Assembly: GCF_020662345.1 (NCBI RefSeq)
Contig: NZ_VMOA01000032.1
Coordinates: 1-64,000, forward strand
Origin: Methylobacterium sp. W2
GTDB lineage: Bacteria > Pseudomonadota > Alphaproteobacteria > Rhizobiales > Beijerinckiaceae
Direction of reading: 5' to 3'
DNA: 64,000 bases
Shown in pieces: positions 1-64,000 of this stretch. The position numbers and the translations under genes were made by a program. How positions within the stretch are numbered: position 1 is the first letter of the stretch; every line of letters starts with the position of its first letter. Under the pieces are notes generated by a model, which did not search any database, was not told the origin of the DNA, and saw only the letters and a program-made list of their open reading frames with translations.

Positions 1-1
1 T

Positions 2-2080
2 GGTCATCACTTCGAGCTTGATCCCCTCCTCCGCCTGGAGCCGGATGACGACCCTCATCTCTGGCTCGAAGAGGTGGAGGGCGCGGAGGCCGTCGCCTGG
101 GTCGAGGCGCGCAATGCCGAGACGCTGGCGCGCTTCACCGACCCTGTCATGGAGCGCGACCGCACGGCGGTGAAGGCCATCCTCGACCGGCCTGACAAGA
201 TCCCCCTCGTGTCACGGCGCTGCAAGCTCCTCTACAACGTCTGGCGCGATGCCGAGCATCCCCTCGGCCTGTGGCGCCGCACCGACGAAGCCTCCTACCG
301 CGCCGGCGCCCCCGCCTGGGAGATCCTCCTCGACATCGACGCCCTGGCGAAAACCGAAGGCGTGGATTGGGTTTGGGGCGGCGCGACGCTGATCCCCGGC
401 ACCCATGACCGCGCCCTGGTGAAGCTGAGCCGGGGAGGGGGCGACGCCACCATCCTGCGCGAATTCGACCTGCCGACGCTGAGCTTCGTCGCCGACGGGT
501 TCACACTCCCCGAGGCGAAGGGCGGGGCGGATTGGCTCGACCGCGACACGCTGATCCTGTCGAGCGCCCTCGGCGAGGACATGGCCACCCGCTCCGGCTA
601 TTCCCGCACCGTGCGGCTCTGGACGCGCGGCACCGACCCGCTCGCGGCGACCATCCTGTTCGAGACCGCGCCCGAGAATATGGGCCTCTGGGGCGGTGTC
701 GACCACGACGCGCCGGGCGAGCGCGTCGTCTTCGTCGAGCGCACCGGCTTCTTCGACGGCACCGTCCATATCGGCGACCGGACCGGGCCGACCCATCGCC
801 TCGACGCCCCCACCGACGCCGATATCTCCCTCCACGGCGACCATCTCGTCATCCGCACGCGCTCAGTCTGGGATGTGGGCGGCAGCGTTCACGCGGCCGA
901 TACGGTGCTCGCCATCGCCCTGCCGGCCTTCCTCGACGGCGACAGGACCTTCACCGTGCTGTGGGAGCCTTCCGAGCGCAGGGCGCTGCAGAACGTCTCC
1001 TGGGCCGGCCCGCGCCTCATCGTCGATGCCCTCGACGACCTGCGTCCCGCCTACAGCGTGTTCGAACCGGGGGAGGGCGGCTGGAACCGCCTGAGCCTGC
1101 CGGGCCTGCCGGAGATCGGCTCGGTCTCGGTCTGGCCCTTCGATTCCGAGCCGAGCGAGTCCGACGGCTCGCTCCTGGCGATGGTTCAGGACCCGCTGAC
1201 GCCGCCGACGCTGCTGGCGATCCCCGGCGACCTCTCGGCGCCCACCATCCTGCGCACCACGCCACCGGCCTTCGATACGAACGGCCTCACGGTCACCCGC
1301 CACGAGGCCGTCTCGGTGGACGGGGAGCGCATTCCCTATGTCCAGGTCGGCCCCGGCGGGGAGACCGGCGACGCGCCCGTGCATCTCTCCGCCTATGGCG
1401 GGTTCCAGATCTCGCTGCTGCCGACCTATCAGGGCGTACTCGGCAAGCTCTGGCTGGAAAAGGGCGGCACCGGCGTCGTCGCCAATATCCGCGGCGGCGG
1501 CGAGTTCGGCACCCGCTGGCACCAGGCCGGGCGGCGCGAGGGCAAGGCGCTGGCGCATGCCGATTTCGCGGCGGTGGCGGCCGATCTGGTGGCGCGGGGC
1601 GTCACGAAACCCCGGCGCATCGCCGCGCAGGGCGGCTCGAACGGCGGTCTCCTCATCGCCAACATGCTGACCCGCTACCCCGAGCGCTTCGGCGCCCTGT
1701 TCTGCACGATCCCCCTCATCGACATGCGGCGCTATGCGAAGCTCCTGGCCGGTGCGAGCTGGATCGCCGAATACGGCGACCCCGATCTGGAGGCGGATTG
1801 GAGCTTCCTCGGCGCCATCTCGGCCTACCACACGGCGGAGGCGGGCAAGCCCTATCCGCCGATCCTCATCGCCACCACGCGGCGCGACGACCGCGTCCAT
1901 CCGGGCCATGCCCGCAAGATGGCGGAGAAGCTGCGCCATCTCGGCTACGACCCGGCCTTCTTCGAACCGGCGGCCGGCGGCCACGGCTACGGCAAGGACA
2001 ATTCCGAGACAGCGGCTTTCCTCGCCCTCGGCATGGGATTTCTCCGGCAATCCATCGGCTGGGTTCCCGAGGAGGGCTGA
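2..2080 (+). CDS. Prolyl oligopeptidase family serine peptidase (S9), 5' truncated by window edge
   Basis: The reading frame is open to the left edge, and the residues upstream of the first internal GTG (position 74) already read like the family's N-terminal DPHLWLEEVEG segment, so the true start lies outside the window. S9 peptidases cleave short peptides after proline or basic residues using a beta-propeller gate and an alpha/beta-hydrolase domain. The C-terminal hydrolase triad is complete: Ser in GGSNGG (codon 1637), Asp in RRDDRV (codon 1889) and His in GGHGYG (codon 1982). The N-terminal 400 residues fit the propeller. No signal peptide can be judged. The gene ends 4 bp before the convergent SURF1 gene, leaving no room for a separate terminator. 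Confidence 0.9.
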   Translation, partial: GHHFELDPLLRLEPDDDPHLWLEEVEGAEAVAWVEARNAETLARFTDPVMERDRTAVKAILDRPDKIPLVSRRCKLLYNVWRDAEHPLGLWRRTDEASYRAGAPAWEILLDIDALAKTEGVDWVWGGATLIPGTHDRALVKLSRGGGDATILREFDLPTLSFVADGFTLPEAKGGADWLDRDTLILSSALGEDMATRSGYSRTVRLWTRGTDPLAATILFETAPENMGLWGGVDHDAPGERVVFVERTGFFDGTVHIGDRTGPTHRLDAPTDADISLHGDHLVIRTRSVWDVGGSVHAADTVLAIALPAFLDGDRTFTVLWEPSERRALQNVSWAGPRLIVDALDDLRPAYSVFEPGEGGWNRLSLPGLPEIGSVSVWPFDSEPSESDGSLLAMVQDPLTPPTLLAIPGDLSAPTILRTTPPAFDTNGLTVTRHEAVSVDGERIPYVQVGPGGETGDAPVHLSAYGGFQISLLPTYQGVLGKLWLEKGGTGVVANIRGGGEFGTRWHQAGRREGKALAHADFAAVAADLVARGVTKPRRIAAQGGSNGGLLIANMLTRYPERFGALFCTIPLIDMRRYAKLLAGASWIAEYGDPDLEADWSFLGAISAYHTAEAGKPYPPILIATTRRDDRVHPGHARKMAEKLRHLGYDPAFFEPAAGGHGYGKDNSETAAFLALGMGFLRQSIGWVPEEG

Positions 2081-2084
2081 CCGC

Positions 2085-2828
2085 TCAGGCGTCGCGCCGG
2101 CGCATCCCGTCGCGGATGACGTAAGCGCCACCGGCCACCGCCATGAGAGCGAGCGCATACCAAGTCAGCGCATAGACGAGGTGGTTGTCGCTGAAGGCCA
2201 CCACGGTGAGCCCGCCCACGGGATACCCTCCGGGATTGGGCTCCGCATCGGCATCGATGAAGTAGGGGGCGGTCGGGCCGAGGCCGCGCGCAACGGCGAT
2301 GGCCGCCACATCGCGCGAGTACCAGCGATCGGCAGCGGGGTCGTTGCGGCGCAGGAAACCGCCACCGGGCTCCGACATGCGCAGCAGGCCGGTGACGCGA
2401 ATCTCGCCCGCCCGCCGACCGATCTCCCGCGTCGCCGGATCGCGCATCTGCGTCGGAACGAAGCCGCGATTGACGAGGATGGTGGAACCATTCGCGCCGA
2501 CCAGCGGCGTCATCACCCAGTATCCGCCGCCGAGCTCCGTGACCGCCTGGACCAGGGTCTCCCGGTCATCCGCGAAGGTCCCGGTGGCGAAGACGCGCCT
2601 GTAGGCATCGGCCGCGACATCGAGCGCGAGCCAGTCTGCGCGACCCGGAGAAGGAACCGCATCGGCATGGACCCGCGCATCGACGCGGGCGATCAGGTCA
2701 TGCTTCCACGCGCGGCGCTGCACTTGCCATGTGCCGAGTGCCGCGAAAGCCACCACGGCCACGAGTGTCAGGACGCCGACCGCGGCAAGCGTCGGGGTCG
2801 CGCGCCGCGAGGATCTCTCCGTACTCAT
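2085..2828 (-). CDS. SURF1 family protein, oxidase assembly factor
   Basis: This 247-residue protein has the SURF1 layout: a transmembrane helix near residues 13-32, then GTWQVQRRAWK, a periplasmic domain, and a C-terminal helix near residues 215-240 (LVYALTWYALALMAVAGG). SURF1 proteins help insert heme into subunit I of heme-copper oxidases. It is the last gene of the cyoABCD cluster, about 120 bp behind cyoD, a common position in alphaproteobacteria, so it probably serves the quinol oxidase. A hairpin lies in the gap before it. The family call is firm; the exact client is inferred from context. Confidence 0.88.
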   Translation of the reverse strand: MSTERSSRRATPTLAAVGVLTLVAVVAFAALGTWQVQRRAWKHDLIARVDARVHADAVPSPGRADWLALDVAADAYRRVFATGTFADDRETLVQAVTELGGGYWVMTPLVGANGSTILVNRGFVPTQMRDPATREIGRRAGEIRVTGLLRMSEPGGGFLRRNDPAADRWYSRDVAAIAVARGLGPTAPYFIDADAEPNPGGYPVGGLTVVAFSDNHLVYALTWYALALMAVAGGAYVIRDGMRRRDA

Positions 2829-2849
2829 CGAAACGGGACGGCACTAAAG

Positions 2850-2892
2850 CCATGGCCCCGCCGCGGATTTCGCATCCGGGACGGGGCCATGG
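2850..2892 (-). terminator. Hairpin between cyoD and SURF1 gene
   Basis: An 11-bp perfect inverted repeat (CCATGGCCCCG / CGGGGCCATGG) encloses a 21-nt loop with its own short GC stem. On the minus strand it follows cyoD and is trailed by only a weak T stretch, so it may be an attenuator or mRNA-processing hairpin that lowers SURF1 expression rather than a full terminator. Confidence 0.4.
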
Positions 2893-2948
2893 ACTTCCGA
2901 TGTCGCATCATCTGTCCAGCGAACAGGGTCGCGTTCCGGGGTGATGCG

Positions 2949-3350
2949 CTAATGGTGCTGATGGAGGCTGGTCGGCGTCATCGGCATCATGTTCGTGTTC
3001 AGGTGATACATGACCCAGACGGAGCCGGTGAGCGTGATCACCACCAGCGTCAGGGTGAAGATCAATGCCAGGATCGTCCACCCGCCCTCGGACTTGGTGT
3101 TCATGTGCAGGAAGTAGACCATGTGGACCACGATCTGCACGACGCCGAAGCCCATGATGACGAGGCCGGTCAAACGGGGGCTTCCGAGCACGTCGCCCAT
3201 CACCAGCCAGAACGGAATGGCAGTGAGGATGACGGAAAGCACGAAGCCGGTGACGTAGCCCTTGAATGAGCCATGACCGCTATGGTCGCCGTGGCCCTTC
3301 ACGTCCTCTTCATGGTCAGCGGCATGGGCGGACTGGCTGGCGGCGCTCAT
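2949..3350 (-). CDS. cyoD: Cytochrome o ubiquinol oxidase subunit IV
   Basis: The product has 133 residues from the ATG at 3350, which overlaps the cyoC stop codon as ATGA. A longer frame to 3431 exists but runs inside cyoC. The N-terminus is His/Asp/Gly rich (HGDHSGHGS), followed by three transmembrane helices around residues 40-60, 67-87 and 100-122, as in E. coli CyoD. The middle helix carries the family-typical [14 protein letters not shown] segment. CyoD is a small subunit that stabilises the bo3 complex and aids metal and heme assembly in subunit I. Co-translation with cyoC is implied by the overlap. Confidence 0.93.
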
Positions 3351-3976
3351 TGCAGCACTCCCATGAGATAGACGAAGGTGAAGACGCCGATCCAGATGAC
3401 GTCCAGGAAGTGCCAGAACATCGACAGGCACTGAAGCCGCCGCTGGTTCTCCGGGATCAGGCCCTTCTGTTCGGTCTGGACCATCAGGACGATGAGCCAG
3501 ACGAGGCCGAGCGTCACGTGCAGGCCGTGGGTGCCCACCAGGGTGAAGAACGACGACAGGAAGGCGCTGCGTTGTGGGCCGGCGCCCTCATGGATGAGGT
3601 GGGCGAACTCGTAGAGTTCGAGCCCGATGAAGGCGAGGCCGAACAGGCCGGTCACGCCGAGCCAGAGCTGCATCCGCCGCTGCTCGCCCTTCGCCATCTC
3701 CAGCATGGCGAAGCCATAGGTGATGGAGGAGAACAGCAGCATCGAGGTGTTCAGCGCCACTAACGGCAGGTCGAACAGGTCCTTCGGGGAAGGACCTGCC
3801 GCATAGTTGCGGCCGAGAACGGCGTATGTGGCGAACAGGGCGGCGAAGATGAGGCAATCGCTCATCAGGTAGATCCAGAAGCCGAGCATGGTGCCGCCTT
3901 CGGGATGGTGATCCTCCTCCATGTAGAAGGAGGGTGCCTCGCCGTCCTTGGCGAGGGTGGGGGAGTGCGACGCCAT
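3347..3976 (-). CDS. cyoC: Cytochrome o ubiquinol oxidase subunit III
   Basis: This 209-residue integral membrane protein has five predicted helices and the COX3/CyoC signatures, including [20 protein letters not shown] near the N-terminus and [19 protein letters not shown] in the middle. Subunit III of bo3 oxidase has no redox centre and supports assembly and proton uptake. It starts 5 bp downstream of cyoB and overlaps cyoD by 4 bp, so translational coupling is likely. Length matches E. coli CyoC (204 residues). Confidence 0.95.
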
Positions 3977-3981
3977 GGTTC

Positions 3982-5985
3982 TCAGACCCGACCTTCGAGC
4001 ATCCGCGTCCGTTCAGTCTCGGTACCGATGACGGCATCGGCCGAGATGTAGAAGTCGCGGTTGTAGTTGAACGTATGACCGATGGCGACGACGGCCATGG
4101 CGATGAAGGTCAGCGCCGCGAGCCACCAGATGTACCAGATCATGCCGAACGAGAACCCGATGCTGAGGATACCCAGGATCATGCCCGTGCCGGTGTTCTT
4201 CGGCATATGAATCGGACGGAAGCCCTTGAGCGGTCGCGCATAGCCGCGGCGCTTCATGTCCGACCACGCATCGTGGTCGTGGATCACCGGCGTGAAGGCG
4301 AAGTTGTAGTCCGGTGGCGGCGAAGAGGTCGACCATTCGAGGGTCCGGCCACCCCACGGGTCGCCGGTGTGATCACGCAGGGCTTCGCGCCGCATGAAGC
4401 TCACCACGAGCTGGATGATGAACGAGAGGATGCCGAGGGCGATCAGACCGGCGCCGAAGGCGGCGATGATGAACCAGATCTGCAGCGACGGATCGTCGAA
4501 ATGCTGCACACGGCGGGTCACGCCCATCAGGCCGAGGACGTAGAGCGGCATGAAGGCGAAGTAGAAGCCCGTGAGCCAGAACCAGAACGACATCTTCCCC
4601 CAGAACGGGTCGAGCCGGAAGCCGAAGGCCTTCGGGAACCAGTAGGTGATGCCGGCCAGCATGCCGAACAGCACGCCGCCGATGATGACGTTGTGGAAGT
4701 GGGCGATGAGGAACAGGCTGTTGTGCAGCACGAAATCGGCCGGGGGCACGGCGAGCAGAACGCCGGTCATGCCGCCGATGGTGAAGGTCACCATGAAGCC
4801 GATGGCCCAGAGCATCGGCTCCTCGAAGCGGATGCGACCCTTGTACATGGTGAAGAGCCAGTTGAAGAGCTTCGCCCCCGTCGGGATCGAGATGATCATC
4901 GTCGTGATGCCGAAGAACGAGTTCACGGAGGCACCCGAGCCCATCGTGAAGAAGTGGTGCAGCCAGACGAGGTAGGACAGGATCGTGATGACCACGGTGG
5001 CGTAGACCATGGACGCGTAGCCGAAGAGCCGCTTGCCGGAGAAGGTCGAGACGATTTCCGAGAAGACGCCGAAGGCCGGGAGGATCAGGATGTAGACCTC
5101 CGGGTGACCCCAGATCCAGATGAGGTTCACGTACATCATCGGGTTGCCGCCGAGGTCGTTCGAGAAGAAGTGCGTGCCCACGTAGCGGTCGAGGGAGAGC
5201 AGCGCGAGAACGGCCGTGAGGATCGGGAAAGCGGCGACGATGAGGATGTTCGTGCAGAGCGCAGTCCAGGTGAAGATCGGCATCTTCATCATGGTCATGC
5301 CGGGGGCACGCATCTTCACGATGGTGGCGATGAGGTTGATGCCCGAGAGCAGGGTGCCGATACCGGCGATCTGAAGACCCCAGATGTAATAGTCGACGCC
5401 CACGCCCGGGCTGCCGGCGGGGCCGGAGAGCGGCGGATAGGCAAGCCATCCGGTGCGGGCGAACTCGCCGACGAACAGCGAGGCCATGATCGTCGCGGCA
5501 CCGCTGACGGTCATCCAGAAGCTGAAATTGTTGAGGAACGGGAACGACACGTCGCGCGCACCGATCTGCAGCGGCACGACGAAGTTCATCAGGCCGGTGA
5601 CCAGGGGCATCGCCACGAAGAAGATCATGATCACGCCGTGGGCGGTGAAGATCTGGTCGTAATGGTGAGGCGGCAGGTAACCCTCGTTGGCACCGAAGGC
5701 CATGGCCTGTTGCGAGCGCATGAGCAGCGCGTCGGAGAAGCCGCGCAGCAACATCACCAGGGCGAGCACCACATACATGATGCCGATCTTCTTGTGGTCG
5801 ACGGAAGTGAACCAGTCGCGCCACAGCGGACCCCACCAGCGCATATAGGTGATGAGGCCCAGCAGCCCGACGCCACCGATGGCGACGCCGATGAAGGTCA
5901 CAAGCAGGATCGGCTCGTGATACGGGATGGCTTCGAGAGTCAGCCGCCCGAAGACGAGCTTCTGAAGATCGAGATTGGCAAACAT
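3982..5985 (-). CDS. cyoB: Cytochrome o ubiquinol oxidase subunit I
   Basis: This 667-residue catalytic subunit reduces O2 to water with electrons from ubiquinol and pumps protons across the inner membrane. The quinol-site residues of the E. coli enzyme are present: Arg81 and Asp85 in [12 protein letters not shown], and His108 and Gln111 in PPHHYDQIF. His116 is a heme b ligand. GHPEVY near residue 294 supplies the CuB His, the proton-channel Glu and the cross-linked Tyr. The HH pair in VWLHHFF binds CuB, and HFHN near 429-431 binds the hemes. The quinol residues separate it from cytochrome c oxidases. No cyoE heme-O synthase lies in the window, so heme O must be supplied from elsewhere. Confidence 0.97.
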
Positions 5986-6117
5986 GGGATCGCTTCGTTC
6001 CCGGTTATCGGCGAGGGGACGTACCGATCGATTCGGTACCCGTCTCTCATGGGTTCAATTTAGTGATGCCGTCGCCGTGACGCGCCTGTCCCGAAGGCCG
6101 CGCGTCATCGCGTCGGC

Positions 6118-7242
6118 CTAGCGGTTCAGTTGCGCCGGGGCAGGGTCACTTGGCTTCGTGTCCGGCCCGGAATGGTCATGGTGGTGATCGTGCCCCTTGG
6201 CGGGGTCGACCTCCTGGGTGCGTGGCTTCTTCTCGGAGGCGGGGAACGTGGCCCCCTGCGCTTCCTCGCCGCGGACCGCATGACGGTTGTCGTAGCGGAG
6301 CCTCTCTTGGTTGGCGTGGCTCTCCTTGCCGGCGCCGCCCTTGGAATCGATGCTCATCATCTCACCCATGCACATCTTGCCCTCAATGACGCACATGTTG
6401 AGGATGGCGTTATAGAGGCCGGGCGCGACCGAGGAATAGTAGCTCACCGGCTCACGCTCGCTCGGCTTTTCCAGCGCGATGAAGGCATCGCGGGTGAGCT
6501 CCTTGCCTTCGGCTTTCGCCTTGGCCACCCACTGGTCGAACCCCTCTTGGGTCACGCCGTGGAACTTGAAGTTCATCCGTGAGAAGCCCTCGCCGCTGTA
6601 ATTGGCCGAGAATCCCTCGTAGACGCCCGCCTTGTTGATGACGGCGTGCAGCTTCGTCTCCATGCCGGCCATGGCATAGATCTGTCCCGCCAGCGCCGGG
6701 ATGAAGAACGAGTTCATCATCGAGGCCGAGGTGATCTTGAAGTTGATCGGCACGTCCACCGGTGCCGCCAGTTCGTTCACCGTGGCGATGCCGAGATCGG
6801 GATAGAAGAACAGCCATTTCCAGTCGAGGGCCACGACCTCCACGGTCAGCGGCTTCACATCCGGGGAGAGCGGCCGCGAGGCGTCGATGCGGCTCAAGGG
6901 CCGGTAGGGATCAAGCGTATGCGTGCTGATCCAGGTCAGCGCCCCGAGGGCGATGATGATGACGAGGGGAGCGGACCAGATCAGCACCTCGAGCTGCGTC
7001 GAGTGGTGCCATTCGGGATCGTACTCGGCTTCGGTGTTCGACTGACGGTAGCGCCAGGCGAAGAAGAGCGTGAAGGCGATCACGGGTAAGATGATCAGCA
7101 GCATCAGCCCCGTCGAGGCAACGATCAGGTCACGCTGCCGCGTGGCGATGTCGCCCGCGGGTTGCATGACGACCATGTTGCAGCCCGACAGAAGGGCCAC
7201 GAGAGGCAGGATAGCGAGAGCGCGCAAGGATCTGGATGACAT
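6118..7242 (-). CDS. cyoA: Cytochrome o ubiquinol oxidase subunit II (lipoprotein)
   Basis: The 374-residue product begins with a lipoprotein signal (VALLSGC lipobox, Cys about residue 21), then two transmembrane helices near 45-65 and 85-108 and a periplasmic cupredoxin domain. The CuA-binding cysteines of cytochrome c oxidases are absent, the region reading NYSGEGFSRMNFK, which marks a quinol oxidase. The C-terminal 70 residues are a hydrophilic tail rich in His and Asp (HDHHHDHSGPD) that goes beyond the E. coli protein (315 residues) and might bind metal. It is the first gene of the cyo operon and lies 132 bp ahead of cyoB. Confidence 0.95.
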   Translation of the reverse strand: MSSRSLRALAILPLVALLSGCNMVVMQPAGDIATRQRDLIVASTGLMLLIILPVIAFTLFFAWRYRQSNTEAEYDPEWHHSTQLEVLIWSAPLVIIIALGALTWISTHTLDPYRPLSRIDASRPLSPDVKPLTVEVVALDWKWLFFYPDLGIATVNELAAPVDVPINFKITSASMMNSFFIPALAGQIYAMAGMETKLHAVINKAGVYEGFSANYSGEGFSRMNFKFHGVTQEGFDQWVAKAKAEGKELTRDAFIALEKPSEREPVSYYSSVAPGLYNAILNMCVIEGKMCMGEMMSIDSKGGAGKESHANQERLRYDNRHAVRGEEAQGATFPASEKKPRTQEVDPAKGHDHHHDHSGPDTKPSDPAPAQLNR

Positions 7243-7468
7243 CCGACCGGCTGCAGTGAGACGTCCGCGGACGGAACGTCGGGAGGAAACATCTGGTTTA
7301 CGAGAAGCGGCGGTTCGGACCGGACCGCTTACCGCGAGACCGGTTCGATACGGGCTTCTCCTGCGCAGTGCAAAGGCGCCCTGGCAAGGGCCTGCGGCTT
7401 CAATCAGCCGGGCGTTCGGAGCATAGCTGATTTATCTCGCGAGAGGCAGTAAGAAGGGGAGCATCATC

Positions 7469-7496
7469 CGCGGACTATATGCCATAGCAATCCGCG
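7469..7496. promoter_or_regulatory. Nested inverted repeat between cyoA and the divergent MFS gene
   Basis: Outer arms CGCGGA and TCCGCG, 16 nt apart, enclose inner arms CTAT and ATAG. The site lies in the 366-bp divergent spacer, about 230 bp upstream of cyoA and 110 bp upstream of the MFS start. A second repeat, GTTGCA-N14-TGCAAC, sits at 7506-7531. Both could be operators or parts of promoters. No regulator is assigned. Confidence 0.3.
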
Positions 7497-7608
7497 AATC
7501 GTGCTGTTGCATCGCTTTGCCGCAGTGCAACAAGCCTTCATAATCGGAACACAGGGGCGCGCCAAGTGCGGCGTGTCCTCCCACCCTTCAAGCAGCGAAT
7601 GGCCGTCC

Positions 7609-8940
7609 ATGAGCCAAGATTACGCGTTGCAGACCCCGCCGCATCTGAGTGCAGGTGCCCGGGCCGGCGCTACCGAACCCGAGGTCGCCCCCGGCGACAT
7701 TGCCGTCGGCGTCCTTATCGGCCGGACGTCGGAGTTCTTCGACTTCTTCGTCTTCGGCATCGCCTCGGTATTGATCTTCCCGAAGGTCTTTTTCCCGTTC
7801 GTGTCGCCGTTGGACGGCACACTCTACGCGTTCGCCCTCTTCGCCCTTGCCTTTGTCGCCCGGCCGATCGGTTCGGTGATCTTCATGGAGATCGATCGGC
7901 GGCACGGGCGGGGCGTGAAGCTGACGATCGCCCTTTTCCTGCTCGGCGGCTCGACGGTGTCGATCGCCTTCCTGCCGACCTATCATAGCATCGGAATGGC
8001 CTCGGTCTGGCTGCTTGCCGCCTTCCGGATCGGGCAGGGGCTCGCCCTTGGGGGAGCCTGGGATGGTCTGGCGTCGCTCCTCTCGATCAAGGCCCCCAGC
8101 GACCGCAAGGGCTGGTACGCGATGATCCCCCAGCTCGGAGCGCCGATCGGCTTCGGGCTCGCCAGTGCCTTGTTCTCGTTCTTCCTCGCCAACCTGACCA
8201 TGGACGACTTCCTGGATTGGGGCTGGCGGTATCCGTTCTACGTCGCTTTCGCGGTCAACGTGGTCGCCCTCTTTGCCCGGCTTCGCCTCGTCGCGACGGA
8301 GGAATTCACGCAACTCCTCGAGACCCGCGAACTCGCCCCGACCCCGGTCTGGGAGATGATTCGCGCGCAGGGACGAACCGTCCTTATCGGTGCATTCGTG
8401 CCGCTGGCGAGTTTCGCCCTGTTCCACCTTGTGAGCATCTTCCCGATCAGCTGGATCACCCTGTTCACGAAACGCTCGGCCGGCGAGTTCCTGCTGGTGC
8501 AGTTCGTCGGCTCCATCGTCTTTGCTGGCGCGATCGTGATCTCGGGAATCGTCGCAGATCAGGTGGGCCGTCGCAGACTAGTGGGAATCGCCGCCAGCCT
8601 GATCGGCCTGTTCAGCCTCGCCAGCATTCTCGCGCCTCTGCTGTTCGGCGATAGTGAGACCGGCCAAACGATCTATGTCCTTGTCGGCTTCGGCCTGCTC
8701 GGCCTCTCCTACGGCCAGACCTCCGGCTCGGTGACCGAGAATCTCGGGACACGGTACCGCTATACCGGCGCTGCGCTGACCTCGGACCTTGCCTGGCTGA
8801 TCGGAGCCGGTTTCGCGCCCCTCGTGGCGCTCAGCCTGTCGAGCCGGTTCGGCCTGGCCTGGGTCGGCGTCTACCTCCTGTCCGGCGCGGTCGCGACCTT
8901 GAGCGCGCTCGCCATCAACCGGAAGGTCGCCGCGTACTGA
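7609..8940 (+). CDS. MFS transporter, metabolite:H+ symporter-like
   Basis: The frame opens at 7501 but the ATG at 7609 (MSQDYALQ) gives a usual 443-residue MHS-type transporter, and the extra upstream residues have no family counterpart. About twelve helices are visible. The first loop holds GRTSEFFDFFVFG, matching the family's EWYDF motif, and the 2-3 loop has the basic IDRRHGRG motif. The usual GAEYGGA segment reads GLALGGAWDGL here. MHS transporters import organic acids, betaines or alkyl compounds with protons, but the substrate cannot be read from sequence. It is a single gene divergent from cyo, closed by a strong terminator. Confidence 0.85.
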   Translation: MSQDYALQTPPHLSAGARAGATEPEVAPGDIAVGVLIGRTSEFFDFFVFGIASVLIFPKVFFPFVSPLDGTLYAFALFALAFVARPIGSVIFMEIDRRHGRGVKLTIALFLLGGSTVSIAFLPTYHSIGMASVWLLAAFRIGQGLALGGAWDGLASLLSIKAPSDRKGWYAMIPQLGAPIGFGLASALFSFFLANLTMDDFLDWGWRYPFYVAFAVNVVALFARLRLVATEEFTQLLETRELAPTPVWEMIRAQGRTVLIGAFVPLASFALFHLVSIFPISWITLFTKRSAGEFLLVQFVGSIVFAGAIVISGIVADQVGRRRLVGIAASLIGLFSLASILAPLLFGDSETGQTIYVLVGFGLLGLSYGQTSGSVTENLGTRYRYTGAALTSDLAWLIGAGFAPLVALSLSSRFGLAWVGVYLLSGAVATLSALAINRKVAAY

Positions 8941-8965
8941 CGCCGAGGTAAGAGCCCCCACGAAG

Positions 8966-8998
8966 AAAGGCCCGCATGCCACGCATGCGGGCCTTTTT
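8966..8998 (+). terminator. Rho-independent terminator of the MFS gene
   Basis: A perfect 13-bp stem (AAAGGCCCGCATG / CATGCGGGCCTTT) with a 5-nt loop runs into TTTTT. It lies 25 bp after the MFS stop codon. The A-rich left arm could also let it work for the convergent gene at 9015-9473. Confidence 0.9.
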
Positions 8999-9014
8999 CG
9001 TTCCAGCTCGTCGT

Positions 9015-9473
9015 TCAGCGGATGGCGGCGCAGCTCTCAGCGGACGGACCGATTGCAAGATCCCCCTGACGCGGATTGTTGAGGGCAAACGCTCCGGCAT
9101 CCTCACGCGGGAAAAAGCTCGGACCGAGTTCGCGCTCGAAGAAGCCGTTACCGACTTCGTAGAAGCAACGATCCTTCACGGCGGTGACGGCGAAGCTTCG
9201 CTGTAGGACGGGTTGTCCGAGGGGCACACCACCACGAAGCACTCCGCCGCAATAACCCGAGATCTCCACAGGGGCCGGCCCGTCGAGCCTGATCGTCCGG
9301 GAGGTGCCAGGGCGAACCGTCACGGCGGGACCGACACCCTGGCCCACCACCAAGGTCAATGTGGACCGGTTGGCGACCTGTCGCAGGCACGACGCTTCGG
9401 CCGTACCCTGGCTATTCGCCAGAACCGTAACAGATGCGAGCCCTGCGAAGACGAGCGTCGAGCGGAGAGGCAT
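9015..9473 (-). CDS. Secreted protein of unknown function with four or more cysteines
   Basis: The product has 152 residues with a clear signal peptide (hydrophobic residues 7-20, cleavage near AEA-SC). The mature part of about 125 residues contains Cys in SCLRQ, YCGG, DRCFYE and SCAAIR, an even number that could pair in the periplasm. Alternating hydrophobic residues (STLTLVVGQ, RTIRLDGPAPVEISG) suggest a small beta-sandwich. No known family was recognised. It is followed at 9534 by another small secreted protein on the same strand, and the two may be co-transcribed. Confidence 0.7.
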   Translation of the reverse strand: MPLRSTLVFAGLASVTVLANSQGTAEASCLRQVANRSTLTLVVGQGVGPAVTVRPGTSRTIRLDGPAPVEISGYCGGVLRGGVPLGQPVLQRSFAVTAVKDRCFYEVGNGFFERELGPSFFPREDAGAFALNNPRQGDLAIGPSAESCAAIR

Positions 9474-9533
9474 GGCGTAGCCTTTCGAGTTTCGGACTGT
9501 AGGAAGTAGGTCGCAACGGATGTCCCGGTCGGG

Positions 9534-9884
9534 TCAGCGGTTGATCCCGCCCGGGCCGCCCGAGGTTCCGCCGGTGCCGGGCAGGGCACCGGTTCCGGGC
9601 GGACCGCCGACGCCGGTGCCGACGCCAACTCCGGACGACGTGCTCGATGCCGCGCCCGCGCCACCGACGGGGGCCTTGGAAGCGGAGGATTTTTCCACAG
9701 ATCCTTCGACCGGAATTGCCCCGCTCGACGGCGTCTGGCCGCGTCCACCCTCCGGTGCCATCGCCTCACCGCGGCTTGACGGAACGGTACCAATGCCGGC
9801 CGGCGCTTCGATAATCTGCGCGATGGCGGCTCCCGTCGGCAACAGAGCAAGGCATAGGCTGAAAACGAGGGGTCTGGCGATCAT
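9534..9884 (-). CDS. Small secreted Gly/Pro/Thr-rich protein
   Basis: The best start is the ATG at 9884 (MIARPLVFSLCLALLPTGA), which places a typical signal peptide at the N-terminus with cleavage after AIA near residue 20. The longer frame from 9998 would put 38 polar residues before the signal. The mature part of about 96 residues is low complexity and ends in Gly-Thr-Pro repeats (GVGTGVGGPPGTG). It resembles flexible surface or periplasmic linker proteins; no function can be assigned. Codon use fits the genome. Confidence 0.6.
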   Translation of the reverse strand: MIARPLVFSLCLALLPTGAAIAQIIEAPAGIGTVPSSRGEAMAPEGGRGQTPSSGAIPVEGSVEKSSASKAPVGGAGAASSTSSGVGVGTGVGGPPGTGALPGTGGTSGGPGGINR

Positions 9885-9994
9885 CGAAGCGAAATCCTGA
9901 ACGACGGGTGATGTCTGGGGCAGAACTCCGCCCGGTTCAGTTCCGTTCAAATCGGAGACAGAAGAAGAGCCTGAACACCCGCATATCCACGCGA

Positions 9995-10522
9995 TCACGC
10001 GGCATGGAGTGCCTTTTCGAGTTCGCCCTTCGACATGGTGGACCGGCCGCGAATGTTCGCGGATTTGGCCTTCTGCATCAGCTCCGCCTTCGTCGGGCCG
10101 CCGGACGCCTTCCCTTGCTTGGCCCCGGCCTTCCTGGCGGACGCAGATTTCTCGGCCACGTCCTTCGGCTGACTGGAGAACTGCTTGCCCTCCTTGGTGT
10201 CGGCGCGCTTCTTTCTCGTGGAGCGATCATACTCGTCCTTCGACAAGGATGAGCGGGCCTTCTTTGGAAGATAGCGCTCCCCGGTCTCACCGCTGGGCTT
10301 GCCGGATTTCGTATCCCACTCCTCGTTCGACCATTGCGTCAGGCTGTTCTCGTCGGACTTCTTGCCCTTGTAGCCGCCTCCGGCCTCCTTGTAGGCCTTC
10401 GTTGCCGCTTGGGCCTTGCGGGCAGACCATTGACCGGGCCTGCCTCCCTTGTCGGAAGCGGTCACCTCGGACTTGATCCTGTCCCACAGCTTAGGGTCGG
10501 TCTTTTCTGCGCTGGCGGCCAT
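9995..10522 (-). CDS. DUF5872 domain protein with C-terminal SAP/Rho-N-like motif
   Basis: This 175-residue, very basic protein has the DUF5872 pattern: KLWDRIKSEVTASDKGG near residue 11, then WSARKAQ, GGGYKGKK and a TGERYLPKKAR block near 85. Residues 100-140 form a Lys/Ala/Ser-rich linker. The C-terminus (KAELMQKAKSANIRGRSTMS) fits the helix-turn-helix of SAP or Rho-N modules that bind nucleic acid. A nucleoid or stress-protection role is plausible but inferred. It is a single gene on the minus strand, divergent from argC across 217 bp. Confidence 0.75.
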   Translation of the reverse strand: MAASAEKTDPKLWDRIKSEVTASDKGGRPGQWSARKAQAATKAYKEAGGGYKGKKSDENSLTQWSNEEWDTKSGKPSGETGERYLPKKARSSLSKDEYDRSTRKKRADTKEGKQFSSQPKDVAEKSASARKAGAKQGKASGGPTKAELMQKAKSANIRGRSTMSKGELEKALHAA

Positions 10523-10739
10523 CGTTCGAGCCTATGCTTGTTTCCGTGCGATCAACCTGCACCGAGGGGGCCGGTTCCCGGTGGACGGCGTGTCATCAAT
10601 CCGTGAGAAAGCAACGCGATACAGGCGATACGGCCGGAAACGCGGTAAAGCCGCGACATTGACTTGAGAAGCCGCAGCCTCCACCTCGCGAACGCGCAGG
10701 GCGGCTCCCATCCCAGGCGAGACGAACGGGACCTTTGGA

Positions 10740-11675
10740 ATGAGCGAGAGTGGAATGGCAAAGCCCACGGTGTTCATTGATGGAGAGGCCGGCACCACCG
10801 GCCTCGGCATTCGCGAACGCTTGGAGCGCGAGGGCCGCGTTTCCCTGAAGAGCATCCCGCACGAGAGCCGCAAGGACATTGCGGTGAAACGCGCGCTTCT
10901 CGCAGATGTGGATCTCGTCGTCCTTTGCCTGCCCGACGATGCGGCGAAGGAAACGGTGGCCTTGGCCGATGGTCTGCCCAATGGCGGGCCCCGCATCTTG
11001 GATGCCAGCACTGCCCATCGCGTCAGCCCCGGCTGGGCCTACGGCTTTGCCGAATTGAATGCCGGTCAGGCACAGGTGATCCGCGAGGCGCGGCGCGTCG
11101 CTAATCCCGGCTGCTATCCGACCGGAGCCATCGCCCTCGTGCGTCCCCTGGTCGATGCCGGATTGCTGCCGTCCGATACTCCGATCAGCGTCAATGCGGT
11201 CAGCGGTTATAGCGGCGGGGGTAAGAACATGATCGAGGCTTATGAGGCCGGAGAAGCGCCGGCCTTTCAGCTCTACGGTCTCGGCTTTGCTCACAAGCAC
11301 GTTCCGGAACTACAGACCTATGGTGGCCTGACCCGCCGGCCAATCTTCATCCCATCCGTGGGAAACTTTCGCCAGGGCATGCTTGTGAGTATCCCGCTTC
11401 ACCTCGATACCCTGCCGGGACATCCGGATTCAGCGGCGCTCATAGCAGCCCTTACCGCTCATTACGCCGGCAGCACCATGGTGACGGTGATTCAGACCAG
11501 CCCGGACGACAAGCCGGACGCCGAGGCCTTGAACGACACCGATCATCTCGAGTTACGGGTCTATGGCACGTCGGACCATGCTCAGGCACTGCTTGTGGCC
11601 CGGCTCGACAATCTCGGAAAAGGTGCATCCGGCGCCGCCGTGCAGAATATCGGCCTCATGCTGGGTCTGGATTAA
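10740..11675 (+). CDS. argC: N-acetyl-gamma-glutamyl-phosphate reductase (type 2)
   Basis: ArgC catalyses the NADPH-dependent reduction of N-acetylglutamyl phosphate in arginine synthesis. The product has 311 residues from the first ATG, or 306 from [10 protein letters not shown] at 10755. The N-terminal [14 protein letters not shown] loop binds the nucleotide, and the catalytic Cys lies in NPGCYPTGA (codon 11112). The short length and the IDGEAGTTG start mark the second ArgC class (AGPR type 2). It stands alone, with no other arg gene nearby. About 1.4 kb without genes follows. Confidence 0.95.
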
Positions 11676-13073
11676 GATCGGGACGCGGATTGGGACAAAG
11701 GCCGTTGCCCCTCCATGTCCTCGTTGCCGGACATGCCGCAATCCGTCAGTTCAGCAAGCTCTCGTCCGACGCCAAGTCTATGCACACCAAGACTACGCGT
11801 CGTGATGCCGCAGGTTCGTATCATCGGGTCCATGGGCAGGTTCAGCGCCATGACCCAGGTTCTTTTCAAGGATCCCCCCAAGACGGGTCATCGGCCTGGA
11901 TCGGAAACGGATAAGGGCGAGCCAAGGATCGGTAGACCCCCGTGACCGGAGCTCGGTTTTGGCCGGGAGCATGACTTCAGCCAAAAACAGGATCGAGCCA
12001 TCTCCACGGGCCCGAATTGCTTCAGCACGAATCTGCTGAGGCAACGTCATCCCTCATCGATCACATCACGCCAAGCTGCTTAATTTCCCCTCCGTTCGAA
12101 GTCTGGTTTCTCGATGCCAGAGGACCGAAAACAGGCGAGATTTTTTGCAAATCCTCAAAGCGAAGGCAGCAAGACTGACCGATTTTATTGGTCAAACATG
12201 AATTTTGAAGATGCATCCCGGGAACTGTTCATCGTTGAACAAGTTGGGGGTCGGTGCTTGACGCTTGTGTGATGGCACCGCTTCGCTTTGGTGTGGCGGG
12301 AGCGGTGAGGTTCAGAGGCGATTCTCTCATCTCTGGTCTTTGGCATGCTCGGTGAGTCAGGAGAGAATTGTCGTTCTTCGAACGGCAGTAGCGATACCCG
12401 GCAGACCTGCCGCAGCCCTCGGATCGTTCGGCTTAAAGTATGGTGGGAGAGCAAAGATACGACTGCACGAGAGTATACTTTCTGAGAGGCTACGCGCAAT
12501 CTGCCAATCAGATCGTGCAGATCGCGATTCGAGCGGCGTCAGGCATCAGTATGTGGCCAACTCCCGGTGTCATCGGCGAGTGTTGCGATGAAAGCGCTCT
12601 AACGGACACTTGAACGGAATCGCCGGCGAAGAGGCTGTGACCGTCGCTGTTTTACGACCGGGTGATTGTTGTAAGCGGGTTTTGCTCACTTATGCCCCAT
12701 AATAGCGACCGGCAATCATGAATCGCCCGCTCGAACCACTGGGTTTTCGACGCTGGCGAACCTGCAATGAACGGTTGAGACAGTTTTTACCGATACCCCG
12801 CGCCGGTGGCAAAGTTCTGTACGCCCTCCTGCACAGGACCCGATGTTAAGCGGCCCTCCGCGACGCTCTAGTGCTGCAGAACGATCGATAAACTCTGCTC
12901 GCTCTACCGCCAAACGTATGGGAAACGGACGATGTGGGCGCTCGCAATCGGCCAACACGCGAAACATTTGAACGAAAGATCCTTAAAACCGCGAATTTCC
13001 TCCAATAACATCTTGCTAGACGCGCAGACAGAGCTTAGGCATGTGTACAGTTTCAACATAACGAACCGATGGC
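11676..13073. other. Gene-free stretch of about 1.4 kb
   Basis: No convincing gene was found. Open frames (for example 11793-12050, 12185-12499 and 12716-12967 on the minus strand, and 12265-12591 on the plus strand) lack start signals, family motifs and the strong GC3 bias of neighbouring genes. Base composition is less GC-rich from about 12050 on. The last 150 bp must hold the promoter of the MucR-like gene. It may be an eroded former coding region or contain an unrecognised RNA. Confidence 0.5.
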
Positions 13074-13616
13074 GTGAATATCATGAGTGAATCAGACACC
13101 GACTCAGCCCGTCTCATCACCTTAGCGGCAGACATCGTCTCCGCGTATGTCAGCAACAATCACGTGCAAAGCGCCGAACTGCCTAAGCTCCTGAGTGATG
13201 TGCACGAGGCCATTCGTTCGGTGAGCACGAGCAGCGCACCCGCCACGGAAACCGGCCCGCCGAAGGCGACGCCGCAGGAAATCCGCCGCTCGGTAACACC
13301 CGACTACTTGGTCAGCTTCGAAGACGGCAAGCAGTACAAGACGCTTCGTCGGCACCTCACCCTGCGCGGCCTCACCCCCGAACAGTACCGTGCCAAATGG
13401 GGCCTGCAGCCAGACTATCCGATGACGTCGGCCGCCTATTCCGAGCAGCGGTCGGAGCTGGCGCGCGCCCTTGGTCTCGGTCAGCAACGCCGCAAGACCG
13501 TACCCGCCGTATCTAAGGCAGAGCCCGAAGAAGTCGTCAGTGAGCCGGAGGAAGAGGCCGTCGCTGCTCCGCCGGAGAAGAAGCGTCGCGGACCCCGCAA
13601 GAAGCAGGCGGCCTGA
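13074..13616 (+). CDS. Ros/MucR family transcriptional regulator with degenerate zinc finger
   Basis: The start is GTG at 13074 (180 residues) or ATG at 13083 (MSESDTDS). The MucR core is clear: residues 16-50 form the N-terminal helical oligomerisation part, and residues 72-137 hold VTPDYLVSFEDGK, LRRHLTLRGLTPEQYRAKWG and YPMTSAAYSEQRSELARALG. The Ros ligands Cys79, Cys82, His92 and His97 correspond here to Ser81, Asp84, His94 and Gly99, so zinc binding is unlikely. The C-terminal 40 residues are an acidic then basic tail (EKKRRGPRKK). MucR proteins are global DNA-binding regulators of surface polysaccharide and cell-cycle genes. A terminator follows. Confidence 0.88.
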   Translation: MNIMSESDTDSARLITLAADIVSAYVSNNHVQSAELPKLLSDVHEAIRSVSTSSAPATETGPPKATPQEIRRSVTPDYLVSFEDGKQYKTLRRHLTLRGLTPEQYRAKWGLQPDYPMTSAAYSEQRSELARALGLGQQRRKTVPAVSKAEPEEVVSEPEEEAVAAPPEKKRRGPRKKQAA

Positions 13617-13625
13617 AACCTGTCC

Positions 13626-13655
13626 GACGGCGCCTATTCGGGCGCCGTCTCGTTT
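13626..13655 (+). terminator. Rho-independent terminator of the MucR-like gene
   Basis: A 9-bp perfect stem (GACGGCGCC / GGCGCCGTC) with a 6-nt loop, followed by TCGTTT, lies 10 bp after the stop codon. Confidence 0.8.
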
Positions 13656-14248
13656 ATCCGATCATTGACGATGACGCCCATTCCCACTGCGATGCTGGGG
13701 ATGGGCTTCGTCTCGATCACGTAGCGTTGTTGAGGAAAGTCACGGCGGTCACGATCCTCGATGAGTTTTCAGTACCGGAGCCTGGCAGGCTTGTTATCCA
13801 CACCTGATGTGGTCTCGTACTGCCGGTCTGGACAGTGTGGCGTACGAGGTTGGGGACGACTGGTCGTGCCGTACGTCCTCGGTGACTTGCGCAACGCTGA
13901 GGCGGCCTGAGCGGTCTTGTTTCCACACGGTCAAGGTGCGTAAAGGTCTGCCGGATGTCCGGCGATACGGGTTCAGCCCTCTGCAAGGAGGCTCCGATAT
14001 CACGCCGTTCAGTTTGCGTGTCACAGTCGGGCTTAGCAAGGCAAACGTCCGCTCCGTACGGTTGGTCTCGAGCCTCATCGAAGTCCAGCTCTGAAAGGGC
14101 TGAGGCTGCGTGGGCAGCGACCGATGCGCGGCGAGGCGTCGAACGAGCGCCGTCGTTCGTTCCGGCAGGCTCTAATGGCACAAAGTCAGGGTTCGCAGGA
14201 GGCTAATGACAGGTCGGGAGGGGGGTGTTAGGAGAAGCGCGGCACCCT
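13656..14248. other. Gene-free stretch upstream of tRNA-Arg
   Basis: About 590 bp without a supportable gene. Open frames on both strands overlap one another and show no motif or ribosome-binding site. The part next to 14249 must carry the tRNA promoter. No integrase or direct repeat of the tRNA 3' end was seen, so there is no evidence of an integrated element. Confidence 0.45.
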
Positions 14249-14325
14249 GACTCCGTAGCTCAGCTGGATAGAGCAGCCGCCTTCTAAGCGGCAGGTCGTT
14301 GGTTCGAGCCCAACCGGGGTCGCCA
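14249..14325 (+). tRNA. tRNA-Arg (anticodon UCU)
   Basis: A complete 77-nt cloverleaf: acceptor GACTCCG / CGGGGTC with one G-U pair, D-arm GCTCAGCTGGATAGAGC, anticodon stem GCCGC / GCGGC around CTTCTAA (anticodon TCT), T-arm with GGTTCGAGCC, discriminator G and encoded CCA. It reads AGA and AGG, which are rare in this GC-rich genome. Confidence 0.96.
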
Positions 14326-14471
14326 TGCACGCTCTTTCGGTGGTGCTGCGAGACTGCTCAGTGCGCCTCGGTCACCCTCTCCTCCCCGGGAATGAAGAAG
14401 GCGCTACCGATGGCTCGGAAGCGCCATGTGTTTCGCCGCCGGATGCCACTGGAACCTTGCCGGTGGGCAAG

Positions 14472-14497
14472 GATGCTCCCGGCGGCCCGGGAGCATC
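14472..14497 (-). terminator. Hairpin downstream of the Tyr/Pro-rich secreted protein gene
   Basis: A perfect 11-bp stem (GATGCTCCCGG / CCGGGAGCATC) with a 4-nt loop lies 12 bp past the stop codon of the minus-strand gene at 14509. There is no T run, so it may only stabilise the transcript end. Confidence 0.45.
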
Positions 14498-14508
14498 GTC
14501 TCTCAACG

Positions 14509-14808
14509 TCAGAAGCCAAACCGCACGTAGGGGCGGGGGGCGTAGGCATAAGGGCGAGGCGCATAGGCGTAGGGCCGGTAGTACGGACGGTAGTACGGCC
14601 GATAACCGTAGCCATAGCCATAGCCGTAGACTGGCACCGGACGGGGCGCGTAGTAGCCGAACGCACGGGACGTGGCCCGGCATCCGAACGCGGATGGATA
14701 ATAGCCGTAGCCGCAGCCGCCCGCGGCCTCAGCCGTCGTCGTGGCGGCAGCCATCGTCAGGCCGCCGATGACGGCGCCGATGAGGCCTAAAGTCTTGACA
14801 TGCTTCAT
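14509..14808 (-). CDS. Secreted Tyr/Pro/Arg/Gly repeat protein
   Basis: Starting at ATG 14808 (MKHVKTLGLIGAVIGG) gives a 99-residue protein with a standard signal peptide cleaved after AEA near residue 28. A start seven codons upstream is possible but lengthens the n-region. The mature part begins with GGCGYGYYPSAFGCRA (two Cys) and continues as imperfect repeats of YGYG, YRPYYRPY and APRPYAY. Such proteins are common among alphaproteobacteria and are probably unstructured cell-surface or periplasmic polymers. Function unknown. Tyr clusters could allow cross-linking, which is speculation. Confidence 0.65.
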   Translation of the reverse strand: MKHVKTLGLIGAVIGGLTMAAATTTAEAAGGCGYGYYPSAFGCRATSRAFGYYAPRPVPVYGYGYGYGYRPYYRPYYRPYAYAPRPYAYAPRPYVRFGF

Positions 14809-15097
14809 GACACGAACTCCGGATCGCATCCCCTCGGGACCACAGCTTCACCTCGGGGCGTGCTGTATCAAGACACTCGATCGCTGAACGAATTCTGACA
14901 TTTCCGCCGCCTGAAGCGCCATCCGACGCAGGCGAGCTTGAGCGCGCGATTTCGTGATTGAGAAAGCGTCATCGAGCGCCTTCCGCCCCCAACCGGGAGA
15001 GGGCGTCCCCGCCGCGACGGACGGGATTGACGCCGCCCCCAGATGAGGTCTCCTCACCCGACACCCGTCCGCGTCCTCGACAGATCGAAAGTCCGCC

Positions 15098-15697
15098 ATG
15101 ACAGACCTCAAGACCCTGCGCGACGTCTCGGGCCTGAGCCCGGCACCGGCCAGACTCCGGGCCTCCGCCCTGATCATGATCGACCTGCAGAACACCTACC
15201 GCGAGGGAATCATGCGCCTGGAGCAGGTGGAGCCCGCCATCCGCGCCGCACGCGAACTCCTCGGCCGCGCGAGGGAGGCCGGCATCCCCGTTATCCACAT
15301 CCAGCACGATGCCGGGCAGGGTTCGCCCTACGACATCTCGGCCGCCATCGGGCGGATCAGCGACGAGGTGGCGCCGCAAGACGGCGAGACGGTGATCGTG
15401 AAGAACTACCCCAACGCGTTCGTCGGCACGAACCTGCAGAAGCATCTGGAAGAATCCGGCGTGCAATCGGTGCTGCTCGCTGGTTTCATGACGCATATGT
15501 GCATCAACTCGACGGCGCGCGGTGCCTTCAACCTCGGCTTCAGCCCGACGGTGGTGGCCTCCACCACCGCCACCCGTGCTTTGCCCGGCCCCGATGGTTC
15601 GGTGGTGAGTGCCAGCGCCCTGCAGGCCGCGAGCCTCGCCACCCTCGGCGATCTCTTCGCCGTGATCGCCCCGAACGTCGGGGACATCGCGGAGTGA
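15098..15697 (+). CDS. Isochorismatase-family cysteine hydrolase
   Basis: This 199-residue single-domain enzyme has the full triad of the family: Asp29 in MIDLQN, Lys102 in IVKNYPNAF and Cys135 in THMCINST. The fold hydrolyses amides or vinyl ethers (nicotinamidase, isochorismatase, N-carbamoylsarcosine amidase types), and the actual substrate is not evident. It lies 81 bp upstream of poxB on the same strand, so it may be co-transcribed with the pyruvate/lactate genes, but no functional link to them is known. Confidence 0.85.
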   Translation: MTDLKTLRDVSGLSPAPARLRASALIMIDLQNTYREGIMRLEQVEPAIRAARELLGRAREAGIPVIHIQHDAGQGSPYDISAAIGRISDEVAPQDGETVIVKNYPNAFVGTNLQKHLEESGVQSVLLAGFMTHMCINSTARGAFNLGFSPTVVASTTATRALPGPDGSVVSASALQAASLATLGDLFAVIAPNVGDIAE

Positions 15698-15778
15698 CAC
15701 GAGGCTGCGTCTCTCACCCGCCCGAGGGGAACGTGTGCGGCGCAGCATCGTTCGGCTTCTGAAGCAGGAGCTCAAGCC

Positions 15779-17539
15779 ATGAAAATCGACATCGTCGCGG
15801 ATCTCGTCGTCGAAACCTTGCAGCAGGTGGGTGTCCGGCGGATCTACGGTGTCGTCGGCGACAGCCTCAACGCCATGACCGAATCGATCCGGGCGCGGGG
15901 CGTCATCGACTGGGTGCATGTGCGGCACGAAGAGGTCGGCGCCTTCGCGGCGGGCGCGGAAAGCCAGATCACGGGAGAGCTGGCGGTCTGCGCCGGCTCC
16001 TGCGGCCCCGGCCATGTCCATCTCATCAACGGACTGTTCGATTGCCATCGGAGCCGGACCCCGGTCCTGGCCATCGCCGCGCATATCCCCTCGGCCGAGA
16101 TCGGCTCAGGCTACTTCCAGGAAACCGACCCGAAGGCCCTGTTCGCGCAGTGCAGCCATTATTGCGAACTCGTCTCAGACCCGTCGCAACTGCCGTTCGT
16201 CCTCGACAACGCCATCCGCGCCGCGGTGGGTCAGCGCGGTGTCGCGGTGGTGATCATCCCCGGTGACGTGGCGTTGAAGGATGCGCCGGCCAGCGCCATC
16301 GCGCCCAATGCAGGCCTGCTGCCGGCCAAGCCCACGATCCGTCCCGCGGAGGCCGAGCTCAACGCACTCGCCGAACTCCTCGATGGCTCATCCAAGATCA
16401 CGCTGCTCTGCGGCCGGGGCTGCGCCGGCGCCCATGCCGAACTGCTCCAGCTCGCCGAAGCGCTGAAGAGCCCCATCGTCCATGCCCTCGGCGGCAAGGA
16501 ACACGTGGAATACGACAACCCTTACGATGTCGGGATGACCGGCCTCATCGGGTTCTCGTCCGGCTACGCGGCGATGCGCGATTGCGACACGCTGCTGATG
16601 CTCGGCACCGACTTTCCCTACAAGCAGTTCTACCCGGCCCATGCCAAGGTGGCGCAGGTCGATCTGCGCCCGAACCAGCTCGGCCGGCGCACGAGGCTCG
16701 ATCTCGGTCTCGTCGGCGACGTACGCGACACGATCACGGCGCTGCTGCCGAAGCTCGGCGTCAAGTCCGACCGGGCCTGGCTCGATGCCAGCCTGAAGCA
16801 CTACGCCAAGGCGCGCGAGGACCTCGACGATCTCGCCACCGGAGCGTCGACCAAGGGCTGGTTCGGCCTGAAAACGGCGAACTCGCCGATCCATCCGCAA
16901 TATCTCACCAAGCTCCTCAGCGAGGCCGCGGCGGACGACGCGGCCTTCACGGCGGATGTCGGCACGCCGACGATCTGGGCTGCGCGCTACCTAAAAATGA
17001 ACGGCAAGCGCCGGCTCCTCGGTTCGTGGGTGCATGGCTCCATGGCCAACGCCATGGCGCAGGGGATCGGCGCGCAGGCGGCCTGTCCCGGCCGGCAGGT
17101 GGTCTCCCTGTCCGGCGACGGCGGTTTCACCATGCTGATGGGGGATCTGCTGACCCTGCGGCAGGAGAAGCTGCCGCTGAAGGTGGTGATCTTCAACAAC
17201 GGCTCCCTCGGCTTCGTCGAGATGGAGATGAAGGCCGCGGGCTATCTTGAGACCGGCGTCGCCCTCGAGAATCCGGACTTCGCCGCCATGGCCCGGGCAA
17301 CCGGCCTCCACGCGGTGCGAGTGGAGGACCCGGCCGAACTGGAGGGCGCGATCCGCGAGGTGCTGGCCCATGACGGCCCGGCGGTGCTCGATGTGGTGGT
17401 CAACCGCCAGGAACTCTCGATTCCGCCGAAGATCGACGGTCAGCAGGTGAAGGGGTTCAGCCTCTACGTGCTCCGTGCGGTGATGAGCGGCCGGGGGGAT
17501 TCGGTTCTCGACCTCGCCAAGACCAACATCATCCGGTAG
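15779..17539 (+). CDS. poxB: Pyruvate dehydrogenase (quinone), PoxB type
   Basis: This 586-residue ThDP enzyme decarboxylates pyruvate to acetate and CO2 and passes electrons through FAD to the quinone pool. The N-terminal Pyr domain carries the catalytic Glu in [10 protein letters not shown] central domain follows, and the C-terminal PP domain holds the ThDP motif [14 protein letters not shown] ending in NNGSLGF. The last residues ([18 protein letters not shown]) match the C-terminal lipid-binding helix of E. coli PoxB, which supports PoxB over acetolactate synthase. A good ribosome site (AGGAGC) precedes the start. lutA follows 93 bp downstream. Confidence 0.9.
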
Positions 17540-17632
17540 ATGAAGGGCAACCTTTGAACGTATCCAAACTGTACCGTGATGCGGCATCCGCCCGTGAGCG
17601 CTGCCGCATCCCAGGAGAGAAGACCGGTTTCC

Positions 17633-18376
17633 ATGCGCATCGGACTGTTCGTGCCGTGCTACGTCGATGCCTTCGAGCCTGAAGTCGGCATCGCGACGCT
17701 GGAATTGCTGGAACGCTTCGGCCTCGACGTGGCCTATCCTTTCGACCAGACCTGCTGCGGCCAGCCAATGACCAATACCGGCTGCCATGCCGAAGCCGCG
17801 GCGACCGAAGCGCTCTTCGTCAGGAACTTCGCCCCGTTCGACTACATCGTCGCCCCGTCCGGCTCCTGTGTGCATCAGGTGCGCGAGCATCTCACCGCGA
17901 TCCCGCAGACGGACGAGGTCAAGGCCGTGCGGGGGAAGACCTTCGAACTGGTGGAGTTCCTCCACGATGTGCTGAAGGTCGATGCCTTCCCCTGGGCCGA
18001 GTTCCCGCACAAGGTCGGGTATCATTCGAACTGCAACGCCCTGCGCGGCATTCACCACGCGCGGCCCTCCGAGCTCAACAAGCCGGCCTATTCGAAGCCC
18101 CTCGATCTCCTGGCCAAGGTGAAGGGGATCGAGATCGTTACCCCGGCCCGGCCGGACGAATGCTGCGGCTTCGGCGGGACGTTCAGCGTGTTCGAGCCGG
18201 CCGTGTCGGCCAAGATGGGCTACGACAAGGTCAGCGACCACAGCCGTGCCGGGGCCGAATACGTGGTCTCGTCCGACTCGTCCTGCATGATGCACCAGAA
18301 GGGCTGCGCCGCCCGGATCGGCGTGCCCCTCAAATTCATCCACATCGCCCGCATCCTCAACGGAGTCTCGGCATGA
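17633..18376 (+). CDS. lutA: L-lactate utilisation protein, (Fe-S)-binding subunit LutA
   Basis: The frame extends to 17576, but ATG 17633 (MRIGLFVPCYVDAF) is preceded by AGGAGAG and matches the family N-terminus, giving 247 residues. Two CCG domains are visible: TCCGQPMTNTGC near residue 40 and ECCGFGGTFS near 177, the cysteine-rich motifs shared with glycolate oxidase and heterodisulfide reductase subunits. LutABC oxidises L-lactate to pyruvate. LutA probably relays electrons onward. The stop overlaps the lutB start (ATGA), indicating tight coupling. Confidence 0.92.
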   Translation: MRIGLFVPCYVDAFEPEVGIATLELLERFGLDVAYPFDQTCCGQPMTNTGCHAEAAATEALFVRNFAPFDYIVAPSGSCVHQVREHLTAIPQTDEVKAVRGKTFELVEFLHDVLKVDAFPWAEFPHKVGYHSNCNALRGIHHARPSELNKPAYSKPLDLLAKVKGIEIVTPARPDECCGFGGTFSVFEPAVSAKMGYDKVSDHSRAGAEYVVSSDSSCMMHQKGCAARIGVPLKFIHIARILNGVSA

Positions 18377-19962
18377 GCGCGCATGAGGAGAGCGGCCCCC
18401 GCGACCGCATGATCCATCCCGAGGTCGCCAAGGCCGGCGACGAGAGCGAGCGCGGCCAGGATGGGCGCCGCCTCGATCATGCCGAAGCGACGACGAGGCC
18501 GATCAGCGCGGAGCCCAAGGCGAAGGCGGTGCGCGAGGCGCAACCGCGCGGTGCCAAAATTCGCGGCAACCGGCCGATCGATCAGGCCGAGGCCGCCGAG
18601 CGTTTCCTCGCGGCTCCCCTTCACCAGAAAGCTCATGACGAGCGCCTCTGGGATCTGCGCAAGAAGCGCGACACGGCCGCCTTCGGCATTCCGGAATGGG
18701 AGGAGCTCCGCGACCTCGCCTCGCAGATCAAGGCGCACACCCTGTCGAACCTCGATCGGTATCTCGAAGAGTTCGAGGCAAATGCGAAGGCCAATGGCGT
18801 CCATGTCCATTGGGCGGCGGACGGGGCCGAGCACAACCGCATCGTCCACGGCATCCTGAAGGATCATGGCGCCAAGTCGCTGATCAAGTCGAAGTCGATG
18901 CTCACCGAGGAATGCGGCTTCCGGCACTACATGGCGGGCACCGGGATCGAGGTGATCGAGACCGATCTCGGCGAGCGCATCCAGCAGCTCGACAACGAGG
19001 AGCCGAGCCACGTGGTGGTGCCGGCGGTGCACAAGACCCGGTTCGATGTGGCGGCCGTTTTCGCCAAGACCATGGGGACGGACCCCGAGAACGACGACGC
19101 CCATTACCTGGCCGAAAGCCAGCGGATGCATACGCGCCCCCTCATCCTGGAGGCGGATGCGGGCATGACCGGCTGCAATTTCGCCATCGCCGAGACCGGC
19201 ACGGTGGTGACCTGCACCAACGAGGGCAATGCCGACCTCTCGGGCAATGTGCCGAAGCTGCAGATCCACTCCATCGGCATCGAGAAGCTGATCCCGCGCA
19301 TCGAGCATCTGGGCGTGTTCCTGCGGCTGCTCGCGCGCTCGGCCCTCGGCTCGCCCATCACCCAGTACACCTCGCATTTTCGCGCCCCCCGCGAGGGCAG
19401 CGAGATGCACTATGTGCTCGTCGATAACGGTCGCTCCGAGCGGCTCGGGATGGAGGAGTTCTGGACCTCGCTCAAATGCATCCGCTGCGGCGCCTGCATG
19501 AACACCTGCCCGGTCTACCGGCGCTCTGGTGGCCTCTCCTACGGCGCCACCTATTCCGGTCCGATCGGCCTCATCATCGACCCGACCTTCAACAAGCGGA
19601 AATACTCGACGCTGCCGTTCTCCTCGACCATGAACGGCAGCTGCACCAATGTCTGCCCGGTGAAAATCAACATCCACGAGCAAATCTTCGCCTGGCGCAA
19701 GGTTTTGGCGGAGGAGCACCAGATCCCGCTGCTGAAGCAGGGCATGATGAAGGCCGCCGGACAGGTGTTGAGCCGGCCCGCCACCTACCGGGCCGCCATC
19801 GGCGCCGCCGATTCCGCCCTCAGGGCGCTGCCGCGCTTTGCGGTCTACAACCCGCTCAACACCTGGGGGAAGGGCCGCGAGATGCCCGACAGCCCACGCC
19901 AGAGCTTCCACAGCTGGTACAAGCAGAACCGGATGGACAAGAAGCCGGAGACGGACGCGTGA
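18373..19962 (+). CDS. lutB: L-lactate utilisation iron-sulfur protein LutB
   Basis: From the ATG overlapping the lutA stop the protein has 529 residues, about 50 more than B. subtilis LutB because of a charged N-terminal extension (residues 1-65). The conserved body has LTEECGFRHYM and ADAGMTGCNFAIAETGT, then the first ferredoxin-like motif CIRCGACMNTCP near residue 372. In the second motif the segment reads TMNGSCTNVCP, with Asn where B. subtilis LutB has the first Cys (CAACSEACP). The protein carries the Fe-S clusters of the lactate oxidation complex. A 470-bp gap with a repeat element separates it from lutC. Confidence 0.92.
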   Translation: MSAHEESGPRDRMIHPEVAKAGDESERGQDGRRLDHAEATTRPISAEPKAKAVREAQPRGAKIRGNRPIDQAEAAERFLAAPLHQKAHDERLWDLRKKRDTAAFGIPEWEELRDLASQIKAHTLSNLDRYLEEFEANAKANGVHVHWAADGAEHNRIVHGILKDHGAKSLIKSKSMLTEECGFRHYMAGTGIEVIETDLGERIQQLDNEEPSHVVVPAVHKTRFDVAAVFAKTMGTDPENDDAHYLAESQRMHTRPLILEADAGMTGCNFAIAETGTVVTCTNEGNADLSGNVPKLQIHSIGIEKLIPRIEHLGVFLRLLARSALGSPITQYTSHFRAPREGSEMHYVLVDNGRSERLGMEEFWTSLKCIRCGACMNTCPVYRRSGGLSYGATYSGPIGLIIDPTFNKRKYSTLPFSSTMNGSCTNVCPVKINIHEQIFAWRKVLAEEHQIPLLKQGMMKAAGQVLSRPATYRAAIGAADSALRALPRFAVYNPLNTWGKGREMPDSPRQSFHSWYKQNRMDKKPETDA

Positions 19963-20173
19963 GCAGGGCTTCTTTCTTGTCGGCGAGATCACTTCGGCTG
20001 GCGCGCATCCCCTGTTCGGGGAGCGTGTCGAGGCGGCAGCCGGCGGTGAGGGGGCGCGTCCGGAGACGCCAAATCCTGAGAGCCCCCCTCACTATCGCTC
20101 CGACGTCGCCGTTACTCGCCATAGGGGCGGCAGGGTCCCTGCGGCCCTTTCCTCGCCCGGCGGCTGCTGAATT

Positions 20174-20364
20174 CACCCATCGGCTCGAAGGCCGTTGGCT
20201 CGATCCAAGAGAGTTCGACAGGAGGCGCGACGTGCTCCCTCTCCTGAAAGGAGAGGGTTGGGGTAAGGTGTGGTGCATCTCCGGAGAGGTCACACACCTC
20301 ACCCTGTCCCTCTCCTTCCAGGAGAGGGGACCCGAGCGGCCTACGAGATGTATGACTATCGTAG
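20174..20364 (+). repeat. Long-hairpin dispersed repeat, copy 1 (between lutB and lutC)
   Basis: The element runs from CACCCATCGGCTCGAAGG to GACTATCGTAG. Its core has two 21-nt arms, 20237-20257 and 20308-20328, which are reverse complements but for one base and are each self-complementary, flanking GGTAAGGTGT / ACACCTCACC. It can fold as one long hairpin or two small ones. A close copy is at 46464-46655 and a shortened inverted one at 52265-52385. Another inverted repeat (GTGAGGGGG / CCCCCTCAC, 20046-20092) lies upstream and may end lutB transcripts. Confidence 0.9.
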
Positions 20365-20431
20365 GCCCGGCGGGGAGGGGGAAGTGCGCAGCCTCGGCCC
20401 GGCAGGATCATCGTCGTTGGAGTGTCGGCCG

Positions 20432-21025
20432 ATGAGCGCCCGCGACGACACCTTGGCCCGCATCCGCAAGAATCGCCCCGCCGGGGATCATCCCCTGCCG
20501 CTGGTCCCGGATTTCGCGCCCTTGGTCGGCGACGATCTCGTGGCCGAGTTCGGCGAACGCCTGAAGCGCATGGGCGGGCGCATCGCGGTGCCGGTTCCGG
20601 GCGAGGACCCCTTCGCCGACGTGCGCGAGCGGCTGAACCACAGCGCGGTGATCGCCTCGGCAGTGCCGGAGATCGCCGGCAACCGCGATCTCTCCCAAGT
20701 GGCGTCGCCGGGCGATCTCGCCGATGTCGACGTCGCCGTCGTCCGCGCCGTGTTCGGCGTGGCCGAGACCGGGTCCGTCCTGTTCACGCAGGACGAGTTG
20801 CAGGTGAACGCGGTGGCCTATCTCGCCCAGCACCTCGTTGTGCTGCTCGATCCCGCCGACATCCTGGTCAACATCCAGGCAGCCTATCGCCGGCCGGATT
20901 TCGGCCGGGCGGCCTATGCCGTGCTCCATACCGGGCCGTCCGCCACCGCCGATATCGAGGGCGTGCTGATCCACGGCGCGCAGGGCGTGCGCTCGCTCAC
21001 GGTGATCCTGCTCCCCCGTGCCTGA
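20432..21025 (+). CDS. lutC: L-lactate utilisation protein LutC (LUD domain)
   Basis: The family-like start is ATG 20432 (MSARDDTLARIRKN), giving 197 residues; the longer frame back to 20270 runs through the repeat element. The LUD domain is recognisable by VVRAVFGVAETGSVLF near residue 110 and by the C-terminal ADIEGVLIHGAQGVRSLTV. LutC is the third subunit of the lactate oxidation complex and is related to the LUD part of LutB. It is separated from lutB by 469 bp, unusual for this operon, because of the inserted repeat. Confidence 0.9.
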   Translation: MSARDDTLARIRKNRPAGDHPLPLVPDFAPLVGDDLVAEFGERLKRMGGRIAVPVPGEDPFADVRERLNHSAVIASAVPEIAGNRDLSQVASPGDLADVDVAVVRAVFGVAETGSVLFTQDELQVNAVAYLAQHLVVLLDPADILVNIQAAYRRPDFGRAAYAVLHTGPSATADIEGVLIHGAQGVRSLTVILLPRA

Positions 21026-21174
21026 CAGGTCGGTGTCGGGTAGCGACGGGTGGGCTGCGCCTTCCCTGGCACTACCCCCGCGAACCGGCCGAACTCGGCC
21101 TTTCCCGCAGGATCCTTGTCGCCACGACGGGCGTAATCCTTGCTAGGACATCCCTAACGGAGGAAGGAACGTCC

Positions 21175-22035
21175 ATGCGCTACACGCTCGGCTGCAGCCT
21201 GTCTTACAACATACTCTCGGACACGACCTTCATCTTCAATATCGAAGTGGCTCGTTTGAAGAGCCTCGAGATCCTCAGCGAAACACTGACGCTCAAGCCG
21301 GACCTGAGGCGGGAAATCTACATCTCGCCCGACTTGCAGAACCGCTATCTCGGCGTGAACGTCCCAGCCGGCCAGTTTTCCCTGGAGTACAACGCCGAGG
21401 TCGAGCTCACCGTCCACCGGGCCGATCCGGCCACGATCAACGAGACGCCGATCTCGCAGCTTCCCCTCGACATCCTGCCGTTCCTGCTGCCGAGCCGCTT
21501 CGTCTCCTCCGACCGGCTGACGCCCTTCGCGCAGGCCGAGTTCGGGGCGCACCCCAAGGGACATCAGCGCGTCAACGCGATCTGCAACTGGATTCACGAT
21601 CACCTGACCTACCAGCCCGGCACCAGCGACGGCGAGACCACCGCCGACGAGAGCCTGCTCAAGCGCGCGGGCGTGTGCCGCGATTTCGCGCATATCGGCA
21701 CGGCCTTCTGCCGGGCCCTGGGCATCCCCGCCCGCTTCGTGAGCTGCTACGCCCACGGCCTCGTGCCGAGCGACTTCCACGCGGTGTTCGAGGCCTATCT
21801 CGACGGCCGCTGGTGGCTGTTCGATGCCACGCGTCAGGCCGATCTCGACGGGCTGGTCCGCATCGGCGTCGGCCGGGATGCAGCCGAGATCGCGTTCTCG
21901 ACGCCTTACGGCAACATGCAGCCGGTCAACCAGCAGATCCGCATCGCCCGCTCCGACGGCCTCGGCAGCCCGCCCCAGCGCACCGTGGACGCGATCTCGA
22001 CGGAGCTGCCGGCCCCGCATGCGGGTGCGGCGTGA
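21175..22035 (+). CDS. Transglutaminase-like (papain-fold) protein
   Basis: ATG 21175 follows a strong GGAGGAAGGA site and gives 286 residues; the open frame upstream is a shadow of lutC. An N-terminal beta-rich domain (residues 1-100) precedes the transglutaminase core. Catalytic residues are Cys168 in GVCRDFAH, His202 in SDFHAVFEAYL and Asp217 in WWLFDATR. Bacterial members usually act as proteases or amidases, often near circularly permuted ATP-grasp and alpha-E genes; those partners are absent here. No signal peptide is seen, so it is likely cytoplasmic. Substrate unknown. Confidence 0.87.
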   Translation: MRYTLGCSLSYNILSDTTFIFNIEVARLKSLEILSETLTLKPDLRREIYISPDLQNRYLGVNVPAGQFSLEYNAEVELTVHRADPATINETPISQLPLDILPFLLPSRFVSSDRLTPFAQAEFGAHPKGHQRVNAICNWIHDHLTYQPGTSDGETTADESLLKRAGVCRDFAHIGTAFCRALGIPARFVSCYAHGLVPSDFHAVFEAYLDGRWWLFDATRQADLDGLVRIGVGRDAAEIAFSTPYGNMQPVNQQIRIARSDGLGSPPQRTVDAISTELPAPHAGAA

Positions 22036-22040
22036 ACCAA

Positions 22041-22072
22041 CGGATCACAGGATGACCGCATCCTGTGATCCG
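22041..22072 (+). terminator. Perfect 14-bp hairpin after the transglutaminase-like gene
   Basis: CGGATCACAGGATG pairs exactly with CATCCTGTGATCCG around the loop ACCG, 5 bp after the stop codon. It lacks a T run, so termination would be weak or Rho-assisted. Confidence 0.6.
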
Positions 22073-22226
22073 CCTCTGCGTCCGGCGTCGTTCCGATGCT
22101 GCGAAGTCGGTCGGATTTGTCTTGGACAACCTTGTGGATGAAGCCGATCCGATTGGAATGATCGTCGGTTTTTCAGTCGAAGGAAGACATTGCCATCTAT
22201 AGCTGGCTGCGTCCCATGCGGATCCC

Positions 22227-23006
22227 ATGATGGAACGAGGCGCGATGGCTATCCCCCTTCAGACCCGCGGAACGACGTCCGCGGCCTATCAGGCATCGTT
22301 TCAGGCTATCAGATCGCTATGGCGCGAGACGAGCGCCGTCGTGGCCCTCGTCATGGTCCAGGGCCTTGTCGACGCCGCCACCGTGGCATCGGGAAATCCG
22401 GCGCTCACCTCGCTGGAGCTCATCGTCGATGTCGTGGTCACCGTCCTTCTGGCCCCCTACACGATGGCGATCTATCGCTTCGCCCTGGGCTTGCCGGTGG
22501 GCAGCCTTCGAAGCTTGCTCGAGGATGCCATCCGTCGGAAGGATTTCCTTGCCTATCAGCTGGGATGGTTTCTCGTCGGCCGCCTCTGGCCGACGGTCTC
22601 GATCACGTCCACGTCGTTCAACGGCATCATATCCGTTCTCCTGTTCATCCTCTGCTTCTGGCTGACGCTGCGTCTCTTCGCCGTTGGACCGGCCCTCGCC
22701 ATCAAGGAATCGCAAGCCACGGCCAGGGACGCGTTCGAGGCCGCGGCCGGTCGGATCTGGACGATCTTCTACATCTGTTTTTGCACGGCATTCCCCATCG
22801 TCGCCGCGGTTCTCATCGCCGGCGTGGCGGTCGTCCTCGTCGGCGGCTCGGGGACAGGGAAAGCGGCGGCCTCATCCTTGATCCTGACCGGTATCTTGCT
22901 CAGCCCCTTGCTTATCTTCAGTCTGGTCCTCCGCGCCGTGCTCGAAGCTCAGATCTTCCGGAACCTCGGTCTTTTCGCGCCGCATCCCGAGAGGGAACAC
23001 CGATAA
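22227..23006 (+). CDS. Polytopic membrane protein of unknown function
   Basis: The product has 259 residues from ATG 22227, or 254 from the ATG at 22242. About six hydrophobic segments are visible, around residues 37-55, 62-82, 110-125, 135-155, 180-207 and 215-240. The regions between are short, with no catalytic motif. It resembles the many uncharacterised multi-helix glycerophosphoryl-diester-like or DUF-type membrane proteins, but no family was identified. It ends 47 bp before eutB on the same strand, so co-transcription with ethanolamine ammonia-lyase is possible, and a role in substrate entry is conceivable but unproven. Confidence 0.6.
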   Translation: MMERGAMAIPLQTRGTTSAAYQASFQAIRSLWRETSAVVALVMVQGLVDAATVASGNPALTSLELIVDVVVTVLLAPYTMAIYRFALGLPVGSLRSLLEDAIRRKDFLAYQLGWFLVGRLWPTVSITSTSFNGIISVLLFILCFWLTLRLFAVGPALAIKESQATARDAFEAAAGRIWTIFYICFCTAFPIVAAVLIAGVAVVLVGGSGTGKAAASSLILTGILLSPLLIFSLVLRAVLEAQIFRNLGLFAPHPEREHR

Positions 23007-23053
23007 GTACCGATGGCTCGATTTTCGCGACGGCGATGCAGGAGCGTTGAGAC

Positions 23054-24454
23054 ATGACCTATCGCCACATCGTCGGCCCCAAGACCCATGTCTTCGCGGA
23101 TCTCGCGACACTGATGGCCAAGGCGACGCCTCTGCGCTCGGGCGATCGGCTCGCCGGCATCGCGGCGGAATCGGCGGAGGAGGGGATGGCGGCACGCTGG
23201 TGCTTGTCCGAGGTGCCACTGTCGGAGATCCTGGCCAAACCCCTCATCCCCTACGAGGAGGACGACGTCACCCGCCTCATCCTCGACACGCACGATGCGG
23301 TGGCCTTCCGAGAGATCGCCCACCTCACCGTCGGCGACTTCCGCGAATTTCTGATCAAGGCGTCCTCCGAGACGCTGACCCGGATTTCGCCCGGCATCAC
23401 GCCGGAGATCGCCGCCGCCGTCTCGAAGATCATGCGTCATCAGGACCTGATCTTGGTGGCGCGCAAATGCCGGGTGGTGACGAAGTTCCGCAACACGATC
23501 GGCCTGCCCGGCCGGCTTTCCGTCCGCCTCCAGCCCAACCATCCCACCGACGATGCCGCCGGCATCACCGCCGCCATCGTCGACGGGCTATCCTATGGCT
23601 GCGGCGATGCGGTGATCGGCCTCAACCCGGCCTCCGATTCGGTCTCCACCCTCAGCGGCCTGCTCCACCTCTTCGACGACCTGATCCAGCGCCTCGCAAT
23701 CCCGACGCAGGGCTGCATCCTCACCCATGTCACCACCACCCTCGAGGCGATGAACCGGGGCCTGCCGGTGGATCTTGTGTTCCAGTCCATCGCCGGCACG
23801 CAGAAGGCCAATGCCAGTTTCGGCGTCACCCTGCCGATCCTGAAGGAAGCGCACGAGGCGGCGCTCGCCCTCAAGCGCGGGACTGTCGGCGACAACTGCA
23901 TGTATTTCGAGACCGGACAGGGCTCGGCGCTGTCGGCCAACGCCCATCACGGCATCGATCAGCAGACCCTGGAGGCACGGGCCTACGCCGTGGCGCGTCC
24001 GTTCCGGCCGCTCCTCGTCAACACCGTCGTCGGCTTCATCGGGCCGGAATATCTCTATGACGGAAGGGAGATCATCCGGGCCGGGCTGGAGGACCATTTC
24101 TGCGGCAAGCTCATGGGCCTGCCGCTCGGCTGCGACGTTTGCTACACCAACCACGCCGAAGCCGACCAGAACGACATGGACACGCTCCTGACCCTGCTGG
24201 GAGCGGCCGGCTGCACCTTCGTCATGGGCATTCCCGGTGCAGACGACGTGATGCTGAACTACCAATCCACCTCGTTCCACGATTCGCTCTACGTGCGCGA
24301 GGTGCTCGGCCTGAAACGCGCACCGGAATTCGAGGCCTGGCTCGAGCAGATCGGCCTCACCGATACGGACGGCGCGCTCCTGCCCGAGGGGCCGAGCGCC
24401 CGGCTCATCGCGGCGGCCCCCGGCCTGTCCGCCCAGAAGGGGATCGCCGCATGA
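23054..24454 (+). CDS. eutB: Ethanolamine ammonia-lyase large subunit
   Basis: EutB (466 residues, close to the 453 of E. coli) is the TIM-barrel subunit that converts ethanolamine to acetaldehyde and ammonia using adenosylcobalamin. Family signatures include GCGDAVIGLNPASDS near residue 180, FQSIAGTQKANASFG near 238, YFETGQGSALSANA near 283 and the C-terminal GIPGADDVMLNYQSTSFHD. The stop overlaps the eutC start (ATGA). No microcompartment shell gene, eutA reactivase, acetaldehyde dehydrogenase or cobalamin riboswitch was found beside it. Confidence 0.96.
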   Translation: MTYRHIVGPKTHVFADLATLMAKATPLRSGDRLAGIAAESAEEGMAARWCLSEVPLSEILAKPLIPYEEDDVTRLILDTHDAVAFREIAHLTVGDFREFLIKASSETLTRISPGITPEIAAAVSKIMRHQDLILVARKCRVVTKFRNTIGLPGRLSVRLQPNHPTDDAAGITAAIVDGLSYGCGDAVIGLNPASDSVSTLSGLLHLFDDLIQRLAIPTQGCILTHVTTTLEAMNRGLPVDLVFQSIAGTQKANASFGVTLPILKEAHEAALALKRGTVGDNCMYFETGQGSALSANAHHGIDQQTLEARAYAVARPFRPLLVNTVVGFIGPEYLYDGREIIRAGLEDHFCGKLMGLPLGCDVCYTNHAEADQNDMDTLLTLLGAAGCTFVMGIPGADDVMLNYQSTSFHDSLYVREVLGLKRAPEFEAWLEQIGLTDTDGALLPEGPSARLIAAAPGLSAQKGIAA

Positions 24455-25290
24455 GCGCCGAAGACCCGACCCTAGACGACGCCCGCATGGACGACGCAAC
24501 AATGGATCCCTGGGCCAGACTGAGCCGCCTGACGCCGGCGCGGATCGGCCTCGGGCGCGCCGGCACCGGCATGCCCACCATCGAGGTGCTGCGCTTCGGC
24601 CTTGCCCATGCCCAGGCGCGGGATGCGGTCCACACGCCGATGGATGCGGCCGAGGTCGCCTCCGGGATCGAGGCGCTCGGCTATCCCACCCTTACCCTCG
24701 CCTCTGCGGCGCCGGACCGCGCCACCTACCTGCGCCGGCCCGATCTCGGCCGCACCCTCGGCGAGGAGAGCGCGAAGATCCTCGCCGACAGGGCGTCCGA
24801 ACCGGTGGACCTCGTCATCGTCGTGGCGGACGGCCTCTCGGCGCGGGCGGTGCACGAAGGCGCCGCCGGTTTCCTCGCCGCCTTCAAGCCGCATATCGAC
24901 AAGGCCGGATGGACGCTCGCTCCCATCGTGGTGGCGACGCAGGGTCGCGTCGCCCTCGGCGACGGGATCGGTGCGGCGCTGAAGGCCCGTGCCGTCGCCG
25001 TCCTCATTGGCGAGCGGCCGGGCCTGTCCTCGCCCGACAGTCTCGGCATCTACCTGACCCTCGACCCGCGCGTCGGTCGTTCGGATGCCGAACGCAACTG
25101 CATCTCGAACATCCGCCCAGCCGGGCTGTCGCACGACCTCGCGGCGTTCAAGCTCGACTGGCTCCTGCGCGAGGCCTTCGTGCGCGGGATCACCGGCGTG
25201 AACCTCAAGGACGGCAGCGGGCCGGAGCTGGAGCCGCCGCCGCGCCAGCAGGCGCTGGAAGACGGAAGCGACACCGCATCCCGAGCCTGA
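24451..25290 (+). CDS. eutC: Ethanolamine ammonia-lyase small subunit
   Basis: The protein has 279 residues from the ATG that overlaps the eutB stop. EutC supplies the Rossmann-like domain that, with EutB, binds adenosylcobalamin. Typical segments are LTPARIGLGRAGTGMPT near residue 25, VVADGLSARAVHEGAAGF near 123, LIGERPGLSSPDSLGIYLT near 187 and ERNCISNIRPAGL near 214. Length fits the family (about 250-295). Its end is followed by 417 bp before ilvD with a different promoter, so eutBC form a separate unit. Confidence 0.95.
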   Translation: MSAEDPTLDDARMDDATMDPWARLSRLTPARIGLGRAGTGMPTIEVLRFGLAHAQARDAVHTPMDAAEVASGIEALGYPTLTLASAAPDRATYLRRPDLGRTLGEESAKILADRASEPVDLVIVVADGLSARAVHEGAAGFLAAFKPHIDKAGWTLAPIVVATQGRVALGDGIGAALKARAVAVLIGERPGLSSPDSLGIYLTLDPRVGRSDAERNCISNIRPAGLSHDLAAFKLDWLLREAFVRGITGVNLKDGSGPELEPPPRQQALEDGSDTASRA

Positions 25291-25707
25291 CGGAGCGCGG
25301 AACGGCCTGTGCCATCCGTGCGACCGGGCCAAGAAAGCCGCTCGAAGAGCCGCCTCTTCGGTCCGCATGACCGGTCGGGATGAAGCAGCCTTCATTCCGT
25401 ACGCTCGCCGTCTCCGATCCCACCTGCCGTCCCCTCACCAACGAAGCGTGGCTGTGGCGAGGTCGCAACACCGCGAAAGCATCCCGACTTCGCCTTGGGA
25501 CACGCCCTCATTCGCCGCGATCCCGCCATAAACCGGGACCACCTCAACATCCGCGGTAAACGACAGTTTCCCCAACGCTTTACCGCTGAATTCCGAGACT
25601 GCGTTTCACGGTGTCGACCGACGCTTCACCGGCGTCGCGTGCCATCGCGTTGAGAGCCGACAGCCGGGCTTCACCCGAAGCGCCTGAGACCGGGGCCGAG
25701 AGAGACG
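25291..25707. other. Intergenic region between eutC and ilvD
   Basis: 417 bp without a gene. It holds a GAAGAG/CTCTTC hairpin just after eutC, possibly ending eut transcripts, and an inverted repeat GCGGTAAA / TTTACCGC at 25553-25586, about 120 bp ahead of ilvD, which could be an operator. No leader peptide of branched-chain residues was noticed. Confidence 0.35.
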
Positions 25708-27438
25708 ATGGACGTGCGTACCACAGACAAGTCGAAGCTTCCGAGCCGCCACGTCACGGAAGGGCCTGAGCGGGCGCCGCACCGCTCGTATCTCTACGCC
25801 ATGGGTCTCACCAAGGAACAGATTCACCAGCCGCTGGTGGGCGTCGCCTCGTGCTGGAACGAGGCCGCGCCCTGCAACATCTCGCTGATGCGCCAGGCTC
25901 AGGCGGTGAAGAAGGGTGTCGCCGCCGCCAACGGAACGCCGCGCGAGTTCTGCACCATCACCGTCACCGACGGCATCGCCATGGGCCATGCCGGCATGCG
26001 CGCCTCGCTGCCCTCCCGCGAAGTCATCGCCGATTCGGTCGAACTGACCATGCGCGGCCATGCCTACGACGCCCTCGTGGGCCTTGCCGGCTGCGACAAG
26101 TCCCTGCCGGGCATGATGATGGCGATGGTGCGCCTCAACGTGCCGTCGATCTTCATCTATGGCGGCTCGATCCTGCCGGGCTCGTTCCGGGGCAAGCCGG
26201 TGACGGTGCAGGACCTGTTCGAGGCGGTGGGCAAGCACGCCGTCGGCGACATGTCCCTCGACGACCTCGACGAGTTGGAACAGGTCGCCTGCCCCTCGGC
26301 CGGCGCCTGCGGCGCGCAGTTCACCGCCAACACCATGGCCACCGTCTCCGAGGCCATCGGCCTCGCGCTGCCCTACTCGGCGGGCGCCCCGGCCCCTTAC
26401 GAGATCCGCGACAGATTCTGCATGACCGCGGGCGAGAAAGTGATGGAGCTCATCGCCAAGAACATCCGTCCGCGCGACATCGTCACTCGCAAGAGTCTCG
26501 AGAACGCCGCCGCCGCCGTCGCGGCCTCGGGCGGCTCCACCAACGCGGCCCTGCACCTGCCGGCGATCGCGCATGAATGCGGCATCAAGTTCGACCTGTT
26601 CGACGTGGCCGAGATTTTCAAGCGCACGCCCTACATCGCCGACCTGAAGCCGGGCGGACGCTACGTCGCCAAGGACATGTTCGAGGTTGGCGGCATCCCG
26701 CTGCTGATCAAGACGCTCCTCGACCACGGCTTCATCCACGGCGACTGCATGACGGTGACCGGCCGCACCATTGCCGAGAACATGGAAAAGGTCGCCTGGA
26801 ACCCGGACCAGGACGTGGTCCGGCCCGCCAACGCGCCCATCACCGTCACAGGCGGCGTCGTCGGCCTGCGCGGCAACCTCGCGCCCCAGGGCGCCATCGT
26901 GAAAGTGGCCGGCATGTCTGAGGACAAGCAGGTCTTCACCGGTCCGGCCCGCGTGTTCGACGGCGAGGAAGCCTGTTTCGAGGCGGTCCAGAAGCGCACC
27001 TACAAGGAAGGCGACGTCCTCGTCATCCGTTACGAAGGCCCGAAGGGCGGCCCCGGCATGCGCGAGATGCTGTCGACCACCGCGGCCCTCTACGGCCAGG
27101 GCATGGGCGACAAGGTCGCCCTCATCACCGACGGCCGCTTCTCCGGCGCGACGCGCGGCTTCTGCGTCGGCCATGTGGGCCCCGAGGCGGCCATCGGCGG
27201 TCCGATCGGCCTGATCCGCGACGGCGACCTGATCACCCTCGACGCGATCAAGGGCACCCTCGACGTGGCGGTGACCGACGAGGAATTCGCCAAGCGCCGG
27301 GCCGAATGGACGCCGCGGACCAATACCGCGACCTCCGGCTATCTTTGGAAATACATGCAGACCGTCGGGCCTGCGGTGGACGGCGCCGTCACCCATCCCG
27401 GGGGCGCCGAGGAGATCCAGACCTATGCGGATGTCTAG
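25708..27438 (+). CDS. ilvD: Dihydroxy-acid dehydratase
   Basis: IlvD dehydrates 2,3-dihydroxy acids to the 2-keto acids of valine, isoleucine and leucine synthesis. The 576-residue protein carries the three cluster cysteines: Cys56 in WNEAAPCN, Cys129 in GLAGCDKS and Cys201 in CPSAGACGAQF. The Mg-binding TDG (87-89) and the adjacent Lys131 are present, as is the C-terminal DGRFSGATRGFCVGHVGPEA. The pattern fits the [2Fe-2S] type. The last codons overlap the start of the exoR-like gene, which may be translationally coupled. Confidence 0.95.
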   Translation: MDVRTTDKSKLPSRHVTEGPERAPHRSYLYAMGLTKEQIHQPLVGVASCWNEAAPCNISLMRQAQAVKKGVAAANGTPREFCTITVTDGIAMGHAGMRASLPSREVIADSVELTMRGHAYDALVGLAGCDKSLPGMMMAMVRLNVPSIFIYGGSILPGSFRGKPVTVQDLFEAVGKHAVGDMSLDDLDELEQVACPSAGACGAQFTANTMATVSEAIGLALPYSAGAPAPYEIRDRFCMTAGEKVMELIAKNIRPRDIVTRKSLENAAAAVAASGGSTNAALHLPAIAHECGIKFDLFDVAEIFKRTPYIADLKPGGRYVAKDMFEVGGIPLLIKTLLDHGFIHGDCMTVTGRTIAENMEKVAWNPDQDVVRPANAPITVTGGVVGLRGNLAPQGAIVKVAGMSEDKQVFTGPARVFDGEEACFEAVQKRTYKEGDVLVIRYEGPKGGPGMREMLSTTAALYGQGMGDKVALITDGRFSGATRGFCVGHVGPEAAIGGPIGLIRDGDLITLDAIKGTLDVAVTDEEFAKRRAEWTPRTNTATSGYLWKYMQTVGPAVDGAVTHPGGAEEIQTYADV

Positions 27439-28324
27439 GACTGACCTTCGCCGGCCCGTGCGGCCGGCAGGGGCCGATCCCGGTCGCGCCGCTCGTCGGG
27501 TGAGGCGATTGGGGGCGGCGCTCGGCCTGCTCCTCGTCGGCGCGACCTCGGCGCCGGCGCTGGATCCCGCCGCGCGCACACCCGTGCCCGCGACGGGCGG
27601 CTACCGCACGGCGCGCGAGGCCCTGCGTTCGGGCGTTCGCGACTACAATGCCGGCGACAAGGAAGGGGCCGCCCGCGCCCTTGAATACGCCGCCGGGCAG
27701 GGGCACGCCCTGGCGCTGTGGAAGCTCGGCCGCATGTATGCCGAGGGCGACGGCGTACCGCACGACGATTTGAAGGCGTTCGAATTCTTTTCGCGGATCG
27801 CCGACGACAACACCGATGACGGTCCGGACACCCAGAATTCCGGCGTCGTCGCCAGCGCCTTCACGGCGCTCGGCACGTATTTCCTCGACGGGATCAAGGG
27901 CACCTACGTGCGCCCGAACCCGGAGCGGGCCTACGACATGTTCAACTACGCGGCGTCGTATTTCGGCGACCCGAACGCACAATACAATCTGGCCCGCCTC
28001 TACCTCGAAGGCACGGGCGTCGATGCCGATCCGCGTCAGGCGGCGCGCTGGTTCAACCTTGCCGCCGAGAAGGGCCATGCTCCGGCCCAAGCCCTGCTGG
28101 GCGACCTTCTGGTGAACGGGCAGGGCGTTCCGGCGCAACGTGCCCGTGGCCTGATGTGGCTGTCGCTGGCGCGGGAATCGGCCCAGGGGCGCAAGGACGA
28201 CTGGATCGTCACTCTCTCGGACAAGGCGTGGGCGACCGCCTCCGAGGAGGAGAAGGCCGCCGCCCAGGCTCAGGTTCTCCAGGCCCAGTCGCAGGTCACC
28301 GGGTCGTCGCGGCGCCGGCGTTAG
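27425..28324 (+). CDS. exoR: ExoR-like periplasmic Sel1-repeat regulator
   Basis: ExoR of Sinorhizobium is a periplasmic inhibitor of the ExoS sensor kinase that controls exopolysaccharide and motility. The match is strong: WKLGRMYAEGDGVP, DDLKAFEFFSRIAD, YDMFNYAASYFGDPNAQY, LARLYLEGTGVDADP and QRARGLMWLSLARES, giving four Sel1-type repeats over residues 75-250. The hydrophobic LGAALGLLLVGATSAPAL is a signal peptide. The ATG at 27425 overlaps ilvD and leaves a long Arg-rich n-region, while GTG at 27500 (274 residues, near the 268 of ExoR) places the signal at the N-terminus and may be the true start. exoS and chvI are not in the window. Confidence 0.82.
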   Translation: MRMSRTDLRRPVRPAGADPGRAARRVRRLGAALGLLLVGATSAPALDPAARTPVPATGGYRTAREALRSGVRDYNAGDKEGAARALEYAAGQGHALALWKLGRMYAEGDGVPHDDLKAFEFFSRIADDNTDDGPDTQNSGVVASAFTALGTYFLDGIKGTYVRPNPERAYDMFNYAASYFGDPNAQYNLARLYLEGTGVDADPRQAARWFNLAAEKGHAPAQALLGDLLVNGQGVPAQRARGLMWLSLARESAQGRKDDWIVTLSDKAWATASEEEKAAAQAQVLQAQSQVTGSSRRRR

Positions 28325-28382
28325 GCCCGAGTAGCCGAGACTGCGGCCGAGGCCGGGCCATTGGCCCGGCGGGCACGATGGC

Positions 28383-29018
28383 TCAGTTGGTCGGCGCCGC
28401 GATCGCCGTCACGAAGGACGGACGTGCCAGCGTCGCGTCGATATAGGCCGCGAGCTTCGGCCAGCGACCGGCATCGACCGGCTCCTTGGCCAGTCGAAGG
28501 TTGTGGAAGGTCGTGGCGACCGCGATGTCGGCGATGCTAAAGGCGCCGCCCACGAGGTAAGGGCCGTCGATCTGGCTCTCCAGGTAGTCGTAGAGCTTCG
28601 GGAACTCGTCCGTCACCGCCTTCACTGCCACGGCCTCGTCGCCGGGCTTGCCCATGATGACAGGCTTCACGACGCGCTCGGCGAAGGGCTTGATCAACAC
28701 CGCGAACAACTCGGTATCGCCAAACTTGTCGAACCAGACGGCACGTGCCCGCTCCTTCGGCGACTGTGGCCACAGGGCCGGATTCGGGTACTTGGCCTCG
28801 ATGTAAGCCGAGATCGCCGTAGAATCGGCCAGACGAAAGCCGTCATCCTCGATCGCCGGGATCTTGCCGAGCGGGCTGCAAGCCTGGAACGACTCGTCCG
28901 GCGCGTGGAAGAAGACCGGCTTGTGCTCGAAGGCGATGTCCTTCTCGGCCAGCGTGACGAGAATCTTGCGGACGAAGGGCGAATAGCTCGTGCCGTAGAG
29001 AATCATGCGGTGAAACAA
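28383..29018 (-). CDS. Glutathione S-transferase family protein
   Basis: The product is 211 residues, with an alternative start four codons in (MILYGTSYSP). The N-terminal thioredoxin-like domain has SPFVRKILVTLAEKDI, the cis-Pro in GKIPAIEDDG and the glutathione-binding LADSTAISAYIEAKYP. The C-terminal helical domain ends in the conserved FSIADIAVAT N-capping motif. Typical roles are detoxification of electrophiles or dehalogenation; the substrate is not known. It is convergent with the exoR-like gene, with a GCCGGG/CCCGGC hairpin between them, and 54 bp downstream of btaB on the same strand. Confidence 0.9.
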   Translation of the reverse strand: MFHRMILYGTSYSPFVRKILVTLAEKDIAFEHKPVFFHAPDESFQACSPLGKIPAIEDDGFRLADSTAISAYIEAKYPNPALWPQSPKERARAVWFDKFGDTELFAVLIKPFAERVVKPVIMGKPGDEAVAVKAVTDEFPKLYDYLESQIDGPYLVGGAFSIADIAVATTFHNLRLAKEPVDAGRWPKLAAYIDATLARPSFVTAIAAPTN

Positions 29019-29072
29019 CCTGTTGTGGCGGAAGGAAGAGGCTGGCCGTGATGGCTCATGCCGTCCGACGCC

Positions 29073-29729
29073 TCAGATAGGGCCGCGATCCCGTTCGATC
29101 ACCCCATGCACGGCATAGCCGCGGAACCGTTGCGCGATCCGGGCGCGCCGCCGCGGCGGCCGCGCGACCTCACCGAGGGCCTCGGCGAGCCCCTGCCGCG
29201 GGGTCACGTCGAAGCCCGCGAGCCATCGGTTGAGCAGCCATCGGGCCGGCCTGGGCAAGCCGCCCTGATCGCCGAAATCCACCACGTGCAGGGCGCCGCC
29301 GGGGCCGAGATGACCGGCGGCCTCCGCGAGGACGGCGCGCCAGGGCGGGATCATGGAGAGGGCGTAGGAGATCACGATCCGGTCGAACTCCGCCTCCCCG
29401 AACAGGGCGGCGGGGTCGAAGGCGGTGGCATCGCCACGGGCGAGGCGGATGCGATGGGCGAATCCTGCGCGGGCGGTGGCACGCGCCGCCGTATCGAGCA
29501 TCTCGGCCGAGACGTCGAGGCCGAAGCAGCGGGCATCCGGGTAGGTCCGGGCGATGCGCACGAGGTTGCGCCCGGTGCCGCAACCGATCTCCAGCACGCT
29601 GCCCCCGGCGGGAGGACGGAGATCGGCGACCATGCCGTCGCGGCCGAGGAGGTAGAATTTCCGGCTCGCATCGTAGATGTGCCGCTGGTGCCGGTACATC
29701 CGGTCCATCAGCCGCGCCGCCTCGCTCAT
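29073..29729 (-). CDS. btaB: S-adenosylmethionine-dependent N-methyltransferase, betaine lipid synthesis
   Basis: From ATG 29729, overlapping the btaA stop by 4 bp, the protein has 218 residues. The SAM-binding motif I is VLEIGCGTGRNLVRIA, followed by FGLDVSAEML and ISYALSMIPPW. BtaB trimethylates diacylglyceryl-homoserine to the betaine lipid DGTS. The assignment rests on the SAM methyltransferase fold, the lead segment MYRHQRHIYDASRKFYLLGRD that is typical of the family, and the coupling to btaA. The long open frame continuing upstream is a shadow of btaA. Confidence 0.88.
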   Translation of the reverse strand: MSEAARLMDRMYRHQRHIYDASRKFYLLGRDGMVADLRPPAGGSVLEIGCGTGRNLVRIARTYPDARCFGLDVSAEMLDTAARATARAGFAHRIRLARGDATAFDPAALFGEAEFDRIVISYALSMIPPWRAVLAEAAGHLGPGGALHVVDFGDQGGLPRPARWLLNRWLAGFDVTPRQGLAEALGEVARPPRRRARIAQRFRGYAVHGVIERDRGPI

Positions 29730-30973
29730 GACGAGGCCAGCCGGTAGAGGTGGAACGCGCCGTAGATCGACGAGCGGTCCTGCTCGCCGAGGCGGCGGCT
29801 CTCTTCCTCGGCATAATCCCAGGCGCCGAGGATGGCATCCGGGACCCGGCCGGGGAGCCGGCGCTCGTCCGCCGCCGTCCGGAAGATCACGCGGGCGCCG
29901 GGCCGGGCCGCGCGGGTGATCTGGGTCCAGAGGTCGGTGAGGTCGGCATCCGTCATCCAGTCCTGCGCGTCGAGGAGGATGACGGCGTCGACGCTCGCGG
30001 CCGGGCTCGCGCGCAGGAACTCGGTCATCGATTGCTGGCGGAAGTCGAGGCGCCCGACGCGCTCGCGCAGGGCCGCATGGTTCCCGGCCTGGAGATAGGG
30101 CGGCAGCGACGCGTCGGGCGCGGTGTCGTAGGCACGGCCGAAGGCCTGCCAGGCGAAGTAATTGGAGCGGATCGGGAAGCCGCAGGCGAGCCGCTCCAGA
30201 CGGTGGCGCAGGATTGCCGCCATCCCGCCCGGACCATCGCCGGCGAGGGCGACGTATTGCGCGGGCGGGATGCCGAGGCCGTAGAGCGAGGCCGGCTGGC
30301 GGATCAGCCAGCGGATGAAGGCCTTCTCGAACAGCGGCGCCAGTTCGGCCTCGAAGATCGCCCGCTGCTCCGCCATGTCGCGCGCCGTCAGCACGACGCC
30401 GAGGTCGCAGCCGTAGCGGCGGGCGAGCCAATGGCCCGCACCGATGAAACGGCCGAGAAGGCCGTAGCGGTAGAAGCCGTGCTCGAAGGCCGAGATGCGG
30501 CGGCGCCCGTCGAGGCGCCGCGCCTCCCAATAGGCGCGGGACGTGGCGTCGAGATGCGGGCGGATGGTCTCGTCGTAGGCGGCGACGTTCTCGGGCCGGG
30601 CAGGGCGACCGAAGAATCCGAAGAAGGCGGCATGGTCGGGCAGGTGCCGGAGGGCGGCGAGCTTGAGCTTGCCCAGGGCCACATGGGCACCGTTGAGGTC
30701 GACGGCGCTGATCCGGCCGGGATTGGCAGTGAGATAGGACAGGGCGTTGCAGCCCCCCGAGGCGATGGTGACGACATGGTCGTCCGGCCGCAGCCGGAGT
30801 GCTGCCATGTCGACCACGGGGTCTTCCCAGATCTGCGGATAGACGAGCCCGCTGAAGGCCGCCGTGAACAGGCGTTCCGACACTCCCGCCTTCGAGAAGG
30901 CCCGGTTGCGATGGACGGCCTGGGTGAGACCCAGATTCGTCTCGCGGCGGATGGCCCGTGCTGCGCGCGTCAT
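29726..30973 (-). CDS. btaA: SAM:diacylglycerol 3-amino-3-carboxypropyl transferase
   Basis: BtaA moves the aminocarboxypropyl group of SAM onto diacylglycerol, the first step of betaine lipid synthesis in bacteria such as Rhodobacter and Sinorhizobium. The 415-residue protein has the family pattern: LVYPQIWEDPVVDM near residue 43, a SAM motif at VVTIASGGCNALSYL, SAVDLNGAHVALGKLK, and the C-terminal DAVILLDAQDWM. The lipid replaces phospholipid under phosphate limitation in relatives. No clear Pho box was found in the 160 bp upstream. It forms a two-gene operon with btaB. Confidence 0.92.
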   Translation of the reverse strand: MTRAARAIRRETNLGLTQAVHRNRAFSKAGVSERLFTAAFSGLVYPQIWEDPVVDMAALRLRPDDHVVTIASGGCNALSYLTANPGRISAVDLNGAHVALGKLKLAALRHLPDHAAFFGFFGRPARPENVAAYDETIRPHLDATSRAYWEARRLDGRRRISAFEHGFYRYGLLGRFIGAGHWLARRYGCDLGVVLTARDMAEQRAIFEAELAPLFEKAFIRWLIRQPASLYGLGIPPAQYVALAGDGPGGMAAILRHRLERLACGFPIRSNYFAWQAFGRAYDTAPDASLPPYLQAGNHAALRERVGRLDFRQQSMTEFLRASPAASVDAVILLDAQDWMTDADLTDLWTQITRAARPGARVIFRTAADERRLPGRVPDAILGAWDYAEEESRRLGEQDRSSIYGAFHLYRLASS

Positions 30974-31134
30974 GCGGGGTCTCGCGTCGCTGGTTGGCGT
31001 GATCGACGCCAGCGCCGTTACGGCATCCGCATGACCGCCCGGTGACGGAGGATCGTCTCCGGATGGCTCCGGCGATGGACGATCGCGTCTTCCCGACGGT
31101 CCCGCCCGGCGGGTTCATCCCATGCGAGCCTCGT

Positions 31135-31929
31135 TCAGCGCGGTCGCAACTCGATCGTCACCGGCACGTGGTCGGAGGGTTTTTCCAGGCCGCGCAGGTG
31201 CTTCTGGACGGAGGCCGACACCAGACGGTCTGCGGCCTGCGGCGAGAGCAACAGGTGGTCGATGCGGATACCCTGGTTCCGCTGCCAGCAGCCGGCCTGA
31301 TAATCCCAGAACGTGTAGAGGCCGGGGGAGGGGTCGCAGGCGCGCAGGGCCTCGGTGAAGCCCTCCGCCAGGAGCGCGCGGAAGGCCGCGCGGGTCTCGG
31401 GCAGGAACAGTGCGTCGGTCACCCAGGCAGCGGCATCCGCCGCATCCTCGGGCTCGGGGATCACGTTGTAATCGCCCGCCAGCACCAGGGACTCCTCGTC
31501 GGCCAGGAGCGCACGCGCATGCAGCCGCAGCCGCTCCATAAAGCCGAGCTTGTAGGTGTATTTCGGCCCCGGCGTCGGGTTGCCGTTGGGCAGGTAGATC
31601 GAGGCCACCCGCACGGGCGCGACATCCTCCCCCGAGATCAGCGCCTCGATGTAGCGGGATTGCTCGTCGGTCTCGTCGCCGGGCAGGCCGCGGCGGACCT
31701 CGCTCATGGTGAGCGGCGCCCGCACCAGCAGCGCCACGCCGTTATAGGCCTTCTGCCCCAGGATCTCGACGGCATAGCCCGCTGCCTCGATCTCAGCGCG
31801 GGGAAAGCCCTCGTCCTGGCATTTCAACTCCTGCAGGCAGACCACGTCGGGCTTGGCCTCGTCGAGGAAGCCCACGAGATGGCCGACCCGCTGCTTGATC
31901 GAATTGACGTTCCAGGTGGCGATCCGCAT
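31135..31929 (-). CDS. xthA: Exodeoxyribonuclease III
   Basis: This 264-residue endonuclease/exonuclease/phosphatase-fold enzyme begins MRIATWNVNSIKQR, with the metal-binding Glu in VCLQELKCQDEGF. Further motifs are YLPNGNP with the catalytic Tyr region, LAGDYNVIPEPED and the C-terminal KPSDHVPVTIE with the catalytic His. It acts in base excision repair as an AP endonuclease and 3'-5' exonuclease. Length matches E. coli XthA (268). The start faces the ceramidase-like gene across a 279-bp divergent spacer holding two hairpins. Confidence 0.94.
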   Translation of the reverse strand: MRIATWNVNSIKQRVGHLVGFLDEAKPDVVCLQELKCQDEGFPRAEIEAAGYAVEILGQKAYNGVALLVRAPLTMSEVRRGLPGDETDEQSRYIEALISGEDVAPVRVASIYLPNGNPTPGPKYTYKLGFMERLRLHARALLADEESLVLAGDYNVIPEPEDAADAAAWVTDALFLPETRAAFRALLAEGFTEALRACDPSPGLYTFWDYQAGCWQRNQGIRIDHLLLSPQAADRLVSASVQKHLRGLEKPSDHVPVTIELRPR

Positions 31930-32070
31930 GGGCTTTGAGATCCGGTCGGAGAGGGCCGACCGTCATCGGGCCTTCGCGCCGGGCTGGCAAGGCGTGGCGA
32001 TCATCGGTCCCAGGCGATAGTCGACGCAGCGTAAGCGGCGGCACGGCGCGAAGAGCGCCGCGCGGAGCGG

Positions 32071-32098
32071 GCGTGTCAGGACGCATGTCCTGACACGC
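32071..32098 (+). other. Perfect 12-bp hairpin in the xthA/ceramidase spacer
   Basis: GCGTGTCAGGAC pairs exactly with GTCCTGACACGC around GCAT. It lies 111 bp ahead of the ceramidase-like start and about 140 bp ahead of xthA. No T run follows on either strand. It could be an operator with dyad symmetry or an RNA structure. Confidence 0.5.
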
Positions 32099-32163
32099 AT
32101 CGAGCGGAGCGACAGCCTGAGCCCGCGGAGGCGGGCGCCGACGACTGAGGCCGTCGAGAAAGA

Positions 32164-32192
32164 CAGGGCCATCGCTTCAGGCGATGGCCCTG
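32164..32192 (+). promoter_or_regulatory. Perfect 12-bp hairpin abutting the ribosome site of the ceramidase-like gene
   Basis: CAGGGCCATCGC pairs exactly with GCGATGGCCCTG around TTCAG. The 3' foot touches the GGGAGGAGG ribosome site at 32192-32200, with the ATG at 32209. If transcribed, the stem could affect ribosome loading or shield the message. Alternatively it is a terminator remnant. Confidence 0.5.
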
Positions 32193-32208
32193 GGAGGAGG
32201 AACACGGG

Positions 32209-32931
32209 ATGTCCGACGGCTGGTTCACACCGATCCGGGCCTATTGCGAACGCGGCGATGCCGGCTTCTGGGCCGAACCGCTGAACGCCGCCTCGAACGC
32301 CGCGTTTCTCGTCGCCGCATTCCTGGCCTTCCGCCTCGTGGGCTCCGGCGCGCGGCGCGATCCGGCCGGGATGGCGCTCGCCGGGCTCGTTGCCATCGTC
32401 GGTATCGGCTCGTTCCTGTTCCACACCCTCGCCGTCCGCTGGGCGATGCTCGCCGACGTCATCCCCATCGCCCTCTTCATATACGCCTATTTCTTCCTGG
32501 CCCTGCGGCGCCTCCTTGGGCTCTCGATCGCATCGGCGATCCTGGCGACGCTCGGCTTTGCCGCTTTCTCGGCGGGACTGGAACCGGCCCTCGACGCGCT
32601 CGCGGGTCAATCGGTCGATAGACTGAGCAACGGCTCCATCGCCTACGCGCCCGCCATCTTGGCCCTGATCGGTGTCGCGGCCGGCCTGCTGATGCCCCAG
32701 ACCTGTTCCCTCGGCCCGGCCCGGCGCCGCGCCGGCCTGTCGCTGCTGGCCATCGCCGCGATGTTCGCCCTCTCTCTGACCTTCAGGACCCTGGACGCCG
32801 CCCTCTGCCCAAGCCTGCCGATCGGCACCCACTTCCTCTGGCATGGCCTCAACGCCGCCGTCCTTTACGGCCTCATCGCCACCGCATGGCGCTTCAAAGC
32901 AGAGGGGGATGACCGGTGCCCCGCACCTTGA
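32209..32931 (+). CDS. Ceramidase-family (CREST superfamily) membrane protein
   Basis: The protein has 240 residues and about seven transmembrane segments. It carries the alkaline ceramidase pattern: YCERGDAGFWAEPLNAASN at the N-terminus, GSFLFHTLAVRWAMLADVIP near residue 70 with the His and Asp of the putative zinc site, and GTHFLWHGLNAAVLY near the C-terminus with the second His pair. CREST enzymes are membrane metallo-hydrolases acting on amide-linked lipids. The substrate in bacteria is unknown, and ornithine lipids or sphingolipids are possible. A strong GGAGGAGG site precedes it. Confidence 0.85.
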   Translation: MSDGWFTPIRAYCERGDAGFWAEPLNAASNAAFLVAAFLAFRLVGSGARRDPAGMALAGLVAIVGIGSFLFHTLAVRWAMLADVIPIALFIYAYFFLALRRLLGLSIASAILATLGFAAFSAGLEPALDALAGQSVDRLSNGSIAYAPAILALIGVAAGLLMPQTCSLGPARRRAGLSLLAIAAMFALSLTFRTLDAALCPSLPIGTHFLWHGLNAAVLYGLIATAWRFKAEGDDRCPAP

Positions 32932-33136
32932 GGAGGCTGGCTCCATCGCTCTCCATCATGCCCGCTCGAAGCCGCATCGCGAGGAACCACGGGTTTTCTT
33001 CCGCAACTGGGCTTTCTTGCACCACACGGGGATTCGTTGCAGAAGAGCCGGCCGTTCGAAGGAGCGGCGTCGCGCACAGGCTTGAACGACGCGTTACCCG
33101 CGCTCGGCCGAGCGAAGTCAGATACGGATCGCGTCC

Positions 33137-34459
33137 ATGTCACAGAGCCTCCGCCTCGGCGTCGCCGGTCTCGGCACCGTCGGTGCTTCCGTCGTTCGGA
33201 TGGTGGCTCGCCGCGCAGAAGCCATCGCCGCCGCCACGGGCCGCGAGGTGCGCGTCACCGCCGTCTCCTCCCGCGACAAGACCCGCGACCGCGGCCTCGA
33301 TCTCGCCGGCGTGACCTGGTTCGACGATCCCGTCGCCCTGGCCGCCTCGGGCGAGGTCGATTGCGTGGTGGAGCTCATCGGCGGCTCGGAAGGCCCGGCC
33401 AAGGCCACGGTGGAAGCCGCTATCGCGGCAGGCAAACACGTGGTCACCGCCAACAAGGCGTTGCTGGCCCATCACGGCGCGGCCCTGGCGAAAGCCGCCG
33501 AGGCGAAGGGCGTGACCCTCGCCTACGAGGCCTCCGTCGCCGGCGGCATCCCCGTCATCAAGGCGCTGCGCGAGGGGCTGACCGGCAATGCCGTGTCGCG
33601 CGTCTACGGAATCATGAACGGCACCTGCAACTACATCCTCACCCGGATGGAGCGGGAGGGCCTGACCTTCGAGGCCTGCCTCAAGGACGCGCAGGCTCTG
33701 GGCTATGCCGAGGCCGATCCGACCTTCGACGTCGAGGGTTTCGACACCGCCCACAAGCTCGCCATCCTGGTCAGCCTCGCCTTCGGCGTGGAGATCGACG
33801 CGGAAGGGGTCTCTGTAGAGGGCATTTCCGCGATCCAGCCGCTCGATCTGACCATGGCCGAGGAGCTCGGCTACCGGATCAAGCTGCTCGGCGTCGCGCA
33901 GGTGGCCGAAGGCGGCATCGAGCAGCGCGTCCACCCGACCATGGTGCCGAAATCCTCCGCCATCGCCCAGGTGATGGGCGTCACCAACGCCGTCACCATC
34001 GATGCGGACGCGGTGGGTGAACTCACCCTGATCGGCCCGGGAGCCGGCGGCGAGGCGACCGCCTCGGCGGCGGTGGCCGACATCGCCGACATCGCGGCCG
34101 GTGTGGCGCGCCCAACCTTCGGGCGCCCCGCCGCAAGCCTCGCCCCGTCCGAGCGCGTGGCGATGCAGCGGCACGAGGGCGGCTATTACATCCGCCTCAC
34201 CGTCCACGACCGGCCCGGCGTCGCGGCCGGCGTCGCCACGCGGATGGCCGAGCGCGACATCTCCATCGAGAGCATCCTTCAGCGCCGCTCGGAAAGTGCT
34301 GCCACCAAGGACCCGCATGGCCGCTCCGGCCAGCCGGTGCCCCTGGTGCTGATCACCTACGCCGCCACCGAAGGGACCATCCGCGCGGCGCTCGACGCCA
34401 TCGCGGCCGATGGCCTCCTCGCCGAGGCGCCGCAATTGATCAGGATCGAACGCGAATAA
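33137..34459 (+). CDS. hom: Homoserine dehydrogenase
   Basis: This 440-residue enzyme reduces aspartate semialdehyde to homoserine in threonine and methionine synthesis. The NAD(P) domain opens with GVAGLGTVGASVV. The catalytic domain has YEASVAGGIPVIKALREGL and the MNGTCNYILTRME signature, with AEADPTFDVEGFDTAHKL. A C-terminal ACT domain (residues 350-440, starting YYIRLTVHDRPGVAAGVA) gives likely threonine feedback control. It is the first gene of a unit with glpX and a GNAT gene. Confidence 0.96.
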   Translation: MSQSLRLGVAGLGTVGASVVRMVARRAEAIAAATGREVRVTAVSSRDKTRDRGLDLAGVTWFDDPVALAASGEVDCVVELIGGSEGPAKATVEAAIAAGKHVVTANKALLAHHGAALAKAAEAKGVTLAYEASVAGGIPVIKALREGLTGNAVSRVYGIMNGTCNYILTRMEREGLTFEACLKDAQALGYAEADPTFDVEGFDTAHKLAILVSLAFGVEIDAEGVSVEGISAIQPLDLTMAEELGYRIKLLGVAQVAEGGIEQRVHPTMVPKSSAIAQVMGVTNAVTIDADAVGELTLIGPGAGGEATASAAVADIADIAAGVARPTFGRPAASLAPSERVAMQRHEGGYYIRLTVHDRPGVAAGVATRMAERDISIESILQRRSESAATKDPHGRSGQPVPLVLITYAATEGTIRAALDAIAADGLLAEAPQLIRIERE

Positions 34460-34506
34460 GTCGGTCGCCCATCGCGGCCCAGGCATCAATGAAGGGCGGG
34501 ACCAGG

Positions 34507-35502
34507 ATGGCGGACGACATCGTCGGGGGAGTGGGACGTCCGGTGTCCCGCACCATGAGCCTCGAACTGGCGCGGGTGACCGAACGCGCCGCCATCGCCG
34601 CCGCCCGCCTGCGCGGGCAGGGCCGGGAGAAGGAGGCCGACCAGGCCGCCGTCGATGCCATGCGGCACGAGCTCAACCTCCTTCCCATCAACGGGACCGT
34701 CGTCATCGGCGAGGGCGAGCGCGACGAGGCGCCGATGCTCTATATCGGCGAGCAGCTCGGCACCGGCGCCGGCCCGAAGGTGGACATCGCCGTCGATCCC
34801 CTGGAGGGGACGACCCTCTGTGCCAAGGACATGCCCGGCGCCATCGCGGTGATGGCCTTGGCCGAGCACGGGTCGCTGCTGGCGGCGCCCGACGTCTACA
34901 TGCAGAAGATCGCCATCGGCCCCGGCTATCCCCAGGGTCTCGTCGATCTCGATGCGAGCCCGGCCGACAACATCGCCGCGCTCGCCCGGCACAAGGGCTG
35001 CGACCCGTCCGAGATCACCGCGATTATCCTCGACCGGCCGCGCCACATGGCCCTGGTGGCGGCCGTGCGCGAGACCGGCGCGGGAATCCGCCTGATCTCG
35101 GACGGCGACATCGCCGGCATCATCCACACGACGAGCCCCGACGAGACCGGCGCCGACATCTATCTCGGCATCGGCGCGGCGCCTGAAGGCGTCATCGCGG
35201 CCGGCGCCCTGCGTTGTATCGGCGGCCACATGCAGGGTCGCCTGATCCTCGACAGCCACGACAAGCGCGAACGCGCCGCGCGCATGGGCATCACCGATCC
35301 GAACCGCAAATACGAGCTCGCCGACCTGGCGCGGGGCGATGTGATCGTGGCCGCCACCGGCGTCACCGATGGCGCGCTCCTGCAGGGCGTGCGGTTCAAG
35401 TCCGGCATGATCGTGACCGAGACGGTGGTCTACCGCTCCGCCACCGGCACGGTCCGCCGCATCGTCGGCGAACATCGTCGGCCCGAACGGTTCGAGGCGT
35501 GA
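34507..35502 (+). CDS. glpX: Class II fructose-1,6-bisphosphatase
   Basis: The start at ATG 34507 (MADDIVGGVGRP) has GGGCGGG upstream and gives 331 residues; an ATG at 34489 would add six. GlpX-type phosphatases carry the metal-binding motifs GEGERDEAPML near residue 72 and DPLEGTT near 98, then the GIIHTTSPDETGADIYLG segment near 205. The enzyme serves gluconeogenesis, and in related methylotrophs may also work in sugar phosphate regeneration. It follows hom by 47 bp and overlaps the next gene at GTGA. Confidence 0.95.
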   Translation: MADDIVGGVGRPVSRTMSLELARVTERAAIAAARLRGQGREKEADQAAVDAMRHELNLLPINGTVVIGEGERDEAPMLYIGEQLGTGAGPKVDIAVDPLEGTTLCAKDMPGAIAVMALAEHGSLLAAPDVYMQKIAIGPGYPQGLVDLDASPADNIAALARHKGCDPSEITAIILDRPRHMALVAAVRETGAGIRLISDGDIAGIIHTTSPDETGADIYLGIGAAPEGVIAAGALRCIGGHMQGRLILDSHDKRERAARMGITDPNRKYELADLARGDVIVAATGVTDGALLQGVRFKSGMIVTETVVYRSATGTVRRIVGEHRRPERFEA

Positions 35503-35963
35503 ACGCCGTGTCGGATCTGACGATCCGCCCGGTACGGCCCGACGAGCGCGAGGCCTGGGAGGGCTTGTGGTCGGGCTATCTCGACTTCTATCGAGCCGCG
35601 ATCGGCCCGGAGATGCGCGACCTGACCTGGTCGCGGCTGCACGATCCCCTCGTGCCGATCCATGCCCTGGTAGCCGAGGAGAAGGGTGCGATCCTGGGGC
35701 TCGTCCATTACATCTTCCACGCCTCGGCCTGGATGCGCGGACCCTACTGCTACCTGCAGGACCTGTTCACGGCGCCGTCGTCGCGGGGCAGGGGCGTCGC
35801 CCGCGCCCTGATCGAGGCAGTGTCGGCGGAAGCCCGTCACGCCGGCGCCGACCGCGTCTACTGGCTGACGATGGAGGACAACGCGCCGGCACGCGCGCTC
35901 TACGACAAGCTCGCCGACCGGCCGGGTTTCATCCAGTACCGGCGGATCCTGTCTCCGGGCTGA
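35499..35963 (+). CDS. GNAT family N-acetyltransferase
   Basis: GTG 35499 overlaps the glpX stop, and a second GTG three codons on is equally possible; the product has about 154 residues. The acetyl-CoA-binding motif is LFTAPSSRGRGVARALIEAV near residue 90, preceded by the family's YLQD strand. The C-terminal MEDNAPARALYDKL is the usual GNAT motif B. Acceptor unknown. The overlap suggests translation along with hom and glpX, but no pathway link is evident. Confidence 0.87.
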   Translation: MNAVSDLTIRPVRPDEREAWEGLWSGYLDFYRAAIGPEMRDLTWSRLHDPLVPIHALVAEEKGAILGLVHYIFHASAWMRGPYCYLQDLFTAPSSRGRGVARALIEAVSAEARHAGADRVYWLTMEDNAPARALYDKLADRPGFIQYRRILSPG

Positions 35964-36034
35964 GCGGGCGATCCAGCGGTAGAGATCCGACATCGGAGTC
36001 TTGCTCCGACCATCCGAGCTAAGTCGCACGTGAT

Positions 36035-37078
36035 CTATTCCCGGCCCGGTCCGACGTTGTCGGCGGCGAAGGCGTCCCGGCCGCCGAGGGGTTTCGGACG
36101 TCCCTCCGTGCTGTCGCGGGCGGTCTGGCGTTCCATCTCCGAATTGATCTCGGCGCCGAGCAGGACCACCACGATCGAGAGCCACATCCACGACATCAAA
36201 CCGATGCCGGCGCCGAGCGATCCGTAGATGCGGTTGTAGCTGTCGAAGCTGGCGACGTACCAGGAGAACACCCCGGAGGTGCAGACCCAGAGAAACGCCG
36301 CCAGCGTACTGCCCCAGGTCACCCAGCGCCATTTCGCCCGGCGCCGGCTCGGGCCGTAGCGATAGATCAGCGACAGGCCCAGGCTCACCACGATCAGGAT
36401 GACGGGCCACCGCGCCACGGACAGGATGGTATCGGCCAATCCCCCGAACCCGAAGCGTTCCATAATCGCGGGAAGGACGACGACCACGCTGATCGTCAGG
36501 AGGAGAAACGCCGCGCCGCCGAGGGTGAACAGGAAGGTCGTGACGTAGAACAGGAGCAGGCTCCGATCCTCCCGCTCCCGGTAGATGACGTTGAGGGCAT
36601 CGAAGAGGGCGCTGACCCCGGAATTCGCGCTCCACAGGGCGATCAGCAGGCTGATCGTCGAGGTGAGACCGAGCGACCCGGTGCTGCGTTCGGCGATCCG
36701 CACCAACTGTTCGGACAACAGATCGAGGGCGGCAGCGGGGAGGATGTAAGTCAGAAGGCCGACATGCTGGCTGATCACGGCGGGATCGGAAAATACCCCG
36801 TAGATCGAGACCACGGCGACGAGACCGGGAAACACGGCGAGCAGGGCGAAGAAGGCGACGCCGCCAGCGGTGGTCAGCACGCGGTCCTGCGGTAGGGCCC
36901 ACAGGACGCGCCAGAGGATGTCCTTCCATCCCGCCTCCGGAATGTCGGAGGGGCGGCTCGCATCGCGGCCGCGGTCGGGCTCCCGTGCCCGCTGCCGTGC
37001 CGTCTCCAGGGCCGCTTCGTCCTGCGAACGCGTTCCCACCGAGCGCCAGTCGTCTCCCTCGTCGACGTCCTGGGCCAT
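36035..37078 (-). CDS. YihY/BrkB family inner-membrane protein
   Basis: The 347-residue protein has a charged N-terminal 50 residues and then the YihY/virulence factor BrkB domain with six helices. The signature TTAGGVAFFALLAVFPGLVA lies near residue 70, WSANSGVSALFDALNVIYRERE near 148 and YGSLGAGIGLMSWMWLS near 290. The family was once thought to be RNase BN, but that assignment was withdrawn and the function is unclear; transport or envelope roles have been proposed. The C-terminus is hydrophilic. It is a single gene, convergent with the GNAT gene. Confidence 0.88.
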   Translation of the reverse strand: MAQDVDEGDDWRSVGTRSQDEAALETARQRAREPDRGRDASRPSDIPEAGWKDILWRVLWALPQDRVLTTAGGVAFFALLAVFPGLVAVVSIYGVFSDPAVISQHVGLLTYILPAAALDLLSEQLVRIAERSTGSLGLTSTISLLIALWSANSGVSALFDALNVIYREREDRSLLLFYVTTFLFTLGGAAFLLLTISVVVVLPAIMERFGFGGLADTILSVARWPVILIVVSLGLSLIYRYGPSRRRAKWRWVTWGSTLAAFLWVCTSGVFSWYVASFDSYNRIYGSLGAGIGLMSWMWLSIVVVLLGAEINSEMERQTARDSTEGRPKPLGGRDAFAADNVGPGRE

Positions 37079-37306
37079 GGCTACGTCTCTGTGGAGGCCG
37101 GCTGCACCTGCTCAGGCTGCAAGTGACCGACCGGCAAGCGTGAGGAGCGGACGGTCAGCCGCGATTTCAGCTTATGGCATCAGGCACGGAGGTCCATCGG
37201 CTTTCGAGAAAACCCATGCGTGGACAAACTGCTCATGGGCAGAACCAACTGATCGGGCCTGCTACGAACGCTTGTGCCGGGTCTGACGCGGATTCACGAC
37301 AGCCGC

Positions 37307-37816
37307 CTATCGCTCGGTCAGCGCCGCCTTGATGCGGTCGAGGTCGAGGGCGCGCCGTTCGGTCTGGATCTGCAGGCATTCGCCGCTGAGCGGGCCGATG
37401 ATCGAGCCGCCGGGATAGACGAGGGACGGCCAGTCGCAGGCCTTGTCGCGGAACGCGATCCAGGCCCGCTGGGCGTCGCGCAGGGAAAGGTTGGCGCTCT
37501 CGCTCATGGCGGCGCCCACATCCTTGTAGGTCCGGTTGAGCCGCGTATCCCAGGCCGCGATCTCGCGGGCGTAGCATCCGTTCATGCCCATGGTGGACGA
37601 GCCCGAACCGTCCGGCGCATCGATGCAGGGCTGGGAGACGCGCCCGATACAGGACAGGCGCGCGCCATCGTCCTTGGCGGATGCGACGCAGCGTTCGATC
37701 GCGGCGAGGTCAAACGAGGCCTGACGGCCCGTATCGGTCTGGGCGAGGGCGCCTCCGGCCGACGACAGCGCCAGCATCGCCAAGGCGGCGATGCCGTTCG
37801 AGAGACCTCGGTGCAT
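37307..37816 (-). CDS. LprI-like (DUF1311) periplasmic protein
   Basis: ATG 37816 (MHRGLSNGIAALAML) gives 169 residues with a signal peptide cleaved after ALA near 25. The longer upstream frame overlaps the TPR gene and is not family-like. The domain shows the DUF1311/lysozyme-inhibitor LprI pattern: six Cys (ERCVAS, SCIGR, PCIDA, GCYARE, ACDWPS, GECLQ), LNRTYKDVGAAM and LRDAQRAWIAFRDKAC. LprI of Mycobacterium inhibits lysozyme, but the role here is inferred only. It follows the TPR lipoprotein gene by 10 bp. Confidence 0.82.
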   Translation of the reverse strand: MHRGLSNGIAALAMLALSSAGGALAQTDTGRQASFDLAAIERCVASAKDDGARLSCIGRVSQPCIDAPDGSGSSTMGMNGCYAREIAAWDTRLNRTYKDVGAAMSESANLSLRDAQRAWIAFRDKACDWPSLVYPGGSIIGPLSGECLQIQTERRALDLDRIKAALTER

Positions 37817-37826
37817 GGTGCGAGCT

Positions 37827-38699
37827 TCAATTGAACAGCGACCCGACGCCGCCGGAGACGCGCCCCAGACCCTGCTTGGCCACCGGATTGCCCGGCTCCA
37901 GCTGGGCGGCACGCTGGTAGCTCTCCATCGCCTCCTTCTTGCGGTTCGTCTTCTCGTAGGCGAGACCGCGATAGGCCCAGGAGCTGGCGTCCTTGTTGTT
38001 GACGTTGAGGGCTGCGTTGTAGTCTTCGATCGCCTTGTCGAACTGGTTCGTGGCGATGAGGCTCTGGCCCCGGGCGGCGTAAGGGGCCGCGACGAAGGGA
38101 TTGCGGTCGATGGCGGCGTCGAAATCGCCGATGGCCTGGGTGTTCTGGCCCTGCCGCTGACGCACGAGGCCGCGGGCATGATACGCCTCGGCCGATTCCG
38201 GCGTCAGGCGGATCGCCTGGTTGAGGTCCGACATCGCCCCATCGAGATCGCCCTGGGCGCGCAGCACGTTGGCGCGGCCGATATAGGCGGGTCCGTAGTT
38301 CGGATCGGCCGAGATGGCCTTCGAGAAGTCGGCGAGCGCCGCGTCGTTGCGGCCGGTCTGGCGATAGGCCAGCGCCCGGTTGTAGTAGCCGGAGGCCGAG
38401 TTCGGGTCGATCTGCACGGCCTTCGTGAAGTCGCCGATGGCGTCGTTGAACTGGCCCGAGCGGGCATAGGCCGCGCCGCGGGTGACGTAGGCGCCGGCAT
38501 CGTTGGGATTGCGCTGGATCACCTCGGTGAGCGAGGCGATGTTGACGCTGGTGGCGCCGGTGGCATCGGTCTCGACCACGGCGAACTGGCGCGTCGCCGC
38601 AGCCCCGCCACCGCCGTAGGTCTCACACCCGGCCAAAGCCGCCGCGATCGCCACGGCCCCGACCAGACCCGCCTTCGCGCGCGGCACTACAAACGTCAT
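37827..38699 (-). CDS. TPR-repeat lipoprotein
   Basis: Start ATG 38699 (MTFVVPRAKAGLVGAV) gives 290 residues with a lipobox AALAGC at about residue 25, so it is likely membrane-anchored. About seven tetratricopeptide repeats follow from residue 65 to 275, each near 34 residues (AYVTRGAAYARSGQFNDAI, GYYNRALAYRQTGRNDAAL, AYHARGLVRQRQGQNTQAI and so on). Such proteins act as scaffolds in envelope assembly or as NlpI-like adaptors for peptidoglycan enzymes. The closely linked LprI-like gene hints at a shared periplasmic task. Confidence 0.85.
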   Translation of the reverse strand: MTFVVPRAKAGLVGAVAIAAALAGCETYGGGGAAATRQFAVVETDATGATSVNIASLTEVIQRNPNDAGAYVTRGAAYARSGQFNDAIGDFTKAVQIDPNSASGYYNRALAYRQTGRNDAALADFSKAISADPNYGPAYIGRANVLRAQGDLDGAMSDLNQAIRLTPESAEAYHARGLVRQRQGQNTQAIGDFDAAIDRNPFVAAPYAARGQSLIATNQFDKAIEDYNAALNVNNKDASSWAYRGLAYEKTNRKKEAMESYQRAAQLEPGNPVAKQGLGRVSGGVGSLFN

Positions 38700-39234
38700 T
38701 GCCCCTCTCCCCTCGGGATCGCCATGCCCCCCGAGGCACGCTCCCGTCCGCTGCAATCGATCATCCCATCCATCGTGGCGCCTCGAAGCGCTTTGGATGC
38801 CGGACAAGACGACGAGTGCCGGCACAGTCTCGCATCGCGGTGAACACGCGCTTAAAACCCGCCGGCTCACCCGCTGAAGCGGCGCGATGTGGCGAAGGTA
38901 AGGCTCGCTTCCGCGCGGGGTCGCGAAGGCCGTCCGGCGGGGCACGGGGAGGACAGACTGTGTCCGACAAGACGCAGTTTCGACGCCCTCGCCGATGGTC
39001 ACGGGGTTACCCCGCCATAGCTCGATCGGCCGTCTCGGACAGACGCCCGGTGCCCGAATCGACAATCGTGATGGGCGGTTGTCCCGCCCGCCCGGCTCCG
39101 GGCGTCGTGTGCGGATCGGCGACAGGGGACGGATCGACGGAACAGGGGCGAGCATGGCGAAGGGGTCCTTGCGGCCCTTGCCCTGCTCGACCCGGATCAG
39201 ATCGCGCTTGCCCGGCCGATACGACCGGCAAGCC
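38700..39234. other. Intergenic region upstream of the TPR lipoprotein gene
   Basis: 535 bp with no supportable gene. It must contain the promoter for the minus-strand TPR/LprI pair. Open frames present have neither ribosome sites nor recognisable domains. Nothing structured was seen. Confidence 0.35.
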
Positions 39235-39606
39235 CTATCGCGCCTTTATTTCCTGCTGAATATTTGTGATCGCGCGTTCCGAATGCTCGACCAGAATACC
39301 CTTCACGGACACAGGCGTCGCCGCCCATGCCACTGCCGCCAGGAACACCATCGCCGCGATCGCGTAGGCAAACGTTTCCATGATCCCGAGCCAGCCCAAC
39401 AGCAATGGAACGAGGCTGATGACGAATGCAGCTCCAACATTCTTCGATATGTATAGTATCGATACGAAACAAATGAGCCCCAGAGCAATAGGTTTAGCGA
39501 ATGCGACGATTGTCCGTTCCACGGCAATATCCCTCAGATAAACTACGTTTATTGGCATGCCCATCTGGAATGAGTCCTGAAACTCAGCTTCCAGCGGCGG
39601 CATCAA
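39235..39606 (-). CDS. Small hydrophobic membrane protein, unknown
   Basis: A 123-residue frame with three hydrophobic segments (about residues 40-58, 60-74 and 78-96) and a hydrophilic C-terminus (EHSERAITNIQQEIKAR). Codon third positions are less GC-rich than in neighbours, in keeping with the A+T-richer region that begins here, so it may have been acquired. Start choice is uncertain (ATG at 39606, 39603, or MGMPINVV at 39564). No family was recognised. Confidence 0.5.
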   Translation of the reverse strand: MMPPLEAEFQDSFQMGMPINVVYLRDIAVERTIVAFAKPIALGLICFVSILYISKNVGAAFVISLVPLLLGWLGIMETFAYAIAAMVFLAAVAWAATPVSVKGILVEHSERAITNIQQEIKAR

Positions 39607-40828
39607 GACAATACAATATGTTCCGTTAAATGTCTGTGAAATAAAACGTATTCATTTCGAAACCGACGGATTCACACAAGATAACAAGAGGCGTCTCAAA
39701 TTTCGTACCAGTATAGATGTACCAGCGGCTTTACCACCTCAAGGTCTCGAGTCATCGTCAGCGCCGGATAGCGCGAACCGAAGATAAAACTGGCCTAGGA
39801 ATGACCTGAATGCCTCGACGCCTCGGCCTGCCTGATCAGATCCATGACGTCTTCAGGCGATTGACTGACGTTGTCGGAGATCGGTCCTACCGTAGCTCCA
39901 GCGCTGGATTGTCAGACATACCTCAATCCGGAGCCGGCATGAGACGCCGTGACACCAATCAAGAGAAACGTATTGACGTTACATCTTGAGCAGATCTCTT
40001 CGTCAGTTTGATCTAAGCCATAAAATCATTCCTGCCTATAGCTTCTATCTGACGTTGAATTTTGTCTCGTCGTCGATTTCAGCAACGCCGCGATGATGAT
40101 GCTCGTTCGGTATTTCTTCATGCCGCGCGGATCGACGGCCCAACGACCAAGGTTGCGCAAGACTAGGCGACAATTAACCCACGAATGATCTCAATCATTC
40201 GCAACCCCATTTGAAGACCGAGAACGATTTTTACGACCACCGCGCTAATTGATGATTTCAACGACAAACTAAAAACAGCTTTTCTTCTCAACCACACCTG
40301 AAATTATAGCTGCCGACGACACACATCGACTCATCAGCGCAGCTCGCCCTTGCTTAAATATCACCATCGAACAACCAAGGATCTGTCTCAATAAAACGCA
40401 GTTTTATACCAACAAGACGGCCACTTAAGCTTAAACAACCAAATAGACATCGCACCAATCAGCAGTGACGTGTTTCAATCATCATGAATCGCGCAAGGAG
40501 CGAGCTGCGTCAGTCGCAATACCGGCATCGAGCGACGCGGGTCAATGTGCAGGAATTGTCTCTCCGTCCCAAAATCATGGTTCGGGACACCTGCGCGTGA
40601 GACGCTTAGCGTCTTCGCAGGCCATGAACGACCGACATCCCGATCACAACTTACGCAATCGAACGCAACGCAACGTACGGAAATCAATCAGGTGATCGGT
40701 TGTTGTGCGTTCTGATCATGATCACGGGATCGAATACGCTCGATGTAACAGCACGATGAGATGCGCCGCTCCGCGCAGCCGTCCGTCGCCGGCCGTGAGG
40801 TCCCATCGAGCGATATCAGGAGTTGTGC
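39607..40828. other. A+T-richer gene-free stretch of about 1.2 kb
   Basis: Sequence with visibly lower GC than the rest of the window (for example 40021-40110 and 40240-40450). All frames are broken by stops; the weak frames near 40465-40700 lack motifs. No repeats, tRNA or transposase remains were recognised. The final part carries the promoter and GGAG ribosome site of the AraC gene. It may be an old insertion scar or hold a small RNA. Confidence 0.45.
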
Positions 40829-41782
40829 GTGTCTACCGCCTCGAAGGTGCTGACGGTTGTTGAGACGACGAAGCCCGTCAAGCCTGTCCAAGCCTTCGAG
40901 TTCTGGCGAAACGCCGCGTTGAAGAATGTCGGCATCGTGGACCGGTCGGATCCCCACGAAGCGTTCTCCGCCAACCGGTTGGCCGCTCTTTCAACCCACA
41001 CGACATTGCTTCTCACGGAGAGCAGTCCGGTGAGCGTCGAGGGCGATCTGCGCCATGTTCGGCGGGCCGGCCGCGACGAGGTCGTCGTCAGCTTCTTTCT
41101 GGCGGGACACGGCTACCTCGAACAGGGCCATTGCGGTCACGTGGTCGGCGTCGGGGATATCGGCTTCCTCCGACTCGACCGCCCCTTTGCCGTGGGAGGG
41201 CTGTCGCCGTATCGGGAGATCCGTTTCAGCGTTACCAGGTCGGATTTCGAAGCACGGGTCGGGAATGCCGACGCCCTGGCCGGCCACCACATCCGCGCGA
41301 GCCCCTCCACCGAATTGCTGACGACCTACATGCACGATGTCGCGCGATCCGCCACGGGGATGTCGGAGGCCGAGGCCGGGATCGCGATCGAGGGCGCGCT
41401 TCACATCGTGCGCTCGCTCGTCGGAGGCCAGGACGATGGGGATCGGGCTTCGTCCGAGGTTCTCCGGTCCCTCGCGCGCGTGCATATCCAACGGCATTCG
41501 CACGACCCATCCTATGGACCTCAGGCGATGACCGCGGCGCTCAACGTCTCGCGCTCGAAACTCTATCGTGCCTTCGCCGACGGTGAAGAGATCGCTGCCG
41601 AGATCCGCGATGCCCGGCTGGACCGCGTCCATCGCCGGCTGACATCGGCCTTCAACGACCGCACGCCCATCAACGTCTTGATACCTGCGTGCGGCTTCAC
41701 CGATGCGCCCAGCTTCAGCAAGGCTTTCCGGCGGCGGTTCGGCATGTCGGCAAAGGACGCCCGCGCCCTTCGGCGAGGTTGA
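40829..41782 (+). CDS. AraC family transcriptional regulator
   Basis: The GTG at 40829, 7 nt after CAGGAG, is preferred over a TTG at 40823 and gives 317 residues. Residues 1-200 form an N-terminal domain of the AraC-binding-like-domain type (FEFWRNAAL, RAGRDEVVVSFFLAGHG). Residues 215-315 hold two helix-turn-helix motifs (MTAALNVSRSKLYRAF and IPACGFTDAPSFSKAFRRRFG). The effector is unknown. It is isolated, facing the A+T-rich stretch upstream and ending 7 bp from purK, with which it converges. Confidence 0.87.
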   Translation: MSTASKVLTVVETTKPVKPVQAFEFWRNAALKNVGIVDRSDPHEAFSANRLAALSTHTTLLLTESSPVSVEGDLRHVRRAGRDEVVVSFFLAGHGYLEQGHCGHVVGVGDIGFLRLDRPFAVGGLSPYREIRFSVTRSDFEARVGNADALAGHHIRASPSTELLTTYMHDVARSATGMSEAEAGIAIEGALHIVRSLVGGQDDGDRASSEVLRSLARVHIQRHSHDPSYGPQAMTAALNVSRSKLYRAFADGEEIAAEIRDARLDRVHRRLTSAFNDRTPINVLIPACGFTDAPSFSKAFRRRFGMSAKDARALRRG

Positions 41783-41789
41783 TCCGTCC

Positions 41790-42893
41790 TCACGAAGCCG
41801 GGATCACCCGCGTGACATGGCCCATCTTGCGGCCGGGCCTCGCGTCGCCCTTGCCGTAGAGATGCAGATGCGCGCCGGGTTCAGCCAGCAGGGCCTGCCA
41901 GGCGTCGATGTCGTCGCCGATCAGGTTCCGCATCTCGACGGAGGCGCCGGCGACGCGGGAGGCATCGCCCAGGGGCCAGCCGCAGACGGCGCGGACATGC
42001 TGGGCGAACTGCGACGTCACCGCCCCTTCGATGGTCCAGTGACCGGAATTGTGCACCCGCGGCGCGATCTCGTTGACGATCAGGTGCTCGCCGACCTCGT
42101 CGCGCACGAGGAACATCTCAACGGCGAGGATGCCGACATAATCCAGTGCCTCGGCGATCCGCCGGGCGATCTCCACCGCGTTCCGGGCGGTCTCGTCCGA
42201 CAGGTTCGGGGCCGGCACGCGGGTGAGGGCCAGGATGTGATCGCGGTGCTCGTTCTCGCACAGGTCGAAAGCCGCGAAGCTCCCGTTTGGGGAACGGGCC
42301 GCCACCACCGAGACCTCACGCTCGAATGGCACGAACCCTTCGAGGATGAGCGGCGCGCCGCCGAACTCGGCGAAGATCGCGTTCCGGTCGCCCTCTTCGG
42401 CAGTGCGGATGATGCGCTGGCCCTTGCCGTCGTAGCCGAAGCGCCGGGTCTTCAGCACGGCCGGCAGGCCGATCGCCTCCAGGGCGCGGGCGAGGTCGTC
42501 CGGCGTGTCGACCTGCCGGAACGGCGCGGTGGCGATTCCGAGGCCGTTGATGAAGCTTTTTTCGGAGAGCCTGTCCTGCGTCGTGGACAAGGCATCGGCG
42601 CTGGGACGAAGGGGAGCATGGCGCGCCAAGAGGTCGGCGGTCTGGCGCGGGATGTTCTCGAACTCGTAGGTCACGGCATCGACGCTCGCCGCGAAGCGGG
42701 CCAGCGCCTCGGTATCGTCGTAGGCGGCGCAGGTCGTCTCCGCCGCCACGTCGAAGGCCGGGCTCGCCGCGTCGGGTGCGTAGACATGGACCTTGAGGCC
42801 GTAATTGGCCGCGGCCAGCGCGATCATGCGGCCGAGCTGGCCACCGCCGACGATGCCGAGGGTGGAACCGGGCGCGAGGGAGATATCGGTCAC
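41790..42893 (-). CDS. purK: 5-(carboxyamino)imidazole ribonucleotide synthase
   Basis: PurK carboxylates AIR to N5-CAIR with ATP and bicarbonate in purine synthesis. The chosen GTG at 42893 overlaps the purE stop (GTGA) and starts [10 protein letters not shown], giving 367 residues; the longer frame to 42947 extends into purE. Motifs are the Rossmann-like [11 protein letters not shown] near residue 12 and the ATP-grasp residues in [28 protein letters not shown] and [14 protein letters not shown]. It forms an operon with purE. Confidence 0.94.
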
Positions 42894-43396
42894 GGAATCT
42901 GTGTCTCCGGCCTTTCGGCCACGGATGCGGTCTGCGCCGCCCGCCACGCATCGAGGCGCTCGGCGAGGGCGGTGTCGGTCAGCGCCAGGACGGCGGCGGC
43001 GAGGAGGGCGGCGTTGACGGCTCCGGCCCTGCCGATGGCGAGGGTGCCCACGGGAATGCCGGCCGGCATCTGCACGATGGAGAGCAGGCTGTCCTGGCCG
43101 GACAGGGCTTTCGATTCCACCGGTACGCCGAAAACCGGCAGCGGCGTCATCGACGCGGTCATGCCGGGCAGATGCGCGGCCCCGCCGGCGCCGGCGATGA
43201 CGACCTTGTAGCCGGCCTGCTTCGCACCCTTGGCGAAGGCGACCAGGCGATCCGGCGTGCGATGGGCGGAGACGATGAACGCCTCGTGCGGCACGCCGAG
43301 GGCGTCGAGGGTGTCGGCGGCATGCTGCATGGTCGCCCAGTCCGACTGGCTTCCCATGATGATCGCGACCGGGGGCGCTCCCGCCATCGTCGTCAC
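42890..43396 (-). CDS. purE: N5-carboxyaminoimidazole ribonucleotide mutase
   Basis: The 168-residue class I PurE converts N5-CAIR to CAIR. The [10 protein letters not shown] loop near residue 16 and SAHRTPDRL near 44 (active-site His) are intact, with [13 protein letters not shown] and [14 protein letters not shown] further on. A start at 43387 (MAGAPP) would remove three residues. It is the first gene of purEK and overlaps purK by 4 bp. Confidence 0.95.
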
Positions 43397-43554
43397 TTCC
43401 TTCCCGAGACGATCACGGCCGCCTGGTCCTGCACGGCCGGGTCAGGGCCAAGAACTCTCGGTGGCGCGATCCCGGGACGCATCCGGCGACCCGATCTTGC
43501 CGCATACGCGGGCGCGCGCTCGCCCGCAACCCGGCGCTCGGGTCAAGCCACCGC

Positions 43555-43773
43555 TCAGGCGATGATGTCGGGCGTGATCTGGTCCTCGATATAGGAGATC
43601 CTGTCCCGAAGGCCGAGCTTGCGGCGCTTGAGGCGCTGGATCTGCAGCTGGTCGCCGGCGACGCTGAGCTCCAGGGCGTCGATGGCCCCGTCGAGGTCGC
43701 GATGCTCCTGGCGGAGCCGCGCCAGTTCCTCGACGAATTCTGCGGTCCCGTTATCCTCGAACTCACCCGCCAT
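43555..43773 (-). CDS. YdcH-like (DUF465) small coiled-coil protein
   Basis: From ATG 43773 (MAGEFEDNGTAEFVEE) the protein has 72 residues; a longer frame to 43875 adds residues without family support. It is a helical hairpin with the conserved core LARLRQEHRDLDGAID and QIQRLKRRKLGLRDRI. Function of the family is not known. A paralogue with the same LKRRKLxL core is encoded divergently at 43995, 221 bp away. Confidence 0.82.
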   Translation of the reverse strand: MAGEFEDNGTAEFVEELARLRQEHRDLDGAIDALELSVAGDQLQIQRLKRRKLGLRDRISYIEDQITPDIIA

Positions 43774-43994
43774 CGCACCTGCAGCCCCGACACGCACCTG
43801 ACTGAAACCATGCGGCACGGGCGCTTCTGCGGCAAGGCGGTGCCCGCAATTGGCTCTGGAAGACGCTTCTTCCACGGGGGCCGGCTCCGCCGATCGTGAT
43901 TAACCAATGTTGCCCGGGGGCCGATTTCGGTTTCGACAGCCGGCTCATACTATGCCAATCTACCTGAGTCGGAACGAGACAGGAGAAACGACTC

Positions 43995-44177
43995 ATGTCG
44001 CTGCAGACGCATCTGAGCCAACTCGCCCTCAAGCACGAAGCTCTCGAGCGAGAAATCCATTCCGCGATTCAAAGCCCGTCCGAGAACGATCTACGGATCG
44101 CAGAATTGAAGCGACGCAAACTTCACCTGAAGGACGAGATCAATCGGCTTCGTGCCGATACGGACTCGGTGCATTAG
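43995..44177 (+). CDS. YdcH-like (DUF465) small coiled-coil protein
   Basis: A 60-residue protein from ATG 43995, preceded by AGGAGAA. It is almost all helical, with LSQLALKHEALEREIHSA and IAELKRRKLHLKDEINRL matching DUF465. It is divergent from its paralogue at 43555-43773. A good terminator follows at 44217. The role is unknown; family members are small, abundant proteins and may form helical bundles. Confidence 0.85.
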   Translation: MSLQTHLSQLALKHEALEREIHSAIQSPSENDLRIAELKRRKLHLKDEINRLRADTDSVH

Positions 44178-44216
44178 CCTGCTCCCCATCATTCCCCTTC
44201 CTTGACTTGACCTTTG

Positions 44217-44249
44217 CCGCCGCGCTGCCCAGCGCGGCGGTTTTCGTTT
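44217..44249 (+). terminator. Rho-independent terminator of the YdcH-like gene
   Basis: A perfect 10-bp stem (CCGCCGCGCT / AGCGCGGCGG) with loop GCCC is followed by TTTTCGTTT, 40 bp after the stop codon. Confidence 0.88.
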
Positions 44250-44357
44250 GTATCGCCATCCCGTGTCTCGTCTTGCCTTGTGTGGTCTTACGCAGGTTGG
44301 GCTACAGTCCCTCGAGACGCCGGCATCTTCAGACCGGCCGCCCGGGGACGAACCGCC

Positions 44358-46301
44358 ATGCAGACTGCTGCGACACCTCCCGATTCGACTGAAGGGACGG
44401 CTGCCTACGGCCCGATCCACGCCGCATCCCTCACCGATCCCGAAGGTTTCTGGCTGAAGGCCGCTGCCGCCCTCGACTGGGAGACCGCCCCGTCGCGCGC
44501 CTTCGACCCGGAGGCCGGCGCCTATGGACGCTGGTTTCCCGATGCGAGGCTGAATGCCTGCCACAATGCCGTCGACCGGCACGTGGCGATGGGGCGGGGC
44601 GAGCAGGCGGCGATCCTGTACGATTCGCCCATCACCGGGACGAAGCGCACGATCAGCTACGCAAGCCTGCAGGACGAGGTGGCGACGCTCGCCGGCATCC
44701 TCGCCCTGCTCGGCGTAGAGAAAGGCGACCGGGTCGTCATCTACATGCCGATGATCCCCGAAGCCCTGTTCGGGATGCTCGCCTGCGCGCGCCTCGGCGC
44801 GGTCCATTCGGTGGTGTTCGGCGGGTTCGCCGCCAACGAACTCGCCATCCGCATCACGGACGCCGCCCCGAAAGTGGTGCTTGCCGCCTCCTGCGGCATC
44901 GAGCCGAGCCGGGTCGTGCCGTACAAGCCGCTGCTCGACGCAGCGATCGCCGCCTCGCCGCACAAGCCGGACGCCTGCCTCATCCTCCAGCGCCCCCAGG
45001 CCGAGGCAGGGCTGGTGGAAGGGCGGGACCGCGACTGGGCCGAGACCGTAACCCGCGCGAAGGCCGCCGGGATCAGCGCCGAATGCGTCCCTGTCGCGGC
45101 CACCGACCCGCTCTACATCCTCTATACGTCGGGCACGACGGGCAAGCCCAAGGGCGTGGTGCGCGATACCGGCGGCTACTGCGTCGCGCTGTCGTGGTCG
45201 ATGCCCAACCTCTACGACGTGAAGCCCGGCGAGGTGTATTTCTGCGCCTCCGATATCGGCTGGGTGGTGGGCCATTCCTACATCGTCTACGCCCCGCTGC
45301 TGCACGGCTGCACCACCGTGCTCTACGAGGGCAAGCCGGTGGGCACGCCCGATGCCGGGGCGCTCTGGCGGGTCGCGGCCGAGTATGGCGTCGCCTGCCT
45401 GTTCACGGCGCCGACGGCTCTGCGCGCGATCAAGAAGGACGATCCGCGGGCCGAACTCGTCGCCTCTTACGACCTCTCCGGCTTCCGCTCCCTATTCCTC
45501 GCCGGCGAGCGCGCCGACCCGGATTCCGTGGCCTGGGCCGAGCGTGCGCTCGACCGGCCGGTCATCGACCATTGGTGGCAGACCGAGACCGGTTGGGCCA
45601 TCGCCGGCAATCCGGTGGGGGTCGGGATGCTACCGGTCAAGCACGGCAGTGCCTGCGTGCCGATGCCGGGCTACGACCTCGCCGTTCTCGACGAGGCCGG
45701 CAAGCCGCTGCCGCCCGACACGATGGGCACGATCGCCCTACGGCTCCCGCTCCCGCCCGGCTGCCTCCCGACCCTGTGGGGTTCCGACGAGCGCTTCCGC
45801 CAGAGCTACCTCACCACCTATCCCGGCTGGTACGACACCTCGGATGCCGGCATCGTCGATGCGGACGGCTACGTCACCGTGCTGGGGCGCACCGACGACA
45901 TCATCAACGTCGCCGGACACCGGCTCTCCACCGGGGGGATGGAGGCGGTCCTGGCCGCCCATCCGGATGTCGCCGAATGCGCGGTCATCGGCATCCGCGA
46001 CGCGCTGAAAGGCGAACAGCCCTGCGGCTTCGTGGTGCTGAAATCCGGCGTCTCCCGCGATACCGCCGAGATCGAGCGCGAACTCGTCGCCTCCATCCGC
46101 GAGCGCATCGGCCCCGTGGCGGCGTTCAAGCTCGCGCTCACCGTGGCGCGGCTGCCCAAGACCCGCTCGGGCAAGATCCTGCGCGGCACCATGAAAAAGA
46201 TCGCCGACGGCGAAGCCTGGACCACCCCGCCCACCATCGACGACGCCGCCGTTCTGGACGAGATCGGCGAGAGTTTGAAGGGGAGGGGGATCGGAGCCTG
46301 A
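44358..46301 (+). CDS. Propionyl-CoA synthetase-like acyl-CoA ligase (PrpE/Acs family)
   Basis: ATG 44358 gives 647 residues, the usual Acs/PrpE length; the upstream frame is spurious. The AMP-binding loop is YILYTSGTTGKPKGVV near residue 255, and PrpE-like features are VVRDTGGYCVALSWSM, FCASDIGWVVGHSYIVYAP and GCTTVLYEGKPV. The acetylatable Lys is in LPKTRSGKILRGTM near the C-terminus. The enzyme makes propionyl- or acetyl-CoA from the acid and ATP. The closer match to PrpE than to Acs is a judgement from motifs; the chain length is unproven. It stands alone. Confidence 0.85.
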   Translation: MQTAATPPDSTEGTAAYGPIHAASLTDPEGFWLKAAAALDWETAPSRAFDPEAGAYGRWFPDARLNACHNAVDRHVAMGRGEQAAILYDSPITGTKRTISYASLQDEVATLAGILALLGVEKGDRVVIYMPMIPEALFGMLACARLGAVHSVVFGGFAANELAIRITDAAPKVVLAASCGIEPSRVVPYKPLLDAAIAASPHKPDACLILQRPQAEAGLVEGRDRDWAETVTRAKAAGISAECVPVAATDPLYILYTSGTTGKPKGVVRDTGGYCVALSWSMPNLYDVKPGEVYFCASDIGWVVGHSYIVYAPLLHGCTTVLYEGKPVGTPDAGALWRVAAEYGVACLFTAPTALRAIKKDDPRAELVASYDLSGFRSLFLAGERADPDSVAWAERALDRPVIDHWWQTETGWAIAGNPVGVGMLPVKHGSACVPMPGYDLAVLDEAGKPLPPDTMGTIALRLPLPPGCLPTLWGSDERFRQSYLTTYPGWYDTSDAGIVDADGYVTVLGRTDDIINVAGHRLSTGGMEAVLAAHPDVAECAVIGIRDALKGEQPCGFVVLKSGVSRDTAEIERELVASIRERIGPVAAFKLALTVARLPKTRSGKILRGTMKKIADGEAWTTPPTIDDAAVLDEIGESLKGRGIGA

Positions 46302-46463
46302 GCGCGTCCTTCCCCGGACGGGTGGAGCGCCAGCGGAACCCGATCCGGGGGCCAGCGAAAAAAGACGCGCAGTGCCCTGCTCCCGGCGGCACCGGGGGGA
46401 GCCGCTGACGCGGCACGCCTTGCGCCGGATCCCGGATCACCCGTCAGGGACGCCCACTGGGCT

Positions 46464-46655
46464 CACCCATCTGCTCGAAGGCGGTTCCTCTGTCCAGGAG
46501 GGTCTTCGGTATGAGGCGCGACCGGCTCCCTCTCCTGGAAGGAGAGGGCTGGGGTGAGGTGTGGTCCATCTCCGGAAGGGTCACACACCTCACCCTGTCC
46601 CTCTCCTTCCAGGAGAGGGGACCCGCGCATCCCGCGAGATGTGTGAATATCGTAG
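46464..46655 (+). repeat. Long-hairpin dispersed repeat, copy 2
   Basis: This is the most regular copy. Arms 46528-46548 and 46599-46619 (21 nt each) are exact reverse complements, and an inner pair GGGTGAGGTGT (46552-46562) / ACACCTCACCC (46585-46595) continues the stem, so a 92-nt hairpin can form. Each arm is itself a palindrome (CCCTCTCCT-GGA-AGGAGAGGG), so two small hairpins compete with the long one. Flanks match copy 1 from CACCCATC to ATCGTAG. Confidence 0.92.
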
Positions 46656-46762
46656 CCGGAGACGCTCTGGGCGTCCGGGAAACACGGATGTGGCCCGTCC
46701 ATCCCTGGCGCCGGGGACGCGGGTGCTCCATCTAGGCTGTCAGCCAAGATCGGAGCCCGCAC

Positions 46763-47881
46763 ATGACCGCACGCCTGTTCGAGCCCCTGTCCCTCGATGG
46801 CCTGACGCTGCCCAACCGCATCATCGTCGCCCCCATGTGCCAGTATTCGGCCCATGCGGGACAGGCGGGCGACTGGCACCTGATGCATCTCGGGCAACTT
46901 GCCATGTCGGGCGCCGGCCTGCTGATGCTGGAGGCCACCGCGATCTCGCCGGAGGCGCGGATCTCGCCCACCGATCTCGGGCTCTATTCGGACGAGACCG
47001 AGCTGGCGCTGGGCCGGGTCCTCGACGCGGTGCGGCTCCGTGCGCCGATCCCCATCGCGATCCAGATCAACCATGCCGGCCGCAAGGCCTCGAGCCGGGC
47101 GCCCTGGGACGGCGGCTCGCAGATCGATCCCGAAGCGCCCGACGGCTGGCGCACCGAGGCGCCCTCGGCCGTTCCCCATGGCGAGGGCGAGGTGCCGCCC
47201 CATGCCCTCGATGCGGAGGGGCTGAAGCGCATCCGCGACGGGTTCGTGGAGACGGCCAAACGCGCGCTGCGCATCGGGATCGACGGGTTCGAACTCCACG
47301 GCGCCCACGGCTACCTGCTGCACCAGTTTCTCTCGCCGCTCTCCAACCAGCGCACGGACGATTATGGCGGCAGCCTCGCGAACCGGATGCGCTTTCCGCT
47401 GGAATGTTTCGAGGCGGTGCGCGAGGTGGTGCCGGCGGCCAAGCCGGTCTGGATGCGGGTCTCGGCCACCGATTGGGTCGAGGGCGGCTGGACCCTCGAC
47501 GAGACGGTGGAACTGGCCCATGCGCTCAAGCGGCGCGGCTCGGCGGCGATCCACGTCTCCACCGGGGGCCTCTCCACCCGCCAGGAGATCCCGCTCTCGC
47601 CCGGCTATCAGGTCCCCTTCGCCGAGCGGGTGAAGGCCGAGACCGGGCTCACCACCATCGCGGTCGGTCTCATCACCGAGGCGGCGCACGCGGAATCGAT
47701 CCTCGCCGAGGGCAAGGCCGATGCCGTCTCGCTCGCCCGCGCCATGCTGTACGATCCGCGCTGGCCGTGGCATGCGGCGGCCGAACTCGGCGCCCAGGTG
47801 AGCGCGCCCAAGCAGTACTGGCGCTGCCAGCCGCGCCAGTTCAAGACCCTGTTCCGCGACACCCAGTTCGGGCAACGCTGA
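46763..47881 (+). CDS. NADH:flavin oxidoreductase, Old Yellow Enzyme family
   Basis: The 372-residue single-domain OYE starts LFEPLSLDGLTLPNRIIVAPM, which fits the YqjM/xenobiotic reductase class. FMN and substrate residues are visible: INHAGRKAS with the conserved His, DGFELHGAHGYLLHQFLSP with the active-site His pair, and QRTDDYGGSLANRMRFPLE. The C-terminal ADAVSLARAMLYDPRWPW is typical. Such enzymes reduce activated alkenes of unsaturated carbonyls. Physiological substrate unknown. The small gene at 47896 follows by 14 bp. Confidence 0.92.
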   Translation: MTARLFEPLSLDGLTLPNRIIVAPMCQYSAHAGQAGDWHLMHLGQLAMSGAGLLMLEATAISPEARISPTDLGLYSDETELALGRVLDAVRLRAPIPIAIQINHAGRKASSRAPWDGGSQIDPEAPDGWRTEAPSAVPHGEGEVPPHALDAEGLKRIRDGFVETAKRALRIGIDGFELHGAHGYLLHQFLSPLSNQRTDDYGGSLANRMRFPLECFEAVREVVPAAKPVWMRVSATDWVEGGWTLDETVELAHALKRRGSAAIHVSTGGLSTRQEIPLSPGYQVPFAERVKAETGLTTIAVGLITEAAHAESILAEGKADAVSLARAMLYDPRWPWHAAAELGAQVSAPKQYWRCQPRQFKTLFRDTQFGQR

Positions 47882-47895
47882 CCCGATTTCAGGCA

Positions 47896-48258
47896 ATGAA
47901 CATGGACGACGACATCACGACGATCACGGTGCAGCGCGTGCGCTACGACGAGGAGAACGGCATCAGCCTGATCTCCGGCGCGGACGACGAGGAGGAGCCC
48001 GCCGGCTACTTCATCATCCAGATCGAGAAGGGCGATCCCGACGGGCCGCTCATCGAGATTTTTGGCGAGGACCTGACCCAGTCCGATGGCGTCACGGCCC
48101 TGGAGATCGGCGTGCGCCACCTGCACTTCAGCTTCGAGCCGACGAGCCTGATCGGGGCGGAGATGCCGGTGGTGCGGATCGAGTCGATGACAGAGATCGC
48201 CGAACTCGCCAAGGCGCGGCTCCGCGTCGCCTTCGGCAAGCGGGCGCGGCTGGCCTGA
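47896..48258 (+). CDS. Acidic protein of unknown function, possibly Imm10-like
   Basis: A 120-residue acidic protein (MNMDDDITTITVQRVRYDEE, with a DDEEE cluster near residue 32). Alternating strands such as YFIIQIEKGD, PLIEIFGEDLT, ALEIGVRHLHFSF and MPVVRIESM suggest a compact alpha/beta fold, ending with a helix AELAKARLRVAFGKR. The strand pattern vaguely recalls the Imm10 immunity family, but that is weak and no toxin is adjacent. It lies 14 bp after the OYE gene and is likely co-transcribed. Confidence 0.65.
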   Translation: MNMDDDITTITVQRVRYDEENGISLISGADDEEEPAGYFIIQIEKGDPDGPLIEIFGEDLTQSDGVTALEIGVRHLHFSFEPTSLIGAEMPVVRIESMTEIAELAKARLRVAFGKRARLA

Positions 48259-48268
48259 TCGGCGGATC

Positions 48269-49057
48269 CTACTTCGCCACCGCTCCCACCAGCGGCCCCA
48301 GCGGCCGGCTGATGTCGGCGCGGTTGATGCCCGGCGCGTAGAGGCTGGACACGCTGCCGTCGAGGAACAGGGCGTTGGCGCAGCCGAGCGTGTCCTTGAA
48401 CAGCCGGGCGAAGGAACCGAAGGTCACGGGGCGCTCGGAGATGGCGAAGATGGCGGTGCGGCCGTCGTCGCGGACACCGACCCCGTTGCGGATCTTCTGG
48501 CTCGGCCCGTCGGTGGAGATCTTCGGGTGGATCTTGCCGTCGATCACCAGCATCGGCCCCGATTGGGTGGCGAAATCCGGCTTGATCTTCTGGCGCAGGT
48601 AGCGGGCCGTGTCGGCGACCCCGGCGCGCTCGCCCTTCACATAGAAGATGCCGTTGGGCTTGAGGTGGAAATTGCCCGGCCCGTTGGCGGTAGAGACGCC
48701 CTTCATCTCGCGCCCCTCCTCCACATAGAGGCCCACCGGCGCCTGGCCCTTGTCGTACATGCCGCCATTCATGGCGAAGCTGAGCTTCGGCCCCATCTTC
48801 TCGCCCAGCGTCGAGAGCGAGGAATAGGGCAGGCCGTCGGCGCCGAGCCAGAACACCCGCACCCGCTCGCGGCGCAGATCCACCGTGCACACCGTGAAGG
48901 TCTCGCCCTCGGACTGCACCGCCTTGCACGGCGACGTCACGGCGGGCGCGGCGAGAGCGGGCAGGGGAGCGAGACCCGTCGCGGACGCGAACAGCATGAG
49001 TCCGGCAAAAGCGCGGCGCAGTGACATCATCGTTGAATCCCGAGGCGGAGCCATCAT
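48269..49057 (-). CDS. Phosphodiester glycosidase (NAGPA/DUF2233) family secreted protein
   Basis: ATG 49057 follows GGGAGGGCGG and yields 262 residues; an ATG at 49030 or 49027 also works. The signal peptide (RRAFAGLMLFASATGL, cleavage near ALA) precedes the NAGPA domain, whose motifs include FAMNGGMYDKGQAPVGLYVE, FHLKPNGIFYV, QSGPMLVIDGKIH and ALFLDGSVSSLY. Members cleave phosphodiester-linked sugars or act on cell-wall glycans; the bacterial substrate is unknown. It is tail-to-tail with the unknown acidic protein gene. Confidence 0.87.
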   Translation of the reverse strand: MMAPPRDSTMMSLRRAFAGLMLFASATGLAPLPALAAPAVTSPCKAVQSEGETFTVCTVDLRRERVRVFWLGADGLPYSSLSTLGEKMGPKLSFAMNGGMYDKGQAPVGLYVEEGREMKGVSTANGPGNFHLKPNGIFYVKGERAGVADTARYLRQKIKPDFATQSGPMLVIDGKIHPKISTDGPSQKIRNGVGVRDDGRTAIFAISERPVTFGSFARLFKDTLGCANALFLDGSVSSLYAPGINRADISRPLGPLVGAVAK

Positions 49058-49254
49058 CCGCCCTCCCGTGCGGACGAGGTGGCGCGTGGTGTCCTCGCCC
49101 GAAACGGGAGGCGTTTTCAAGGGTCGCCGCCCCGACCCGTCACCAAGCTGTGATCGGCTGGCAGGGTGCACGACAAAATGTGCCATGAACCGTTTGTGGA
49201 GCCTGGGCGTTCTACAACCACTGGGGACAAGAACCTGTCTTTGGAGACAAGACG

Positions 49255-49767
49255 ATGAAACGCATTGTTCTGGCAGCGACCGCAATGGTCGGCGCGCTGG
49301 CGATGATCCCGGCGACGGCGGAAGCCCGCGGCGGATGGGGTGGCCACGGTGGCTTCGGCCATGGTGGCGGATTTGGCCATGGCGGCGGATTCGGCCGAGG
49401 TGGTTTCGGCCACGGCGGCTTCGGTCATGGCGGCTTCGGCGGATATCGCGGCGGCTTCCGGGGCGCGGGCTTCGGCGGCTATCGCGGCGGCTGGGGCGGA
49501 CATCGCGGCTACGGCTGGCGGGGCGGTTACGGCCGGGGCTACGGTTATGGCCTCGGTGGACTCGGCCTCGGCGTGGGCCTCGGGCTCGCCGCCGGCGGCC
49601 TTTATGGCGGCTACGGCGGTTATGGCGGATACCCGGCCTATGGCTATGGCTACGCTCCTGCGGCCTATGGCGGATACGGCGGCTACGGTGGCGGATGCTA
49701 CACCGTCCCGCGCACCCGCTGGACCCCCTACGGTCCTCGCCGCGTCCTGATCGAGCGCTGCTACTGA
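49255..49767 (+). CDS. Secreted glycine-rich repeat protein
   Basis: The 170-residue protein has a signal peptide (MKRIVLAATAMVGALAM, cleavage after AEA) and a mature chain made almost wholly of Gly with His, Phe, Tyr and Arg. Repeats shift along the chain: GGFGHGGG and GGFGRGG blocks near residues 32-65, then GGYRGG, and YGGYGGYGGYP further on. A hydrophobic LGGLGLGVGLGLAAGG lies in the middle. The C-terminal CYTVPRTRWTPYGPRRVLIERCY has two Cys and looks like a small conserved tail. The role is probably structural in the envelope. A terminator follows. Confidence 0.75.
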   Translation: MKRIVLAATAMVGALAMIPATAEARGGWGGHGGFGHGGGFGHGGGFGRGGFGHGGFGHGGFGGYRGGFRGAGFGGYRGGWGGHRGYGWRGGYGRGYGYGLGGLGLGVGLGLAAGGLYGGYGGYGGYPAYGYGYAPAAYGGYGGYGGGCYTVPRTRWTPYGPRRVLIERCY

Positions 49768-49796
49768 GCGGTTCCGCTCAAGGAGAACTCTCTCGG

Positions 49797-49823
49797 AAGG
49801 GGTCGCCTCGGCGGCCCCTTTTT
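49797..49823 (+). terminator. Rho-independent terminator of the glycine-rich protein gene
   Basis: A 10-bp stem (AAGGGGTCGC / GCGGCCCCTT, one G-T pair) with loop CTCG runs into TTT. It lies between convergent genes and, with A's at the left foot, may serve both. Confidence 0.85.
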
Positions 49824-49840
49824 CCATTTAATCGGCCACG

Positions 49841-50245
49841 TCATCGCCGGCCCTGCTCGTCCCGCCGCATCGGCATGGCATCGATGGTGGAGAACAGGCG
49901 GGCGGCCGGGATCGGCACGGCCTCGCTGAGCTTCGCCCCGCCGTCCTTGCCCACAAGCACGACGCGGAAGTCCCGGGCGCCGATCCCGAACCGGGCGCGG
50001 ATGCGATCCGCCTCGGCACCCGTCCCGATCGCCTCCACCAGGACGAGGTCGCGCTCCGCGTAATCCGCTCGTCTCGCCCGCGCCTCTCGCCTCTGCGCCT
50101 CGATGCGCGGATCTCCGCTCTCCGGGGCCACGATCAGGAGAACCCGCGACGTCCAGCGATGGGCGGCGAGGGGGTCGTCGGCCAAAGCCGGCGTCGCTGA
50201 GCCGGACATCGCGGCGAGGGCGGCGAGCAGGAGCGGGCGGTTCAT
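49841..50245 (-). CDS. DUF4174 domain secreted protein
   Basis: ATG 50245 (MNRPLLLAALAAMSG) yields 134 residues with a signal peptide cleaved after ALA near 22; the longer frame to 50326 is unlikely. The mature part fits DUF4174: HRWTSRVLLIVAPESGDPRI, QRREARARRADYAERDLVLVE and FRVVLVGKDGGAKL, a thioredoxin-like small fold without the CxxC pair. Function unknown. It lies on the minus strand, divergent from the MDR gene. Confidence 0.82.
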   Translation of the reverse strand: MNRPLLLAALAAMSGSATPALADDPLAAHRWTSRVLLIVAPESGDPRIEAQRREARARRADYAERDLVLVEAIGTGAEADRIRARFGIGARDFRVVLVGKDGGAKLSEAVPIPAARLFSTIDAMPMRRDEQGRR

Positions 50246-50423
50246 CGGATCGGTCCAATCGCGGGCGAGGCAGGAACAGCCCTTGCGCGTCAACGCCCCG
50301 CGGCGCAGGCGGTGCCTCGGCCTCACAGGCGGAACACCGGCGCCCGATCGGCCTTGTCGACATGTCCCCCGAGGCTCGAACGCCCGTCCAGAAAAACTGT
50401 CCTTTCAACCGGAGCGTCAGATC

Positions 50424-51440
50424 ATGGTCGCCGTGAACCGCAGCATCGTCCTCGCCTCCCGCCCGCACGGAGAGCCGACCGCCGCGCATTTCCGGCTCGA
50501 AGAGAGCCGCACCCCGACGCCGGGGGAGGGGGAGGTGCTGCTGCGCAACCGCCTCCTCTCCCTCGATCCCTACATGCGGGGGCGGATGAGCGCGGCGAAA
50601 TCCTATGCCGAGCCCGTCGCCATCGGCGCCACCATGGTCGGAGCCACCGTCGCGGAGGTCGCGGCCTCGCGGCATCCGGATTTCCATGAAGGCGACGTGG
50701 TCACCGCCTTCGGGGGCTGGCAGGACTTCGCCGTCTCGGATGGCCGTGGCCTGCGCAAGCTCGATCCCGACGCTGCACCGGTCAGCACGGCGCTCGGCAT
50801 CCTCGGCATGCCGGGCATGACCGCCTATACCGGCCTCCTCACCATCGGCCAGCCGAAGGCGGGGGAGACCGTGGTGGTGGCCGCTGCCGCCGGGCCGGTG
50901 GGCTCCCTCGTCGGCCAGATCGCCAAGCTGAAGGGCGCGCGCGCGGTCGGCATCGCCGGCGGCCCTGAGAAATGCGCCTATCTCACCGACGTGCTCGGCT
51001 TCGACGCGGCCGTCGATCACCGCACCGACGACCTCCCCGGTGCGCTCGCCGCCGCCTGCCCCGACGGGATCGACGTGTATTTCGAGAATGTCGGCGGCGC
51101 GGTGTTCGACGCGGTGCTGCCGATTCTCAACGACTTCGCCCGCATCCCCGTCTGCGGCCTCGTCTCGGGCTACAGCCTCACCGAACTACCGCCGGGGCCG
51201 GATCGCAGCCCCGTCATCATGCGCGCCATCCTGACCAAGCGTCTGACCCTGCGCGGCTTCATCGTGTGGGATTTCGCCGAGCAGGAGGCGGAGTTCCTGA
51301 GCGAGGTCGGAACGTGGCTGCGCGAGGGCCGCATCCAGCACCGGGAGGACATCGTCGACGGGTTGGAGGCGGCGCCGGAGGCGTTCATCGGACTGCTGAA
51401 GGGCCGGAATTTCGGCAAGATGCTGGTGCGGATCGCATGA
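50424..51440 (+). CDS. NADP-dependent oxidoreductase, CurA/YncB-type zinc-independent MDR
   Basis: The 338-residue medium-chain reductase starts [20 protein letters not shown]. Family marks are [12 protein letters not shown] near residue 46, [15 protein letters not shown] near 131, the NADP loop [18 protein letters not shown] near 152, and [15 protein letters not shown] near 217. The catalytic zinc ligands are absent, as in enone and curcumin reductases. It reduces alkenals or alkenones with NADPH; the substrate is not known. The ssb promoter with its LexA box lies just downstream. Confidence 0.92.
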
Positions 51441-51472
51441 GCGGCCGGCGCGCGATCCTTGCGCGCCAAAAC

Positions 51473-51487
51473 GAACAAATGTAGAAC
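51473..51487 (+). promoter_or_regulatory. LexA (SOS) box upstream of ssb
   Basis: The sequence GAAC-AAATGTA-GAAC matches the alphaproteobacterial LexA consensus GAAC-N7-GAAC exactly. It lies 132 bp upstream of the ssb start, overlapping a possible promoter (TTGCGC near 51460, then 17 nt to TAGAAC), so repressor binding would block RNA polymerase. The gene on the other side is not uvrA, the common alphaproteobacterial partner. Confidence 0.85.
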
Positions 51488-51618
51488 ATCAGCCTGTGAT
51501 CGGTGGGGACAAATTCGACCCGGCGATTGCCGCCCGGCGAGCCGAAGCTCATGAAGGGCAGACGAGACGGCTGGCACAGGAAGCGGCCGTCGGTGAGATC
51601 GATCGAGAGGAGAGCGGC

Positions 51619-52188
51619 ATGGCCGGCAGCGTCAACAAGGTGATTTTGGTGGGCAATCTCGGGCGCGACCCCGAGACCCGGCGCCTCGCCTCCGGCGATC
51701 CCGTGGTCAACCTGCGCATCGCCACGTCCGAATCCTGGAAGGACAAGGCGTCGGGCGAGCGCAAGGAAAAGACCGAGTGGCACGCGGTCGTGATCTACAA
51801 CGAGAACCTCGCCCGCGTGGCCGAGCAATATCTGCGCAAGGGCTCGAAGGTCTATATCGAGGGCCAGCTCCAGACCCGGAAATGGGCGGACCAGTCCGGC
51901 GTGGAGAAATACACCACCGAGGTGGTGCTCCAGCGGTTCCGCGGTGAGCTGACGCTCCTTGATGGACGCAGCGGTGGCGGCGGAGAGATGGGCGCCGACG
52001 AGGAGGGCGGCGGCCAGATCAGCCGCGGCGGCGATTTCGGCGGTGGCCGTGGCGGTGATCGCGGCGGCGACAGGGGCGGCGATCGCGGCGGAGAGTATGG
52101 CGGTGCCCGCTCCTCCGGCGGAGAGCGCCGTCCGGCGGCAAGCCCGTCGAAGCCGAACTACGACCTCGACGACGATATTCCGTTCTAG
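51619..52188 (+). CDS. ssb: Single-stranded DNA-binding protein
   Basis: The 189-residue SSB binds single-stranded DNA in replication and repair. ATG 51619 follows GAGAGGAGAG. The OB fold covers residues 1-112 ([43 protein letters not shown]). A Gly/Arg-rich linker with [14 protein letters not shown] repeats follows at 130-165. The acidic C-terminal tip DDDIPF that recruits partner proteins is present. It is SOS-regulated by the LexA box upstream. Confidence 0.95.
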
Positions 52189-52264
52189 GTTGTTGCTGAG
52201 CCGGTCGTCGACGTCCGACGGACGGGACGCAGAGTGTATCGGCCTCCACCCGGTCCGCTTGAGG

Positions 52265-52385
52265 CTACGATAGTCACACATCTGGTGGGCACCACGGGTC
52301 CCCTCTCCTTCCAGGAGAGGGAGTGCGGTCGCGCGTCATGACGAACCCTCTTGGGTAGAGGGAGCAGCCCTCGATCAGATTGGTG
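52265..52385 (-). repeat. Long-hairpin dispersed repeat, copy 3 (inverted, shortened)
   Basis: On the minus strand the flanks match copies 1 and 2, from CACCAATCTGATCGAGGG to GTGTGACTATCGTAG, but the middle has only one CCCTCTCCT palindrome (52301-52321) and lacks the inner stem and second arm. This fits a deletion of about 71 bp by recombination between the two self-complementary arms. It lies 76 bp after ssb. Confidence 0.85.
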
Positions 52386-52468
52386 AATCCAATTGGTCGC
52401 TCACGGAGCGGACCGGCAGGTGCTCCCGAGACGTTTGTGGACCGCTATGAAGCGTTGGGCGTCTGCGA

Positions 52469-53140
52469 TCAGGCCTGCGCCATCGCCGATGCAACCTCCA
52501 GCAGGGTTTCCCCAGTGAGGTCCGGCGCCTGCAGCGCCGGTGAGTACGGCACGCCACGAGCGACGTAGCCGGTCATGAGGCCCGCGATCCTGGCGCCGTG
52601 GAGGTCCCACGGATGGGTCGCGATCAGGGCCATCTCGCCGGGCTCCACCTCAGCGGCCCGTACGGCATGGTGGTAGACCTCGGCGCGCGGCTTCGAGAGC
52701 TTCACCTCCTCGACGGAGAGAACCCGCTCGACGAGACTCTCCATGCCGGCCGCGGCGAGCAGTCCCCTCGTGGTCGCGGCCGCGCCGTTGCTCAGGGCGA
52801 AGACCCGTATGCCGGCGTCCGTGAGAAGCTGGAACGCGGCCTTGGCGTCCTCGTGCGGGGGAAGTGCCTTCATCATGGCGAGCAAAGCTGTCTTGTCCTC
52901 CGGCGAGGCGGAGAGGCGATGCATGGCGAGCACTTCGTCGAGGCACCCCGACAGCACGGACTGGAAGGGCACGAAGGTGCCGGTCGCCGCCAGGGCGAAG
53001 GTGTCCCGCAACCCGGCGGTGTAGAGGAAGTCCAGGGCAAGCGGCGGCAGGCCCATCGCCACCAGTGCGGGCCGCATCGGCTCCATGCTGAACACGGTGC
53101 CGATGATGTCGAAGGCCACGGCCTTCGGGCGATGGAGCAT
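52469..53140 (-). CDS. Haloacid dehalogenase type II-like hydrolase
   Basis: ATG 53140 (MLHRPKAVAFDIIGTVF) yields 223 residues. The HAD motifs are in order: nucleophile Asp in AFDIIGTVF near 9, Ser in FALSNGAAAT, Lys in VKLSKPRAEVY and the acidic motif IATHPWDLHGARIAG. The last segment resembles (S)-2-haloacid dehalogenases, which open on 2-haloacids, but phosphatase activity is also possible. It is divergent from the YciI gene at 53269, and its own end abuts the third repeat copy. Confidence 0.87.
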   Translation of the reverse strand: MLHRPKAVAFDIIGTVFSMEPMRPALVAMGLPPLALDFLYTAGLRDTFALAATGTFVPFQSVLSGCLDEVLAMHRLSASPEDKTALLAMMKALPPHEDAKAAFQLLTDAGIRVFALSNGAAATTRGLLAAAGMESLVERVLSVEEVKLSKPRAEVYHHAVRAAEVEPGEMALIATHPWDLHGARIAGLMTGYVARGVPYSPALQAPDLTGETLLEVASAMAQA

Positions 53141-53268
53141 GACGGGTCCCCTGTCGTTGGGTGCGGGCAGGATCGGTGACGTCGAGTAACCGTCCTCACG
53201 GTCGGTGAGTTCACACGCACCGCGTCTTCGTGCTTCCATGGCCTCGATCGAGCAGGGGAGGCGAATCG

Positions 53269-53643
53269 ATGCGCGTCATGGTTCTGGTCAAGGCGACCAC
53301 CGACAGCGAGGCGGGGATCATGCCGTCCCTCGAACTGCTCACCGCCATGGGCGAATTCAACGTGGAACTCGCCAAGGCCGGCATCCTGCTCGCCGGCGAG
53401 GGGCTGCACCCGTCCGCCAAGGGCAAACGGATCGCCTTCGACGGCGCCACCCGCACGGTCAGCGACGGTCCCTTCGCCTCGACCGGGGAACTGGTGGCCG
53501 GCTTCTGGCTCTGGCAGGTCAAGGACATGGAGGAAGCGCTGGACTGGGTGAAGCGCTGTCCCAATCCGATGCTCGGCCCGAGCGAGATCGAGATCCGGCC
53601 GCTCTACGAGATGTCCGATTTCGCCGGCATCGCGGTGGGGTGA
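53269..53643 (+). CDS. YciI-like (YCII-related) small protein
   Basis: ATG 53269 follows AGGGGAGG and gives 124 residues; a longer frame exists upstream. The domain is a ferredoxin-like fold with MRVMVLVKATTDSEAG, LHPSAKGKRIAFDG and the family-typical RTVSDGPFASTGELVAGFW stretch (DGPF). DGPF-type YciI proteins often sit near sigma factors or dioxygenases, but not here. Its function is unknown. It diverges from the HAD gene across 128 bp. Confidence 0.88.
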   Translation: MRVMVLVKATTDSEAGIMPSLELLTAMGEFNVELAKAGILLAGEGLHPSAKGKRIAFDGATRTVSDGPFASTGELVAGFWLWQVKDMEEALDWVKRCPNPMLGPSEIEIRPLYEMSDFAGIAVG

Positions 53644-53670
53644 GGGGCACGACGCTCCGACCCATCTTTT

Positions 53671-53811
53671 CCGGACGCCCGCAGCGGAGCGGAGGGTGAT
53701 CCGGAACCCGGTGCAATAAGCGCCGCGTCGGCGGCTCATGACCCATCGCCCGCTCGGAGACGTCCTTCCATGGGCCGCGGATCACCCTCCGCTCACGCTC
53801 CGGGCGTCCGG
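53671..53811. repeat. Long inverted repeat between YciI gene and gyrA
   Basis: Left arm 53671-53703 and right arm 53778-53811 are reverse complements with a few mismatches (CCGGACGCCCG... to ...CGGGCGTCCGG), separated by 74 nt. The element lies in the 435-bp gap upstream of gyrA. It resembles a REP-like or MITE-like palindrome. Degenerate related sequence may occur at 46310-46450. Confidence 0.75.
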
Positions 53812-54078
53812 GGAAGGGGGTGAAGGCCGATAGCCCCGCATTCGCGGAAACCAGCCGTCGCAAGCGCTTGCGGCGCCTGGGATTTGTCGATGTGGTCGCG
53901 ATGTGTCCGGCGGTGGCGCGGCGGCAGCGGATGGCGTATGGAGAAGGCCCGAGACAGGGCGTGACGTGGACGGCCTTTTCGAGGCCACGCGGAGCGCTCC
54001 GCTCCTCACTTTCCCATGCGCCCGGCGTTCCATGCGGCCCCGGCCCGCCGGACCCGTCACAGGCAGAGATCGAAGACC

Positions 54079-56835
<2,757 letters not shown>

Positions 56836-56895
56836 ACCGAGCCCCTGAGGCGCCCGGCTTATTCGTTAAAAAAACCTTCGTTGCTCAGGATTAAG

Positions 56896-56938
56896 ATGCC
56901 GGCCAAGTCGTAAGACTTGGCCGGCATTGTCTTGTTTT
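56896..56938 (+). terminator. Rho-independent terminator of gyrA
   Basis: A perfect 14-bp stem (ATGCCGGCCAAGTC / GACTTGGCCGGCAT) with loop GTAA is followed by TGTCTTGTTTT. It lies 60 bp after the stop codon. Confidence 0.92.
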
Positions 56939-57036
56939 GCGCTGATCTTCAGTGTTGTTATCGGGTGATATCGGGCCCTCATTCGTACGGCTAAGTTCCG
57001 GTCCAGAGACAGATCGCTCGCCCCAGGATTTCAGCC

Positions 57037-57888
57037 GTGTTCAAGTCCGTTCTCCTCGCCGGTGCTGCCGCGATCCTGGCCGTTGGCGCCGCCTCCGCCG
57101 CGGACCTTCCCCGCCGCGCCGAGGCACCGGTCTTCGTGCCCGTCCCCGTCTTCACCTGGACGGGCTTCTACTTCGGCGTGAATGCCGGCTACGCCTATTC
57201 CGAGAGCGATACCGTTCGCACCACGGGCATCAACAACCTCAATTCCGGCGCTCCGAATGCTGCGAACCTCCAGGGCAATGTCGACAATCGCCTGCGTCCC
57301 GCCGCCCTCAAGCTGCCCCAGGAAGGGTTCTCCGCCGGAGCACAGATCGGCTACAACTACCAGCTGACGCCGGGCAACGGCATCGTGATCGGCATCGAGG
57401 CGGATGCCCAGTACACCGATCTCGAGACCAGCCGCGTGAACGTGGCGACCCGCACGGCGTTGCCCTCCACGCTGACGAACACGTACCGGTCCGATCTGCA
57501 GTATCTCGGAACGGTGCGCGGCCGCGTCGGCTACGCCTTCGACAAGGTCATGGTCTACGGCACGGGCGGTTTCGCCTATGGCGGCATCGAGCAGAGCGTC
57601 AGCTTCCAGACCGGCGCGCCGGTGACCTATGCCGGCGCGCGCTCCACCATGGAGACCGGTTACGCCTATGGCGGCGGCATCGAATATGCCCTTCCCACCG
57701 ATTCGTTCCTGAACTTCTTCCGTTCCAGCGCCGTCACGCTGAAGGCCGAATACCTCCGCTACGACCTCGGCAGCCGCAACCTCCTCGTCGCCTCCACGGG
57801 CGGTCCGGGCATCGGCTACAACGCGGTCTTCAAGACCGAGGGCGCCATCGCCCGCGCCGGCCTGAACTACAAGTTCGGCAGCTACTAG
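57037..57888 (+). CDS. Outer-membrane beta-barrel protein, Omp25/31-like
   Basis: The gene starts at GTG 57037 (283 residues). A signal peptide ends at ASA near residue 22. The mature chain begins ADLPRRAEAPVFVPVPVFTWTGFYFGVNAGYAYS, the standard lead of rhizobial Omp25/Omp31-type barrels. Strands alternate through the protein, with LGTVRGRVGYAFDKVMVYGTGG and a final AGLNYKFGSY that ends in an aromatic residue, as outer-membrane insertion requires. It is likely an abundant surface protein. It stands alone, ended by its own terminator. Confidence 0.88.
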   Translation: MFKSVLLAGAAAILAVGAASAADLPRRAEAPVFVPVPVFTWTGFYFGVNAGYAYSESDTVRTTGINNLNSGAPNAANLQGNVDNRLRPAALKLPQEGFSAGAQIGYNYQLTPGNGIVIGIEADAQYTDLETSRVNVATRTALPSTLTNTYRSDLQYLGTVRGRVGYAFDKVMVYGTGGFAYGGIEQSVSFQTGAPVTYAGARSTMETGYAYGGGIEYALPTDSFLNFFRSSAVTLKAEYLRYDLGSRNLLVASTGGPGIGYNAVFKTEGAIARAGLNYKFGSY

Positions 57889-57957
57889 GATCGCGTGGGG
57901 CTCAGCCCCGCGTTATCCCGATTGCTGAAACACCAGACTTCGCAGACCGAAACTTCG

Positions 57958-57990
57958 GGCGGGCGCTCCTTTGGAGCCTCCGCCGTTTTT
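57958..57990 (+). terminator. Rho-independent terminator of the barrel protein gene
   Basis: GGCGG and GCTCC pair with GGAGC and CCGCC across a small internal loop, with loop TTT, then GTTTTT. It sits 70 bp after the stop codon and ahead of coaD. Confidence 0.7.
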
Positions 57991-58083
57991 CGTGCCGCGC
58001 CGGGGTGGCGGGGCGGACCGCCACCGCAATGGGATGCGCCGAGCGGTTCCGTTTCGAGGCGAAATGCTCTACGCCCACGGGTA

Positions 58084-58584
58084 ATGATCCGCACCGCGCT
58101 CTACGCCGGCTCCTTCGACCCGGTCACGAACGGACACCTCGACGTCATCCGTCAGGCGTGCCGTCTCGTTCAGCACCTCGTGATCGCCATCGGCGTGCAT
58201 CCGGGCAAGGCCCCCATGTTCTCGCCGGACGAGCGGGCCGACCTCCTGCGGGTGACCTGCGCGCCCCTGGCCGAGATCGAAGGCGCCAGCCTCGACATCG
58301 TCACCTTCGACGATCTGGCAGTGTCGGCGGCACGGCGCTCGGGCGCCAGCATCTTCATCCGCGGTCTGCGCGACGGCACGGATCTCGATTACGAGATGCA
58401 GCTCGCCGGCATGAACGGCGCCATGGCGCCCGAAGTGCAGACGGTGTTCCTGCCCGCCTCCACCGGCGTACGCCCGATCACCGCCACCCTGGTGCGGCAG
58501 ATCGCGGCCATGGGGGGCGACGTCTCCCCCTTCGTCCCGCCCCTCGTGGCCGAACGGCTCGCCGCGCGATTCGCGAAAGCCTGA
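58084..58584 (+). CDS. coaD: Phosphopantetheine adenylyltransferase
   Basis: CoaD transfers AMP from ATP to 4'-phosphopantetheine in coenzyme A synthesis. ATG 58084 gives 166 residues, the family length; a longer frame upstream is not supported. The nucleotidyltransferase motif reads [15 protein letters not shown] at residues 8-22, and the segment [21 protein letters not shown] near 93 is diagnostic. The usual SSxxVRE motif is [16 protein letters not shown] here. It is the first gene of a run with the two cyclophilins. Confidence 0.94.
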
Positions 58585-58628
58585 TCCCCTTCACCCACCT
58601 CCTTCAACGGACCGGAGACCGCCCACCC

Positions 58629-59195
58629 ATGACTCATCGGACCATCCATCGTCGGACCGCCTTCCTGTCCCTGGCGCTCGCCGCCCTGATCGGCCTGTCG
58701 CCCATGGCGCAGGCCGCCGACGACAACACGGTCTATCTCGACACCAAGGATGGCCGCGTCACCATCGAGCTGCGCCCGGACCTCGCACCGCAGCACGTGG
58801 CCCAGCTCAAGACCCTCATCAAGAAGGGCTTCTACGACGGGCTGAAGTTCCACCGCGTCATGGACGGCTTCATGGCCCAGACCGGCGACCCGAAGGGCAA
58901 CGGCACCGGCGGCTCGTCCCTGCCGAACATCCCGGCCGAGTTCTCGCAATCCCCGTTCCGCCGCGGCACCCTCGGCATGGCCCGCTCGTCCGATCCGAAC
59001 TCGGCGAACTCCCAGTTCTTCATCTGCCTCGGCGACGCGCCGTTCCTGAACGGTCAGTACACCGTGATCGGGCTCGTCTCCTCCGGCATGGAGGCCGTCG
59101 ACAAGATCAAGAAGGCGGCCCCCGGTGCTGCCGGCGGCGCGGTCCAGAACCCGGACAAGATCGTGAAGATGCAGATGGCTCAAGGCGCGAAATGA
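58629..59195 (+). CDS. Periplasmic peptidyl-prolyl isomerase (cyclophilin)
   Basis: The 188-residue protein has a signal peptide (MTHRTIHRRTAFLSLALAAL, cleavage after AQA near 30) and a cyclophilin domain. Active-site parts are KFHRVMDGFMAQTGDP (Arg of FHR) and SANSQFFICLGDAPFLNGQY. It speeds cis-trans proline isomerisation in exported proteins. The stop overlaps the next gene's start (ATGA). Its cytoplasmic paralogue is two genes downstream. Confidence 0.93.
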   Translation: MTHRTIHRRTAFLSLALAALIGLSPMAQAADDNTVYLDTKDGRVTIELRPDLAPQHVAQLKTLIKKGFYDGLKFHRVMDGFMAQTGDPKGNGTGGSSLPNIPAEFSQSPFRRGTLGMARSSDPNSANSQFFICLGDAPFLNGQYTVIGLVSSGMEAVDKIKKAAPGAAGGAVQNPDKIVKMQMAQGAK

Positions 59196-59692
59196 GCGGA
59201 GGTTCGACAGTGAGGCGCCCGACGCGCCTCGCCGTCGTTGCGTCGGCGGTCGCCATCGCGTTCGGAGCGGCCTTTACCGGGGCCGCCATCGCCGGTGCAG
59301 GCCTGCCGTTGACACGGCCCGAGCCCCTGCTCTCCACGGTGCAGGCCCCGGAGGGCGGCATCGCCGCCGGCCCGGCCGACACGCTCCAGGAGCTCTATCC
59401 CCGGCTCGCCGCCTGCTGGGAGGTGCCGCAGGGCCTCGCCGGTTTCCCGCGCACCGAGATCACCGCCCGCTTCGCCCTCCGCCGCGACGGGTCCGTCATC
59501 GGCGAACCGCGCATCACGTTCTCGATGCAGAATGCCGATCAGCGCGGCAGGGACATCCTGACCCGCTCAACCCTCGACGCGATCCGGCGCTGCACGCCGG
59601 TCGCGATCACGCCGGCGCTCGGCGCCGCCATCGCGGGGCGTCCCATCGCCCTGCGATTCATCTACCAAGGTCCCCAGGGACAAGGAGTCTGA
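59192..59692 (+). CDS. Periplasmic protein of unknown function between two cyclophilin genes
   Basis: ATG 59192 overlaps the upstream stop; 166 residues. A signal-like helix (LAVVASAVAIAFGAAFTGAAIA) leads to a domain with PRLAACWEVPQ, TEITARFALRRDGSVIGEP and ALGAAIAGRPIALRF, and Cys in AACWE and RRCTP. The strand pattern ITARFALRRDGSV-IRRCTP is reminiscent of TonB C-terminal-like modules (TolA/TonB fold), but the match is weak. The tight coupling to the PPIases suggests a shared envelope task. Function unknown. Confidence 0.72.
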   Translation: MSGGSTVRRPTRLAVVASAVAIAFGAAFTGAAIAGAGLPLTRPEPLLSTVQAPEGGIAAGPADTLQELYPRLAACWEVPQGLAGFPRTEITARFALRRDGSVIGEPRITFSMQNADQRGRDILTRSTLDAIRRCTPVAITPALGAAIAGRPIALRFIYQGPQGQGV

Positions 59693-59695
59693 CCC

Positions 59696-60154
59696 ATGGC
59701 CGATACCGAAACCCTCATCCTCGAAACCACCAAGGGCCGCGTCGTCATCGGGCTGCGCCCGGACCTCGCCCCCAACCATGTGGAGCGCCTGAAGACGCTG
59801 GCCGGGCAGGGCTTCTATGACGGCGTGCCGTTCCACCGCGTCATCGACGGGTTCATGGCCCAGACCGGCGACCCCACCGGCACCGGCTCGGGCGGTTCCG
59901 ATCTGCCGGACCTGAAAGCGGAGTTCAACGACGAGCCGCATGTGCGCGGCACCTGCTCCATGGCCCGCACCAACTTCCCGCATTCGGCCAATTCGCAGTT
60001 CTTCCTCTGCTTCGGCGACGCCCGCTTCCTCGACAAGCAATACACCGTCTGGGGCAAGGTGACCGAAGGCATGGACGTGGTCGACAGCCTCAACAAGGGC
60101 GAGCCGCCGCGCTCGCCGGACAAGATCGTCAAGGCCACCGTCGGCGCGGCTTGA
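59696..60154 (+). CDS. Cytoplasmic peptidyl-prolyl isomerase (cyclophilin)
   Basis: The 152-residue cyclophilin starts MADTETLILETTKGRVV and lacks a signal peptide. Active-site segments are PFHRVIDGFMAQTGDP and SANSQFFLCFGDARFLDKQY. It is close to the periplasmic copy two genes upstream, consistent with an old duplication. A perfect terminator follows, ending the coaD-to-ppi unit. Confidence 0.93.
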   Translation: MADTETLILETTKGRVVIGLRPDLAPNHVERLKTLAGQGFYDGVPFHRVIDGFMAQTGDPTGTGSGGSDLPDLKAEFNDEPHVRGTCSMARTNFPHSANSQFFLCFGDARFLDKQYTVWGKVTEGMDVVDSLNKGEPPRSPDKIVKATVGAA

Positions 60155-60175
60155 ACCGATCGGGCGATCGATGAC

Positions 60176-60217
60176 AAGGGCGTCCGCGCATCACCTGCGC
60201 GGACGCCCTTTCTCGTT
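60176..60217 (+). terminator. Rho-independent terminator after the cyclophilin gene
   Basis: A perfect 15-bp stem (AAGGGCGTCCGCGCA / TGCGCGGACGCCCTT) with a 5-nt loop is followed by TCTCGTTT. Confidence 0.92.
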
Positions 60218-60282
60218 TGGACACGTCGCTTCTGCGCGTTACATGAAAATCGCTGTTTTCCTGTAACGGGCAGAGGCGAGCC

Positions 60283-61371
60283 ATGCCGTCCATCGATGCC
60301 GCCGCGCAGACGGTCTTCGCCGATCTCAATCAGCGTTGCGCCGATGCGGAGTTCGACCGCGACTTTCCCGAGAACGGCAGGTTCATCAGGCGCACCATCA
60401 AGGCGCGTGAATACTGGTACTACCAGGGCTACGATGCCGCCACCGGAACGAAATCCAATCGCTATGTCGGCACGGTGGCGGATCCCGAGACGACACGGCG
60501 AGTCGAGGCCCATGACCGCCAGCGGATCGATTACCGCACCCGCATCGACGCGGTTCGCATGTTGCGCAGCGCCGGGTTTCCGGCGGCGGACGCCCTGACA
60601 GGCCGGGTCGTCGAACGTCTGGCGCAGGCAGGCTTCTTTCGCCTGCGCGGAGTTCTGGTGGGCACGGTGGCGTTCCAGACCTTTCCGGGCCTCGTCGGAG
60701 AGCGCCCGACGAGGGCGCTCAGGACCGGCGACATCGATCTCGCGCAGGATTACGGCATCTCGGTCGCGATCGGGGAGAGCATGTCTCCCGTCCAGGAGGA
60801 ACTCCAGGCCGTGGATGCGAGCTTCCGTCCGGTGCCCAACCTGTCGCGACCGGACCGCACGAGCGCATTCGTGAACGCCAGCGGGTTTCGGGTCGAGTTT
60901 CTGGTGTCGAACCGCGGCTCCGACGAGGTGACCGGTGCGCCCGTCTTGATGCCGGCCCTCGGCGGTGTCAGCGCCCAGCCGCTTCGCTATCTCGATTTCC
61001 TGATCAGGAATCCGGTCCGCTCGACACTTCTCCATGCCGGCGGGATCTCCGTCACGGTGCCGGCTCCAGAGCGCTACGCCGTCCACAAACTCATCGTGGC
61101 GAACGAGCGGACCGAGCGTGAGAAACAGGCGAAGGACCTGACCCAGGCGGGCTTCCTGATCGAGGCCCTGGCCCGGAACCAGCCCGTCGCCCTGGCGGCC
61201 TCCTGGGTCGAGGCGTGGAACCGAGGCCCGACCTGGCGCCGTCATCTCGAGACGGGACTGTCGCGGCTCGATGAGGCTGGGCGCATCGCCGTCGCGGGAG
61301 CCGTCGGGGCGCATGGCGGGATACTGGGCTACGAGCCGACGCAGGTCGGGTTTCCCGCGTCCCTCCCGTAG
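60283..61371 (+). CDS. GSU2403-type nucleotidyltransferase-fold protein
   Basis: This 362-residue protein has a DNA-polymerase-beta-like nucleotidyltransferase core at residues 120-160: RGVLVGTVAFQTFPG then RTGDIDLAQD, giving the hG[GST] and DxD-type motifs. Before it lie an Arg/Tyr-rich helical part (TIKAREYWYYQGY); after it come YRYLDFLIRNP-like and PERYAVHKLIVANERTE segments and helices. The family is uncharacterised; nucleotidyltransferase-fold proteins can modify proteins or RNA or act in defence. No toxin-antitoxin partner is adjacent. An RBS (AGAGGCGAG) precedes the ATG. Confidence 0.75.
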   Translation: MPSIDAAAQTVFADLNQRCADAEFDRDFPENGRFIRRTIKAREYWYYQGYDAATGTKSNRYVGTVADPETTRRVEAHDRQRIDYRTRIDAVRMLRSAGFPAADALTGRVVERLAQAGFFRLRGVLVGTVAFQTFPGLVGERPTRALRTGDIDLAQDYGISVAIGESMSPVQEELQAVDASFRPVPNLSRPDRTSAFVNASGFRVEFLVSNRGSDEVTGAPVLMPALGGVSAQPLRYLDFLIRNPVRSTLLHAGGISVTVPAPERYAVHKLIVANERTEREKQAKDLTQAGFLIEALARNQPVALAASWVEAWNRGPTWRRHLETGLSRLDEAGRIAVAGAVGAHGGILGYEPTQVGFPASLP

Positions 61372-61415
61372 CGGCCCGCGCAAAGCTCTCTCCGCGTCGC
61401 GTCCCGGACGTCGTT

Positions 61416-62162
61416 CTATCCCGCCTCACCCATCCCGTCGCGAGGCTCGCCCGCCGTCTCAATCCCTCCGGTCCCGGGTCTCGGCGGCAGGACCACCACC
61501 TTCGTTCCGATCGCGACGCGGGCATAGAGGTCGATGACGTCCTGGTCGACCATCCGAATGCAGCCCGACGAGACCGCCTGGCCGATCGTGTAGGGTTCGA
61601 GGGTGCCGTGGATCCGGTAGAGCGTGTCCCGGCCGTCGACCCAGAGATAGAGCCCCCGCGCGCCGACGGGGTTGGCCTTGCCGCTGGCAATGCCGCGGCC
61701 GCTCCGAAGCGGTGACAGCATTCCCACGATGTCGGGGCGCCGGGCGATCATCTCCCGGGTCGGATACCAATCCGGCCATTCCTGCTTCGCACCGACCCGC
61801 GCGACGCCGGACCAGGTCATTCCCTCGGCGCCGACACCGACGCCGTAGCGCCGGGCCCGTCCACCGGGTTCGACCAGGTACAGGTAGCGAGCCGCCGTAT
61901 CGACCACGATGGTGCCGACCGGCTCCGACGTGACGTAATCGACCTCGCGCCGCAGATAGGCCGGGTCGATCCGCGTCGTATCCACCGCCTCCACCGGAAA
62001 GGGCTCCGCATTCAGGGCGGCATAGCCGCTGGGCGGAGCGTCACTGGACCGCCTTCGGGCAAGATCCACGTCGAGACCCGGTCTCGCGACACAGCCGCCG
62101 AGAACGAGAACGGTCATCGCCTGTGTCAGGAGGATGCGGATTGACGAGAGGGGGAGGGTCAT
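61416..62162 (-). CDS. L,D-transpeptidase (YkuD) lipoprotein
   Basis: ATG 62162 gives 248 residues; the frame upstream belongs to the mobA relic. A lipobox VLVLGGC (Cys near 24) anchors it to a membrane. The YkuD domain covers about residues 85-235, with HGTLEPYTIGQAVSSGCIRM holding the catalytic His and Cys near residue 200. It crosslinks peptidoglycan or tethers envelope proteins by 3-3 bonds. It is convergent with the nucleotidyltransferase-fold gene, 44 bp apart. Confidence 0.9.
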   Translation of the reverse strand: MTLPLSSIRILLTQAMTVLVLGGCVARPGLDVDLARRRSSDAPPSGYAALNAEPFPVEAVDTTRIDPAYLRREVDYVTSEPVGTIVVDTAARYLYLVEPGGRARRYGVGVGAEGMTWSGVARVGAKQEWPDWYPTREMIARRPDIVGMLSPLRSGRGIASGKANPVGARGLYLWVDGRDTLYRIHGTLEPYTIGQAVSSGCIRMVDQDVIDLYARVAIGTKVVVLPPRPGTGGIETAGEPRDGMGEAG

Positions 62163-62282
62163 GGTCGCTGCCGAGAGAGGTCGTGCAGGCTCGATCCCAT
62201 CCACGTCGAATCTATGGCCAAGCTTGGCCTCGGATGGGGCCGATCCACGTCGGCACCGGGGCGTCGCTCTGCACTGGTGAGG

Positions 62283-62440
62283 TTCCGCCATCGCCAGATC
62301 CACCGGCGGGTCGATGGTGAGGACGGGATCGGCTGGGTCCGTCGGCCAATCCACCGCAACGGCACCGTGCCGCGCTCGAAACGCGAAGCGCGCAGGGGCG
62401 CCGCCCGGAGCGCGACGGTGACATGCTCGCGCCCGACAGA
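62283..62440 (-). pseudogene. Decayed fragment of a mobA C-terminus
   Basis: The minus-strand reading RHGAVAVDWPTDPADPVL then DPPVDLAMAE matches the end of intact MobA (RHGAVAVDWPVDPVDPFL, MPEDLAMAE) encoded at 63268-63876. A second frame nearby reads GREHVTVALRAAP against MobA GREHFTVALWAVS, so a frame shift and a short deletion separate the parts. The 5' two thirds of the gene are missing. It is a relic of duplication. Confidence 0.85.
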
Positions 62441-62562
62441 TCGAGCGTCTCGGCTTCCCATGCGCAATCGCGCTCGTGACCCTGTTTTGCTTCAAAGCCT
62501 GTTGGATGAGATTTCTCGGCGGATGCTCACGCAGAGTTGATCATCCCAGCAGACCACCCCAT

Positions 62563-62664
62563 CCTGAGGTGCGCTTTGCTTGAGCAAAGGGCTTTGAGGG
62601 AGCGCTCCAGACACCAGGGCGATCCCCGGAAGGCTCCTTCGAGGCCGCTACGCGGCACCTCAGG
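62563..62664. repeat. Intergenic inverted-repeat element with CCTGAGGTGC ends
   Basis: CCTGAGGTGC at 62563 and GCACCTCAGG at 62655-62664 are exact inverted ends of a 102-bp segment that also contains TTGCTTGAGCAA and a CCTTCGAGGC core. Elements with these ends are widespread in Methylobacterium and related genomes. It sits between the mobA relic and the DUF6894 gene. Confidence 0.7.
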
Positions 62665-62772
62665 AAGAGGTAAAGCCTTGGATAGACACCTCAAACAGGC
62701 TTTGAGCGGCCAGCAACCGACATCATCGACCTCGCGCGAAGCCGAAGGTTCCGAGCCCACCCCGAGGCCGCA

Positions 62773-63012
62773 CTATCGGATCAGCCAAGTCCCCGTATAG
62801 ACGAGCGCCGCCAGATAGACGGCTTTGCCGTCCTCGTCCGTCACCAGTACCGTGAGTGCCTGGCGTTCGCCATCCTTGGGCACTTCGTCCGCGGCCACGG
62901 CCGGAAGCAGCGTCTTGGCCTCGAGCACGGCGGCCTGCAGGTCGGCGCACAGAACGCCCTCTTCGTCGCGCTCGTTTCGACCGTCGTTGATATCAAAAAA
63001 GTAGCGAGGCAC
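62773..63012 (-). CDS. DUF6894 family small protein
   Basis: GTG 63012 (VPRYFFDINDGRNERDEEG) is preceded by GGAGAG and gives 79 residues; a longer frame to 63156 has no support. The domain is the DUF6894 type common in Methylobacterium and Bradyrhizobium: PRYFFDI, DEEGVLCADLQAAVLEA, DGERQALTVLVTDEDG and AALVYTGTW. The function is unknown. Small size and stand-alone arrangement are typical. Confidence 0.88.
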   Translation of the reverse strand: MPRYFFDINDGRNERDEEGVLCADLQAAVLEAKTLLPAVAADEVPKDGERQALTVLVTDEDGKAVYLAALVYTGTWLIR

Positions 63013-63267
63013 AGGGCTCTCCACGCATCGAAGGCGGGAGCGCACATCGTCTCTCAAGCGCGGAAGGCCGAGGGCAGAGCCGCGATCATTCGATCTTACA
63101 GCAGGCCGGAGGGAAACGCACTCGACAAATAGGGCCATTACTTGGGATTTTACCAATCCCGGGTTGGCAACCGCCTCGTCTTATTGACACATTATCTGAC
63201 CGTTCATCGTTTTCGGGGGCACCGGCCTCGCGTCGAATCTCCGCCATCGTCAGACGGTCCGCCCCGA

Positions 63268-63876
63268 TCAGGAGGCTTTCAGGGCGGCCTCCGCCATCGC
63301 CAGATCCTCCGGCATGTTGATGTTGAGGAAGGGGTCGACCGGGTCCACCGGCCAGTCCACCGCCACGGCACCGTGCCGCGCCAGAAACGCGCCGACGCGC
63401 CGCTCGCCGCGCTCGACGAGGGAAGCGCACAGATCGTCGCGCACGGACACGGCCCAGAGCGCCACGGTGAAATGCTCCCGCCCGGCCGAGGAGGCCATGG
63501 CGATGGGCGCGCCGGACAGGCCGGTCCGGAGACGTTCCACCAAGTCGAGGGGCAGGAACGGCGCGTCGCCCGTGACGCTGGCCACATGCGTCGCGGGGGG
63601 GTGATGCGCGGCCGCATGGTCGAGGGCGGCGAGGATGCCGGCGAGCGGCCCCGGATGGTCGGGCACCCCGTCCGGCACGATCGGGCCGGGGAACCCCGCG
63701 AACCGGGCCGGATCGCCATTGGCGTTGAGGATGACGCCCAGACCGCATTGCGGCGTGAACCGCTCCACCACCCGGTCGAGGAGGGTACGCCCGGCCAGGA
63801 TTCGTAGCGGCTTGTCGCCGCCGCCCATCCGGCGGGACAGGCCGCCGGCCAGGATCACGCCAAGGATGGGCGCCAC
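63268..63876 (-). CDS. mobA: Molybdenum cofactor guanylyltransferase
   Basis: MobA attaches GMP to molybdopterin to make the MGD cofactor used by enzymes such as formate dehydrogenase. The 202-residue protein starts MAPILGVILAGGLSRRMGGGDK, holding the GTP-binding LAGGxSxRMG motif and catalytic Lys. SVTGDAPFLPLDLVERL contains the metal-binding Asp. The C-terminus has AVAVDWPVDPVDPFLNIN, and a decayed copy of this part lies 1 kb away. It is 6 bp downstream of the probable mrp gene. Confidence 0.93.
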   Translation of the reverse strand: MAPILGVILAGGLSRRMGGGDKPLRILAGRTLLDRVVERFTPQCGLGVILNANGDPARFAGFPGPIVPDGVPDHPGPLAGILAALDHAAAHHPPATHVASVTGDAPFLPLDLVERLRTGLSGAPIAMASSAGREHFTVALWAVSVRDDLCASLVERGERRVGAFLARHGAVAVDWPVDPVDPFLNINMPEDLAMAEAALKAS

Positions 63877-63882
63877 GCCGGG

Positions 63883-64000
63883 CTACTCGATGACGATGCG
63901 CGGCGCGGCGCGCGGGGCCGGCCCGCCGGTGAGGTTGGCCCAGAGCTGAGCGGCGATGCCGCGATAGACCTTCGCGTGCGGGCCATCCGGGTCCACCGCC
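63883..64000 (-). CDS. C-terminal end of a probable Mrp/NBP35-type P-loop ATPase, truncated
   Basis: Only the last 38 residues lie in the window, reading AVDPDGPHAKVYRGIAAQLW and ending in APRIVIE. The DPDGPHAKVYRxIA segment is typical of the C-terminus of Mrp (ApbC) iron-sulfur cluster carriers. The P loop lies outside, so the call is provisional. The stop codon is 6 bp from the mobA start, suggesting an operon. Confidence 0.55.
   Translation of the reverse strand, partial: AVDPDGPHAKVYRGIAAQLWANLTGGPAPRAAPRIVIE

Follow-up and report, generated by a model that had tools for sequence, protein, structure and literature searches.

The feature at positions 46454–46655 is very probably a non-autonomous (MITE-like) DNA transposon of Methylobacterium that inserts into the loops of palindromes with 9–10 bp target duplications. 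The earlier note had suggested a non-autonomous mobile element, and this part of it is borne out by the many copies, the terminal inverted repeats, the 9–10 bp duplications and one empty site.

Overall structure of the element

The complete long-form element is 202 bp long and lies on the plus strand of the window, the whole stretch of 64,000 nucleotides that was analysed. Its boundaries are the inverted repeats CTAC..TTCACACATCT and AGATGTGTGAA..GTAG, and conservation drops sharply outside the terminal CTAC and GTAG (36 left and 35 right ends); the terminal inverted repeat pair is the one at L052 1491–1692. The left edge had earlier been placed at 46464, which is 10 bp short, as both the terminal inverted repeats and the conservation edge set the start at 46454. 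The left terminal inverted repeat (CCACTGGGCTCACCCATCTGC, 46454–46474, plus strand; family consensus CTACTGGATTCACACATCTGC) and the right one (GCGAGATGTGTGAATATCGTAG, 46634–46655, plus strand) are approximately 20 bp long and flank, in order and on the same strand, a left arm (46475–46527), part of which is predicted to fold into a side hairpin at the RNA level, the palindrome P1 (CCCTCTCCTGGAAGGAGAGGG, 46528–46548), an inner stem-loop (GGGGTGAGGTGTG..CACACCTCACCC, 46550–46597), the palindrome P2 (46599–46619) and a right arm. As the earlier note had described, the two 21-nt palindromes are exact reverse complements of each other, each is also self-complementary, and an inner stem is present between them; P1 and P2 each form a hairpin whose stem has 9 bp and whose loop has 3 nt. 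For 192 nt of the element the predicted fold is at −118.2 kcal/mol, whereas shuffled sequences average −78.9 (z −7.96) and none of 200 of them reaches so low a value. The element is short, non-coding and without a transposase gene, and 41 of the 67 elements with paired terminal inverted repeats are 130, 200 or 201 bp long. The pattern of the ends has 60 matches in the host genome, compared with 1 for the pattern read backwards. Rfam at the gathering score gave no match at the element, the sole match in the window being a tRNA elsewhere.

Copies in the window, the genome and the genus

A second long-form copy is found at 20164–20364 on the plus strand, with 85% identity to the focal element over 20174–20364; it is shared at this site by G061, G004 and G008 and is absent from G065 and G034. 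Two close relatives had been reported in the window, of which this one is a true long copy; the other, at 52265, is a short-form copy on the minus strand (52265–52395) with one palindrome only, and it is therefore unable to form the rod, the structure in which P1 pairs with P2 around the inner stem. The sites of the three window copies are referred to below as 46464, 20174 and 52265.

The further genome copies that the earlier note had proposed to look for are abundant. In the host genome (5.39 Mb in 125 contigs) 93 matches at E ≤ 0.001 represent at least 46 distinct rod places, each of them hit on both strands, and one 33-nt piece; with 40 of 82 candidates scored, the number of places is a lower bound. 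At least 15 single-palindrome places, the window copy included, match the short form on both sides of the palindrome (40 of 80 candidates scored). Palindromes with up to two mismatches number 124, compared with 2 for the reversed pattern. Among the matches listed for the exact core pattern, all of at least 105 stretches are titled Methylobacterium, and in a scan of 61 genomes, with at most 12 candidates scored per genome, the rod was matched in 24: 23 of 37 Methylobacterium genomes (host included) and 1 of 24 from other genera. The element also forms tandem arrays, at G000 C37:49631-50534, C45:1794-2443 and C71:112621-113406, with periods of 198 bp (C37) and 298 bp (C71); in the C71 array, copies of the element alternate with another rod type.

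Target duplications, an empty site and nested insertions

Among 90 unique elements with paired ends, which include some orthologues and one overlapping pair, exact direct duplications are present just outside the ends as a 9-mer in 8 elements and as a 10-mer in 7, compared with 0.24 and 0.13, respectively, expected by chance from mismatched copies. Exact duplications of any other length from 5 to 14 were never found more than once, and the signal is gone beyond a one-base register shift; a smaller earlier set of 67 elements gave the same picture. In approximately 75 of the 90 elements no duplication of 9 or 10 bp is exact, and the two flanks of the focal copy agree at about 7 of 10 positions.

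At site 52265 the element in G065 is flanked by CCGCTCACGG twice and lies within the palindrome GTCCGCTCACGGAGCGGAC. What corresponds to this in the window is, on the left (52249–52264), one half of the target palindrome and one duplication copy, which is decayed in the window genome and intact as CCGCTCACGG in G065, and, on the right (52396–52414), the other duplication copy and the other half of the target palindrome, of which G004 holds the single-copy, empty version (L213). In G004 the element is absent and one copy of a similar palindrome is found, and of four joins tried, its sequence is best fitted by the joined flanks of the window genome or of G065 minus 10 or 11 bp, with small score margins (54.5 versus 53.5 and 49.5 for the window genome's own flanks; 35 versus 34 and 32.5 for the G065 flanks). 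This supplies an orthologous empty site, a check that had been proposed earlier, for one site, in the short form and with a small score margin. At sites 46464 and 20174 the stretch missing from G065 is wider than the element and is not a clean empty site.

Insertion of elements into one another is seen in several cases. In G008 at 52265 a second element is found in the palindrome loop of the first, with CCTGCAAGG present twice. In Leaf99 one and the same 18-mer makes up 12 of the 38 listed ends, and P1 of some rods is occupied by a further element, with a duplication of CCTGTTTGGG in two copies and of CCTGGAAGG in one. The flanks are also more complementary within copies than between them: in 26 copies from the host genome, three of them from one tandem array, the within-copy score is 17.9 compared with 13.7 between copies (0 of 5000 permutations), and the joined flanks of the 90 elements have a folding energy of −18.87, compared with −17.59 (sd 0.42) after permutation (0 of 200). 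Ten pattern-selected copies from named genomes gave no within-copy flank excess (p 0.97 direct, 0.91 inverted). Several flanks, those of L003, L004 and L239 for example, repeat the loop in inverted and not in direct orientation, a pattern that looks like copying of the target palindrome through template switching, and such inverted flanks are not accounted for by simple target duplication.

A rod that also occurs without the ends

The rod P1-stem-P2 is a separate REPIN-like module that is found genus-wide, also without these ends. In M. gossipiicola, J-090, G001, G034 and other clades many rods stand alone, with approximately ten loosely conserved bases on each side. Allowing one mismatch, the end pattern is found at 38 places in Leaf99, at 5 in J-090 and at none in G001, G034 and G063 (M. 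gossipiicola). Conversely, the same ends enclose another rod in the elements at site 46464 in G004 and G061, and also in a 226-bp element of G008, which has one 90% match over nearly its full length in the host genome. The same end-bearing shell is thus found around different rods, and the same rod is found with or without the shell.

Long and short forms alternate at orthologous sites. At 46464 the window genome has the long form, G008 the short form, and G003 a short form with another mobile element nested in the palindrome and CCTGGAAGG on both sides of this nested element. The latter belongs to a second MITE-like family, with ends CAGGGCGATCGCA..TGCGATCGCCCTG, members of which also lie inside these palindromes at L210 (G003) and at L235 and L246 (Leaf99), with a part at L250 (J-090). 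At 52265 G003 has the long form and G065, G008, G061 and the window genome the short form, with the site-specific bases kept in both arms of G003. One neighbor-gene tree pairs G003 with G065 and leaves the others unresolved, and a second groups G003 with G065, G008 and G061. By parsimony, the rod appears to have been gained inside the single palindrome of G003 while the outer arms stayed, because one gain takes fewer steps than separate losses.

Alternative explanations

The double complementarity of the arms could mean that a transcript chooses between the 92-nt rod and two local hairpins and so controls a downstream gene, an RNA switch or attenuator of the kind to which the earlier note had pointed and to which we give very little credence. 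In its favor, in most copies each arm is complementary both to itself and to the other arm, P1 forms a local hairpin in prefix folds until P2 has been transcribed, and two of the window copies lie between same-strand genes (frame lists and Pfam). However, the rod is predicted at −84.5 kcal/mol and the clover, with two local hairpins and the inner stem, at −63.7, so an equilibrium switch between the two folds is unlikely at a difference of about 21 kcal/mol; the short copies cannot form the rod at all, and the genes beside the three window copies are unrelated to each other. The covariance check that had been suggested gave a divided answer in 34 copies, namely 23 thinned at 95% identity from 53 full-length copies and 11 of the 12 of other lengths (the truncated L049 was dropped). 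Pairing is kept in 95.4% of rod cells and in 96.7% of the local ones. For both folds, no shuffle out of 500 reaches the observed percentage paired, number of cells changed on both sides or covariation score, and slid partners give lower values. The number of pairs changed on both sides does not stand above the shuffles (rod 7 versus 5.4, 42 of 500 as high; local 2 versus 2.1, 497 of 500), and neither does the number of further pair types in these 34 copies (494 of 500 and 500 of 500 for the two folds). Changes on both sides fall mostly at four rod pairs (columns 13-93, 17-89, 18-88 and 38-68), which separate the same clades. Columns 17 and 89 are loop positions that pair in the rod only, which is what one would expect of a P2 that arose by inverted copying of P1, and such an inverted duplicate would explain the double complementarity; in some copies P1 alone is changed with its local stem kept. 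The arm changes in these alignments are compatible with either fold and neither single out nor support a regulated switch. Paired-change counts on all 183 distinct cores were set aside, as some of these copies had been picked by a pattern that fixes P1.

A quite improbable alternative is that the feature is a REPIN, in which a pair of inverted REP sequences is mobilized in single-stranded form by a RAYT (a Y1 transposase), and to which the arms and inverted ends would be incidental. The rod does have the REPIN plan of two inverted palindromes and a hairpin-forming spacer, single-palindrome forms occur as REP singlets do, and the same long hairpin and "clover" alternatives are drawn for REPINs in the parts of PMC3116915 that describe them. 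A Y1 transposase is matched in 5 of 59 genomes of the genus; none is matched in the window genome or in the rod carriers G001, G003, G004, G008 and G034 (of the Y1-positive genomes G015 and G017 have no rod match and G072, G077 and G079 lay outside the rod scan; G061-G065 lay outside the Y1 search). Target duplications of 9–10 bp and 20-bp inverted ends belong to double-strand transposition, and single-strand, IS200/IS605-like transposition is not known to make a target duplication. The duplications and the 20-bp inverted ends, measured here on elements with ends rather than on stand-alone rods, are therefore a misfit with the single-strand mechanism proposed for REPINs. The earlier designation as REP-like consequently holds for the internal rod, with its two inverted palindromes folding as one hairpin or a clover, and is at odds with the target duplications and with the search of the host genome, in which no RAYT-type gene was found. 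That the feature is instead a static structural repeat (a terminator, mRNA stabilizer or protein-binding site) spread by recombination and not by transposition is highly improbable; strong hairpins between genes would suit it, and the tandem arrays at C37 and C71 show recombination-driven amplification, but dispersal of a static repeat is contradicted by the defined inverted ends, the target duplications, the empty site and the nested insertion with its duplication.

Proposed mechanism and search for a transposase

For the MITE-like transposon, the inverted ends of about 20 bp (CTAC-N4-TTCACACATCT) would be recognized by a transposase supplied in trans, which would cut the loop of a hairpin-forming palindrome with a 9–10 bp stagger. 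Such a cut would leave the loop, with a few bases of its stem, duplicated on both sides (often as CC-N5/6-GG), as is seen around the younger copies, and the palindromes inside elements would themselves be targets, so that elements insert into one another, as is seen in several cases. The enzyme may read the palindrome as an extruded hairpin. The duplication length of 9–10 bp suggests a DDE transposase.

Among the ends listed for the window genome (in 125 contigs), four relatives and five further genomes, no end pair 0.4–4 kb apart was found with a transposase, an IS110-type passenger excepted, as judged by the distance between listed ends and by Pfam on six frames. Orphan MITEs as a class have no autonomous partner. 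Five long frames in two Leaf99 stretches with distant ends gave no Pfam match. The IS110-family insertion was rejected as the partner, the three 1.4-kb end pairs in G008 (L230, L231 and L232) being interrupted elements, and it is a passenger because its ends differ from those of the element. The one IS110-family protein scanned, from G008, matches PF01548 and PF02371. The left junction of the insertion follows CACCT in two copies and GCGCCT of the right arm in the third, and the right junction is CACCCC in all three; these junction sequences in G008 are a possible bridge-RNA target match.

A wider reading, tentative and rather doubtful as a whole, is that of a self-landing modular system, in which elements carry the preferred hairpin landing pads of their own family, insertion begets targets, and rods and end-bearing shells move partly independently. 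This would be a RAYT-free route to REPIN-like repeats, with extruded hairpins read by a transposase of the DDE type. Since duplications at its insertions, nested copies and an empty site all occur in one genus, the family makes it possible to test how REP-like palindromes spread where a genome has no RAYT gene, a question that to our knowledge is not settled. The element also shows that inverted duplication within a mobile element can yield, as a by-product, a transcript with two alternative folds that need not be a regulator.

Comparison with known systems

The bacterial MITEs ERIC, the Correia elements and QMITE2 of Coxiella are described in passages of PMC10969869 as non-coding, shorter than 500 bp and with inverted ends of about 20 bp, and by those passages they share with the present element direct repeats around younger copies, a strong predicted hairpin and shorter variants. 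In contrast to these MITEs, when set against their descriptions rather than their sequences, the present element targets palindrome loops, including those of its own kind, and has exchangeable hairpin rods. The REPINs or REP doublets of PMC3116915 resemble it, in the sections describing them, by their two inverted palindromes, a hairpin spacer, a long hairpin or clover and singlets; unlike these REPINs, it occurs in a host genome in which no RAYT-type gene was found, and its doublet is enclosed in an element with inverted ends and 9–10 bp duplications. Insertion sequences that target REPs, as named in passages of PMC1525189, include IS1397, ISKpn1, IS621, ISPpu9 and ISPsy8, of the families IS3, IS110, IS4, IS256 and IS5. 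An extragenic palindrome as the target is common to both, whereas the inserting unit here is non-coding and carries palindromes of the kind that it targets. Within the genus, MiniMdi3 of Methylobacterium extorquens, a MITE of about 400 bp related to ISMdi3, is likewise a non-autonomous element, with 4 and 8 MITEs tabulated for two strains in the part of PMC2680597 concerned; its length and its relation to ISMdi3 set it apart by description, not by sequence. No description of the present repeat was found in the open-licence literature, as judged by titles, the starts of abstracts and passages, and four sequence strings of the element had no occurrence in the open-licence papers searched.

Gene neighborhood of the window copies

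From the frame lists and Pfam, the copy at 46464 sits between an AMP-binding gene of the acetyl-CoA synthetase type and an FMN oxidoreductase gene, the copy at 52265 after an SSB gene that faces a HAD hydrolase gene, and the copy at 20174 between a LUD/LutB-type gene and the following same-strand frame. The latter open frame, at 20422–22035 of the window, matches a transglutaminase in its second half, and its start presumably resembles a LutC protein; a frame error or a fusion is possible.
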